Positions 1 to 43,721 of a stretch of 43,721 nucleotides of DNA are shown in pieces (the first letter of the stretch is position 1; the number at the start of each line of letters is the position of its first letter). A program made the position numbers and the translations under genes. The DNA comes from Thermoplasmata archaeon (lineage in GTDB: Archaea; Thermoplasmatota; Thermoplasmata; Methanomassiliicoccales; Methanomethylophilaceae): assembly GCA_015063185.1 (NCBI GenBank), contig SUSY01000011.1:1-43721 (forward strand). The letters run 5' to 3'. The notes beneath the pieces are model-generated. The model saw only the letters and a list, made by a program, of their open reading frames with translations, did not search any database and was not told where the DNA came from.

Positions 1-23
1 GCATCAAAGTCATCGGAAAATAA
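1..23 (+). CDS. 3' end of an upstream gene, probably Spt5/NusG
   Basis: Only the last six codons and a TAA stop (21-23) are visible, reading IKVIGK. In archaea the gene just before L11 is usually the transcription elongation factor Spt5 (NusG), so that is the best guess, but six residues cannot identify it. L11 follows after 12 bases, so the two are probably co-transcribed. Confidence 0.4.
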
Positions 24-35
24 GGAGAGTAGAAC

Positions 36-506
36 ATGGTTGATACTGTTGAAGTATTGGTTGACGGTGGTAAGGCCACCGCAGGTCCACCTCTCGGCCC
101 CGCACTGGGACCCAAGGGTGTTAACGCAGCACAGGTCGTTGCTCAGATCAACGAGAAGACAAAGTCATTCGCAGGAATGAAGGTCCCCGTTAAGGTCCTC
201 ATCAACGACGACAAGTCCTTCGAGATCAAGGTCGGAACCCCTCCCATGGCTGCACTGATCAAGAGCGAGCTCGGACTTGCATCCGGATCCGGAAACGCAA
301 GGACCACCAAGGTCGGAAACCTGACCCTCGATCAGGCAAAGAAGATCGCAGACATGAAGCAGGATGACCTTCTCGGTGCAGACCTTAAGGCACGTGTCCT
401 TGAGGTTTCGGGCAACTGTGTCTCCGTCGGAGTCACCATCGACGGAAAGGACGCAAAGGTCTTCCAGAAGGACGTCAAGGCAGGAGTCTACGACGGCCAG
501 TTCTGA
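36..506 (+). CDS. rpl11: Large ribosomal subunit protein L11 (uL11), archaeal
   Basis: The 156-residue protein binds 23S rRNA at the GTPase-associated centre and forms the base of the ribosomal stalk. The conserved proline/glycine-rich N-terminal segment PPLGPALGPKG (about residues 18-28) and the C-terminal rRNA-binding domain are present, and the length fits archaeal L11. A purine-rich site (aaggaga, from about 22) lies 8 bases before the ATG. The stop codon overlaps a strong hairpin at 505-526. In many archaea L1 follows directly; here three minus-strand genes intervene and L1 has its own promoter near 4143. Confidence 0.97.
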   Translation: MVDTVEVLVDGGKATAGPPLGPALGPKGVNAAQVVAQINEKTKSFAGMKVPVKVLINDDKSFEIKVGTPPMAALIKSELGLASGSGNARTTKVGNLTLDQAKKIADMKQDDLLGADLKARVLEVSGNCVSVGVTIDGKDAKVFQKDVKAGVYDGQF

Positions 507-526
507 ATGGGGAAACTTCCCCATTC
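505..526 (+). terminator. Hairpin at the end of L11, likely transcription terminator
   Basis: A perfect inverted repeat has 10-base arms (GAATGGGGAA / TTCCCCATTC) around a 2-base centre, so the usable stem is about 9 bp. It starts inside the L11 stop codon. A T-run (about 555-561) follows. The same architecture, a G-rich/C-rich stem at a stop codon, recurs at 17132, 30273 and 40893. Confidence 0.6.
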
Positions 527-585
527 ATCTTAAACCCATTAACGCATCCGCGTCGTTTTTTCAAGAATATTGTTCTGTGATCGGT

Positions 586-1935
586 TCACTTGTTCGGGGT
601 GGACACATCGCTCAAGGTGAAGAGGGATATGCCTTCCGAATCAGCGAGTCTGATGGCATCGTCCGTATAACCGGATTTGGAGAATGCCTTCAATTCCCTC
701 GGTAGATTGCTCTTCACGAGTTTCGAACGTCTGATCAGTGTCTCGATTGCCTTTTCATCCATCGGGTCCGATCTGTATTTGCACTCACACAGCACGATCG
801 TCCCTTTTCCAAGTGCCGCAATGTCGATCTCTTCCTTCGTACGGGTCGATGGGTCGGTTCCCCACCATGTACCCACATTACGACAGCTCCTTCCAACGAA
901 TTCGGAACACACATCCTCGAACACATGACCTAAGTAGTCGTTCATACCACTCATGATTTCCTCATATGTTGTCTCATAGTCCGAACTATTGACCTCTACG
1001 TATTCGGGATAGATGAACCTGAAGAACGAACGAAGGTAATGGTCCTTGATCCGATAGATGGTGCGTTTGGACTGCGGGTCGTCTATTGGTCTGACCTTCT
1101 CTACGATCTCCAACAGGATGAGCTCTTTCAGTAAGGCCGAAACACGCGATGTTTCCAATCCAACAGCAGATGCGATCTCCCCTACGCGATTCTGTCCTTT
1201 GGCTATAGACGATATTATGTCGAGATAGGTCACCGGGGATTCGAATTCCTCGGCAAAAAGCAGTGTGGATTCCTTGTTCAACACCGCATATGGGTTGATG
1301 AGGTTATCGATCACATTGTCCTTCAGGCATTTTCTGTCATTGAAGAAATTCAGATACCAAGGTATGCCCCCTACCAGACCATAGACCGTCATCCGATCCT
1401 CATCGGAATAATTCGGAAGGAACAGCTTTGTCTCGGAGAATTGGAACGGGCTCAATCTGATCTGTCCCGTACGTCTTCCGTATAGAGGGCTACTCTTTCC
1501 AAGAATCTGGTTGTTCATGATGTTCATCAGGGATCCGGAAAGGATGATGAATATGTTGGAACCCAGATGTTCTTCGATGAAGTTGTTCAGTATCCCTGTG
1601 ACGGATTCATCACTTTTGACAAGATAGGGGTATTCATCGATCACGAATACATACCTTCTATCTTCGAATCTGGAGTGCATGGTCTCAAGAGCATCTTCGA
1701 AGTTCAAAGGGGGCGCGTTTTTTATCCCTAGTATCTTGGAAGCAAGGAGGCGCATGTTGGTATTGAGCGACCCCTTCACGGCAGTGAATTTTATCGCGAC
1801 CTTATCCTTGATGAACTCCTCGATCAGCGCAGTCTTTCCGACTCTGCGTCTACCATATATGGGGATGAATTGGAAACCGTTCGAATAATATCTCTTATTG
1901 AGTTCGGCCAATTCCTTTTCACGCCCATAGAACAT
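586..1935 (-). CDS. Archaeal AAA-type ATPase with C-terminal DUF234 nuclease-like domain
   Basis: The 449-residue protein belongs to the archaeal ATPase/DUF234 family, whose cellular role is unsettled. Walker A is GRRRVGKT (residues 28-35) and Walker B is YVFVIDE (95-101). A winged-helix-like segment occupies the middle. The C-terminal part carries D371 followed by E384-C-K386, matching the D-x(n)-ExK core of PD-(D/E)xK nucleases, so it may be a catalytically intact nuclease-like domain. A TATA-like element (1958-1967) sits about 27 bases before the ATG, suggesting a leaderless transcript. A related ATPase that lacks this motif lies at 2850-4082. Together with the HAD gene between them, the two interrupt the usual L11-L1 neighbourhood. 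Confidence 0.88.
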   Translation of the reverse strand: MFYGREKELAELNKRYYSNGFQFIPIYGRRRVGKTALIEEFIKDKVAIKFTAVKGSLNTNMRLLASKILGIKNAPPLNFEDALETMHSRFEDRRYVFVIDEYPYLVKSDESVTGILNNFIEEHLGSNIFIILSGSLMNIMNNQILGKSSPLYGRRTGQIRLSPFQFSETKLFLPNYSDEDRMTVYGLVGGIPWYLNFFNDRKCLKDNVIDNLINPYAVLNKESTLLFAEEFESPVTYLDIISSIAKGQNRVGEIASAVGLETSRVSALLKELILLEIVEKVRPIDDPQSKRTIYRIKDHYLRSFFRFIYPEYVEVNSSDYETTYEEIMSGMNDYLGHVFEDVCSEFVGRSCRNVGTWWGTDPSTRTKEEIDIAALGKGTIVLCECKYRSDPMDEKAIETLIRRSKLVKSNLPRELKAFSKSGYTDDAIRLADSEGISLFTLSDVSTPNK

Positions 1936-1957
1936 GCTTCTCTATATGGGATCGGTC

Positions 1958-1967
1958 ACTATATAAC
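1958..1967 (-). promoter_or_regulatory. TATA-like promoter of the DUF234 ATPase
   Basis: On the plus strand this reads cactatataa. Its centre is about 27 bases upstream of the minus-strand ATG at 1935, the spacing expected for an archaeal leaderless transcript. Confidence 0.5.
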
Positions 1968-1969
1968 CT

Positions 1970-2020
1970 TTGCAATTTGCTATTCTGAAAAGTAGTATTT
2001 TTTTAGTTAGTAAATTGCAA
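1970..2020. repeat. Inverted repeat upstream of the DUF234 ATPase
   Basis: Arms TTGCAATTT (1970-1978) and AAATTGCAA (2012-2020) are perfect 9-base inverted copies separated by 33 bases that include a T-run. They lie just upstream of the ATPase TATA element and downstream of the HAD gene. They could be an operator, or part of a terminator for the HAD gene. Confidence 0.35.
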
Positions 2021-2051
2021 CTGTGGAGGGGGTTCCTGGAACTATCGCACT

Positions 2052-2813
2052 TCACTGTGACCATTTCAGTTCCTGTATGTCCTTCACGGTAGGTACACAG
2101 ACGACATCGTCGCGTTCCTCGCCGATCAGGATACATTTCGCACCGGCATTCCTGGCGAATCCAACGTCACTACGGTAACTGTCCCCGATCATGACCATCT
2201 CGCTACAGGGGATCCCCGTATTCCTGGAGATGAGGTCGAACATAGGCGTGTTGGGCTTACCCACTATGTGGTCCGGTCTCTTTCCGGAACAGTTGGTTAT
2301 GAAACCCGTCATCGCACCGGCACCGGGGAAGATCCTCTCCCCTTCACCTATGTATGACACGTCCTCGTTGCAGAATATGATGGTATTCGACCTCAATGCA
2401 GCACGCAATGCAGCGGTCATCCTCTCGTAATCGAATCTGGTGTCGATACCTACGACCAATGTGTCCGCATGGTCCTCATCGACGAGGTTCGTCACCTTGG
2501 AGAGTTCCTCCTTGAAGGAATTGGAACCCACGACGTACGTGTTCCTCAGCCCCTTCTCCTCCACGAGACGTACCGCGACGTATCCCGAGTTGTAGATGTC
2601 CTCGACGTCGCACTCTATGCCCAACCTGTGAAGCTTATCGGTGAGGAACTGTCTAGTTTTACCGGAGTTGTTGGTGGCGAAAAGGATCCTGATACCTTTG
2701 GAACGTAGGAAGTCTATCGTCTCCTTCGCACCCGGGATGATCTTGTCACCGTAGTTCACAGTACCGTCCAAATCGAATACCGCTGCCTTGATGCCGGAGA
2801 AGTCAGCTTCCAT
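2052..2813 (-). CDS. HAD-superfamily hydrolase, NagD-like (class IIA)
   Basis: The 253-residue protein is a phosphatase of the NagD/4-nitrophenylphosphatase/phosphoglycolate phosphatase type. Motif I is DLDGT (nucleophile D14, acid/base D16), motif II lies in FATNNSG, a conserved lysine is in GKPNTPMF, and motif IV is GDSYRSDVGFA. The cap between motifs II and III fits class IIA. The physiological substrate cannot be read from the sequence; sugar phosphates and phosphoglycolate are typical. It lies between two minus-strand ATPases. It is separated from the upstream one (ending at 2850) by 36 bases containing TATA-like stretches, so it may have its own promoter. Confidence 0.88.
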   Translation of the reverse strand: MEADFSGIKAAVFDLDGTVNYGDKIIPGAKETIDFLRSKGIRILFATNNSGKTRQFLTDKLHRLGIECDVEDIYNSGYVAVRLVEEKGLRNTYVVGSNSFKEELSKVTNLVDEDHADTLVVGIDTRFDYERMTAALRAALRSNTIIFCNEDVSYIGEGERIFPGAGAMTGFITNCSGKRPDHIVGKPNTPMFDLISRNTGIPCSEMVMIGDSYRSDVGFARNAGAKCILIGEERDDVVCVPTVKDIQELKWSQ

Positions 2814-2849
2814 GGTCCTATATTATATGGTATACTCTAATAAGGATGA

Positions 2850-4082
2850 CTACCAGAACATACCTTCCAACGGGATCATATCGATGTCCTGTTCCTCGGA
2901 GATCTGTTCCATGTCCTTCTTGAATCCGCCTGCTGAGAACATGATGAACGTCCTGTCCTTTCCCGGTGCCTTCCTTCCCGCATAGTCCATCAATGCCTGC
3001 AATGCACCCTTCCCTACGGGACGTTTGGACCATGTGCATGAAATGAAACACGCTTCCTCCTCGTCGGAACAGTGTGCGAACACGGTGTCCTTCTCGTCCG
3101 GTTCTGTCCACTCCTCGATGGTGTATCCGTAACCGTCGTCGACGTACTTCGAACACGTTTCCCTGTAGACGGTTGAAAGGTAGTCCTCCATCTCATCCTC
3201 CACGATATCTGCGAAGATATGGTTCCTTCCGGAGGCGATATCGTTCGCATGGTTTTGAACGAACGATAACCAGAATCTCATCATGTTGTCCGAGATGCGG
3301 TACGATGCGCGGGTCATGCCTTCGGGCACATGTCTCACGACCAGCTTGTCGATCAACGGGTCCAGATGTCTGACCACGGCGGATGTGCTGTTGTCGTCAG
3401 ATCCCCTCATTATCCCGTTGATGGTGTCCGTTCCTTCGGACATCGCGGCGAGTACGGAAAGGTATCCTTCGGGTTCCCTGATGTTCATGCTCCTGAGAAG
3501 ACGTTCTGGTTCGGAGTACAACTGTCCGTCCTCCTTGAAGAACAATCTCTCCACGTTATCCGAGATGGAGATGTTCCTGTCGAACCTGGTCATGTATCCA
3601 GGTACTCCTCCGGTGACGGCGTAGATCAACAGTTTCTCCCTGGGCATACAGTCCGGGAAGAAGTATCCCGACTCCCTCAGATCGAACGGTTCCAGAACAA
3701 TCTCCGCATCGTCGAAGAACTGGCTGACGATGATGAGGGTGATGTTCTCATTCACGACCACATCATCGATATCGTCGAGACGGTGTGCGTTGTCTATGAC
3801 CATGATCATCCTTCCTTCCGAACCTTCGGAGACGACATCCAAGGCATCCTGGAGGGAGTCCACCCCCTTTCCGACCAGTTCGGACAATGCCTTCAGGTTG
3901 CGTACCTTTCCCGTAGGTCTGCAGGAGAACATTATATGGTCACGATCCTTACAGAATTCGGATACGAACGCGGTCTTTCCGACTCCGCTCCTTCCTCCGA
4001 TGCGTATGATGTTCATTGTGTCGCACAGTTCTTGGAGCAGCTCGAGTTCATCCGTTCTTCCGATCAGGTCTGGAGACATCAT
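2850..4082 (-). CDS. Archaeal ATPase, DUF234-like, with degenerate nuclease motif
   Basis: The 410-residue P-loop ATPase resembles the one at 586-1935 in layout: Walker A GRSGVGKT (residues 30-37), Walker B MIMVIDN (92-98), a middle segment and a C-terminal domain. The place where its relative has ExK reads SCTWSK here, so the catalytic glutamate looks lost and only the ATPase may be functional. The start is ATGATG at 4082. A perfect inverted repeat (4083-4106) abuts the start codon and may be an autoregulatory operator. The stop is TAG, followed in frame by TAA nine codons later. Function is unknown. Confidence 0.85.
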   Translation of the reverse strand: MMSPDLIGRTDELELLQELCDTMNIIRIGGRSGVGKTAFVSEFCKDRDHIMFSCRPTGKVRNLKALSELVGKGVDSLQDALDVVSEGSEGRMIMVIDNAHRLDDIDDVVVNENITLIIVSQFFDDAEIVLEPFDLRESGYFFPDCMPREKLLIYAVTGGVPGYMTRFDRNISISDNVERLFFKEDGQLYSEPERLLRSMNIREPEGYLSVLAAMSEGTDTINGIMRGSDDNSTSAVVRHLDPLIDKLVVRHVPEGMTRASYRISDNMMRFWLSFVQNHANDIASGRNHIFADIVEDEMEDYLSTVYRETCSKYVDDGYGYTIEEWTEPDEKDTVFAHCSDEEEACFISCTWSKRPVGKGALQALMDYAGRKAPGKDRTFIMFSAGGFKKDMEQISEEQDIDMIPLEGMFW

Positions 4083-4106
4083 AATAGTAATTCACGAATT
4101 ACTATT
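4083..4106. promoter_or_regulatory. Perfect inverted repeat at the start of the second ATPase gene
   Basis: Arms AATAGTAATTC and GAATTACTATT are perfect 11-base inverted copies around a 2-base centre. The repeat touches the minus-strand start codon (4082), and a weak TATA-like stretch (about 4107-4115) lies just upstream. A dimeric repressor bound here would cover the transcript start. The L1 promoter on the other strand is about 35 bases away. Confidence 0.5.
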
Positions 4107-4138
4107 TGAATATGATAGCCTCTATTATTTGGGTCAGC

Positions 4139-4147
4139 TTTATATAT
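4139..4147 (+). promoter_or_regulatory. TATA box of the L1-P0-P1 operon
   Basis: The sequence tttatatat is centred about 72 bases before the L1 start. Transcription should begin near 4170 and leave a leader of about 45 bases. That leader holds a short GGGC-ATA-GCCC hairpin (4179-4189) and a strong ribosome binding site (gaggagg, 4201-4207). Archaeal L1 is known to autoregulate by binding its own mRNA, and the leader is a candidate target. Confidence 0.55.
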
Positions 4148-4214
4148 GGGATATTGATAGTCCGAATCACTTGTAGGAGGGCATAGCCCGTTAGTACTAC
4201 GAGGAGGAATTGTA

Positions 4215-4859
4215 TTGGCAGAGAAGTCAACCGTAATGGCTGTGCAGAAAGCGGTCGAAGATGCGAACGCTAAGAAGCGCAATTTTGTTGAGACGGTTGA
4301 GTTGGCCATCAATCTCAAAGACATCGATCTGTCCGTTCCCAAGAACCGTATCACGGATGACATCATCCTGCCCTACGGACGCGGAAAGGACGTTCACGTC
4401 TGTGTGATTGGTGGTGGCGAACTTGCTCTTAAAGCCAAAGGCGTTGCCGACACTGTGGTTACCCCTGAAGAACTTCAGGCAATCGCAGACGACAAGAAGC
4501 AGGCAAAGAAGCTCGCGAACAAGACCAACTACTTCATTGCTGAGGCACCTTTGATGGCTGTCGTCGGTAAGAAGCTCGGTACTGTTCTCGGACCTCGCGG
4601 AAAGATGCCGAAGCCCATCCCCCCAGGAGCAGATCCTACGGCGATGGTCGACAACCTCCGCAAAACTGTTTCTGTCAGGACGAAAGACAGAATGACTTTC
4701 CACGCACCCGTGGGAACGGTCAACATGCCCGCCGAGGAGCTCGCAGAGAACATTGAGGTTATCCTCAAGCGTATCGAGCTCAAACTCGAGAAGGGAAGGA
4801 TGAACATTGAGTCCGCCTACGTGAAGACCACCATGGGTCCGTCTGAGAGGGTAATCTGA
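4215..4859 (+). CDS. rpl1: Large ribosomal subunit protein L1 (uL1), archaeal
   Basis: The 214-residue protein binds the L1 stalk of 23S rRNA and acts in release of deacylated tRNA. The signature GPRGKMPKP lies about two-thirds along, and the length fits archaeal L1. I chose the TTG start at 4215 because it gives the expected N-terminus (MAEKSTVMAVQ) and lies 7 bases after a near-perfect ribosome binding site (gaggagg). L1 is followed by P0 after 13 bases, then P1, so the three form one operon. L11, the usual fourth member, is 3.7 kb upstream. Confidence 0.97.
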   Translation: MAEKSTVMAVQKAVEDANAKKRNFVETVELAINLKDIDLSVPKNRITDDIILPYGRGKDVHVCVIGGGELALKAKGVADTVVTPEELQAIADDKKQAKKLANKTNYFIAEAPLMAVVGKKLGTVLGPRGKMPKPIPPGADPTAMVDNLRKTVSVRTKDRMTFHAPVGTVNMPAEELAENIEVILKRIELKLEKGRMNIESAYVKTTMGPSERVI

Positions 4860-4872
4860 GGAGGTTTCGTAC

Positions 4873-5871
4873 ATGGCACACGTCGCAGCTTGGAAGAAGG
4901 ATATGGTCGATGATCTCGTCCAGGATATGCTGAACAACCCAGTCGTTGCAGTCGTTGACGTGCACGGTATCGGTGGTCAGCAGATCCAGTCGATGAGGGC
5001 AGGACTCCGCGGAACCGCAAACCTGAAGATGACGAAGAACAACCTGATTCTTCTCGCTCTGGACAAGGCCGCAGAGACCAAGCCTGAAATCGCAGGATTG
5101 AAGGATTCCGTCTACGGACAGTGCGCAGTTGTTGCAACGGGAATCAACCCGTTCAAACTCTTCGCAAAGCTCGAGTCCACTAAGACTGCCGCGGCTGCAA
5201 AGCCCGGAGAGCTTGCTCCCTACGACATAGTGGTTCCCAAGGGACCCACCCCCTTCGGTCCCGGACCCATCATCGGTGACCTTCAGAAATTGGGTCTTCC
5301 CGCCAAGATCGAAGGCGGAAAGATCGTAATTAACAAGGATACGACCTTGGTCAAGGAGGGTGAACCCTTCCCCGCCAACGTCGCGGCAATGCTCCCCAAG
5401 TTGGAGATTCTGCCCATGATCGTGGGAATGGACCTTAGGGCCGCCTACGAGGACGGAACCATCTACACCAAGAGCATTCTCGACATCCCTGAGAATTACT
5501 ACAGAGACATGTTCGCTACGGCTGCATTCAATGCCCGTGCACTCGGAGTCTCGATCGTCTATCCTGCAAAGGAGACCATCGTACCGCTGTTGCAGAAGGC
5601 ATTCAGGGAGGCAATGGGCCTTTCTATTTCAGCCGCGATACCAACCAAAGAGAACATAGAGATGCTCCTCGCGAAGGCAGACTCACAGATGCTGTCCGTC
5701 GCATCGGCAGCTGGATACAGCAACGACAGCATCGCTGCAAGGCTTAGTGCCGCAGCAGCAGCCGCACCCGTCGCTGCAGCACCCGCAGCTGAGGTAGTCG
5801 AAGAGGAGCCCGAGGAAGAAGAGGTCAGCGAGGAAGAAGCCGCAGCTGGTCTCTCCGCACTTTTCGGATAA
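4873..5871 (+). CDS. rplP0: Acidic ribosomal protein P0 (uL10)
   Basis: The 332-residue protein anchors P1/L12 dimers to the ribosome and forms the stalk that recruits translation GTPases. The N-terminal rRNA-binding domain is followed by spine helices and an alanine-rich hinge. It ends in an acidic tail ([18 protein letters not shown]) shared almost exactly with the next gene; this tail is the factor-binding element. A ribosome binding site (gaggagg) begins inside the L1 stop region. The length matches archaeal P0 rather than the short bacterial L10. Confidence 0.97.
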   Translation: MAHVAAWKKDMVDDLVQDMLNNPVVAVVDVHGIGGQQIQSMRAGLRGTANLKMTKNNLILLALDKAAETKPEIAGLKDSVYGQCAVVATGINPFKLFAKLESTKTAAAAKPGELAPYDIVVPKGPTPFGPGPIIGDLQKLGLPAKIEGGKIVINKDTTLVKEGEPFPANVAAMLPKLEILPMIVGMDLRAAYEDGTIYTKSILDIPENYYRDMFATAAFNARALGVSIVYPAKETIVPLLQKAFREAMGLSISAAIPTKENIEMLLAKADSQMLSVASAAGYSNDSIAARLSAAAAAAPVAAAPAAEVVEEEPEEEEVSEEEAAAGLSALFG

Positions 5872-5888
5872 ATTAGGAGTTGAATACA

Positions 5889-6197
5889 ATGGAGTACATC
5901 TACAGCGCAATGGTCCTTTACGCAGCTGGCAAGGACATCACCGAGGATGCTATCGCAGCAGTCCTCGCTGGAGCCGGCGTAGAGGCTGACGCAGCCAAGA
6001 TCAAGGCACTGACCGCATCCCTCGAGGGTGTCGACATTGCAGAGGCAATCGCTTCCGCATCCGTCATGGCAGCAGCTCCCGCAGCAGCAGCCGCACCCGC
6101 AGCAGCAGAGGCAGCCCCTGCAACAGCAGAGGAGCCCGAGGAAGAGACTGTCTCTGAGGAAGAGGCAGCCGCCGGTCTCAGCGCATTGTTCGGATGA
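5889..6197 (+). CDS. rpl12: Ribosomal protein P1 (archaeal L12)
   Basis: The 102-residue stalk protein dimerises through its N-terminal helices ([15 protein letters not shown]) and recruits aEF1A/aEF2 through its acidic C-terminal tail. An alanine-rich hinge precedes a tail nearly identical to that of P0. I prefer ATG at 5889 over the in-frame TTG at 5880: the TTG directly abuts the ribosome binding site (aggag, 5875-5879), while ATG has 9-base spacing and gives the family N-terminus. It is the last gene of the operon; T-rich sequence at about 6243-6249 may end the transcript. Confidence 0.96.
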
Positions 6198-6426
6198 ACC
6201 TTTACGGTTGATCAGGCAATCAAAACCCTTTCCCCAACCTATATTTTTTCTGTATTTGTGTGAGTTTACAGGATAGGGTCGTGTAGATTTACTGCGTGGT
6301 ATTCAAAAACCTGTATCAAGATTCATCATTCAGAGGATGTTCGGATATTGGTCATGGATGTTATTATGATAAGTCAATATCAGAGAGGGAGTTGGGGGTC
6401 TCAACGTCAGGTTAGTCGGATCCGCT

Positions 6427-7281
6427 TTACATGTCCAGTTCGAGGTACATTCTTAGTTCATCGAGTCTCTCGAGTGCGGCTTCCCTTCCGAGTTCGTACA
6501 CCTTTCTCAGCACTTCCGGGTCCTTCTCGACCTTCTTGATCTCCAGAGGTGTCTTGGGTGCGATGACGAATGCGTCACCCTCCATCTCCCTCTTCTTGAT
6601 GTACTCCAATTCCTCGTTGTACATCCTAGGTCTGTTCTCCAGGGTCTCGAGGAATTTGGGGTATTTTCTGTACTTGAATCTGATCAGCCCGTTGATGTCG
6701 GGTTTCTCCTTCCTATAATCGCGGGGTTGTGTGAGGACGACCACGTTCCTGTCATACCCTTCTTTTTCGAAGAACTTTAACGGGATCGAATCCGAGATGC
6801 CTCCGTCAAGGAATCTCCTGTCATCGATCCTCACTATCTGGGATACCAATGGCATGGATGCGGATGCACGAAGCCATTCGAATCCATGATCGTCATAGGA
6901 GTCGTATCTGTGGTAGTATGCCTCCCCGGTATCGATGTCCGTAGTCACCACCCAGAACTCCATTGGGTTGTTCTCATATGTTTCCAGGTCGAAGATATCG
7001 TACTTCTGTGGCACGATGTCATAGCAGAATCTCTTGCTGAAGATGTTACCGTCTGTGATCCAAGCGTACAATCCGCTGTATCTTCTATCCTTACAGAACT
7101 TGGTGTTGTAGCGGAGTACGCGTCCGATCTGTTTGGACTTGTAGTTACATCCGAAAACGGCACCTGCGGAAACTCCGACGGCACCGTCGTACTCGATACC
7201 GTTCTCCATCATGACGTCCATGACTCCTGCAGTGAACATTCCGCGCATCGCGCCGCCTTCGAGGATCAGTCCTTTCTTCAT
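6427..7281 (-). CDS. Patatin-like phospholipase/acyl hydrolase
   Basis: The 284-residue protein has the complete catalytic kit of the patatin family: a glycine-rich oxyanion loop (GGAMRG, residues 9-14), the nucleophile elbow GVSAG with Ser38, and the dyad aspartate in DGG (D159). Relatives hydrolyse acyl esters of lipids. As archaeal membrane lipids are ether-linked, the substrate here is unclear; dietary or bacterial lipids, or acylated small molecules, are possible. No signal peptide or membrane segment is seen, so it should be cytosolic. A ribosome binding site (aggtgatc) precedes the ATG. It is divergent from the RHH gene. Confidence 0.88.
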   Translation of the reverse strand: MKKGLILEGGAMRGMFTAGVMDVMMENGIEYDGAVGVSAGAVFGCNYKSKQIGRVLRYNTKFCKDRRYSGLYAWITDGNIFSKRFCYDIVPQKYDIFDLETYENNPMEFWVVTTDIDTGEAYYHRYDSYDDHGFEWLRASASMPLVSQIVRIDDRRFLDGGISDSIPLKFFEKEGYDRNVVVLTQPRDYRKEKPDINGLIRFKYRKYPKFLETLENRPRMYNEELEYIKKREMEGDAFVIAPKTPLEIKKVEKDPEVLRKVYELGREAALERLDELRMYLELDM

Positions 7282-7578
7282 AGGATCACCTGTCGGGACA
7301 TCGTCTATCTGTCCTATCCCGATGTTACATGGTGGAATCGGTACAGGTTCATAAGTGTACTGTGGTTGTTATGTATGTTTCATGATATCGGTCTTTTTTT
7401 CGGCCCTTAGACTCCGAGGTCTGTCAGTATCATCGAGGATGCAATTCAGGTTGAAAATTCAATACCATATGACGTACTTTTTCAACAGACCCTTCACGGA
7501 CAGGGTTCGAGTCGATATGCACTCAGGTTCCAGACCCATCATCCATATATCCTTGGCAAACATTCGTCGGACAGTAAC
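7282..7578. other. Intergenic region between patatin and RHH genes
   Basis: These 297 bases hold divergent regulatory DNA. A TATA-like tatata (7545-7550) is about 30 bases before the RHH start, consistent with a very short leader. I see no RNA gene or open reading frame worth calling in the remainder. Confidence 0.4.
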
Positions 7579-7869
7579 ATGGTGTCGACGGAGAGAGTTA
7601 CCATCCGCATAACGAAGGAGCAACTCCTTCTTATCCAGAATCTCATAGATTCCGGGAAGTTCGATACCATGACCGATGTGGTGAAGTCCGCGTTGGATGA
7701 ATTCCTGGGCAAGTTCTACTCTCCGGAGAACATTCAGAAGGTGACCGTAGACCTTCCGAAGGGTAATATGATCCAGTTGGAGGAGCTCGTCAGGGACGGG
7801 GACTCCATCTCGATAGATGATGCAATAAGGAATGCGGTCAGGGAGTACACACGTAACCGTGTGTCATAA
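7579..7869 (+). CDS. Tandem ribbon-helix-helix (CopG-like) DNA-binding protein
   Basis: The 96-residue protein contains two ribbon-helix-helix units in one chain. The first is about residues 5-48, with a strand (RVTIRI) followed by two helices. The second is about 53-94, with a strand (KVTVDL) and two helices ending in REYTRNR. RHH proteins normally dimerise to pair two strands into a DNA-reading sheet; a tandem copy could do this within one chain. It is likely a transcriptional regulator, target unknown. The gene is single, with a TATA box about 30 bases upstream, and its stop overlaps the convergent TrmJ-like gene by 6 bases. Confidence 0.8.
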   Translation: MVSTERVTIRITKEQLLLIQNLIDSGKFDTMTDVVKSALDEFLGKFYSPENIQKVTVDLPKGNMIQLEELVRDGDSISIDDAIRNAVREYTRNRVS

Positions 7870-8571
7870 TGGTCTTCTCTTACCGTTTATGGTCTTGACG
7901 GCGTCGTTGAACACGCCCATCAACACCCTGAACTCGTTGTTGGTCATGACCGCACGACCCATCAGTCTCCTGAACATGACCGTGGTATCCTTCCTTCTTT
8001 GTTCCGGATAGTCTCCCGCTTCCATGAGTTGTTCGAACATGTCGAACATACGTTCCTTGTCCTCAGTGGATGCGACGACCGGTTCGTGGAGCTCTCCGTC
8101 GAACAGTTCGTACATGACGATCGTGGCTGCATGGGACAGGTTGAGGATGGGATATTCACTGCTGGTGGGGACCGAGACCAACATGTCGCAGTTCTCCAGT
8201 TCCTGTTGTACAAGGCCCACGTCCTCGCGACCGAAGAGGATGGCGATGTTCCCTTCGAAGTCCTTGACCTTGGTCGCGAACTCCTTCACCGGTAGGGGTA
8301 CACGGTTGAAGTTCCTGTCCCCGATTGTGGTCACGCCGGAAGTACCTGCCACTATCGTGCATCCCTCGATCGCTTCACGGATGGTACCGACGACCTTGGC
8401 GTTGTCGAGGATGTCGGAACCGTGCTTCGCTCTCCTGTACGATTCGACTCCGATGGTGCAGGGGTTCACCAGATAGAGGTCGTCGAGTCCGAAATTGGTC
8501 ATGGACCTGCAGATTGCTCCGATGTTCCCCTCGTATTTGGGGCCGACGAGCACGATACGGATGTGTGGCAT
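7864..8571 (-). CDS. trmJ: tRNA 2'-O-methyltransferase, TrmJ-like (SPOUT family)
   Basis: The 235-residue protein is a SPOUT (trefoil-knot) SAM-dependent methyltransferase. TrmJ relatives methylate the ribose of tRNA position 32. Diagnostic motifs are EGNIGAICR (residues 14-22), GREDVGL (114-120) and the knot motif PILNLSHA (141-148). The C-terminal helical extension is also typical of TrmJ. I chose the ATG at 8571 (MPHIRIVLVGP) over a GTG at 8604, because family members start this way and the extra residues match nothing. The exact position modified in this organism is inferred from the family only. Confidence 0.88.
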   Translation of the reverse strand: MPHIRIVLVGPKYEGNIGAICRSMTNFGLDDLYLVNPCTIGVESYRRAKHGSDILDNAKVVGTIREAIEGCTIVAGTSGVTTIGDRNFNRVPLPVKEFATKVKDFEGNIAILFGREDVGLVQQELENCDMLVSVPTSSEYPILNLSHAATIVMYELFDGELHEPVVASTEDKERMFDMFEQLMEAGDYPEQRRKDTTVMFRRLMGRAVMTNNEFRVLMGVFNDAVKTINGKRRPL

Positions 8572-8741
8572 GATGGTCGGATATATGGGTACAGATATTA
8601 ACACTCGCCTCCCGCGGTGTGATTACGACCTCCTTCCATGTCCTGTCCCTGATGTCTCACCATCGGATCGACCTGTATGGGTACGATATGATTCTGTGTC
8701 TTCTGACAATCGTTATAGTCTGTATGTACTTACCATCGACC

Positions 8742-9485
8742 ATGAGCATCCCAGAGGATCACCCCAGATACAAATCCCTCATGGTCAGGGAGAGGTTGGC
8801 GGACGCCGTAGAGAGGGGATTGGTCAATCCCACCGGTCTGATCTCCCACGGAAGGGGAGAGGCATACGATTACATGATGGGCGAGAGGTCCCTGGAACCA
8901 TCCCTCAGGGCGGAGAGGACCGCTGCCGCGTTCCTCCTCAAAGCAAGGAATCCTGTGGTATGTGTCAACGGTAACGCAGCCGCATTGGATGCGAAGAACC
9001 TCATCCGTCTGACGGAGACCGTTCCCGCGAAGATGGAGGTTAATATCTTCCACCGTACGGAGGAGAGGATGGAGTTGTTGATCTCGTACATGGAGTCCGA
9101 GGGCGCCAAGGACGTTCTGGGTCGCAATCCCGACGAGAGGATTCCTGGACTTTCACACGCACGTGCGTTGTGTACGAAGGAAGGGATCTTCGATTGTGAT
9201 GTAATTGTCGTTCCTATCGAGGACGGGGACAGGGCACAGGCGTTGGTTGGTATGGGTAAGGTCGTGATCTCCATCGACCTCAACCCGTTGTCGAGAACAT
9301 CCAAGTCCGCCACCGTCTCGATCTGTGACGAGATGACCCGTGCATTGGAGAATATATCCAACTTTGTGGAGGAATTGAGAGGGAACGATTCCGCCATAGA
9401 CGAAATAATAAAATCCTACGATAACAAGATGTGTCGCATGGATCTCATAGAGTGTATCTGTGACACTCTTCGCAAGGAGGCATAA
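8742..9485 (+). CDS. 4-phosphopantoate--beta-alanine ligase (phosphopantothenate synthetase)
   Basis: The 247-residue protein matches the archaeal DUF137 family, which uses ATP to join 4-phosphopantoate and beta-alanine into 4'-phosphopantothenate for CoA synthesis. This replaces bacterial PanC/PanK chemistry. Recognisable segments are HPRYKSL and RERLADAVERG near the N-terminus, HGRGEAYDY (36-44), and a C-terminal ISIDLNPLSRTSKSA stretch. I chose ATG at 8742 because the preceding in-frame residues are hydrophobic and not part of the family. It starts the five-gene run 8742-12794, and the next gene begins one base after its stop. Confidence 0.9.
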   Translation: MSIPEDHPRYKSLMVRERLADAVERGLVNPTGLISHGRGEAYDYMMGERSLEPSLRAERTAAAFLLKARNPVVCVNGNAAALDAKNLIRLTETVPAKMEVNIFHRTEERMELLISYMESEGAKDVLGRNPDERIPGLSHARALCTKEGIFDCDVIVVPIEDGDRAQALVGMGKVVISIDLNPLSRTSKSATVSICDEMTRALENISNFVEELRGNDSAIDEIIKSYDNKMCRMDLIECICDTLRKEA

Positions 9486-9486
9486 G

Positions 9487-10731
9487 ATGGTCGATACCGA
9501 ACTTCTGGAAAAGGGAACGCTCAGGCTCGCGTGGGCCGAGGAGCACATGCCCGTACTGTCAGCGATCAGGGAACGCTTCAGAAAGGAACAGCCTTTCAAG
9601 GGATTGAAGGTGGGAATGGCCTTGCATGTGGAGGCGAAGACCGGTATCCTGGCCGTTGCCATCCAGGAGGCTGGAGCGGAGGTCAGGTTGGCTTCCTGCA
9701 ATCCCCTTTCCACCGATGATTCCGTCGCATTGGCACTCCGTGAGAAGTACGGTCTCCAGGTATTCGCCAAGAAGGGCGAGACCTCCGAGGAGTACTACGA
9801 CAATCTGAACAAGGTCCTGGACATGGGTCCGGATTTCATCATCGATGACGGTGCCGATCTGATCACCATGTTGCACACCTCCAGGAAGGATGTCCTTCCC
9901 AATATCAAGGGGGCTAACGAGGAGACCACCACTGGGGTCATCCGTCTCAAGGCGATGGCCAATGATGGTGTGTTGAAGTTCCCCGTCATGGCGGTGAACG
10001 ATTCCAAGATGAAGTTCCTGTTCGACAATCGTTACGGTACCGGACAGTCCACATTCGATGGATGGATGAACGCTACGAATCTGATGGTCAGCGGAAAGAG
10101 TCTCGTCGTTGCAGGTTACGGTTGGTGCGGTAAAGGTGTCGCAATGAGGGCCAAGGGTCTCGGAGCGAACGTCACCGTGACGGAGGTGGATCCCATCAAG
10201 GCCATCGAGGCCAAGATGGATGGCTTCCAGGTCAAGAGGATGGTCGATGCCGTCAAGGACGCGGAGATCGTCATCACCGTCACCGGGTGCAAGGACATCA
10301 TCAGGGAGGAGCACCTCAGGGTGATGAAGTCCGGTTGTATCATGGGTAACGTGGGTCACTTCGATAACGAGATCTCCAAGGTAGCTTTGGACAAGCTTGC
10401 GAAGAATGTCCGCCGTGTCAGGGAATTCGTCGATGAGTACGAGTTCGAGGGCGGAAGGAAGGTCTGTCTCATCTCCGACGGAAGGTTGATGAACCTCGCG
10501 GCCGGACAGGGTCACCCTGCGGAGATCATGGACATGAGCTTCGCAGTACAGGCATTGAGTCTGGAGTACCTTGTCAACGGTTACAAGGACATGAAGGCCG
10601 AGGTCTTCACGCAACCCGACTCCATCGATGTGGACATCGCTATGACCAAACTTGCAGCGATGGGTGTGACCATCGATGAGCTGACGGACGAACAACGCTC
10701 GTACATCACCGGTTGGCAGGAAGGAACCTGA
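9487..10731 (+). CDS. ahcY: S-adenosylhomocysteine hydrolase (adenosylhomocysteinase)
   Basis: The 414-residue cytosolic NAD-dependent enzyme cleaves S-adenosylhomocysteine to adenosine and homocysteine, removing product inhibition of methyltransferases. Visible are the substrate loop (HVEAKTG, CNPLSTDDS), catalytic D121 region (IIDDGAD), E145/E146 (EETTTG), the lysine in NDSKMK, and the NAD motif GYGWCGKG (210-217). It ends in YITGWQEGT and lacks the C-terminal lysine-tyrosine extension of eukaryotic and many bacterial forms, as in thermophilic/archaeal types. In some methanogens the homolog prefers S-inosylhomocysteine, which cannot be excluded. A ribosome binding site (aaggagg, from 9474) lies inside the end of the previous gene. 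Confidence 0.95.
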   Translation: MVDTELLEKGTLRLAWAEEHMPVLSAIRERFRKEQPFKGLKVGMALHVEAKTGILAVAIQEAGAEVRLASCNPLSTDDSVALALREKYGLQVFAKKGETSEEYYDNLNKVLDMGPDFIIDDGADLITMLHTSRKDVLPNIKGANEETTTGVIRLKAMANDGVLKFPVMAVNDSKMKFLFDNRYGTGQSTFDGWMNATNLMVSGKSLVVAGYGWCGKGVAMRAKGLGANVTVTEVDPIKAIEAKMDGFQVKRMVDAVKDAEIVITVTGCKDIIREEHLRVMKSGCIMGNVGHFDNEISKVALDKLAKNVRRVREFVDEYEFEGGRKVCLISDGRLMNLAAGQGHPAEIMDMSFAVQALSLEYLVNGYKDMKAEVFTQPDSIDVDIAMTKLAAMGVTIDELTDEQRSYITGWQEGT

Positions 10732-10732
10732 G

Positions 10733-11641
10733 ATGGATCCGTATCTCACGGTGTACGGGCATGTCGCCATCGACCAGATCGTGAAGGTCACACGTTTCCC
10801 CAGGGACAACACCACCGAGGATGTGGTGGAGAAGACCACGCTGTTGGGCGGTACCGGGACCAACGTCGCCGTACATGCTGCCGGATTGGGTGTGCCCACT
10901 GCGTTATGTGCGTTCGTGGGAACGGATCTTCCTGCCAAGTTCCTTAGGCAGATCTCCGAGTCCGGTTGTATCGTGGATGAGGTGATCGAGGTCGAGGGTT
11001 ACGACACGTCACAGGCCACAGTGGTCAATGACGACAATATGGCCCAGAAGGTCCTTTTCTATCAGGGTCCGCACGGTTGTGCGTCCAAGTTGGGCATACC
11101 GATGATGAAGAATGCTTCGAAGTCCAGATACGTGCATTTCGTCACAGGTGAACCTAGATTCCATATCGATTGCATGAGCCAGATCGATGGTTCCATATCA
11201 TTGGATCCCGCTCAGGAGGCACATAGGATCTGGAACGCGGAGCTTCTGAACGAGGCCATGCAGTACACCGATTCCCTGTTCGGGAACAACTACGAGTTCG
11301 AGTCGCTTTTGAAGTATCTGGGTCTTGATTCCATCGATGGAGTGGACAAGCCATTGGTGGTCTGTACCTGCGGTTCCAAGGGTACCGAGGCCATGATCGA
11401 TGGGGAGAAGTTCCATATCCCGGTAGTCGAGGCCAATAGGGTCGTGGATGCGACAGGTGCCGGGGATTCGTTCCGTGCCGGATATTATGCAGGCCTGTAC
11501 AACGGGTACGACAAGCACGAATCATTGTTGATAGCCTCCGCTACAGCGTCGTTCATCGTGGAGGAGGTCGGAGCGCTCACCGCGATGCCCACCTTCGACG
11601 AGGTGATGGAACGTGCGGATCCCTATCTGAGGGAGATCTGA
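10733..11641 (+). CDS. PfkB-family carbohydrate/nucleoside kinase
   Basis: The 302-residue ribokinase-fold kinase has the substrate motif LGGTGTNVAVHAAGLG (about 38-53) and the ATP/catalytic motif DATGAGDSF with general base D245. Family members phosphorylate sugars or nucleosides. The substrate is not readable from sequence. Position directly after the adenosylhomocysteinase, with one base between stop and start, suggests adenosine kinase activity: it would convert the adenosine released into AMP and pull the hydrolase forward. Its stop overlaps the next gene's ATG (TGATG), so translation is coupled. Confidence 0.85.
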   Translation: MDPYLTVYGHVAIDQIVKVTRFPRDNTTEDVVEKTTLLGGTGTNVAVHAAGLGVPTALCAFVGTDLPAKFLRQISESGCIVDEVIEVEGYDTSQATVVNDDNMAQKVLFYQGPHGCASKLGIPMMKNASKSRYVHFVTGEPRFHIDCMSQIDGSISLDPAQEAHRIWNAELLNEAMQYTDSLFGNNYEFESLLKYLGLDSIDGVDKPLVVCTCGSKGTEAMIDGEKFHIPVVEANRVVDATGAGDSFRAGYYAGLYNGYDKHESLLIASATASFIVEEVGALTAMPTFDEVMERADPYLREI

Positions 11642-12159
11642 TGCGCATAGCGTTGACCGGTACCCCCGGCACAGGCAAGACCTCCGTATCCAATGTCCTG
11701 AGGGGGAGAGGATATGATGTCCTCGATATGACCCAGTACATCAAAGACCATGGCCTTAGGGAGGAGTACGATGCCGATCGTGACACGTACGACGTGGATG
11801 TGGAGAGGTTGAACGATTCGCTTTCTAGATATGATGATATCATGTTCGAGGGGCACCTCTCCCATTTCATGGACGTCGACATAATCATCGTCATGCGCTG
11901 TCATCCCGATGAGATGGAATCGCGTCTGAAGGCACGTGGCTATGATGAGGAGAAGGTGAGGGAGAACATCCAGGCAGAGGTGTTGGATGTCATACTGTTC
12001 GAGGCCGTGGATTCCGGTATTCCGACATATGCCGTCGATACGACGCACGGTGATGTGGTCCGTACCGCAGACGAGATAGAAGGTGTTATGAAAGGGGACA
12101 TCATCGGACATATGCCCGAGGATGTCTCTTGGGCAGAGGAGATGGACAAATGGTTCTAG
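11641..12159 (+). CDS. Adenylate kinase 6/Fap7-like NTPase
   Basis: The 172-residue protein starts with the P-loop GTPGTGKT (residues 7-14) and shows an NMP-kinase-like layout with the archaeal AK6/Fap7 features. Eukaryotic Fap7/AK6 acts in 18S rRNA maturation with ribosomal protein uS11 and also has adenylate kinase activity; archaeal homologs interact with uS11. It might convert AMP from the preceding kinase to ADP, but the ribosome-biogenesis role is equally likely. The start ATG overlaps the upstream stop. The stop is TAG, with an in-frame TGA ten codons later. It overlaps the next gene by 10 bases. Confidence 0.88.
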   Translation: MRIALTGTPGTGKTSVSNVLRGRGYDVLDMTQYIKDHGLREEYDADRDTYDVDVERLNDSLSRYDDIMFEGHLSHFMDVDIIIVMRCHPDEMESRLKARGYDEEKVRENIQAEVLDVILFEAVDSGIPTYAVDTTHGDVVRTADEIEGVMKGDIIGHMPEDVSWAEEMDKWF

Positions 12160-12794
12160 ATACTCAGAGGGCAAGGATCGATTTCCTGTTGACGCCCGTT
12201 GCCAAGAAACTGATCAATGTGAATCCCAATACCATCTCGTGGCTGGGTCTTATCACAGCGTTCATCTCCGGAGTGTTGATGTACTTCAGCCCGGACAATC
12301 ACTGGCTATTGTTGGTCGGTGCCGCAGTGGTGATCCTTTCGGGTTATTTCGATGCGCTCGACGGGAAGATCGCCAAACTCTCCGGTAAGGCATCCAAGAA
12401 GGGAGATTATCTGGATCATGTGTTCGACAGGTATGCGGACCTATTCATGATCGGTGGAGTCGCCATCAGTGCATGGTGTAACATCTATATCGGATTGCTG
12501 GCTCTTGTCGGTGTACTCCTGACGTCGTACATGGGTACCCAGGCTCAGGCCGTCGGAGCACCCAGGTTGTACGCTGGACTGTTGGGTCGTGCCGACCGTG
12601 TCGTACTGTCCACGCTGTTCCCCATCATCCAGTTCGTGATGTGTCTCGTCGGTTTCGAGGCATTCTCCATCGGAGATTGGACGATTTTCTGGATGGAGAT
12701 CATGATCCTCTACTTCGCATTGATGGGAAACATCACAGCGATCCAGAGAGGAATCATCACTTGGAGGAACCTTTCCAAGATGGAAGGGCAGTGA
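12150..12794 (+). CDS. CDP-alcohol phosphatidyltransferase, archaetidylinositol-phosphate synthase-like
   Basis: This 214-residue integral membrane enzyme joins a CDP-activated archaeol to a polar alcohol. Archaeal homologs make archaetidylinositol phosphate, or less often other ether phospholipids. The signature is present as D68-x2-D71-G72-x2-A75-K76-x8-G85-x3-D89-x3-D93; lysine replaces the usual arginine after alanine. Several hydrophobic segments surround the motif. I chose ATG at 12150 (MVLDTQRARIDFLL), which overlaps the AK6 gene by 10 bases, because the N-terminus matches family starts. It closes the five-gene operon and is convergent with priL. Confidence 0.85.
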   Translation: MVLDTQRARIDFLLTPVAKKLINVNPNTISWLGLITAFISGVLMYFSPDNHWLLLVGAAVVILSGYFDALDGKIAKLSGKASKKGDYLDHVFDRYADLFMIGGVAISAWCNIYIGLLALVGVLLTSYMGTQAQAVGAPRLYAGLLGRADRVVLSTLFPIIQFVMCLVGFEAFSIGDWTIFWMEIMILYFALMGNITAIQRGIITWRNLSKMEGQ

Positions 12795-12870
12795 GGAGTC
12801 TGGTTATTGTTAGTAGAAGGGGGTTTTGATTTCAGTCTGGGAATACGCTCCCTATCGGTGATGGAAAGTT

Positions 12871-13917
12871 TCAATGATTGGTTTGTCCGTCTGTGGGCCT
12901 GTTCATGCCCCGGGTCTTGATGCGGAAGTAGTTGAGCGGATGATTCATCCTATCCTGTACGCATAGCTCGTCTGGCTCATAACATATTCCCATCGTCTTC
13001 ATGGTCCCGCATTCCGGTGGGGTGTATCCCTCGGTACCGTTCAGGTCACCGGTGATGTGCTTGATCTGATAGATCGATTTGGACTCGTCGAAATCCGGCG
13101 ATTGAGCGAACAGTGCCAGTATCTGTTCAAGACTTAATCCTATCTTGTGTAGGAAGGACACCAGGGCGAACCTTCCGCTGTGTGGGAGGTTGATTCCGTT
13201 CTGTGCCATGGACAACAACGTGCGTATACAGGGCGGTAGGATCTCGGGTTTCAGTTCTCCAGTGAATGCAGTGTTGTATCTGGACTTGGATGCTGCCAGA
13301 TGATTCTCTACTGCGGAGATGTCCTTCTTTATCGCATTCTCTATCGCTTCCGGAACATTCAATGGGAGTTCGGACTCTATCCTGTCCTGGAGTGCGTTCT
13401 GAAGGACACGGTCGAATCTCTCGTGGGAGAGTGCCACATATCCGTTCTTCAGTTCGGTGTTGACGAGCTTCCATTCGATACTCTTGATCCTGGCACTGTA
13501 TTTCAGGTAATCACTGAAGTGCATCAAAAGTTTGTCATCTATGACCTTGGTCTTCACACCCAGTTCGGATGCGATCTGATGCACGACTGCGTACGGTTCC
13601 TGTCCGAGCAGGTTGTTCATGTGGACCGCTTCGGCCAATGCGTATCTTTTGGTGAGGAACTTGTCGTTGACACACGATACGAGGATCCTTGCATAGGGGT
13701 ATGACATGATCTCCTCGATCCTGTCCACATCCGTCCTCATGGTGGCATATTCCACTTCCGACCTGTCCAAGGCAGACATGACACGTTGCATACCTCTGGA
13801 CCTTGCTTCAGCGAACGTTTCGCTGGAGATGAGTTCCTCTATCCCTGCACCGTTCTCCGATGCCACCACCTGTGCGTTCTGTAGGAACGGGTATCTGGAT
13901 TCGAGGAAACCTATCAT
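12871..13917 (-). CDS. priL: DNA primase large subunit PriL
   Basis: The 348-residue protein partners PriS in the archaeal/eukaryotic-type primase, which starts DNA strands at replication forks. The N-terminal helical domain is followed by a C-terminal iron-sulfur domain with four cysteines in the contexts PPCIRTLL, PECGTMK, GICYEPD and ELCVQDR, the expected [4Fe-4S] ligands. PriS is not in the window. The gene lies 34 bases downstream of the radical-SAM/HhH gene on the same strand and has no clear promoter of its own, so the two are probably co-transcribed. Confidence 0.92.
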   Translation of the reverse strand: MIGFLESRYPFLQNAQVVASENGAGIEELISSETFAEARSRGMQRVMSALDRSEVEYATMRTDVDRIEEIMSYPYARILVSCVNDKFLTKRYALAEAVHMNNLLGQEPYAVVHQIASELGVKTKVIDDKLLMHFSDYLKYSARIKSIEWKLVNTELKNGYVALSHERFDRVLQNALQDRIESELPLNVPEAIENAIKKDISAVENHLAASKSRYNTAFTGELKPEILPPCIRTLLSMAQNGINLPHSGRFALVSFLHKIGLSLEQILALFAQSPDFDESKSIYQIKHITGDLNGTEGYTPPECGTMKTMGICYEPDELCVQDRMNHPLNYFRIKTRGMNRPTDGQTNH

Positions 13918-13951
13918 GTTCTATCGTCCTGCGTGATAATCGTCATGATGA

Positions 13952-15562
13952 TTATTTCAGTGTTATGTGGTCTTTCAGATCGTTGAACACATGTGGGTCA
14001 TCGATGACCTTCTCCAATTGTGTCAGATCGGTGAATGGGCGGGCCATGACTATCTTGGATGCCCTCTTCTTGCCTATCCCCGGGAGTCCTGATAATGATG
14101 TCATCGAGAGGTGGTTTATGTCCACTTTATCCTCGATACCTGTGATGGATCTCATTCCCCAATCCGTGACCACGATATCATACGATCTTCCGAGTTCCAG
14201 TTTGTATGGGATTCCAATCAGCAATGGATACGATCCGATCTGACGTCCGAACGTGGTGTTGCCGTCGTGTATCTCCATGAAGACGTCTTTCAACACCGTA
14301 CCTTTGGGAACGAGTCTCTTCAACATCTCGTGATCGATCTCGTTCCTGACATCCTCTTTGAACTTCTTGAATCTGTTCGGATTGACCTTGACGTTGAACT
14401 CCTTCCTTATGGGTAACACCTGGCGTATGTTGATGCGTCTGATTAGGAGCCCCTCATCCAACAGATTACGGAGGAAATCCATGTTGAGTGAATATGTGCC
14501 AGATGATTCTCCGTCCAACCCTGCGATCATGTTCAGTCCGGGGAGGAGCTTAGGCATACCGTTCTCCCCTCTTTCGGCACCGATCTCGTTGATGGTACGT
14601 ATGGCGGTCAGTACCTGGTCCGGTGTACTGTTCAGGTTGTTGGATGTTATCACGTTGATGTCCGCGGATTCCATTCCGAGTGCCAGCACGTTACCAGCAG
14701 TACAACATTCCGCTATGCATTCCAATATCTTCCCGGATTCCTCGGGATATGTGGCTATGGCGGCCGGATTGGCATTGTCCACATGGATGGTCTCGAATCC
14801 CATATCCTTTAGGCCGTTGAACAGTGCCAGCACTGCTTCCGGATTCGGCCTTGGCGGGTCGTTCGTATCTTCCGACCCATATGAGATTATGCAGGTCTGT
14901 CCGCCGATGCGGATGTTCCTAACACCAAGTTCTCTCAATTTCGAAGCCTCTGCGAGCACATCTTCCGGGGCGCGCATCAGCGGTTTACCCTTCAACGGTT
15001 CGATGCAGTACGAGCAGCCTCCGGTTCTATACCTGTGACAACCGCGGAACGTCTCTATCTCAGCTACCAACGGGTATGGGAAATCCGGGTGCTGGGTCAC
15101 TATCTCCGCACCGAGGACCATCCATCTGTTCCACTCTTCGATGGTACGGAATCTCTCTTTCACTTCCAATCCGTTCATCCCATCGTATAGGGATGCTGCA
15201 AGGTCTTTCCTGATCACGAAGTCGAACGATTCGGCGACCCTCGTGTCGGCGGCTGATCCTCCGATCAATCTCCATCCGGAGAGTTTCGGGAATATCCTCT
15301 CCAATTCCTTGACGGACATGGGCATGGATCTGATGTACTTGCCCGGCACAGTATTGCCGGACATCACGACGCTGACATCCGCATCGGGGATCTCCGCACC
15401 GTTCCTGATACTGTCGATGGTCAGATACGTCACTTTGGCGCCCGCATCCATGGCAGCACCCGCTATCGCCCTGACTATTGGCGATATGTATGGTGGCACC
15501 CCGAGTGCCGCCGGGTCGTCTATGTACCCGTCGATGAGGAGAACGTTGATGTTCCTTGACAT
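13952..15562 (-). CDS. Radical SAM protein with C-terminal helix-hairpin-helix (COG1031-like)
   Basis: The 536-residue protein has an N-terminal B12-binding-like Rossmann region (LLIDGYIDDP...), a radical SAM domain and a C-terminal HhH motif (LPGIGKKRASKI). The cluster-binding cysteines are C175, C183 and C186, a C-x7-C-x2-C spacing rather than the canonical C-x3-C-x2-C. This agrees with the archaeal COG1031 family as I recall it. The HhH domain suggests nucleic-acid binding; the substrate is unknown. A TATA-like element (15585-15594) lies about 27 bases upstream of the ATG, and a perfect 20-base palindrome lies just beyond it. Downstream is priL. Confidence 0.85.
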   Translation of the reverse strand: MSRNINVLLIDGYIDDPAALGVPPYISPIVRAIAGAAMDAGAKVTYLTIDSIRNGAEIPDADVSVVMSGNTVPGKYIRSMPMSVKELERIFPKLSGWRLIGGSAADTRVAESFDFVIRKDLAASLYDGMNGLEVKERFRTIEEWNRWMVLGAEIVTQHPDFPYPLVAEIETFRGCHRYRTGGCSYCIEPLKGKPLMRAPEDVLAEASKLRELGVRNIRIGGQTCIISYGSEDTNDPPRPNPEAVLALFNGLKDMGFETIHVDNANPAAIATYPEESGKILECIAECCTAGNVLALGMESADINVITSNNLNSTPDQVLTAIRTINEIGAERGENGMPKLLPGLNMIAGLDGESSGTYSLNMDFLRNLLDEGLLIRRINIRQVLPIRKEFNVKVNPNRFKKFKEDVRNEIDHEMLKRLVPKGTVLKDVFMEIHDGNTTFGRQIGSYPLLIGIPYKLELGRSYDIVVTDWGMRSITGIEDKVDINHLSMTSLSGLPGIGKKRASKIVMARPFTDLTQLEKVIDDPHVFNDLKDHITLK

Positions 15563-15584
15563 TTCATTCCATGATATCCCTTTA

Positions 15585-15594
15585 ACGATATAAT
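15585..15594 (-). promoter_or_regulatory. TATA-like promoter of the radical SAM-priL unit
   Basis: AT-rich cgatataata on the plus strand is centred about 27-28 bases from the minus-strand start at 15562, which suggests a leaderless transcript. Confidence 0.5.
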
Positions 15595-15600
15595 ATTAGC

Positions 15601-15620
15601 AATATTCATATATGAATATT
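15601..15620. promoter_or_regulatory. Perfect 20-base palindrome between divergent promoters
   Basis: AATATTCATA is followed directly by its inverted copy TATGAATATT. The palindrome lies just upstream of the TATA element of the radical SAM-priL unit and about 57 bases upstream of the malic enzyme TATA element. This is a good geometry for binding by a dimeric regulator. Confidence 0.5.
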
Positions 15621-15676
15621 ATGTACAATATAAATATTACAATATGATTACAAGGGGTAGAATGCCCACCGTACGG

Positions 15677-15683
15677 TTATATA
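15677..15683 (+). promoter_or_regulatory. TATA box of the malic enzyme gene
   Basis: The sequence ttatata predicts a transcript start near 15707 and a 5' leader of about 60 bases. The leader contains a small inverted repeat (tctacg...cgtaga, 15721-15737) and a ribosome binding site (aggag, 15753-15757). Confidence 0.5.
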
Positions 15684-15765
15684 GGCCAGTTCGGATGTGG
15701 CTACTAAATTCCGTGCATTTTCTACGGATTTCGTAGAAGGTGACATGGAGATAGGAGTGAAAATC

Positions 15766-17124
15766 ATGAGCGATTACGAGAACATGACAGTCGAGGAGCG
15801 TCTCGCGAAGGCAGCTAAGCCCGGACAGGACGCGATGGTCCTCCACAAGTATTACGGAGGTAAGGTTGAGATCGTCCCCAAGGCATGTGTCAGGAACTTC
15901 GACGATTTCGCGATCTGGTACTCCCCCGGAGTCGCAGAGCCCTGTAAGGACATCGCGAAGAACCCCGACATGGTATACGAGCACACTTGGAAGTGGAACA
16001 CCGTCGCTGTCGTTTCCGATGGAACCCGTGTCCTCGGACTCGGAGACATCGGACCCGAGGCCGCAATGCCCGTCATGGAGGGAAAGGCCATGCTCTTCAA
16101 GTACCTCGGTGGAGTGGACTGTGTCCCCATCTGTCTCGACACCAAGGATCCTGAGAAGATCATCGAGACCGTCAGGCTCATCGCACCCTCATTCGGAGGA
16201 ATCAACCTCGAGGATATCTCCAACCCTAAGTGCTTCGACATCCTCGATGAGCTCAGAAGGGACTGCAAGATCCCCGTTTGGCACGACGATCAGCAGGGTA
16301 CCGCTACCGTTGAGGTCGCCGGTGCCATCAATGCAATGAAGATCGTCGGAAAGAAGTTGGAGGAGGCGCAGATCACCGTCGTCGGTGCAGGTGCAGCATC
16401 CATCGCCATCTCCAGGCTCCTTCTCGCTACCGGATTCAAGCCCCAGAACATGTGTGTCTGCGACTCCAAGGGAATCCTTAACCTCGAGAGGGATGACGTC
16501 AAGGAGCAGTTCAAGCAGAAGTGGGAACTCTGTGAGAAGACCAACGGAGCAGGAAAGAGGGGAGGACTCAAGGAGGCAATGAAGGGTGCCGATATCGTCA
16601 TCGCAGCATCCAAGGCCGGACCCGGAACTATTCCTCCGGAGTACGTGGACCTCATGGCCGACGACCCCGTCATCTTCGCTACCGCCAACCCCATTCCCGA
16701 GATCTGGCCTTGGGAGGCCAAGGAGCACGGATGTAAGGTCTTCGCGACAGGAAGGTCCGACTTCCCCAACCAGGTCAACAACTCCATGGGATTCCCCGCG
16801 ATCTTCCGTGGTGTGCTCGATGTCAGAGCCAAGACTATCACCGACGAGATGTGCATCGCAGCGGCAAGGGAGCTGGCAGCATGTGCCGAGAGGAAGGGAC
16901 TCACTCCCGACTACATCGTCCCCACCATGTCCGAGACCGACGTCTTCATCAGCGAGGCCGTTGCGGTCGCAGAGAAGGCCATGGAGCAGGGAGTCGCAAG
17001 GCTCAAGCTCTCCAGGCAGGAGCTTCGCGACAGGGCCGAGTTCATGATCAAGAGGTCCAGAGGACTTACCGCTAAGATGATGGACGACGGCTACATCGCC
17101 GACGCTTACAAAGCGTTCGAGTGA
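15766..17124 (+). CDS. NAD(P)-dependent malic enzyme (oxaloacetate-decarboxylating)
   Basis: The 452-residue cytosolic enzyme converts malate to pyruvate and CO2 with NAD(P) reduction, or the reverse. Visible are the malic N-terminal domain (WYSPGVAEPC, GDIGPEAAMPVMEGKAMLFK), the metal-binding segment NLEDIS, the conserved WHDDQQGTA and the Rossmann motif VVGAGAASIA. The start at 15766 lies 8 bases after a clear ribosome binding site; an in-frame ATG at 15697 has none. It is followed by a strong hairpin terminator. Codons are strongly biased to C-ending forms, like the ribosomal genes, suggesting high expression. Confidence 0.93.
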   Translation: MSDYENMTVEERLAKAAKPGQDAMVLHKYYGGKVEIVPKACVRNFDDFAIWYSPGVAEPCKDIAKNPDMVYEHTWKWNTVAVVSDGTRVLGLGDIGPEAAMPVMEGKAMLFKYLGGVDCVPICLDTKDPEKIIETVRLIAPSFGGINLEDISNPKCFDILDELRRDCKIPVWHDDQQGTATVEVAGAINAMKIVGKKLEEAQITVVGAGAASIAISRLLLATGFKPQNMCVCDSKGILNLERDDVKEQFKQKWELCEKTNGAGKRGGLKEAMKGADIVIAASKAGPGTIPPEYVDLMADDPVIFATANPIPEIWPWEAKEHGCKVFATGRSDFPNQVNNSMGFPAIFRGVLDVRAKTITDEMCIAAARELAACAERKGLTPDYIVPTMSETDVFISEAVAVAEKAMEQGVARLKLSRQELRDRAEFMIKRSRGLTAKMMDDGYIADAYKAFE

Positions 17125-17131
17125 AAACAAT

Positions 17132-17150
17132 GAGGGGGAGGATCCCCCTC
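17132..17150 (+). terminator. Hairpin terminator after malic enzyme
   Basis: GAGGGGGA and TCCCCCTC form an 8-base stem with a 3-base loop, 8 bases after the stop, followed by a T-containing stretch. Confidence 0.65.
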
Positions 17151-17223
17151 TATTTTCAAAACACATCCATGCGACATTTTCCGTCGTATCCGTATGTTTT
17201 TTTTCGTTTTTGAATAGGGCGGA

Positions 17224-17254
17224 TTTTATACTATCTTTCTATACATAATGTATA
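17224..17254 (+). promoter_or_regulatory. Promoter with palindromic operator for the phosphonate locus
   Basis: A TATA-like ttttatac (17224-17231) predicts a start near 17255. Between them lies the palindrome TATACAT-A-ATGTATA (17240-17254). A protein bound there would block pre-initiation complex formation, so the plus-strand cluster may be repressible. Confidence 0.5.
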
Positions 17255-17283
17255 CAGTAGTCTTCAGTCAAAGGGGATGTGTC

Positions 17284-18060
17284 ATGAATAAGGTACAACG
17301 TGCACTATTGGTGATGATGGACGACCTCGATGCTGTCTTACGTACTGCGGGAATACCATATACCTTGGCATTCGGTTCTGCACTTGGGGCTGTGAGGCAT
17401 AAGGGATTCATCCCATGGGATGATGATATGGACGTCCTGATTCATAGGGATTATGAGGTGAGGATGGTCCAGGCGTTGAAAGAGGGGCTGGATCCGAAAA
17501 AGTACACCCTTGTGGAGCCGTATACCCAGGATTGGTTGAGGACCTACTATAAAGTGAAATTGAACAATTCTCTTGCCATCGAAGAGAAGTACAAGAACAC
17601 TCGTGTGCACCAGGGTCTGTTCATAGACATATTCATCGCATATCCTTACCCTCGTTCCATGGTGCGCAGGGCATTCTACGGTGCCTTCATGCGTTTCGAT
17701 GCCCTTCTTCATGTGATTTCAGATGGACAGATAGGTAACGAAAAGTATGATCTGATGATGCGCCCGATATTTTTCCTATATAGGGCCACATCCAAATTGT
17801 TGGATTTCGTTACGGAGGGCGTAGTGGACAAATATACGCCACGTACCACGACTTGGAAGAAGTTGATAGATGCTAGTTGTTTCGATGATCATATGGACAT
17901 CGAATTCGAAAACGATCATTGTTACATGATTACCAGGGAGTGGGATATGATGCTGACAGACGAGTTTGGGGATTACATGACCCCTCCACCGGAGGAAGAG
18001 CGTACGACCCACCTAATCGAATATCATTTGGACGATGTTCTTGAGGAGGTGGATCCGTGA
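17284..18060 (+). CDS. LicD-family phosphotransferase (first copy)
   Basis: The 258-residue protein belongs to the LicD/fukutin nucleotidyltransferase-fold family, which moves phosphocholine, ribitol phosphate or similar groups from CDP donors onto glycans. The core GSALGAVRHKGFIPWDDDMD (residues 31-50) carries the conserved acidic residues. I chose ATG at 17284, preceded by aagggga, over one at 17248. It leads the plus-strand cluster of seven genes and overlaps the next by 4 bases. A second LicD lies at 24869. The donor substrate could be a CMP-phosphonate or CDP-polyol made by the cluster. Confidence 0.87.
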   Translation: MNKVQRALLVMMDDLDAVLRTAGIPYTLAFGSALGAVRHKGFIPWDDDMDVLIHRDYEVRMVQALKEGLDPKKYTLVEPYTQDWLRTYYKVKLNNSLAIEEKYKNTRVHQGLFIDIFIAYPYPRSMVRRAFYGAFMRFDALLHVISDGQIGNEKYDLMMRPIFFLYRATSKLLDFVTEGVVDKYTPRTTTWKKLIDASCFDDHMDIEFENDHCYMITREWDMMLTDEFGDYMTPPPEEERTTHLIEYHLDDVLEEVDP

Positions 18061-18782
18061 AGTATGCGGTCTTATCCGATGTACACGGCAATCTGAATGC
18101 GTTGCGTTCGGTCATGAGGTCGATATTTGAGATTGGCGTCGACGGTTGCATTCTCTTGGGCGATCTCGTGGACTACGGGATGCGTTCCAATGAGTGCATA
18201 GAGCTTTTAAAATCGTCTGATGTGGATATAATCTGTAATATCTGGGGGAATCATGAGTATTCGATAATGAATCGTACGTACGACAGATTCTCTTCGGATC
18301 GTGGGAAGGTCTCTGCGATGCATACCAGGGATATACTATCTTCAGATTCCATGACATATCTGGTGGAGGCGATGGAACATTCGGGAACGTTTGAATTTAA
18401 AATCGGTTCCAAATCGTGTCTGGCTCTACACGGATCCATTTCGGACCCTCTTTGGGGTACCTTGGACACATCAGATTTCGATGAAGCCTATGGTGCATTC
18501 GATTATGTCTTCTCGGGACACTCACATGTTCCTCATTATTTCGAAAGATTTTATGTTTGTGACAATCCGGAGACTCGTAACAAGAAGAAAACCGTCTTTG
18601 TGAATCCAGGTTCTGTGGGGCAGCCCCGTAATTTGGACTCCCGTTCTCAGTATGCAATTGTGGATTTTGCTACTGGGGATGTGCACATGATGAAGGCGGA
18701 GTACGATATCAGCGACGAACAATCTTATTTCGACGGTTCGGTGGATGATTTCTACCGTTCAAGGATTTCAAGAGGTGTATGA
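18057..18782 (+). CDS. Calcineurin-like metallophosphoesterase
   Basis: The 241-residue protein shows the two-metal phosphoesterase motifs in order: DVHGN (D8, H10), GDLVD (D36), GNHE (N65, H66) and GHSH near the C-terminus. It most resembles the small YfcE/MJ0936 type of phosphodiesterase. The GTG start at 18057 overlaps the LicD stop (GTGA) and its own stop overlaps the next ATG, so it is translationally coupled within the cluster. Its role may be to hydrolyse a nucleotide-linked or phosphodiester intermediate; the substrate is not known. Confidence 0.88.
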   Translation: MKYAVLSDVHGNLNALRSVMRSIFEIGVDGCILLGDLVDYGMRSNECIELLKSSDVDIICNIWGNHEYSIMNRTYDRFSSDRGKVSAMHTRDILSSDSMTYLVEAMEHSGTFEFKIGSKSCLALHGSISDPLWGTLDTSDFDEAYGAFDYVFSGHSHVPHYFERFYVCDNPETRNKKKTVFVNPGSVGQPRNLDSRSQYAIVDFATGDVHMMKAEYDISDEQSYFDGSVDDFYRSRISRGV

Positions 18783-19528
18783 TGGACATACTTCTGATAA
18801 CTCTTGCAGGGACATCTACCAGATTCTCCAATTCGATTGGGAGGGCATGTCATAAGAGCCTTTACTTTGAGCATGATTTTACCGACTCACTTTTGTATAA
18901 GCAGGTGACGATGTGTCCTGACTTCGATCGTATCGTTTTGGTCGGTGGATTCATGTTCGAGGAATTGAGGGTGGGATTGGATAATCTTCCTCCCGATGTA
19001 CGTTCTAAGATTGTGCTCATCCATAACGAGCGTTTTTCGGACCTTGGTTCAGGATACAGCTTGTATCTGGGTCTGAAAGCCGCACTCGAGATCGGTTTCA
19101 ATCAATTGGTGTTCATGGAAGGGGATCTTTGGGTACGTTCCGATGAATTCATGTCGGTAGTCAAATCCGATTCGGATGTGATCACGGTCAATTCCGAGGA
19201 CATTTTGGCAAAGAAGGCCGTTGCACTATACACGGATATGGATGATGGGATCCATTACATCTATGATACGAACCATTCACATTTGAGGATTGAGGGTGAC
19301 TTCACAGGGATATACAATTCTGGACAGGTGTGGAAATTCATTGACATGTCCCGGGTCACCCGTATTTTGAATTCTATGTCCTTGGAGGAATGGGGCGGCA
19401 CTAATCTCAGATTTATTCAGCATTATTTTGATTCAAAGACATTCAAGGATATCCATATCGTGAAGTTTTCCGAATGGATCAATTGCAATACAGTAGAGGA
19501 CTATTACAGGATTCCGGAGGTGAGGTAA
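18779..19528 (+). CDS. Divergent sugar-phosphate/choline-phosphate-type nucleotidyltransferase
   Basis: The 249-residue protein looks like a GT-A fold nucleotidyltransferase. The N-terminal LAGTSTRF (residues 9-16) and K26 resemble the G-x-x-x-R and lysine of the LicC/RmlA signature, and MEGDLW supplies a metal-binding aspartate. Overall similarity is weak. In LicC-like enzymes this fold makes CDP-choline or CMP-aminoethylphosphonate. In this cluster it is a candidate activator of a phosphonate or sugar phosphate, competing with the fused cytidylyltransferase at 20708 and the IspD-like gene at 23153. It starts within the upstream stop codon and abuts the next gene. Confidence 0.65.
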   Translation: MMDILLITLAGTSTRFSNSIGRACHKSLYFEHDFTDSLLYKQVTMCPDFDRIVLVGGFMFEELRVGLDNLPPDVRSKIVLIHNERFSDLGSGYSLYLGLKAALEIGFNQLVFMEGDLWVRSDEFMSVVKSDSDVITVNSEDILAKKAVALYTDMDDGIHYIYDTNHSHLRIEGDFTGIYNSGQVWKFIDMSRVTRILNSMSLEEWGGTNLRFIQHYFDSKTFKDIHIVKFSEWINCNTVEDYYRIPEVR

Positions 19529-20707
19529 ATGGATTTCAATGAGAAATTGGCAGTAATTAAGAAACTCTCAAAGGAGCGTAAAATCAGGATCATGATCATC
19601 GGCCTCGGAAGTGTGGGCAATTATCTTTTGGATTATCTTGCTTCATCTAACGATGAGGAGATCGAGGTCATCGTAGTTGGTCGTAATGAGGCCAAGATGG
19701 TCTCCGATGTGAACATTGTCAGAGTGGCAGCGCTTATTAGGGGCCGTATCAAGAATAGGGTCACAGTGGTGTCCGATGTAGACCTCAACGATGTCGATTC
19801 GATCACCGATTGTCTGAAGGAGTACGATCCTGACATCATTGTCAACAGCAGTCGTGCCTATGCCGGTCTGAAGTATGGTAGCATCTCTTGGAAGAACATT
19901 CGTGCGTACGGGGTATGGTCGCCTCTTTCCATTAAATACATCAGGAACATAATGGTGGCATACGACGATGCCGGATCTCACGCAATTGTGATCAACACCT
20001 CATATTCGGATGCCGTAAATGCTTGGATCAAATCCGCAGGATTTACCGCGCCGGATTTAGGAAGCGGGAACATCAATCATTTGATACCTAGGATCAAATA
20101 CTCGATCTCCGAGATCTGTGGTATTGAGGATTATTGGAACATTGATCTGACTTATGCCACATCTCACTTCCATGATGTCGTGATAAGCAAGGAAGGTCAG
20201 GATGAAGGTGTGGAGCAGATGTTCGTTGCGACCTATGGTGGGAAGGTGTTGGATCTGGATAAGGCCGACGTCCTTTCCAGATGTAGCATATCAATGCCTA
20301 CGGATGCGAAACGCAACATGATGAATGCATCCAGCAATTTCGAGATAATCCGTGCGATATTGTCCGCAATACGTGATGGTTCGAAGGTAAAGCTCCATTG
20401 TCCAGGTCCTTTCGGGGAGATCGGCGGATATCCCGTCATAATCGATGGCAGTGGCAACGACCCCGTAGGGTACATCGATGAGTCCGTATTCTCACTGGAC
20501 GAAATGCGTTCTAAGAACAGATCCTCCATTTACCTCGATGGTATCGAAGATGTGAGGGGAGGGTCGTTAGTGTATACGGATGAACTGTTGGAGAAGGTGC
20601 GTTCCGCGTTCGGTACGGATTTGCCTAAGGAAGTCCCGTTCGAGGATATCGATATTGTCGCAGGACAAATCGTTTCGGAAATCATCGAAAAGTACAGGGG
20701 TGCATGA
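19529..20707 (+). CDS. Rossmann-fold dehydrogenase-like protein of unknown function
   Basis: The 392-residue protein has an N-terminal nucleotide-binding motif (IMIIGLGSVGN, GLGSVG at 25-30) with a saccharopine-dehydrogenase-like flavour, but I do not recognise the family. The remainder has no diagnostic motif I can name. It starts immediately after the previous stop, and the PEP mutase fusion starts immediately after its own stop. By context it could reduce phosphonoacetaldehyde (to 2-hydroxyethylphosphonate) or phosphonopyruvate, but it is not an iron-type alcohol dehydrogenase of the kind known for that step. Confidence 0.6.
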   Translation: MDFNEKLAVIKKLSKERKIRIMIIGLGSVGNYLLDYLASSNDEEIEVIVVGRNEAKMVSDVNIVRVAALIRGRIKNRVTVVSDVDLNDVDSITDCLKEYDPDIIVNSSRAYAGLKYGSISWKNIRAYGVWSPLSIKYIRNIMVAYDDAGSHAIVINTSYSDAVNAWIKSAGFTAPDLGSGNINHLIPRIKYSISEICGIEDYWNIDLTYATSHFHDVVISKEGQDEGVEQMFVATYGGKVLDLDKADVLSRCSISMPTDAKRNMMNASSNFEIIRAILSAIRDGSKVKLHCPGPFGEIGGYPVIIDGSGNDPVGYIDESVFSLDEMRSKNRSSIYLDGIEDVRGGSLVYTDELLEKVRSAFGTDLPKEVPFEDIDIVAGQIVSEIIEKYRGA

Positions 20708-22003
20708 ATGCCTATCGTGTACACTTGTTTTAGTACGGATGTCATCCATGAGGGTCATCTCAATATCCTGAAGGTAGCGGCTGAATACGGTGATGTCTAC
20801 GTGGGTGTTCTATCGGATGAGGCCACGGTCAGATACAACAAGTTCCCTACCGTGTCCTTCGAAGATAGGATGAGGATGGTCGAGGCACTTCCAGGGATCA
20901 AAGGGGTGTTGATACAGAAGGATATTCTCTATGATGAGATTGTTAACACTTTGAGACCGGACTATGTCATCCATGGGGATAATTGGTTGATGGAACCCCT
21001 GAGTCATATCAGGGATAACGTCGTGAGTCTTCTTTCCGAATATGGCGGAAAGGTCATCGATGTCCCATACACATTCAATGAGAATGTTAGAAAAATCGAT
21101 AAGAGGATCAATGAGAAATTGGCTATGCCCGAATTTAGACGTAAGAGGTTGAAGCAACTTCTCAAGATCCGTCCGATAGTCAAATCCTTGGAAGTACATA
21201 GTGGCCTTACGGGGTTGATCGCCGAGAAGACGGTCATTGAGCATGATGGTTGTTTTGATCAGTTCGATTCCATGTGGTTGAGTTCCTTATGCGATTCCAC
21301 TGCCAAGGGTAAGCCCGATATCGAAGTGGTCGATATGACCTCCAGATTCAGGACGATTGATGACATCATGGAGGTCACCACAAAACCGATTATCTTCGAT
21401 GGGGATACAGGGGGGATACCCGAACACTTTGTCTACATCGTTCGTTCTTTGGAGAGGATGGGTGTTTCCGCAGTCATAATCGAAGACAAGGTCGGTCTCA
21501 AGAAGAACTCATTGTTCGGTACCGAAGTGGATCAGACACAGGATACCATAGAGGGCTTCTGCGAGAAGATCCGTGCAGGCAAGGCTGTCCAGTTGACAGA
21601 CGATTTCATGATCATCGCTAGGATCGAAAGTCTGATTCTGGAGAGGGGAATGGATGATGCGTTGGAGCGTGCACATGCTTATGTCGGTGCCGGTGCGGAC
21701 GGTATCATGATCCATAGTAGGAGGAAAAGTCCTGATGAAATCCTGGAGTTCTGTGACCGTTTTAGGGAAAAGGATGAGACCACGCCCATTGTGGTCGTTC
21801 CAACCTCGTACAATTCGGTGACCGAAGAGGAGTTGGCGGATCACAAGGTGAACATCGTGATATATGCCAATCAATTGACCCGGAGCGCATTCCCTGCTAT
21901 GTCAGAGACCGCCAAGGAGATCCTCAGACATCATCGTGCACTCGAGGTGGATTCCAGATTGATGCCAATCAAGGACATTATATCTTTGATAGATGAGTTG
22001 TAG
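20708..22003 (+). CDS. Cytidylyltransferase-phosphoenolpyruvate mutase fusion (Fom1/AepX-like)
   Basis: The 431-residue protein has two domains. Residues 1 to about 140 are a TagD-like cytidylyltransferase with the HxGH motif (H14-E-G-H17). From about 155 onward is PEP mutase, which rearranges phosphoenolpyruvate to phosphonopyruvate and makes the C-P bond. The mutase signature EDKVGLKKNS (259-268) and the metal-binding D231-G-D233 are intact, which separates it from isocitrate lyase relatives. Fosfomycin Fom1 has the same domain order, and there the first domain adds CMP to 2-hydroxyethylphosphonate. The RTxGIS(T/S) motif common in TagD-type domains is not evident; PYTFNENVRKIDKR stands near there. 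The stop is TAG, with TAA five codons on. Confidence 0.92.
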   Translation: MPIVYTCFSTDVIHEGHLNILKVAAEYGDVYVGVLSDEATVRYNKFPTVSFEDRMRMVEALPGIKGVLIQKDILYDEIVNTLRPDYVIHGDNWLMEPLSHIRDNVVSLLSEYGGKVIDVPYTFNENVRKIDKRINEKLAMPEFRRKRLKQLLKIRPIVKSLEVHSGLTGLIAEKTVIEHDGCFDQFDSMWLSSLCDSTAKGKPDIEVVDMTSRFRTIDDIMEVTTKPIIFDGDTGGIPEHFVYIVRSLERMGVSAVIIEDKVGLKKNSLFGTEVDQTQDTIEGFCEKIRAGKAVQLTDDFMIIARIESLILERGMDDALERAHAYVGAGADGIMIHSRRKSPDEILEFCDRFREKDETTPIVVVPTSYNSVTEEELADHKVNIVIYANQLTRSAFPAMSETAKEILRHHRALEVDSRLMPIKDIISLIDEL

Positions 22004-22011
22004 GTGATGGG

Positions 22012-23133
22012 ATGGATGTAAAGGATTTCGTAGATGCCATTGATGCAAACTTCTTCACAGGAGTTCCGGATTCGCAATTGAAGGCCCTATGTGACTATCT
22101 GATGTGTGAATACGGTATCGATCCGAACCATCATATCATCGCGGCCAATGAGGGTAATTGCGTCGGGATAGCCGCGGGTTATCATATGGCTACGGAAAAG
22201 GTGCCCGTAGTGTACCTTCAGAACAGTGGCGAAGGGAACATAATCAATCCGGTTGCATCTTTGCTTAACAAGGATGTGTACGGCATCCCATGCATCTTCA
22301 TTGTAGGTTGGCGCGGAGAACCCGGTGTCCATGACGAACCACAACATATCTATCAGGGAAAGGTCACCGAATCCCTATTGGATGTGATGGGCATCGATTA
22401 CATGGTGTTGTCCTCCGACACGTCCGCCGAGGAGGTGGTCTCCCGTATGGCGGAGTGGAGAACGATTCTTTCGGAAGGGGGGCAGGTGGCATTCGTCGTC
22501 AGGAAGGGCGCATTGTCCTTTGACGGATCCGTCAGATACGAGGGTCAGGCATCGATGCTCAGGGAGGAGATCATACGTAGCATCACACAGATGAGCGGTA
22601 ATGATCCCATAATCTCTACAACCGGAAAGACATCTCGGGAGTTGTTCGAGATTCGTGAGGCCTCTTTCGACGGACATTCCCGTGATTTTCTCACTGTTGG
22701 TTCCATGGGTCATGCATCGTCCATTGCTCTCGGTGTGGCGATAAAGAAACCTTCTGTGAAGGTCTGGTGCATCGATGGGGATGGTGCGGCGATCATGCAT
22801 ATGGGTGCCATGTCCGTCATAGGTTCTGTGAAACCCAAGAACCTCATTCATGTCGTTATAAACAACAATGCTCACGAATCCGTTGGCGGTATGCCGACCT
22901 CCTCTGTAACGACGGATCTGTGTTCTGTAGCCAGAGCCTGCGGATATGCCAATGTCTTCAAGGCGAGCAATCCGAGCGAACTGTCAGTTGTGTTATCTGA
23001 CGTCAGATCAATGGATGGCCCGTCATTCGTGGAAGTGGATGCGGCGATAGGTTCAAGGCCCGATCTCGGAAGGCCGACCACCTCATCTCAGGAAAATATG
23101 GTCAATTTCATGAAATATCTGAGGGAGATATGA
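22012..23133 (+). CDS. Phosphonopyruvate decarboxylase
   Basis: The 373-residue thiamine-diphosphate enzyme decarboxylates phosphonopyruvate to phosphonoacetaldehyde, the step that makes C-P synthesis irreversible. The Pyr-domain glutamate lies in AANEGNCVGIAAG (E47), and the ThDP/Mg motif runs from GDG (256-258) to INNNAHESVGG (283-293), the wording typical of this family. Fusion of both domains in one chain and the length fit Ppd/AepY. It starts 8 bases after the PEP mutase stop. No AepZ-type transaminase follows, so the fate of phosphonoacetaldehyde is unknown. Confidence 0.92.
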   Translation: MDVKDFVDAIDANFFTGVPDSQLKALCDYLMCEYGIDPNHHIIAANEGNCVGIAAGYHMATEKVPVVYLQNSGEGNIINPVASLLNKDVYGIPCIFIVGWRGEPGVHDEPQHIYQGKVTESLLDVMGIDYMVLSSDTSAEEVVSRMAEWRTILSEGGQVAFVVRKGALSFDGSVRYEGQASMLREEIIRSITQMSGNDPIISTTGKTSRELFEIREASFDGHSRDFLTVGSMGHASSIALGVAIKKPSVKVWCIDGDGAAIMHMGAMSVIGSVKPKNLIHVVINNNAHESVGGMPTSSVTTDLCSVARACGYANVFKASNPSELSVVLSDVRSMDGPSFVEVDAAIGSRPDLGRPTTSSQENMVNFMKYLREI

Positions 23134-23152
23134 ATTCGATTGAGGTGATGCA

Positions 23153-23854
23153 GTGAATGTTGCATTGATTCTTGCAGGCGGTGTAGGTCAGAGGGTGGGC
23201 CTTCACATACCCAAACAGTTCTTGGAGGTACGTGGCAAGCCGATCCTCGCGTACACACTATCTGTTTTCCAGAATCATCCTGATATCGACAAGATATGTG
23301 TTGTCTGTGTGGATGGTTGGGAGCAGGAAGTGGAGTCATATGTGGAGAGGTTTGGGATCACCAAGTTGATCAAGATCATAAAGGGCGGGGATTCCAATAT
23401 GATGTCCATCAGAAACGGCGTCTATGGTATCGGGGACATTGCTGACAAGAATGACATCGTGGTAGTCCATGATGGCGTTCGTCCTCTGATAGACGGCTCC
23501 ATCATAACGGATTGTATCGAGAAATGTAAGGAGTTTGGGAATGGTTGTGCATCCATCCCATTACAGGAGACCATCGTGAGGACGGAGGATCGGATATCTG
23601 GAAAGGTAAATATCGATCGTTCGGAGGTCATGAGGGTGCAGACTCCTCAGGCATACAGATTCGATGATATCTATGGATTGTATTCAGAGGCCGAGAGGGT
23701 CGGAATAACGGATTCGGTCTATGTCAACACTTTGAAGATGGAGTTGGGTGGAACGATCTATTTTTCCAAAGGTTCGTCATTCAACCTGAAGATTACTACA
23801 CGTGACGATCTCGAGATGTTCGATCTCCTGTTGAACAGGACAGGTAGGAATTAA
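23153..23854 (+). CDS. IspD/TarI-like cytidylyltransferase
   Basis: The 233-residue protein is an IspD-superfamily cytidylyltransferase with the CTP loop LAGGVGQR (7-14), K21, VHDGVRPLID and QTPQAYRFD. True IspD belongs to the non-mevalonate isoprenoid pathway, which archaea do not use, so this copy should activate a different substrate: a polyol phosphate (as TarI and human ISPD make CDP-ribitol) or a phosphonate. The GTG start follows a gaggtga site. Its end overlaps the convergent epimerase by 4 bases. Together with LicD proteins it resembles the ISPD-fukutin pairing. Confidence 0.88.
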   Translation: MNVALILAGGVGQRVGLHIPKQFLEVRGKPILAYTLSVFQNHPDIDKICVVCVDGWEQEVESYVERFGITKLIKIIKGGDSNMMSIRNGVYGIGDIADKNDIVVVHDGVRPLIDGSIITDCIEKCKEFGNGCASIPLQETIVRTEDRISGKVNIDRSEVMRVQTPQAYRFDDIYGLYSEAERVGITDSVYVNTLKMELGGTIYFSKGSSFNLKITTRDDLEMFDLLLNRTGRN

Positions 23855-24879
23855 ATCGTTTCTTTCATGGAAGCCAAGGTCCTTTGAAGGGATTCCTTCA
23901 GGTTGTATGTTGGCTTCCACCCTTTTCTACATATTTTATCAATATCCAGGGTCGCTACCGTGGCTGTGGAATATCCTTCCTTTTCACTCTTTTCGGGGGT
24001 ATCGAACTCAAGTCCGACTCCAGACATCTGGCATATGGTTTCAGCGATTTCACGCAGGGTGCCATCGAATCCTGCAATGTTGTACGCTTCCTTGTTATTT
24101 CCATAGAACAGTGTGAAGAACACACCGTCAGCTGCATCCGCTGAATAGATGTACGAGTATCTTTGGAGACCATCGCTTTTGAGGACTATGTTCTCTCCTT
24201 TGGCAGCTTTGAACAGAAATTGGGATAATGCCTTGGTATCATCCCTTTTCAAGGATGGTCCGAACGAGCGACTGAGTCTTGGGATGACGAAGTCAATACC
24301 CTGTTGTTTGGCATATGCCTGGCACAATGACTCTCCCAGTCTTTTGCTCTCGTTGTATCCTGCACGTACCGTGTTGCAGTCGATGTATCCGCAATACGTC
24401 TCATCGAAGCTTTCCGTATCTCCGCGGTTGTTTCCATAGATCTCTACCGATGAGAGGAATACGAATCTTCCCCCGTCTTTGGATTTTACCTTCAAGAGAT
24501 TGTTGAGTCCAATCACGTTAGTGGTTATTGTACCGATGGGATCGTTGGAATATTGTAGTGGGTGTGTATTGCTGGCACAATGGAATATGATGTCATATTC
24601 CCCCTCAATTGGATCATTCACATCGTGTGGTATCAGTTTTAGTTTGTGATTCTCATAGCGTCCGAATGAATTATTTAGTCTATCCATGTCGCGTGACATG
24701 GCTGTTATGGAGAAGTCATAGCCTTTGGAGATGACGGACACCAATGTGTCCACAATGATGGAACCAATCATCCCAGTGGCACCTGTTACCAGGATTCTGT
24801 TCCCATTTAGAATGTGCCAGGGGTATTTCTTTGATGATAGTGTTTCGATATCCTCTTTGTATATGGCATCATCCATCAT
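23851..24879 (-). CDS. NAD-dependent epimerase/dehydratase (extended SDR)
   Basis: The 342-residue protein has the NAD(P)-binding motif GATGMIG (33-39) and the catalytic YxxxK in AGYNESK. It belongs with nucleotide-sugar epimerases/dehydratases; substrate unknown. I chose ATG at 24879, about 10 bases after an aggag site, so it overlaps the upstream LicD end by 11 bases; an alternative ATG at 24921 is deeper in that gene. It is the last gene of the minus-strand run CDP-alcohol phosphotransferase, LicD, epimerase. IspD-like, epimerase and LicD genes side by side suggest a CDP-linked polyol or modified sugar. Confidence 0.86.
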   Translation of the reverse strand: MMDDAIYKEDIETLSSKKYPWHILNGNRILVTGATGMIGSIIVDTLVSVISKGYDFSITAMSRDMDRLNNSFGRYENHKLKLIPHDVNDPIEGEYDIIFHCASNTHPLQYSNDPIGTITTNVIGLNNLLKVKSKDGGRFVFLSSVEIYGNNRGDTESFDETYCGYIDCNTVRAGYNESKRLGESLCQAYAKQQGIDFVIPRLSRSFGPSLKRDDTKALSQFLFKAAKGENIVLKSDGLQRYSYIYSADAADGVFFTLFYGNNKEAYNIAGFDGTLREIAETICQMSGVGLEFDTPEKSEKEGYSTATVATLDIDKICRKGWKPTYNLKESLQRTLASMKETI

Positions 24880-25666
24880 TGGATCGGTTCTCCTGTATGT
24901 AGTCATAGTAGTCCATATCAAAAGATAACGCCTTGTATGATCTGGGTCTTCTTTTTTCTTCGGGCGGGAGAGTCATGTAGTCCCCGTAGAATTTTGTGAG
25001 CATCTCCTCTGCCTTCTCGGGACAGTTGTAGGCCATGCCCTCGAATTCGTGTACCTTTGGGGTGCCGTACACGTCCTTGTTCAGATAGTCCCTTTTGTAG
25101 AATTGATTACGGGGTTCATAGTACGTTTTGGATGATCTTCCCTCCATGAGGTTCATGATCACACTTTGCATCCTCATCAAAGATACTATCCATTTGCCTA
25201 TTTTGGGATCCACGCTTTGTCCGATCCTGGATTCCCACATGAACAGTTTCATCAATCCGTGATATATGGACAGTGCTATTTTTCCATCTGGTACTGGGTG
25301 GAGGATATGTATCTCGATGGATATCCTTTGGGCCCTGTTTCTGGCGGTGTCCGTGATGTATGTGGTGCCTATCCTCGACACGTAATAGTAGTCTCTGGTG
25401 TATGATCCAGTCAATGATTTCTGATATTCATATTTCCTAGGGTCCAATTCAGACAATGCCTTGTCGAGTTTTGGGATATCCTCTTTGAACACGGCGATGT
25501 CGATATCATCATCCCAGGGGATGAATCCTTTATGTCTCAGTGCCCCCAATACGCAGCCTCCGCTGAGGTAATAGGGTACATTATTCCTTTCGAAGGTGTC
25601 CACCAGATCATTCATCATCTCCAAGAGTATCTTGTGGATTGTATTCATGTCAGATTCTGAGGTCAT
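24869..25666 (-). CDS. LicD-family phosphotransferase (second copy)
   Basis: The 265-residue LicD protein carries GGCVLGALRHKGFIPWDDDID (acidic core 51-56). It is clearly related to the copy at 17284 but diverged over most of its length, so the two probably use different acceptors or donors. It starts after aaaggga and lies 19 bases downstream of the CDP-alcohol phosphotransferase on the same strand, so it is in the same operon. The C-terminus keeps the family's YGDYMTLPPEE segment, also seen in copy one (FGDYMTPPPEE). Confidence 0.88.
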   Translation of the reverse strand: MTSESDMNTIHKILLEMMNDLVDTFERNNVPYYLSGGCVLGALRHKGFIPWDDDIDIAVFKEDIPKLDKALSELDPRKYEYQKSLTGSYTRDYYYVSRIGTTYITDTARNRAQRISIEIHILHPVPDGKIALSIYHGLMKLFMWESRIGQSVDPKIGKWIVSLMRMQSVIMNLMEGRSSKTYYEPRNQFYKRDYLNKDVYGTPKVHEFEGMAYNCPEKAEEMLTKFYGDYMTLPPEEKRRPRSYKALSFDMDYYDYIQENRSNDG

Positions 25667-25685
25667 GTTGTCCCTTTTCGTCTAA

Positions 25686-26426
25686 TTAGAGGTCTCTGTA
25701 TACAATCAATATGCGAGAGATGGTTGCTAGACTATATCCTGTTCCGAATACTACAATGAACAGTCCCATCTGATCGATCAGTGCGAACACCAGAAGCAGG
25801 ATCATCATGTTCGTGAACACCAGGGGGTTGAAGTTCATGAGTGTCTCAAATGTCTTCTTGTTCTTGAACAGATTTCCTTCAACGGTCAGACTTCCGTGAC
25901 CGTCCTGGAACGTCTTGTCACCAACCTTGTATTTCTCATACAACGGGGTGATGTCCATGAATACGGACATGCTGATTCCTGCAGCCACTCCGAAGAATAC
26001 AAAATATATCTCCTTGAACCAATTGAATTGGAAGGGCCCCAGGTCCCCAGCCCTGAATGCTCCATACCCTATACAGAACATCAATAATGGATATGTGACA
26101 CGATGGATTATCATGTCGAGGTATGCGCCTCTGGCAGATTTCTTTTCCTTGTATTTGGCCACCACCCCATCTGTGTAATCCAAAGAATATGCGATTATCC
26201 ACAATACGCCTCCCGTTACGGAGAACCAGTATTCCCCAACCGCATAGCAAAGAGAGGATATGACCATCAGACCTCCCCAGAACCAGGTGATTTGATTCGG
26301 TGTGAATGGGGTTCTTATAAGGATTCTTGCAAAGAAACGGCCAATCGTTCCAAAGAAGTATTTCCCGGATACGTAGTCATCTGGACAACGACTGCATTGG
26401 TAAAACCTCTCTTTATCCAACTGCAT
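25686..26426 (-). CDS. CDP-alcohol phosphotransferase with altered catalytic residue
   Basis: This 246-residue multi-pass membrane protein has the CDP-alcohol phosphotransferase motif: D83-x2-D86-G87-x2-A90-K91-x8-G100-x3-D104-x3-H108. The last position, normally the aspartate thought to act as general base, is histidine. Lysine replaces the usual arginine after alanine. I prefer ATG at 26426 over 26441, because a TATA element (26448-26454) is about 25 bases from the former and only about 10 from the latter. It leads the minus-strand arm of the phosphonate locus and could transfer a CMP-activated phosphonate or polyol phosphate to a membrane lipid, or a CDP-lipid onto an alcohol. Confidence 0.82.
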   Translation of the reverse strand: MQLDKERFYQCSRCPDDYVSGKYFFGTIGRFFARILIRTPFTPNQITWFWGGLMVISSLCYAVGEYWFSVTGGVLWIIAYSLDYTDGVVAKYKEKKSARGAYLDMIIHRVTYPLLMFCIGYGAFRAGDLGPFQFNWFKEIYFVFFGVAAGISMSVFMDITPLYEKYKVGDKTFQDGHGSLTVEGNLFKNKKTFETLMNFNPLVFTNMMILLLVFALIDQMGLFIVVFGTGYSLATISRILIVYRDL

Positions 26427-26447
26427 ACCATTGCGATACATTCTCAG

Positions 26448-26454
26448 TATTTAA
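26448..26454 (-). promoter_or_regulatory. TATA-like element of the CDP-alcohol phosphotransferase operon
   Basis: The plus-strand text tatttaa predicts a minus-strand transcript start near 26425. An inverted repeat (TTACCAT...ATGGTAA, 26471-26490) lies just upstream and may be a regulator site. Confidence 0.45.
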
Positions 26455-26470
26455 TCAGCCGTAGTGACGC

Positions 26471-26490
26471 TTACCATTGTCTTATGGTAA
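26471..26490. repeat. Inverted repeat upstream of the minus-strand phosphonate arm
   Basis: TTACCAT and ATGGTAA are perfect 7-base arms separated by 6 bases. They sit about 20 bases upstream of the TATA-like element of the operon. Confidence 0.35.
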
Positions 26491-26660
26491 TTATTCAGAA
26501 CCCCCTTTTCCTCTCTTTTGATTCACTGATCGTTTGAGATCGACTTTGGACCCTTATCCGCACTTCACGATCATTTCTCCCGCGAATTCTGGAGAATCCG
26601 TACGATTTCCAATCATCTTCTCGAACCATGGTGATGGGAGTCCATGTATCATGGATGTAT

Positions 26661-26680
26661 ATGCGCGACCAACCGCGCAT
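26661..26680. repeat. Inverted repeat in front of the IS66 remnant
   Basis: ATGCGCG and CGCGCAT are perfect 7-base arms around 6 bases. Just before it, TCCATG-TAT-CATGGA (26641-26655) is another small palindrome. They may belong to the original upstream region or end of the insertion sequence. Confidence 0.3.
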
Positions 26681-26701
26681 CAGCGTACAAGGGGAACAAG
26701 A

Positions 26702-27033
26702 ATGAGTCACAGGAAAAGGGTCGTAAACAAGGATTCCACAGCGGATTTCAAGGAATATGTCCATTCCGATGAGGATGTTTCTGAGTTGAAGGGGAGAATC
26801 CGCAGACTCGAGATTGAGGTCTTCAGGAAGGTCCTGGAGACCAAAGGAATCATGATCTCCAACTCCAAGATGGGATCTCGGAGTTGAAACGCAGGGTCAA
26901 CATGGACTCCTCCAACAGTTCCAAACCTCCGTCCACCGATATGTTCAAGAAACCCAGGGTCTGGAGCCTGAGAAGGAGGTCCGAACTGAGACTGGGTGGT
27001 CAACCGCGTCTTAGGGGTCATCACATTTTATAG
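26702..27033 (+). pseudogene. IS66-family transposase, N-terminal remnant
   Basis: The first 61 codons (from ATG 26702, MSHRKRVVNKD) form a charged, coiled-coil-like segment ending at TGA 26885. A second frame continues from about 26870 with ELKRRVNMDSSNSSKPPSTD, then GGQPRLRGHH, stopping at TAG 27031-27033. The NSSKPPS(S/T)D and GGQPG-KG phrases are hallmarks of IS66 TnpC N-termini. The shift of frame and the loss of the rest of the protein show a dead fragment. It ends a few bases from the IS630 remnant, so one element probably inserted into or deleted the other. Confidence 0.75.
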
Positions 27034-27037
27034 TATC

Positions 27038-27476
27038 TTACCTAACTATTTTCAATAATTCTGGATAAAAAATAGGGATCCAGTTCTCAGCGTACGAGCG
27101 GGAGGAGGCGGCCTCCATGAACGCTTCCTCGAGATCCGCAGTCATATGGTCGCGGTTACGATAGAAGGTCTTGGACACAAATCTTTTCAAAGACTTCCAA
27201 ATGAACTCGATCGGATTGTACTGCGGAGAATATGGAGGTAATAACGCCAGATGGATGTCCAGAGATTCCGCCTTTGCCAATACCTTCTTGGAATGGTGGA
27301 CTCTACAATTGTCTGTTATCATCACGATCGGACGTTCATCGTTCCATCTTCTTACCGTTCAAGGAACATGCACTTGTCCTCCACTTTGGAGTGTTGAGGG
27401 AACTCTATGACCGAATTGCCCCTTATGGCATAGAATCCCATGGAGTTCGCCTTGATCCTGTCAGTGTTCTATGCAC
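27038..27476 (-). pseudogene. IS630-family transposase, C-terminal remnant with frameshift
   Basis: On the minus strand the frame at 27038-27325 encodes ITDNCRVHHSKKV, LLPPYSPQYNPIEFIWKSLKR and a typical DDE_3 C-terminus. The upstream part, about 27345-27470, continues in another frame (DRIKANSMGFYAIRGNS, EFPQHSKVEDKCMFLER). The two join if one base is restored near 27350, so a 1-base deletion broke the gene. The N-terminal half is absent: sequence runs into a stop and then the neighbouring epimerase stop at 27481. DYSPELNPIE-like text and the final glutamate of the DDE triad identify the family. Confidence 0.78.
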
Positions 27477-27480
27477 CCAT

Positions 27481-28467
27481 TCATTTCTCAATCTCTTCTA
27501 TACACATGCGAATACCTTCCCTCAAGGAGATACGGGGTGCCCACCCGGTTTTCTTACGAATCTTCTCCGTGTTCAACAAACGTCTTTCCGGATCCGATGC
27601 TCTGGATCCCTCAAAATATATAGGAGGGTTAGAAATGCCCATTTCTTCCGCACACAACTTTACCAGATCCAAAATATGGATCTCTTCATCGGTACCTACA
27701 TTGTACACAGTCCCATCCAATGCACATTCATGATTTATCAAATGTAAAACCGCAGAACAACTATCGATATTGTGCAAGAATGTACGATACGTCCTTTTGG
27801 AATTCTCCAACAATGTCACGGCTCCAACGGAAGATAGGGAGTGTATTACGTGCGGGATGATATGTTTAGCAAACCGTTCATTTTTACTGTATACGTTTGC
27901 AAATCTGATCGAACACGCTTTGATCAACCCCTTGTCCACAGCATCCTTTGTAATAAATTCCGTTAACAATTTCCCAGTAGCATAACTGGTCCTTTGACTG
28001 TGCTCCACCGTGGCCAATGAGACGAAATCACTTTCCCTAACCCCACCATCGCGATACGATTCCATGGAATATACCTCCGATGTGGAGCAATTGATGAAAA
28101 TATCTGCATGGACGTCGATCGCCTGATCCAGGAATCTCTGCATGCTCACTACATTCGTTTCAAAGGTGAAATCGACCTTATAGAAATATTCCGTATGAAC
28201 AACAGCTGCGCAATTCACATATATGGTCCTTTCACAATCGGATTGTGCCATGGATACTTCCGATTTCAACGAATCCATCTGATCCGCATCATTTAGATCG
28301 TATTCAAAAAACGTAAACTGAGGGTGGTGCAGGATATCCTGTATCACATCGATGGAGGATGCGAAAAAATTATCAAATCCGATCACACGGTGACCGGAAG
28401 ATATGATCATCCTGGCAAGCTCATTGCCTGTCATCCCCGTAACTCCGCTAATCACAAATAAATCCAC
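27481..28467 (-). CDS. NAD-dependent epimerase/dehydratase, UDP-glucose 4-epimerase-like
   Basis: The 328-residue extended SDR has GVTGMTG (8-14) and the catalytic YxxxK in SYATGK. A nucleotide-sugar epimerase, dehydratase or reductase is likely; the exact sugar is unknown. The GTG start follows aaggagg with 8-base spacing, a strong site. Its stop lies against the IS630 remnant, but the reading frame is intact. The gene sits between the phosphonate locus and the flippase and belongs to the same surface-glycan theme. Confidence 0.87.
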   Translation of the reverse strand: MDLFVISGVTGMTGNELARMIISSGHRVIGFDNFFASSIDVIQDILHHPQFTFFEYDLNDADQMDSLKSEVSMAQSDCERTIYVNCAAVVHTEYFYKVDFTFETNVVSMQRFLDQAIDVHADIFINCSTSEVYSMESYRDGGVRESDFVSLATVEHSQRTSYATGKLLTEFITKDAVDKGLIKACSIRFANVYSKNERFAKHIIPHVIHSLSSVGAVTLLENSKRTYRTFLHNIDSCSAVLHLINHECALDGTVYNVGTDEEIHILDLVKLCAEEMGISNPPIYFEGSRASDPERRLLNTEKIRKKTGWAPRISLREGIRMCIEEIEK

Positions 28468-28693
28468 CTACACAACCTCCTTCTTACCTGATAAATGAGC
28501 AACAACCATCGCTACACAAATAATTTGGGGTCATTTCTACAGCGTTCGGCAATTCCAATAGGGGCGGGACGTGATCTCGGTCGACATCTCTGAGATTCCA
28601 CGATAGGGGCCATCGCAGAGGTCATTCTCGAGGAATAATTATCGGACACCGTAATAGTTACGTCTTATGTTTTAAATCGTCGAGATATATCAT
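28468..28693. other. Intergenic region between epimerase and flippase
   Basis: This divergent region has the epimerase ribosome binding site at its left end and a TATA-like ttttaaat (28670-28677) for the flippase at its right. Between about 28540 and 28640 is a GC-richer stretch that I cannot assign; it may be a leftover of a mobile element. Confidence 0.35.
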
Positions 28694-28699
28694 ATGCCG

Positions 28700-30256
28700 A
28701 TGGCAGAGGATTCTAAATTCTGGGAACGTACTTCCCTCAATGCCACGATAAATATCGTGCGCACGGTGGTAACGGCCCTCATCGGTGTCCTGATGGTCCC
28801 GTATTACATCGATACTCTAGGTATCGCCACGTACGGCCTAATCCCATTGGCCACGGCAATGTCCTCCTACATCATGATAATCTCCGATTCCTTGGTATCG
28901 GCCTGTTATAGATATGTGATGATGTCCTTCGAGGACGACGATTCGGACAAAATTATCGTTACATACAATACCGCATTGTTCGGAATCGGTAGGAATCAAC
29001 TGTTGTTGATTCCCGTAGTTCTGCTGTTTGCATTCCTTTCACCTTATATGTTCAACATCTCAGGTACTGCAGCATTCGATGTACAGATGATGTTCTGTCT
29101 GATGTTGTTGTCCACACTCATCGTTACATACTGTTCCGCCATGAATTCCATATTCTATGCTGTGAACAAATTGTACATCCTGTATGCGATAAGAATCTTC
29201 TACATCGTGGTACAGGTTCTGTTGATCGTACTATTGTTCTGTGTTTCCACCCCTTCTTTGATTGAGGTTGGGTTCGCATATCTGGTTTCCGCGTTCCTAT
29301 TCTTCCTATTGATTCGTCATTACAGTAGGAGATTGTATCCTGGGATGGAGGTGGATCGTAAGTATTATGATCCGATACTTTTCAGACAGATCGGTTCCTT
29401 GGGTGCATGGACCATTTTGAAGAAGCTTGGAAAGCTTCTATTCATCCAGATTTCTCTGATTCTCACCAATCTGTATCTAGGTTCAGTGATCGGTGGTGGC
29501 TTTGCCATTGTCACCAACATGATATCCATGTTGGACACGGCCTGCTTCTCCATAACCGCGATTATCTCTCCGTTGATTTACCGTGTGCAGGCTGATAAGG
29601 ATCCACAGGTGATGATCGATGTGACCAGCAGCTATCTGAAGATCGTGTCTTTATTATGTTCTTTCCCAATAGCATTCGTACTCGTGTTCTGCCCTCAGAT
29701 CCTGGGTGCTTGGGTGGGGGATGGGTATTCTGACTTGTCCAAATTAGTGGCGATCGCATATCTTGCGGAATTGGTGTACATAGTATCCACAATAGTGGAT
29801 GACATCACCATCATCTATCTCAAGGTGAAACAGGTATGTGTGATGACCTTGTTCTTCGGGGCTATCAATGTGGTTTCAGCCATTGTAATGATGGAGGTCT
29901 TCGACATGGGTTCCACAGGGGTGATCGTTGCTTGGGCAGCCTCCACATCGATGCTCAGTCTGACTATACTGGTGTATTCTACCATGTTGATCGGTGCACG
30001 TCCATGGGCTTACTTATTCCCGGTATTTCTCGGATATGCGGTGATGTCCGTATGTTACCTTGTGATGGATTTCTTATCAGAGTATGTTGTTGTGGAGCCT
30101 ACGTGGATGTCGATAATCATCTGGTTCCTTATCCTGTTCATGGTGTACCTACCGTTCATGATTAGGTTGTTGAACGAGGGAGATAGGAAGGAAGTCATGA
30201 AGATCGCCCCCTCATTTTGTAAAGGGGCCATCGCAACTCTGTTCAGGTATCTGTGA
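28700..30256 (+). CDS. Polysaccharide flippase, Wzx/MOP superfamily
   Basis: The 518-residue integral membrane protein has about 12-14 hydrophobic segments, for example TVVTALIGVLMVPYYI and VLLIVLLFCVSTPSL, as in oligosaccharide flippases that move lipid-linked glycans across the membrane. I chose the second ATG at 28700, since a TATA-like element (28670-28677) is about 26 bases upstream of it; the ATG at 28694 is also possible. The flippase fits the surrounding glycosyl and LicD genes, giving the export step of a surface glycoconjugate. A hairpin terminator follows at 30273. Confidence 0.88.
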   Translation: MAEDSKFWERTSLNATINIVRTVVTALIGVLMVPYYIDTLGIATYGLIPLATAMSSYIMIISDSLVSACYRYVMMSFEDDDSDKIIVTYNTALFGIGRNQLLLIPVVLLFAFLSPYMFNISGTAAFDVQMMFCLMLLSTLIVTYCSAMNSIFYAVNKLYILYAIRIFYIVVQVLLIVLLFCVSTPSLIEVGFAYLVSAFLFFLLIRHYSRRLYPGMEVDRKYYDPILFRQIGSLGAWTILKKLGKLLFIQISLILTNLYLGSVIGGGFAIVTNMISMLDTACFSITAIISPLIYRVQADKDPQVMIDVTSSYLKIVSLLCSFPIAFVLVFCPQILGAWVGDGYSDLSKLVAIAYLAELVYIVSTIVDDITIIYLKVKQVCVMTLFFGAINVVSAIVMMEVFDMGSTGVIVAWAASTSMLSLTILVYSTMLIGARPWAYLFPVFLGYAVMSVCYLVMDFLSEYVVVEPTWMSIIIWFLILFMVYLPFMIRLLNEGDRKEVMKIAPSFCKGAIATLFRYL

Positions 30257-30272
30257 GAAATGTATCATTCGA

Positions 30273-30292
30273 GAAGGGGATTGAACCCCTTC
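30273..30292 (+). terminator. Hairpin terminator after the flippase
   Basis: GAAGGGG and CCCCTTC form a 7-base stem with a 6-base loop, 16 bases after the stop. It lies between the convergent flippase and aEF1B genes. Confidence 0.55.
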
Positions 30293-30311
30293 AGGATTCT
30301 AAGTGTTTCAT

Positions 30312-30328
30312 CCTCTGAATATCAGAGG
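30312..30328 (-). terminator. Hairpin overlapping the aEF1B stop
   Basis: CCTCTGA and TCAGAGG form a 7-base stem with a 3-base loop that includes the minus-strand stop codon (30322-30324). It probably ends the zinc ribbon-aEF1B transcript. Confidence 0.45.
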
Positions 30329-30597
30329 ACGGTGTTCTGAGTGCACTCGACGTTGTCGATTCCCTCGATTCCGAGGAGTGCCTCTTCGAGCTTGCTACCT
30401 GCACCCTCGTCGGAGTCATCGATGATGAATGCGACGATGACCTTCTCGAGTCCGAATGCGACAGGAGCGATCTTGGTGTCAGCGTCGTTGAACTTGACCG
30501 CTGCGGGGATGACCTCGGGGACCTTTGCTATGACGCCCTGGAGATCGATCTCGGTGCTCTCGGGGAAGAGCTCGTAGACTGCGTAGATCTGTCCCAT
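30322..30597 (-). CDS. ef1b: Elongation factor 1-beta (aEF1B), nucleotide exchange factor
   Basis: The 91-residue protein exchanges GDP for GTP on aEF1A during translation. Its ferredoxin-like fold is recognisable from MGQIYAVYELFPESTEIDL, PVAFGLEKVIVAFIIDD and the C-terminal GIDNVECTQNTVL. I chose ATG at 30597 rather than the GTG at 30606, because the ggtgg ribosome binding site overlaps the latter. It lies 13 bases downstream of a small zinc-ribbon gene, a pairing conserved in many archaea. Confidence 0.93.
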   Translation of the reverse strand: MGQIYAVYELFPESTEIDLQGVIAKVPEVIPAAVKFNDADTKIAPVAFGLEKVIVAFIIDDSDEGAGSKLEEALLGIEGIDNVECTQNTVL

Positions 30598-30610
30598 TAG
30601 AACCACCTAT

Positions 30611-30775
30611 TCAAGGTCCGACGAATCCGCACTTCTTGCACTCGTACTTGACGCCCTGGTCACGGCACTGGGGGCACCTTCCGATCTCTTCTGCGCCACA
30701 GCTGGGGCACTTGAAGGTCGTGCTGGCACGTCCCTGGAGCCTGACTCCACATGAGGAGCAAATTTTGTCTGCCAT
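30611..30775 (-). CDS. Small zinc-ribbon protein (54 residues)
   Basis: A 54-residue protein reads MADKICSSCGVRLQGR at the start and carries four CxxC knuckles: CSSC, CPSC, CPQC and CKKC, the layout of the archaeal two-zinc small protein family (DUF1610, HVO_2753-like). Function is not established; proximity to aEF1B suggests a translation-linked role. It starts at ATG 30775. An AT-rich TATA-like stretch (about 30794-30808) lies roughly 27 bases upstream, so this gene leads the aEF1B transcript and is probably leaderless. Confidence 0.88.
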   Translation of the reverse strand: MADKICSSCGVRLQGRASTTFKCPSCGAEEIGRCPQCRDQGVKYECKKCGFVGP

Positions 30776-30793
30776 GACTGTGCGATATTCTTT

Positions 30794-30808
30794 TATTATA
30801 TTTAAATC
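30794..30808 (-). promoter_or_regulatory. TATA-like promoter of the zinc ribbon-aEF1B unit
   Basis: The plus-strand sequence is attatatttaaatca-like and is centred about 27 bases from the ATG at 30775. Confidence 0.5.
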
Positions 30809-30950
30809 AGCACCAAGGAGTCGTATTCCGTTGCTGGCACATGCGCGAGTACGTTTTATTGTGTATCATGCGGTCTGTTACTCGAATCGTTAATTCAATA
30901 ATCATGATCGCAATCCCTGTCATACATTCTCTACATTTTAACTAGTAAAC

Positions 30951-30960
30951 AGATAAATAC
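30951..30960 (+). promoter_or_regulatory. TATA box of the heptose operon
   Basis: The sequence agataaatac is centred about 26 bases before the HddA-like ATG at 30982, implying a leaderless message. Confidence 0.5.
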
Positions 30961-30981
30961 GGCAGTACTCTTTTAATATCG

Positions 30982-31995
30982 ATGGCACAGGAAATCGTCA
31001 GATCCCGTGCCCCGCTCAGAATCGGAATCGCGGGTGGGGGAACGGACGTTGAACCGTATGCATCCCAGAAGGGAGGGGTGGTGTTCAACGCTACAATCAA
31101 CAGGTACGCTTATTGTTCCATACTTCCGAACGACTCCAATCGTCTTTCCATACGCTCTTTGGACTACGGGACGTTCGAGGCACCTTTGGACGGGGGCCCT
31201 TTGAGGTATGATGGAAATCTGGATCTGGCCAAGGCCGTTGCCAATCATTTCGATATCAAGGATGGGTTTGACATGTTCATCCATTCCGAGGCACCGCCGG
31301 GTTCCGGTCTTGGAGGTTCGTCTACAGTCATCATCGCCATATTGAAGGCGGTCACCGCGTGGCAGGACATCCATATGACCAAACACGAGATTGCGGCATT
31401 GGCATATCATCTTGAAAGGGAGGTCCTCGGTCTCAAGGGCGGCAAACAGGACCAGTATGCCGCCACATTCGGTGGATTCAACAGGATGGAGTTCAGGGCC
31501 GATGGTGTGGATGTGATTCCCTTGAGCATATCATCCGATACGATAGACGAGTTGCAGTATTGTTCTTTGCTTTGTTATACAGGGAAGTCACGTGAGTCCG
31601 CAGGCATAATCGATTCTCAGGTCAAATCGTTCAAGGAGGGTTCCAACGAGGATGCATTGGATGCGGCCAAGGAGTTGGCCATGGAGCTTTCCAATAAGCT
31701 GGTACATGGCAACATCCCCGAAGTGGGACGTCTTCTCGGTGAGTCGTGGGCTCATAAGAAAAGGTTCTCCAGCAAGATCTCCAATCCTATGATCGATGCA
31801 ATGTACCAGACGGCGATAGCCAATGGTGCGTACGGCGGAAAGGTCTCCGGAGCGGGGGGCGGGGGATTCATGTACTTTATCTGCGAGTACGATAAGAAGC
31901 ATCAGGTCGCCAAGGAACTGACTAAATGGGGTGCCAGGGTCACGGATTTCATGTTCGAGCCCAACGGGGCACATAGTTGGAGGACCATCGTATGA
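30982..31995 (+). CDS. hddA: GHMP kinase, D-glycero-D-manno-heptose 7-phosphate 1-kinase-like (HddA)
   Basis: The 337-residue GHMP kinase begins with RSRAPLRIGIAGGGTDV, the wording of HddA-type sugar kinases, and has the ATP loop PPGSGLGGSS (105-114) and a late glycine-rich GKVSGAGGGGF motif. HddA phosphorylates heptose-7-phosphate at C1. The following gene fuses the isomerase and phosphatase that act just before and after this step, which strongly supports the assignment. It is the first gene of the pair, with a TATA box about 26 bases upstream, and its stop overlaps the next ATG (ATGA). Confidence 0.88.
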   Translation: MAQEIVRSRAPLRIGIAGGGTDVEPYASQKGGVVFNATINRYAYCSILPNDSNRLSIRSLDYGTFEAPLDGGPLRYDGNLDLAKAVANHFDIKDGFDMFIHSEAPPGSGLGGSSTVIIAILKAVTAWQDIHMTKHEIAALAYHLEREVLGLKGGKQDQYAATFGGFNRMEFRADGVDVIPLSISSDTIDELQYCSLLCYTGKSRESAGIIDSQVKSFKEGSNEDALDAAKELAMELSNKLVHGNIPEVGRLLGESWAHKKRFSSKISNPMIDAMYQTAIANGAYGGKVSGAGGGGFMYFICEYDKKHQVAKELTKWGARVTDFMFEPNGAHSWRTIV

Positions 31996-33026
31996 AAGGG
32001 ATTGTGGAACACGAGTTCAGGACTGCTGCGGAGACGATCTCCGGATTGGACGCATCGCAGGTCATCGAGGTAGCGGATGTCATCACGGAGGCGATCCGTA
32101 GGGGCAACCAGGTCTTCTTCATGGGCAACGGCGGGTCATCCGCGGATGCTCAGCATCTCGCCGCGGAACTTTCGGGAAGGTATCTTTTCGATAGGCCGGG
32201 AATGCCCGGTGTATGCCTGTCCAACGTAGCTCCGATAACTGCGGTCGGTAACGACTATGGATACGATATCGTGTTCTCCAGACAGATCGAGGCATTCGCT
32301 AGGAAAGGGGATGTGGTGATAGGCCTTTCCACATCCGGTAATTCGAAGAATGTCATCCTGGCATTCGAGAAGGCGAAGGATATTGGTGCTATCACGGTCT
32401 CGTTCACCGGTGATGGCGGTGCGATGAAGGATATGGCCGATTATGCCATCATCATTCCTTCGAAGGAGACGCCCCACATCCAGGAAGGTTATCTCGTTGC
32501 GGGCCATATGATGTGCGGTCTGATCGAACGCAACATGTTCGGAAGGAAGGCGGTGTTGATCGACAGGGACGATACGATCGCCAAGGATGTGCCATACTGT
32601 GACGATCCCGACAAATTGGTACTGTTCAAAGGTGTCCCGAAGAGCATAAAGAGGTTGAACGATGCAGGATATCTCGTCATCATCGTGACCAACCAGTCCG
32701 GAATAGGAAGAGGTAGGTTCGACGAATCCGTTCTGGAGAAGGTGCATGAGAAAATGCTCTATGACATCTCGTCGGAGGGAGGTCATGTGGACGACATATT
32801 CTTCTGTCCCCATCATCCCGATGATGGTTGCGGATGCAGGAAGCCCGAGATCGGAATGGGTATCGCTGCGGTGAAGAAGTACCACATCGATGTGAGGAAC
32901 TCATTCATGATCGGTAACAGTGATTCGGATATGGAGTTCGGAGAGAGGTTAGGATGCAATACGCTCCGTGTTTCGGAGAAGTTCACGTTCAATGATGCCG
33001 TGGATTGGATATTGGATGGGTCATGA
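31992..33026 (+). CDS. GmhA-GmhB fusion: sedoheptulose-7-phosphate isomerase and heptose-bisphosphate phosphatase
   Basis: The 344-residue protein has two enzymes. Residues 1 to about 182 are a SIS-domain isomerase of GmhA type (MGNGGSSADAQHLAAEL, VGNDYGYD, LSTSGNSKNV), which turns sedoheptulose 7-phosphate into D-glycero-D-manno-heptose 7-phosphate. From about 183 is a GmhB-type HAD phosphatase with D191-R-D193-D-T and a zinc loop C272-P-H274...C280-G-C282-RKP; it removes the 7-phosphate from the bisphosphate. Motif I has D where G is usual (DRDDT). ATG at 31992 overlaps the HddA stop. Only the nucleotidyltransferase is missing from the pair; the gene at 36477 is a possible candidate. Confidence 0.9.
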   Translation: MKGIVEHEFRTAAETISGLDASQVIEVADVITEAIRRGNQVFFMGNGGSSADAQHLAAELSGRYLFDRPGMPGVCLSNVAPITAVGNDYGYDIVFSRQIEAFARKGDVVIGLSTSGNSKNVILAFEKAKDIGAITVSFTGDGGAMKDMADYAIIIPSKETPHIQEGYLVAGHMMCGLIERNMFGRKAVLIDRDDTIAKDVPYCDDPDKLVLFKGVPKSIKRLNDAGYLVIIVTNQSGIGRGRFDESVLEKVHEKMLYDISSEGGHVDDIFFCPHHPDDGCGCRKPEIGMGIAAVKKYHIDVRNSFMIGNSDSDMEFGERLGCNTLRVSEKFTFNDAVDWILDGS

Positions 33027-33070
33027 GTCTACGATCCGGATTCGATGACCGACTGATCGTGTAAGTATTC

Positions 33071-34366
33071 TCATCGGTTCGATGATTGCATATTCCTTGT
33101 CACTCCGTACAGGATCCTGTGCCCGTCCTTACCGGCCGGTTCGATCATACCTGCCTTGAGAAGCGTATCGATGTCCGAACGCGCGGTGTTGTTACTCACC
33201 GCATATCTGTTCATAAGGTATTGGACGGAGATGTCGGACCCCTCTCTGATCATGTCGTTCATCACTGTCTTCTGACGGAGATTCAAACGGGAGCCTTTGA
33301 TATATTCCACCATATCGTCATTTTCGATGAGCTTACGCTCCAGATATTCTGTGAACATGTTCAGGGATTCCATCAATATGTCCAGATTGAAGTTTATGAA
33401 GTATGTGACATCGTTGTCATCCGATTCCGCAAATTGATATGCGTTGGAATATCTGCCCTTGTGGGCTTTTATGCATTTGGATATCGATAGATACTCCATC
33501 AACCAGTATCCTTTTTTCATCTCGTACCAGTAGAACAGTGTTCTTGCTACGCGTCCGTTCCCGTCCTCGAAAGGGTGGATGTATGCGATGGCGAAATGGA
33601 TCAGAATGCCTTTGATTATAGGGTGTATGAAGCGATCCTCATCGTTGACGAATCTGCACAGTTCGTCTATGGTGTTTTCGATCAGGTCCTTCTCTATGGG
33701 TTCATGGTATACCGTTCCGTCCAAAGGGTCTGCAACCACCACGAGGTCATTATCACGAAATCTTCCCACATCTTCTTCGGATAAGGTATCCTGTGTAACG
33801 ATCCTGTGTATGTCCAGGATGAGTTCTCTCGTCAAAGGTTCATCCTTCCTTTCATGGATCGTTTGCATTGCACGATAGTTGTTGATGATCATCTGTTCCG
33901 ACCTGTCACGGGGCGCCCTATTGCTCTGTAGCAATTTCTTAGCGACCTTGGTCGTTGTGACCGCACCCTCCATCTGGCTGGACGCTATGGATTCCTCCAT
34001 CATCGAACTGATGGAGTGTATGATACGTTTTTTGGAATCTACACGATCGAACGGTACAAAACCTACGGATGATTTCGAATCAAAGATGTGTAACAGGCGC
34101 TGGATTCCATTGGTTATGTTGAATGTGATGTCAAATGAACCCAGGTTCAGCGTCTCTGCATTATCGAGCCTGGCTAATTTCATCCGTGCCCATATGATGT
34201 CCGGTTCGAAGTCTCCGGTATCGCGGTATCTGACCTCGGACCAATGTAGGTATTGCCTGTTGAATCTGTCCGCATAATCCCCGACTTCGAACGACAGGAT
34301 GTCCTTGTGATTCCTCTCTTCTTTAAGAAGAATCGGTATATTGGGGGGATTCATCGGACGTTTCAT
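33071..34366 (-). CDS. Fic-domain protein with inhibitory helix and C-terminal winged helix
   Basis: The 431-residue protein has the full Fic motif HPFEDGNGRVAR (from H264), so it can probably AMPylate or otherwise modify a protein hydroxyl. An N-terminal inhibitory motif S129-x3-E133-G134 (SSQMEG) matches class II Fic proteins. The C-terminal region (about 370-425) looks like a winged helix (VSNNTARSDIDTLLKAGMIE), suggesting DNA binding. A TATA-like tatataa (34388-34394) is about 25 bases upstream of the start. Three TTGGTA repeats spaced 11 bases apart lie just beyond it, possibly its own binding site. The target is unknown. Confidence 0.9.
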   Translation of the reverse strand: MKRPMNPPNIPILLKEERNHKDILSFEVGDYADRFNRQYLHWSEVRYRDTGDFEPDIIWARMKLARLDNAETLNLGSFDITFNITNGIQRLLHIFDSKSSVGFVPFDRVDSKKRIIHSISSMMEESIASSQMEGAVTTTKVAKKLLQSNRAPRDRSEQMIINNYRAMQTIHERKDEPLTRELILDIHRIVTQDTLSEEDVGRFRDNDLVVVADPLDGTVYHEPIEKDLIENTIDELCRFVNDEDRFIHPIIKGILIHFAIAYIHPFEDGNGRVARTLFYWYEMKKGYWLMEYLSISKCIKAHKGRYSNAYQFAESDDNDVTYFINFNLDILMESLNMFTEYLERKLIENDDMVEYIKGSRLNLRQKTVMNDMIREGSDISVQYLMNRYAVSNNTARSDIDTLLKAGMIEPAGKDGHRILYGVTRNMQSSNR

Positions 34367-34387
34367 GCATATCTATTGAATATTGAA

Positions 34388-34431
34388 TATATAAATGTAC
34401 CAATTGGTATGAAATTGGTACTTTGTTGGTA
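34388..34431 (-). promoter_or_regulatory. Fic promoter with palindrome and phased TTGGTA repeats
   Basis: A TATA-like tatataa (34388-34394) serves the minus-strand Fic gene. Directly upstream are the palindrome TACCAATTGGTA (34398-34409) and copies of TTGGTA at 34404, 34415 and 34426, exactly 11 bases apart, about one DNA turn. The last two share TTGGTACTTTG. Confidence 0.55.
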
Positions 34432-34457
34432 CTTTGTCCCGATCGTGTACTATGGAA

Positions 34458-36392
34458 TCAGAGCTTCTTGGTGGTGGCGACCATGTCCCAGACGTTCATG
34501 TCCCCCTTATCCGCACTAACATGGAGCTTCGCTTTCAGTCTGGGGTACAGTTCCAGGATGACGGCGGATACTGTCCTGAGGGGGTGGTACCCCATCTCCT
34601 TGATGGATGAGAAGAGAGCATTGAGAAGGATCCTGTAGTTGTGTGTCGGCAGGTGATAGTCGAACTTCCTCCTCAGGTACAGTTCGCCTATGTTGACCCT
34701 CGTCCTCTGTTTGATGTAGTCCTTGACGGTGTCCGGGCCGTGGTTCAGAAGTGTCGCCTCGGGTGCGTACACGGTCATGTATCCCTTGTCCTCCAATCTC
34801 ATGCGCAGGATGTCCTCATCGGATTGCATGTCCGTGGGCAATCTTGTACCGACGTCCCTGAATGCGATGAGCTCTCCTGTTTTTGGATATTGCATGGCTA
34901 CGTGGTGATGCATCCTCCACATCAGTTGTACGGTGAATCCGGAAACCGTTCTGTCTGAATTGGTGGGTATCGGATGGCCCCCAACCATTCCGACCTTGGG
35001 GTCATGGAGGGGTTCCACCAATCTTTCCAACGAATGTTCGTTCTCGAAGACGTTGTCGGCATTGAGCAACACCATCACCTCTGTGGATTTGGTCTCCAGA
35101 ATGAGGTTGATGGCGGAGTTCTTCCCTTCTCTGGATCTCTGTGGGAGGAGTCTGACCCGTTCGTATTCCTTGGAGAGGGATTCAACGATGGTGTCGGTGG
35201 AATCGGCACTTCCGCTGGATACGACATATACATCTTTGATCTCACAGCATTCCAACTTTTGAGTGAAGATCGCACGTATCGTACGTTCGATGTTCTTCTC
35301 CTCGTTGTATGCGCATATTCCGATCGTTATTGGGATCCTTTCCTTTTCGATGGGGATGACCGGTACGTAGGGTTCGGTGTGCTTCGGTACCGTCCTGATA
35401 CGTGTCAATCCCACGATTCCGGATGGATCCGTGTACATGCGACCATCACGGTAGTAGATCATCCTGAAGAACACGCGTTCCATTCCGTAGTAGACGGATG
35501 GGAAGAATCTGTAGAACATCGCTTCGGGAGATGCGGGATCGGAACAATGGTTCCTGAGCATCGATCTGCACTCTTCGCTTTTGGCGTATTTTATGAAGGT
35601 GTCATAGGTCATGTGTCCGCTACTGCGGATACGTGTGATGGCGAAGCGTCTGTCGATCTCATCGGATCCTTCATCGGAGAAGTATCCTGCAAGGTTACTG
35701 TATGCTTTGAGTTCGGATCTTCCGCGGTCATCGGACCTGGCATTGTTCATGCAGTATGAGTACGAGTGTTGGTAGTAGAGGTACAACGGTTCCTCGGTGT
35801 AGCATATGACCTTGGCATGGCGGAGGGTGATGAACGTGTATTCGATGTCCTCGCAGTAGTTGTCCTTGAATCTGATGTTGTTGTCCATCAACATCGATCT
35901 GCGATAGATCTTGCTCCATGCCGTGACCGGGAACCTTTCCATGCAACGCGCTCTGATGGCCTCCTCCGAATCCATCACATGTACCTTGAAGTCGTATCCG
36001 GAGAGGTCGTATTCCCTTCTGAGGTCGGACGTGTAGATGAAGTTGCAACCGACGATGTCTGCGTCATATTGCTCTTGGATGGCCGTCATCCTTTCCAGGA
36101 GGTTGGGTAGAGGACGGTCGTCGATGTCCATGTACCAGATGAACTCTCCATTCGCTTCATCCACACCATCGTTTCTGGACACACCTAAGGGACCTTTGGT
36201 CCCGATCACCTTGATCGTAGGATCCGAGGCATAGGATTGTGCGATCGCCACGGAGTCATCTGTGGACCTGGTGTCCACTACGAGGATAGTTTCGAAATCG
36301 GTGAATGTCTGGGATCTCAGATATCCCAGTGCCCTGTCGATGAATTGTGCGCCGTTCAATATGGGTATTACGACGCTGACCTTGAGTGCCAT
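34458..36392 (-). CDS. Double-domain family 2 glycosyltransferase
   Basis: The 644-residue protein joins two GT-A fold glycosyltransferase-2 domains. The first (about 1-330) has SVVIPILNGAQFIDRAL and WYMDIDDRP with the metal-binding acidic motif. The second (about 350-600) has ITIGICAYNEEKNIERTI and LLNADNVF, where asparagines flank the aspartate of the usual DAD. No membrane segment is obvious. It probably adds two sugars to a lipid-linked glycan. A TATA-like element is embedded in CCATAT-AG-ATATGG (36412-36425), about 26 bases upstream. The sugar nucleotidyltransferase gene lies upstream on the same strand. Confidence 0.87.
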   Translation of the reverse strand: MALKVSVVIPILNGAQFIDRALGYLRSQTFTDFETILVVDTRSTDDSVAIAQSYASDPTIKVIGTKGPLGVSRNDGVDEANGEFIWYMDIDDRPLPNLLERMTAIQEQYDADIVGCNFIYTSDLRREYDLSGYDFKVHVMDSEEAIRARCMERFPVTAWSKIYRRSMLMDNNIRFKDNYCEDIEYTFITLRHAKVICYTEEPLYLYYQHSYSYCMNNARSDDRGRSELKAYSNLAGYFSDEGSDEIDRRFAITRIRSSGHMTYDTFIKYAKSEECRSMLRNHCSDPASPEAMFYRFFPSVYYGMERVFFRMIYYRDGRMYTDPSGIVGLTRIRTVPKHTEPYVPVIPIEKERIPITIGICAYNEEKNIERTIRAIFTQKLECCEIKDVYVVSSGSADSTDTIVESLSKEYERVRLLPQRSREGKNSAINLILETKSTEVMVLLNADNVFENEHSLERLVEPLHDPKVGMVGGHPIPTNSDRTVSGFTVQLMWRMHHHVAMQYPKTGELIAFRDVGTRLPTDMQSDEDILRMRLEDKGYMTVYAPEATLLNHGPDTVKDYIKQRTRVNIGELYLRRKFDYHLPTHNYRILLNALFSSIKEMGYHPLRTVSAVILELYPRLKAKLHVSADKGDMNVWDMVATTKKL

Positions 36393-36411
36393 CCATGGTC
36401 TGTGATGGGTT

Positions 36412-36425
36412 CCATATAGATATGG
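36412..36425 (-). promoter_or_regulatory. Palindromic TATA-like element before the glycosyltransferase
   Basis: CCATAT and ATATGG flank a 2-base centre. The centre is about 26 bases from the start codon at 36392, so this is probably the TATA region itself. Confidence 0.4.
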
Positions 36426-36476
36426 TTGTTGTCCGCAGCCTCTATAGCGGATACATCGATCGGAATGATATCTGGC

Positions 36477-37370
36477 TCAGTTCCATAGATCTTTGGGATA
36501 CTTCCCTTCGGATACCTTGGATGCGATGGACATTATGACCTTCTCCTTGTCGTCTGGATATGTGACTCCGAACCATGTCTCGTCGGAACGGATGCATTTA
36601 AGGACGGAGGTTCCTTTCCTCACAGTGTCGGAGATCACGTCCGGGAGGAGGTACTCATCCTTCATGGGATCCTTCCAGGTGTCGAGGAATGTATCGAATT
36701 CCTTCTCCAGTATCGGGAATATCGACGGTGGGACGATGAACATGTTCATCGATACAGGTGTATTGTCAGGTGTCTCGAAGCCATCGGCTCCGCTGAGGGG
36801 TCTTGCCTCAACATTTCCGGATGCGTTACGTTCGATGTTGGATTCGGTGATGCATACCACGTTCCCATTCTCGATCGTGCATATTCCGCGCTTCACGCTT
36901 CCGCTCTCGGTCATTGTCTTCGATGCTTCGTAACAGATGCACCCGTATGTGGAATCGTTGCATTCGTTCTCGATGAATTCATTCGCTTTGATGTACGAAC
37001 CGGTGCCGTAGAAGTCGTCGGCATTGATGATCATGAAAGGTTCCTTCACGACATCCTTACAACAGAGGATTGCGTGTGCGGTGCCTAAGGGCTTGGTCCT
37101 GCCTTTGGGGATCCTGTCATCCGGTATCGAATCGGGTTCCTGGAACACGTACTCCACCTTCACACGTGAGCCGATCCTGTTGCCGATGGTATCTTTGAAT
37201 ATCCCCTCATTCTCCTTCCTGATGATGAACACCACGGAATCGAATCCTCCGGATATGGCATCGAACACCGAATAATCGATGATGAAGTTTCCGTTCTCGT
37301 CGATCGGAGTGGTCTGTTTGTTCCCTTTGAACCTGCTTCCGAGACCTGCCGCGAGGATGACCAATTGCAT
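36477..37370 (-). CDS. Sugar-1-phosphate nucleotidyltransferase-like protein
   Basis: The 297-residue protein has the nucleotidyltransferase signature LAAGLGSRF (6-14) and a metal-binding aspartate pair in INADDFYG. Such enzymes couple a sugar 1-phosphate to an NTP. The sugar is unknown. As the nearby heptose genes (31-33 kb) lack their own nucleotidyltransferase, this is a candidate for that step, although they are 3.5 kb apart and on opposite strands. A TATA-like agataaaaa (37393-37401) lies about 27 bases upstream. The palindrome ATACCG-T-CGGTAT (37369-37381) covers the predicted transcript start. Confidence 0.8.
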   Translation of the reverse strand: MQLVILAAGLGSRFKGNKQTTPIDENGNFIIDYSVFDAISGGFDSVVFIIRKENEGIFKDTIGNRIGSRVKVEYVFQEPDSIPDDRIPKGRTKPLGTAHAILCCKDVVKEPFMIINADDFYGTGSYIKANEFIENECNDSTYGCICYEASKTMTESGSVKRGICTIENGNVVCITESNIERNASGNVEARPLSGADGFETPDNTPVSMNMFIVPPSIFPILEKEFDTFLDTWKDPMKDEYLLPDVISDTVRKGTSVLKCIRSDETWFGVTYPDDKEKVIMSIASKVSEGKYPKDLWN

Positions 37371-37401
37371 ACCGTCGGTATGTGTTAATGGATAGATAAA
37401 A
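37369..37401 (-). promoter_or_regulatory. Promoter and start-site palindrome of the nucleotidyltransferase gene
   Basis: The TATA-like agataaaaa (37393-37401) and the 13-base palindrome ATACCGTCGGTAT (37369-37381), which overlaps the start codon, suggest a leaderless gene with an operator at its start site. Confidence 0.45.
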
Positions 37402-37408
37402 AGTGGGT

Positions 37409-37429
37409 GCGTATGGTTGTGCCATACGC
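37409..37429 (-). terminator. Hairpin terminator after TFB
   Basis: GCGTATGG and CCATACGC form an 8-base stem with a 5-base loop, 7 bases past the minus-strand TFB stop. Read on the minus strand, it is followed by a T-rich stretch (the plus strand shows ataaaaa). Confidence 0.6.
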
Positions 37430-37436
37430 TTGTGGT

Positions 37437-38351
37437 TCACGCGGCTATGCCCAGTTCGGTGGTAAGTTCGCGGTACCTGTTCCTGATGGTGACTTCGGTG
37501 ACCCCGCTCACGTCGGCGATCTGTTTCTGGGTCCTGTGCTCGTGGCATAGGATGCATGAGATGTAGATGGCGGCCGCTGCGGCACCTGTCGGACCGTGTC
37601 CTGTGGACGCCTCCTTGTCACCGATGTCTCTCAATATACCAAGCGCTCTGCGCCTCACATTCTCCGATACGTTCAGGTCGGAGCAGAATCTCTGCAGGTA
37701 GTCCTCTGGTTTGGTGGGCATGAGGTTGAGCTTGAGCTGTCTGCTGAGTGCACGGTATGTACGTCCGATGGTCTTCCTGTCCACACCGGATGCCTCAGCT
37801 ATCTCCTCTAAGGTCCTGGGTACGCTACATTGCCTACATGCGGCGTAGAGGCATGATGATACGACGTTCTCGATGGATCTTCCGCGGACCAGGTTCTTCT
37901 TCACGGCACGTCTGTACATGGTCGCGGTGGCCTCCCTCACGTTGTTGCCCAATCCGAGGGAGGTTCCGATCCTGTTGATGTGGGTGAGTGCGGTGGCCAG
38001 GTTCCTCTCCATCGCATTGGAGATCCTCATCCTCTTCTGCCACGTCCTCAACCTGCGGATCTGCGACATGTTCTTCGCGGGGATCGAGGCTCCGCGTCCG
38101 TCACGGGATCCGCTGGCTATCTCCGTCGACAGTCCTTTGTCGTGCGACATTATGGACATCGGCGAACCGATCCTCTCCTTCTCCTTGCCGCTTCCGAAGT
38201 TGCGCCAATCGGGGCCGAGATCTATCATCTCTTGGTCGATGACGCACCCGCATACGCTACAGATCTTCTCTCCGCGCATACCGTCGTTTTCGAAACGGGT
38301 GCTTCCGCATTCGGGACATTGTTCGGGTTCTTCGTTGTGGGTTCCGGTCAT
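37437..38351 (-). CDS. tfb: Transcription initiation factor TFB (TFIIB homolog)
   Basis: The 304-residue general factor bridges TBP at the TATA box and RNA polymerase. The N-terminal zinc ribbon (CPECGSTRF and CSVCGCVID) is followed by the B-reader/linker (GPDWRNFG) and two cyclin repeats, the second starting near VSENVRRRALGILRDIG. Length and domains fit a canonical archaeal TFB. The gene has both a TATA-like stretch (about 38386-38396) and a strong ribosome binding site (aggaggt), giving a short leader of about 14 bases. Confidence 0.97.
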   Translation of the reverse strand: MTGTHNEEPEQCPECGSTRFENDGMRGEKICSVCGCVIDQEMIDLGPDWRNFGSGKEKERIGSPMSIMSHDKGLSTEIASGSRDGRGASIPAKNMSQIRRLRTWQKRMRISNAMERNLATALTHINRIGTSLGLGNNVREATATMYRRAVKKNLVRGRSIENVVSSCLYAACRQCSVPRTLEEIAEASGVDRKTIGRTYRALSRQLKLNLMPTKPEDYLQRFCSDLNVSENVRRRALGILRDIGDKEASTGHGPTGAAAAAIYISCILCHEHRTQKQIADVSGVTEVTIRNRYRELTTELGIAA

Positions 38352-38498
38352 TTTAGACCTCCTATCTTAGAATCAATGTTTGTAATATTTATATTTACGG
38401 ATTATGAAATTTTGTAGAAGGCTAAGTTTAGGATGAGTGATTGTAGTATATGTATTGTATGCGATGGTTTTAAGGTGCAATATTGAGATATTAGTTAC
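38352..38498. promoter_or_regulatory. Divergent promoter region of TFB and sugar isomerase
   Basis: Minus strand: TATA-like sequence at about 38386-38396 and a ribosome binding site at 38357-38363 for TFB. Plus strand: ttttaa (38468-38473) about 27 bases before the isomerase ATG at 38499, implying a leaderless message. Confidence 0.45.
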
Positions 38499-39506
38499 AT
38501 GAGGGATACGGAGTACGGTGGACCGTTCAACGAGATGCCGTTGGATCACATTCGCAGATTCATTAGAGCATATGATTCCGGTCTGTTCTCCAATGTCCCT
38601 GTTCTCGATCGCAAGTACAATCATGTGATCGTTGCGGGCATGGGCGGTTCTGGAATCGTTGGTTCCGCAATTGTCGATCTTGCAAGGAATGTGACCGATG
38701 TACCAGTCGATGTCCTTCGTGCCAACAGGTTGCCCGCGCATATCTCAGAGAACACTTTGGTCCTGGTGATCAGCTATTCCGGTAACACTCGTGAGATGTT
38801 GGAATTGTATTCCGAATGTATCTCGAAGGGTTGTAAGGTGATCGCTATTACTACCGGTGGTCGCTTGGAGGAGCTTGCTAGAATGGATGGTACGTACCTA
38901 TTGGTGGTGGACGGTGGTTTCACACCCCGTAGTGACATCGGATTCGCGATCGGGTATGCGGCAGCCGTGATCGATTCCAATTGTGGCACCCATATAATGG
39001 ATTCCTTCGTATCGGCGATGCGTGCAGCCGAACCCTATGCCTTGATGTTGTCTGATTTTGAGGCATCCGATAATCAGGCAAGATGTATCGCGATGAGGGT
39101 CAGTTCTAAGACGCCGTTCATCTATGGTGGGGACGAGATGGCATGTGTTGTCAACAGATGGAAGTGTCAGATCAACGAGAATGCTAAGATTCCTGCCGCG
39201 TGTAATACCTTCCCCGAATTCAACCATAACAGTTTGGAGGGTTGGTGCGGGAACATGTACAATTCTTTGATCCCGTTGTTCCTGGGGGATACCGATCCAT
39301 ACATCGATGTGGCATCCGATGTCATGGGGGAGAGCGGCAATCCGTTCTTGTTCGTTAGGATCCCCGGGGATTCAGTTGCGGAGAGGATGATCAACGGTGT
39401 GGTCCTTGGTGATTATGTATCCCTCTATCTTGCACAGATCCTGGGGGTGGACGATTCCCCGGTGTATGCCATCACGGAATTCAAGAAACGTACGAAGGGT
39501 CTTTGA
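38499..39506 (+). CDS. Bifunctional phosphoglucose/phosphomannose isomerase
   Basis: The 335-residue SIS-domain enzyme interconverts fructose 6-phosphate with glucose 6-phosphate and mannose 6-phosphate. Motifs include AGMGGSGIVGSAI, SYSGNTREML, FNHNSLEGW and the C-terminal GDYVSLYLAQILGVDDSPV, all characteristic of the archaeal/bacterial bifunctional family. It supplies hexose phosphates for the surrounding glycan genes. The gene is monocistronic, with a TATA element about 27 bases before the ATG. The next promoter (39537) follows closely. Confidence 0.92.
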   Translation: MRDTEYGGPFNEMPLDHIRRFIRAYDSGLFSNVPVLDRKYNHVIVAGMGGSGIVGSAIVDLARNVTDVPVDVLRANRLPAHISENTLVLVISYSGNTREMLELYSECISKGCKVIAITTGGRLEELARMDGTYLLVVDGGFTPRSDIGFAIGYAAAVIDSNCGTHIMDSFVSAMRAAEPYALMLSDFEASDNQARCIAMRVSSKTPFIYGGDEMACVVNRWKCQINENAKIPAACNTFPEFNHNSLEGWCGNMYNSLIPLFLGDTDPYIDVASDVMGESGNPFLFVRIPGDSVAERMINGVVLGDYVSLYLAQILGVDDSPVYAITEFKKRTKGL

Positions 39507-39536
39507 TCGATCTTTCTGTTTCACTTCTCTAAAAAT

Positions 39537-39545
39537 ACTATATAA
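39537..39545 (+). promoter_or_regulatory. TATA box of the IlvN-like/ilvE unit
   Basis: The sequence actatataa is centred about 31 bases before the GTG at 39572, so transcription should start within a few bases of the GTG. Confidence 0.55.
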
Positions 39546-39571
39546 CAAGTGGTACATTCGATATCATAGAG

Positions 39572-39943
39572 GTGAGAGCTACGCAGGTCATTTCACTTGT
39601 CGTCAAGAATGAGTTCGGCGTTATGCAGAGAGTGATGGGTGAGTTCACCCGTAACAAGATCAACGTCGAGACCATCGTCGTCGGAAAATGCGAACAGGTC
39701 GGCAGGTCCAGGATGGTGTTGTCCGTTATCGACAGGGATCAGGCCAATTTGGCTGTAGGCAGATTGCAGAAGTTGCAGGATGTCTACGATGCTCGTTTGG
39801 TTGAGGAAAGTGGACAGTCCGCGTATGCTTTGATATCCACCACCGGAGGAAACGTCGGTGTTGTGGGTATATCGTCACAGGTTGATGAGATCATAGAACG
39901 TTCCAGACCCGAGCGCTTCGTCAAGGCCCTGAACGCCCTGTGA
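39572..39943 (+). CDS. ilvN: ACT-domain protein, acetolactate synthase small subunit-like
   Basis: The 123-residue protein has an N-terminal ACT domain of IlvN type (TQVISLVVKNEFGVMQRVMGEFTRNKINVETI), which in the family binds valine and activates and feedback-regulates the catalytic subunit IlvB. At 123 residues it is shorter than a typical IlvN (about 160), so the second regulatory half is reduced. No IlvB is in the window. The GTG start is supported by the TATA position and by the family N-terminus. The next gene, ilvE, starts 24 bases on, so branched-chain amino acid metabolism is the likely role. Confidence 0.82.
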   Translation: MRATQVISLVVKNEFGVMQRVMGEFTRNKINVETIVVGKCEQVGRSRMVLSVIDRDQANLAVGRLQKLQDVYDARLVEESGQSAYALISTTGGNVGVVGISSQVDEIIERSRPERFVKALNAL

Positions 39944-39967
39944 GTTGGATTATAGAGGTGTAATGTT

Positions 39968-40891
39968 ATGGATAAGACTGAATTCATTTGGCTTGATGGA
40001 AAACTTGTTAAGTGGGCAGATGCGAAGGTCCACGTTCTTTCACATGCGTTGAACTACGGAACCGGTGTCTTCGAGGGAATCAGGGTCTACGACACTCCCA
40101 AGGGAAAGGGAATCTTCAGACTGAAGGATCATGTCAAGAGACTCATGGATGGATGCAAGGTCATGGGATTCGACCTTGAGATCGACGGAAAGAAGTACGG
40201 ATATGACGAGGTATTTGAAGCTATCAAGGAGACCGTTCGTGCAAATCCCAACGCCGATTATGTCAAGCCCTGTATCTTTCTCGCAGGTGAGGAGGTCGGA
40301 CTCAATCCTGTGAATGTGAAGGCATCATTGGCTATCACGACAGTTCACATGGGTGCATACCTTGGAGAGGATGCGGCTTCCGGTGCAACTTTGATCATTT
40401 CCTCATGGCAGAGGCCCGACAACCTCTGTGCACCTGCAGGAGCTAAGGTTAACGGAGTCTACGTTACTTCCTGTCTTGCAAAGAGGGACGCCATCCTTTC
40501 TGGAGCGAACGAGGCTGTCATGCTCAACAGTGCAGGGTATGTTGCTGAGTGTACCGGAGAGAACATCTTCATCTACAGACACGGAAAGATCCTCACTCCC
40601 AAGACCTCCAACTCTATCCTTGAGGGAATTACCAGAAACTCCATCATCGAGGTTGCAAGGGACATGGGATATGATGTCCTCGAGACCGATGTTTCCAGGA
40701 TTGAACTGTTGACTGCAGATGAGGTCTGGATGACCGGTACCGCAGCGGAGATCAACCCTGTCACCAAGATCGACAACAGAGTCATCGGTGACGGAAAGGT
40801 CGGAGAGGTCGCTAGTGCGATCCACAAGAAGTTCGCAGATATCGTACGTGGAAAGGATTCTGAGTACGAGGGTTGGGTTGATTTAATTTAA
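39968..40891 (+). CDS. ilvE: Branched-chain amino acid aminotransferase
   Basis: The 307-residue PLP fold-IV enzyme transfers amino groups between glutamate and branched-chain 2-oxoacids. The N-terminal IWLDGKLVKWADAKVHVLSHALNYGTGVFEGIR, the probable catalytic lysine in GAKVNGVYVTS, and the GYVAECTGENIF and ITRNSIIEVA segments are conserved. An aggtg-like site precedes the ATG. It follows the IlvN-like gene in a two-gene unit and ends in a strong bidirectional hairpin. In principle a transaminase could supply 2-aminoethylphosphonate, but this family and its distance (18 kb) argue against that. Confidence 0.93.
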   Translation: MDKTEFIWLDGKLVKWADAKVHVLSHALNYGTGVFEGIRVYDTPKGKGIFRLKDHVKRLMDGCKVMGFDLEIDGKKYGYDEVFEAIKETVRANPNADYVKPCIFLAGEEVGLNPVNVKASLAITTVHMGAYLGEDAASGATLIISSWQRPDNLCAPAGAKVNGVYVTSCLAKRDAILSGANEAVMLNSAGYVAECTGENIFIYRHGKILTPKTSNSILEGITRNSIIEVARDMGYDVLETDVSRIELLTADEVWMTGTAAEINPVTKIDNRVIGDGKVGEVASAIHKKFADIVRGKDSEYEGWVDLI

Positions 40892-40892
40892 A

Positions 40893-40919
40893 AATAATGG
40901 GGGTATCGCCCCCATTATT
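40893..40919. terminator. Bidirectional hairpin terminator between ilvE and the aldolase gene
   Basis: AATAATGGGGG and CCCCCATTATT form an 11-base stem with a 5-base loop. It starts just after the ilvE stop and covers the TAA stop of the convergent aldolase gene (40915-40917). The A-rich left flank and AT-rich right flank make it suitable for both strands. Confidence 0.7.
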
Positions 40920-42495
40920 CCACAGAATAATGTTTTGGTTCTGTTATAAATTTGATTTCTATTTCTTTACTGAGTTTAGACAGTGTTTTTCCCATCCCCT
41001 CGTTAATTGCATCAATGGTTGCTTTTTTCGTGATGTACATCATTTGCTCCTTAGCATAGTTTTCAAGAACATCATGAGAATATCCATCAAAGCCTGCAAG
41101 ATAGATTTTTGATGCACCAAAGCTAATCAATAATTTGATAGCCATAAGGCCTGCATTATCCCTTACCGCTTCGATATCATTTAAAAGATCGCTATATTTT
41201 ATTTGAAGATATACTTCATCTGCAGGAATATTTGATGTAATTATGCATTTTTGTTTTAGTGCTTTGTTCATTTCTTTGAAACGGCGATTGTTGCTTAAGA
41301 AGATGAAGTCTGTTTCACATGGGGGATACTCATGATTTATTGCGATAGATATTGTATCGTTTTCCTTAATAAATTTAATAATCTTTTCTTTTTCATCAAT
41401 TGAACTCTTTGCAGGACCAATGAGTATGATTTTTTTATCCCTGATTATGTTTTTAAATTCATCGGAATGTATGTTTTGCGTTTTTCCAGTTTCCATATAT
41501 TTATTGTACAATTCAGAAATGTATTTTTTATCAAATTCTGAGCGTTTATCGTCACCCATCATTTCAAAAATCTCATTCATCTTCTCTATTGGTAATGTAT
41601 TTTTGTCATTGAGGAATCCCGCATAGTTCGGATGTGTGTTGTGCATTGCAGAAAGATAGTTGGGTAATGTGTATCCCCATGGATTTATCTGATAGAAGTT
41701 TCCGATAACTTCATCCATGGTTGATAATATTGGGCGCAAATCATACGTTGCACCCATATTTTCATTCAAATATTCGATAAATAATTCTGTATTCAAATTT
41801 CCAGCACCGCGACCCATGCCATATATGGACGAATCTATAACTAAATCTCTATTGGATTGCATATCCACCAAAGTTTGTGCATTTGAAAAAGAAAGTTGCA
41901 TATTATTATGAGAATGGAATCCGATTTTGATATTTTTCTTAAGATTATGTTCTATCATGGAGAATAATCTTACTAAGTCTTTACGTTTCATCATACCAAA
42001 GCTATCAACAATGTAAAATGCTTCAGGCTCCAGTTCATTAACTTTGTGAATAAGTTGTAAAAATTCCTCGTCACTGTAGTTCATAGATACCATGGCCTGA
42101 ACATATGTATCAAAACCCTTTTCTTTAATTATGTAACATTGTTCTATGGCATTCAGCACATCTTTTTTATGGAATGCATATCTGATTCCATCTAATTTGT
42201 GAATGGATCTGTTAGGCAAGGAGGAGGGGTCATATTCTCCGTGATTTATCATAGCGACATATTTGCAATTAAAATTTGTATCCGGGATTAAATTGTCTAT
42301 TTGTTCTATGTTTGTAAATTTTGTTATGTTGATGTCATATTGTTGACGATTTGTTATGAATCCACATTCTATTATGTCTATATTGGCTTCTGTCAAATTT
42401 TTGATAATTTTTTTAGAATTATCAAAACCAAATCTCCATTGATTGCAATATCCTCCATCTCTCAAAGTGCAATCTAAAATCGATATTTTTTTCAT
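40915..42495 (-). CDS. HMGL-like (DRE-TIM) aldolase with C-terminal Rossmann-like domain
   Basis: The 526-residue protein has an N-terminal DRE-TIM metallolyase barrel: the metal-binding DCTLRDGGY (8-16), GFHSHNNMQ, and GMGRGAGN late in the barrel. This is the pattern of 4-hydroxy-2-oxovalerate aldolases and HMG-CoA lyase relatives. From about 350 is a second domain (KKIILIGPAKSS, SIAINHEYPP, IYLAGFDGYS) with no family I can name confidently. Such aldolases occur in bacterial surface-polysaccharide clusters. The gene is far richer in A and T than its neighbours. It has a TATA-like tttataaata (about 42518-42528) near 27 bases upstream and looks horizontally acquired. Confidence 0.83.
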   Translation of the reverse strand: MKKISILDCTLRDGGYCNQWRFGFDNSKKIIKNLTEANIDIIECGFITNRQQYDINITKFTNIEQIDNLIPDTNFNCKYVAMINHGEYDPSSLPNRSIHKLDGIRYAFHKKDVLNAIEQCYIIKEKGFDTYVQAMVSMNYSDEEFLQLIHKVNELEPEAFYIVDSFGMMKRKDLVRLFSMIEHNLKKNIKIGFHSHNNMQLSFSNAQTLVDMQSNRDLVIDSSIYGMGRGAGNLNTELFIEYLNENMGATYDLRPILSTMDEVIGNFYQINPWGYTLPNYLSAMHNTHPNYAGFLNDKNTLPIEKMNEIFEMMGDDKRSEFDKKYISELYNKYMETGKTQNIHSDEFKNIIRDKKIILIGPAKSSIDEKEKIIKFIKENDTISIAINHEYPPCETDFIFLSNNRRFKEMNKALKQKCIITSNIPADEVYLQIKYSDLLNDIEAVRDNAGLMAIKLLISFGASKIYLAGFDGYSHDVLENYAKEQMMYITKKATIDAINEGMGKTLSKLSKEIEIKFITEPKHYSVE

Positions 42496-42573
42496 AACAA
42501 CATTATGTTAATGAATATGTATATTTATAAACTAGGGTATTTCATAGTAAATAGGTAGCAAATTTTGACATCT

Positions 42574-43236
42574 TTATTTGTATGGAGAGTATTTGCGACT
42601 CATATATACTGCATCAATCACTTCAAAATCTTCTGGATAGTTGTAATCTAATCCTTCAATGACTCCCACTTCTTTAAAATATGGGTTGAATCCAATTCTT
42701 CTGTGGTGTTCTACAAATACACTTTTTTTAAATATGTATGCTCCAGTTGTTTCACGGAAGATATGTTTTACATCTTGTGTACGCGCAATATTAGTGGGAT
42801 CATAATTTATTGGACCAAAGTCATCCCATAGCAATTCATTTACTGATGAGATGGGTGTTGCGGAATCATAGTTGCCTAAAAGTACTGCTTGTATACATTC
42901 AGAAATTGTATTTGAACTCAGAAATGGTGCAGTTACGTGGGCTTTTACATATATGTCCGCATCAATTTTATTGATGAAAGATTCTATTAAATCATTTCCT
43001 TTAGTTTCTGGAGAATCTAGAGACGGGTCGCGTTTTAGAAATTTTATTTTATCGGGCAGATATTGACAGATTTCTTCGTTACTACAGAAACAATAAACGG
43101 AATCAATTTCTTTAACATTTAGTAGAGTATTAAACATCAATTCACATATCGGTTTTCCGTCACTAAGGCGCATAGTATTTTTACCAGGTGCCCTCTCATT
43201 GTTCATTTTCATAGGAACAAATGCAACAACTTTCAT
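42574..43236 (-). CDS. Acylneuraminate cytidylyltransferase-like protein (NeuA family)
   Basis: The 220-residue protein resembles CMP-sugar synthetases: FVPMKMNNERAPGKN matches the N-terminal CTP loop (normally with R and K), followed by SVYCFCSNEEI, HVTAPFLSS and GVIEGLDYNYPEDFEVIDA, where the motif ends in acidic residues. It probably attaches CMP to a 2-keto sugar or acid. I chose ATG at 43236, preceded by ggaggt, rather than the in-frame start 23 codons upstream. Upstream of the aldolase gene on the same strand and equally AT-rich, the two likely form one pathway: the aldolase makes a keto-acid and this enzyme activates it. Confidence 0.82.
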   Translation of the reverse strand: MKVVAFVPMKMNNERAPGKNTMRLSDGKPICELMFNTLLNVKEIDSVYCFCSNEEICQYLPDKIKFLKRDPSLDSPETKGNDLIESFINKIDADIYVKAHVTAPFLSSNTISECIQAVLLGNYDSATPISSVNELLWDDFGPINYDPTNIARTQDVKHIFRETTGAYIFKKSVFVEHHRRIGFNPYFKEVGVIEGLDYNYPEDFEVIDAVYMSRKYSPYK

Positions 43237-43545
43237 GCAGTACCTCCAGCTATTAATTTTATAAATTTTGTGAATGTTGTTTGATTTGAGACGATTCTTG
43301 TTCACTTGACTTAACAGGTGTCTTTTTGAATGATTTTATATGCATTTAATTATTTTAATTATGTCATGGTGAACTTCTATTTTGTGATCAAATAGGAAAC
43401 CTAAATCTGCGGAACGTATGACTACACAGTTGTAGTACTACATTTTCCTGATCTTTTGTTTATATGCCCTATATATGGAATATTTAAATCAAAGATATTG
43501 AACATGTAACCTTACATATAGGTTACCAATTGTAGTATATTCTAT
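43237..43545. other. AT-rich intergenic region
   Basis: This region contains the ribosome binding site of the NeuA-like gene at its left end. At the right it holds a TATA-like ctatatat (43469-43476) and an inverted repeat GTAACC...GGTTAC (43506-43526) before the transposase start. I see no RNA gene or conserved frame. The inverted repeat may belong to the insertion sequence. Confidence 0.35.
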
Positions 43546-43721
43546 ATGGAAAGGAATGGCCAGAAGTACGCATACGAGAGCGCATCGGTCAGAATACCCG
43601 GTAGAAAAAACCCAAAAACCATCAAGACCTACTTGGGAAAGGTCGACCCTGAAACCGGCAAGATCATTCCCAAGGAGACGAGAAACGCTCCGAAGGAGGA
43701 GTATGCTAAGTTCTATGGTTC
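43546..43721 (+). mobile_element. IS1634/IS4-type transposase, 5' part (runs off the window)
   Basis: From ATG 43546 the frame reads 58 codons to the window end without a stop. QKYAYESASVRIPGRKN followed by KTYLGKVDPETGKIIPK resembles the N-termini of IS1634-family transposases. Only this portion is visible, so intactness and exact family are uncertain. It abuts the AT-rich aldolase/NeuA pair. Confidence 0.65.

Follow-up and report, generated by a model that had tools for sequence, protein, structure and literature searches.

A predicted phosphonyl-tailoring cluster in a Methanomethylophilaceae archaeon, with a four-gene module in the place of the AEP transaminase

A phosphonate gene cluster on an archaeal contig

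What might an archaeon make of phosphonoacetaldehyde when its phosphonate gene cluster has no transaminase for 2-aminoethylphosphonate (AEP)? The question is raised by the window, a stretch of 43,721 nucleotides (contig SUSY01000011.1) from a member of the family Methanomethylophilaceae. A sequence-only reading had claimed ten linked genes here, on an archaeal contig, that would form a C-P bond, decarboxylate its product, provide CTP activation and carry out LicD-type transfer. Open reading frames for all ten were found at 17284-26441 with the families named, label corrections aside, and the claim was borne out at the level of gene content. The same gene set recurs beside PEP mutase in other genomes, which excludes a chance grouping. 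The core is of a known kind, a phosphonyl-tailoring cluster; the unusual part is the step after phosphonoacetaldehyde.

The PEP mutase (PepM; 20708..22003, + strand) scores 413 bits against TIGR02320 (cut-off 319.55) and the phosphonopyruvate decarboxylase (Ppd; 22012..23133, +) 458.6 bits against TIGR03297 (cut-off 312.5), placing both proposed enzymes above curated thresholds. The mutase motif EDKX5NS, which reads EDKVGLKKNS in the window, is kept in 100 of 100 loci of our table, the window counted. Fused to the N terminus of the mutase is a PF01467 domain (50.5 bits) previously labeled TagD-like; its nearest solved structure is instead the Fom1 cytidylyltransferase (PDB ID: 5x3d, E 1.6e-34 over 127 residues). 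The domain keeps an HxGH motif (HEGH), as expected of a Fom1-type bifunctional enzyme. In the L108-like PepM clade, the six loci from archaea all read HPGN at this position, five of them being of the AEP transaminase (AEPT) type; L115, from the same clade, has a PntC-type match and no AEPT call. We rejected HxGH as a marker of the product, because all five Fe-ADH loci and the window-like archaeal AEPT loci keep it alike, and the presence of the fused domain is thus no proof of 2-hydroxyethylphosphonate (HEP), the substrate given for the Fom1 cytidylyltransferase in PMC6697681. Fom1, the bifunctional HEP cytidylyltransferase/PEP mutase of the fosfomycin pathway, has the same domain order; its pathway has fosfomycin genes nearby, whereas the window mutase has surface-glycan neighbors.

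Both LicD-family transferases that had been proposed exceed the LicD cut-off of 22.6 bits: licD1 (17284..18060, +; PF04991, 90 bits), with the motif GFIPWDDDMD and 43% identity to a LicD protein from G113, a genome of the same genus, and licD2 (24869..25666, −; PF04991, 97 bits). The label IspD-like for the cytidylyltransferase at 23153..23854 (+) holds against Pfam (PF01128, 132 versus 27 bits) but not against the NCBIfam IspD model (156, below 181.3); a role in polyol-phosphate activation is possible, and the gene pairs with sdrA, an extended SDR (23851..24921, −; PF01370, 139 bits), as it does in L024 and L057. The membrane protein at 25686..26441 (−) resembles CDP-alcohol phosphotransferases, as had been suggested, while scoring just below the Pfam cut-off (PF01066, 21.3 of 22 bits); the last Asp of the family motif is His in the window protein. 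A flippase-like polysaccharide exporter (28694..30256, +; PF01943, 25.3 bits, cut-off 28.2) has a 45% identical relative in the G113 island.

Module B in the place of the AEP transaminase

Module B, a conserved set also found in Clostridia beside PEP mutase, consists of a metallophosphoesterase, an extended SDR, a DUF6564 protein, and a 392-aa protein. The metallophosphoesterase, mpp (18057..18782, +; PF12850, 72 bits), is 44 to 53% identical to the gene in the same place in module-B loci and 29 to 30% in the distant L040 and L136. The extended SDR, sdrB (27481..28467, −; PF01370, 94 bits), lies outside 17284-26441, separated from the cluster by a DDE transposase fragment (27038..27325, −; PF13358, 52 bits, 95 aa, profile end only). 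We count it as a module member since its counterparts in bacterial module-B loci, 61 to 68% identical, sit between mpp and DUF6564. The window gene set occurs in one run in L057 (Clostridiaceae isolate A68, CAJSZV010000003.1), in the order licD-licD-mpp-sdrB-DUF6564-sdh392-pepM-ppd-ispD-sdrA. There all genes share one strand and sdrB is in place, whereas in the window sdrA and licD2 are on the opposite strand and sdrB is displaced; a CDP-alcohol transferase match was not found in L057.

AEP would be the default product for such a locus, and the sequence-only reading had named it as a decoration in bacterial analogs. No AEPT was found within 9 kb of the window PepM, where module B, which that reading had not recognized, stands in its place, and none of the six Aminotran_5 matches in the 87%-complete genome passes the AEPT cut-off, the best reaching 121 of 360.8 bits. 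AEP was dropped as the product on these grounds. A phosphonate Fe-ADH over cut-off was likewise not found in this 87%-complete genome; its sole Fe-ADH match is glycerol-1-phosphate dehydrogenase (470 bits, cut-off 413), and we therefore dropped a housekeeping Fe-ADH making HEP. At this completeness, some enzyme may be absent from the assembly.

Module B replaces the AEP transaminase, an exchange seen again and independently in several pairs on the tree. Counted by tblastn within 9 kb of PepM, with many loci cut by contig ends, the 99 loci comprise 62 with AEPT, 24 with module B, and one with both, against 15 expected to hold both; the 80 loci drawn from genome contigs were the top 80 out of 582 and so sample close PepM relatives only, and L132 was left out because its contig is as long as that of L064. 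ORF clusters give smaller counts (49 and 17, respectively). Across 10 independent tree pairs, AEPT and module B changed in opposite directions in an average of 8.3 and in the same direction in 0.0. Counting against our reading, a distant relative of the 392-aa protein (32-33%) occurs in L040 alongside an aminotransferase that resembles AEPT (248.6 of 360.8 bits). With the profile of the 392-aa protein alone (E ≤ 1e-20), 6 of 392 genomes were positive, each with the gene beside PepM and module genes. Ppd was seen in five of these six stretches; the sixth, L128, is short, and its fuller locus, L048, has Ppd.

Module B proteins and a proposed pathway

The DUF6564 nucleotidyltransferase (18779..19528, +), two genes upstream of PEP mutase and so inside the distance of about five genes used to assign pnt clusters, had been described as LicC-like. 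A PntC/LicC-type fold is indeed predicted, with resemblance to PntC, but the Pfam family is DUF6564. The family was found in 21 of the 24 module-B loci and in none of the 75 others; in L136 another nucleotidyltransferase occupies its place. Arg15 and Lys26 are invariant (16/16 sequences) and align with an Arg and a Lys of an archaeal PntC domain, in an alignment that is weak overall (probability 10.7%). For Tde-PntC, PMC6697681 gives <10% activity for alanine mutants of Arg15 and Lys25.

The predicted fold of the 392-aa NAD(P)-type protein, sdh392 (19529..20707, +), matches lactate/malate dehydrogenases (LDH/MDH) over nearly its whole length. All of the 50 best structural matches listed (VIA) are of this type; among the 50 rows listed by Foldseek, three belong to glycosidases (3u95 twice and 7br4), which share the LDH/MDH superfold. 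As modeled, the fold is that of a dehydrogenase and does not specify the carbonyl substrate. No Ldh_1 domain (PF00056/PF02866) was among the Pfam matches at E 0.01, so that sdh392 is best described as working like an LDH/MDH and not as a member of that family. His213, His184, and Arg188 are invariant, and we place them as catalytic residues only tentatively because the alignment to a real LDH (profile-to-sequence, probability 1.2%) is not significant. The yardstick was one LDH from the L057 genome, further LDHs listed being close copies (at least 79% identical), and an Ldh_1_C gene was not found in the 13 relatives searched for this purpose. The label saccharopine dehydrogenase was rejected in favor of the LDH/MDH fold: PF03435 (saccharopine dehydrogenase NADP-binding; 28.3 versus 25.1 bits) covers only residues 21 to 111, in the NAD-binding part, no other saccharopine domain was found at E 0.01, and dehydrogenase sequence matches stop by residue 115. 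The protein has 2967 scored database relatives at E ≤ 0.001.

The reading that we favor, to which we give an even chance, is a phosphonyl-tailoring cluster of likely Clostridia-type origin in which module B would yield a CTP-activated hydroxy-phosphonate, such as HEP, for LicD transfer to a surface glycan. It is supported by core enzymes over their cut-offs, the Fom1-like domain, the replacement of AEPT by module B, the lack of an AEPT or phosphonate Fe-ADH match in the genome, and the PntC-like fold of DUF6564. PEP mutase and Ppd are predicted to supply phosphonoacetaldehyde, which sdh392 would reduce to the hydroxy-phosphonate; DUF6564, the Fom1-type domain, or both may make the CMP-phosphonate, the displaced sdrB could act on the nucleotide-bound form, and the metallophosphoesterase might trim or release. 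LicD1 and LicD2 would transfer the phosphonate to the glycan, with the flippase-like protein as putative exporter. The same reductase logic is suggested in the sister genome G113 by an NTase-Fe-ADH beside Ppd.

The near whole-length fold match could instead be turned toward phosphonopyruvate, an oxaloacetate analog, which sdh392 would reduce to 3-phosphonolactate for activation by the nucleotidyltransferases, Ppd serving a second product; the conserved Arg188 and His213 may then correspond to the substrate arginine and catalytic histidine of LDH. However, that residue mapping is not significant, and Ppd, near PepM in 23 of the 24 module-B loci, would drain the phosphonopyruvate, and we consider this branch unlikely. 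We are similarly doubtful that module B makes a nucleotide-activated sugar or polyol as the phosphonate acceptor, leaving phosphonoacetaldehyde to an unlinked enzyme. Module B does combine an extended SDR with a nucleotidyltransferase, a pairing typical of nucleotide-sugar pathways, but its replacement of AEPT and its linkage to PepM in all six positive genomes of the 392 sampled would go unexplained, and in this genome no match to either AEPT or a phosphonate Fe-ADH exceeds the threshold. Reductive amination by sdh392 to AEP or an N-substituted AEP, as saccharopine and diaminopimelate dehydrogenases do, would give an aminophosphonate and agrees with the PF03435 score of the N-terminal domain and with weak PDB sequence matches that include carboxyspermidine and meso-diaminopimelate dehydrogenases. 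Those matches span only the NAD-binding part, at E 0.01 to 0.9, and the consistently LDH/MDH-type structural matches listed argue against it, making this reading rather improbable.

The cluster is very unlikely to make a free small molecule, for instance a phosphonate antibiotic of the kind suggested for Methanocorpusculum vombati (PMC10035134): two LicD genes, the CDP-alcohol transferase, the flippase-like gene, and genes of heptose type lie around the core, and some bacterial relatives likewise have LicD genes close to PepM. A chimeric contig carrying bacterial genes would fit the lower G+C of the cluster (0.465, versus 0.523 leftward and 0.51 further rightward) and the genus-mate G115, whose malic enzyme is 99% identical and which is without the insert. 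Such an artifact is hardly credible, given that on the same contig the large subunit of DNA primase is encoded left of the cluster, EF-1 beta and TFB are encoded right of it and, from the ORFs read, ribosomal proteins at the left end of the contig; in addition, P0103, labeled Methanomethylophilaceae archaeon, is 66% identical to sdh392, and relatives hold other cassettes near the same site.

Known systems, relatives, and possible cassette exchange

As described in PMC6697681, the pnt clusters of Treponema denticola, Atopobium rimae, and Olsenella uli share with the window an EDKX5NS PEP mutase, Ppd, a nucleotidyltransferase fused and/or nearby, and LicD-type genes. The window differs in having no AEP transaminase, DUF6564 in PntC's place, and an extra SDR, phosphoesterase, and LDH/MDH-fold protein; the sequences of those clusters were compared via the PntC-AEPT structure only. 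The sequence-only reading was aware of no archaeal system of this type, a view that needs revision: a linked PPM/PPD/adh1 cluster, with a horizontal origin proposed, has been published for the methanogen M. vombati (PMC10035134), and Nitrosopumilus maritimus is listed as experimentally confirmed to produce phosphonates (PMC8931226). Moreover, 16 of 147 genomes of the order Methanomassiliicoccales pass the PEP-mutase cut-off. The M. vombati cluster, unlike the window, has a phosphonoacetaldehyde reductase-like alcohol dehydrogenase, a contrast taken from its published description and not from sequence. In a limited literature collection we found nothing on DUF6564 and nothing on phosphonate in Methanomethylophilaceae. 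Methane-producing is a description of this family; McrA occurs in 50 of the 61 genomes examined from it, but a search of the assembly of this archaeon gave no McrA.

Rice et al. describe cell-surface phosphonate biosynthesis as almost unknown past its first steps (PMC6697681). Module B, repeatedly found in AEPT's place, provides named candidate enzymes for a different surface phosphonate; DUF6564 gains a plausible activity, and the labeling of the 392-aa family as saccharopine dehydrogenase is corrected.

In a PepM tree of 86 rows, built by a quick method with SH-aLRT support only and leaving out L110 (same contig as L051) and the 9 of 96 loci for which the ORF picker gave no PepM, the window PepM and four other archaeal PepM nest within a mostly-Clostridia clade. 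The cluster was likely acquired from Clostridia-type bacteria; we only infer the direction and number of transfers, since the PepM most identical to that of the window, from L103 (79%), is archaeal.

A bolder view, which we offer tentatively as less than probable, is that this is a new branch of surface C-P chemistry, in which an LDH/MDH-fold phosphonate reductase, an SDR for the nucleotide-bound phosphonate, and a DUF6564 cytidylyltransferase would build a new CMP-phosphonate that is neither AEP nor plain HEP, and that methanogen-family archaea trade this cassette, a CMP-AEP one, and an NTase-Fe-ADH (CMP-HEP) one around a single site as a form of capsule-type switching. If bacteria and archaea do exchange surface-phosphonate cassettes, this would bear on archaeal surface variation. 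Within one genus, the region around this site on the chromosome carries any of three different phosphonate cassettes or lacks one altogether, and in G113 the NTase-Fe-ADH fusion lies between Ppd and a 56% identical relative of the window CDP-alcohol transferase.

Core genes and archaeal setting of the cluster

The ten linked genes listed in the sequence-only reading (17284-26441) are all present. Curated equivalog models bore out its core assignments, with the PEP mutase (PepM) scoring 413 bits (cut-off 319.55) and the phosphonopyruvate decarboxylase (Ppd) 458.6 bits (cut-off 312.5). The PEP mutase carries EDKVGLKKNS, a form of the motif by which Rice et al. distinguish PEP mutases from relatives of isocitrate lyase (PMC6697681). 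For its N-terminal domain, the match to the structure of the Fom1 cytidylyltransferase (5x3d, E 1.6e-34) far exceeds that to glycerol-3-phosphate cytidylyltransferase (E 0.00033). Phosphonyl tailoring (pnt) clusters contain a PEP mutase, Ppd, commonly an AEP transaminase (AEPT) and a cytidylyltransferase, and 23.6% of surveyed PEP mutases are fused to PF01467 (PMC6697681); the fusion in the window is therefore not new. Archaeal precedents are also in print (PMC10035134, PMC8931226); the sequence-only reading was aware of none. The window holds a known kind of cluster carrying a new branch, a module that the earlier reading missed, namely mpp (18057..18782), DUF6564 (18779..19528), sdh392, encoding a 392-aa protein (19529..20707), and a displaced sdrB (27481..28467).

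Archaeal genes (DNA primase large subunit, EF-1 beta and TFB) flank the cluster on both sides, and ribosomal protein genes were read at the left end of the contig. Both window LicD genes keep a GFIPWDDD motif. Across 147 genomes of the order, 21 match the PEP-mutase model, 16 of them above cut-off. McrA is present in 50 of 61 family genomes and was not found in the window's own, 87% complete genome.

In the PepM tree, five archaeal sequences, the window's included, form a starred set inside a large bacterial clade, nested in a starred set of 12 rows whose other seven are bacterial; the remaining 10 archaeal rows are distant. The sister loci L103 and L107 have PntC-AEPT, and L104, at the end of its contig, has the PntC part (PntC being the nucleotidyltransferase of pnt clusters). 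The fused cytidylyltransferase reads HPGN, not HxGH, in archaeal loci L108, L109, L111, L112, L114 and L115, five of AEPT type and L115 with a PntC-type hit and no AEPT called; judging from this motif, the HPGN type may lack activity in loci that have PntC.

Alternation of sdh392 and AEP transaminase

The best 80 of 582 relatives of the fused enzyme on genome contigs are mostly from Clostridia MAGs (71-78% identity, with a gut source stated for many), and only one of these 80, L051, is archaeal. Clustering of neighboring ORFs gave two alternatives: AEPT (49 loci) with a PntC-like gene (44 loci), and mpp-sdrB-DUF6564-sdh392, with sdh392 in 17 loci, counting the window and L040. No locus fell in both the transaminase and sdh392 clusters; the family of the former was confirmed for one member (467 bits, cut-off 360.8). 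A tblastn recount over 99 loci found AEPT in 62, sdh392 in 24, neither in 14 and both in one, against 15 expected by chance (Fisher p 6e-12, kinship ignored). Among the bacteria, the module label must change at least eight times on well supported branches of the PepM tree, and across 10 independent tree pairs AEPT and sdh392 changed in opposite directions in 8.3 on average and in the same direction in 0.0 (sign test, median p 0.008, range 0.004-0.07). The exception is L040, with a distant sdh392 relative (32-33%) and an aminotransferase below the AEPT cut-off.

We also searched 392 genomes from a single bacterial order with an sdh392 profile, independently of PepM (E <= 1e-20). Six genomes matched, and in all six the gene adjoins PepM with module genes; no AEPT match was found within the stretches examined. 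The PepM set already included two of them (G147 as L048, G418 as L064). The most distant, G316, retains the order pepM-ppd-mpp-sdrB-NTase-sdh392-licD with PepM and sdh392 only 34-35% identical; its NTase matches a LicC-like gene, not DUF6564, and a single in-frame TGA interrupts the sdh392 match. A protein search scored 2967 sdh392 relatives at E <= 0.001, and among the 120 matches listed one, at 66%, bears the name Candidatus Methanomethylophilaceae archaeon. Within the window's order, sdh392 was detected in one of 147 genomes, the window's own (E <= 1e-10).

Two further observations concern the clostridial loci. One Clostridiaceae contig has two PepM loci, L057 with the module and L061 with AEPT. 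A protein of ~630 aa (13 loci, e.g. L039:6959-8836) is often encoded just upstream of AEPT in Clostridia; in the one sequence read, its ends resemble YidC and a CDP-glycerol-type transferase.

Cassettes near the malic enzyme gene

All six genomes of the window's genus encode malic enzyme, and EF-1 beta adjoins it in G113, G115, G116 and G117; the 3.4-kb malic-enzyme contig of G114 (L140) has no EF-1 beta on it. The two genes lie 13 kb apart in the window, with the cluster, sdrB and a flippase-like gene in between. In G115 they are adjacent and 99% (malic enzyme) and 96% (EF-1 beta) identical to the window's, and PepM gave no match there, which argues for a recent insertion in the window, if the insert is real. 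G116 and G117 also lack a PepM match. Another cassette lies nearby in G113, beyond EF-1 beta, with relatives of the window's CDP-alcohol transferase (56%), flippase (45%), LicD1 (43%) and heptose-type genes (71%). Beside its Ppd and PepM lies a gene for a 585-aa protein (L117:6715-8475) in which a PntC/LicC-like nucleotidyltransferase is fused to an Fe-alcohol dehydrogenase (Fe-ADH); this protein parallels PntC-AEPT and is possibly a one-protein enzyme from phosphonoacetaldehyde to CMP-2-hydroxyethylphosphonate. In G114, one short contig encodes PepM, Ppd and a PntC-like domain and then stops; on another, the end of an AEPT gene lies beside malic enzyme, at the contig end. A single genus therefore has three cassettes or none.

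Proposed role of the module

Gene content, families, predicted folds and the replacement pattern are observed here, and the pathway they suggest would branch at phosphonoacetaldehyde. There sdh392 would fill the reductase role that Fe-ADH would fill in G113. A CMP-phosphonate could then be made by DUF6564 or the Fom1-type domain and transferred by LicD. The substrate of the module SDR is likely a nucleotide-bound form, as it is for GalE and its relatives (PMC12366243). This scheme is supported by the absence of AEPT and a phosphonate Fe-ADH from the window's assembly, within the limit of its 87% completeness. The IspD-like gene and the adjacent extended SDR gene sdrA recur as a pair in L024 and L057 and more likely serve a polyol phosphate of the same polymer.

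The CDP-alcohol transferase at 25686-26441 and its G113 relative have His in place of the fourth Asp expected from the family motif. The low-G+C end of the window (40915-43721; 0.329), with an aldolase-like gene and a cytidylyltransferase gene (PF02348), is perhaps another surface-sugar insert.
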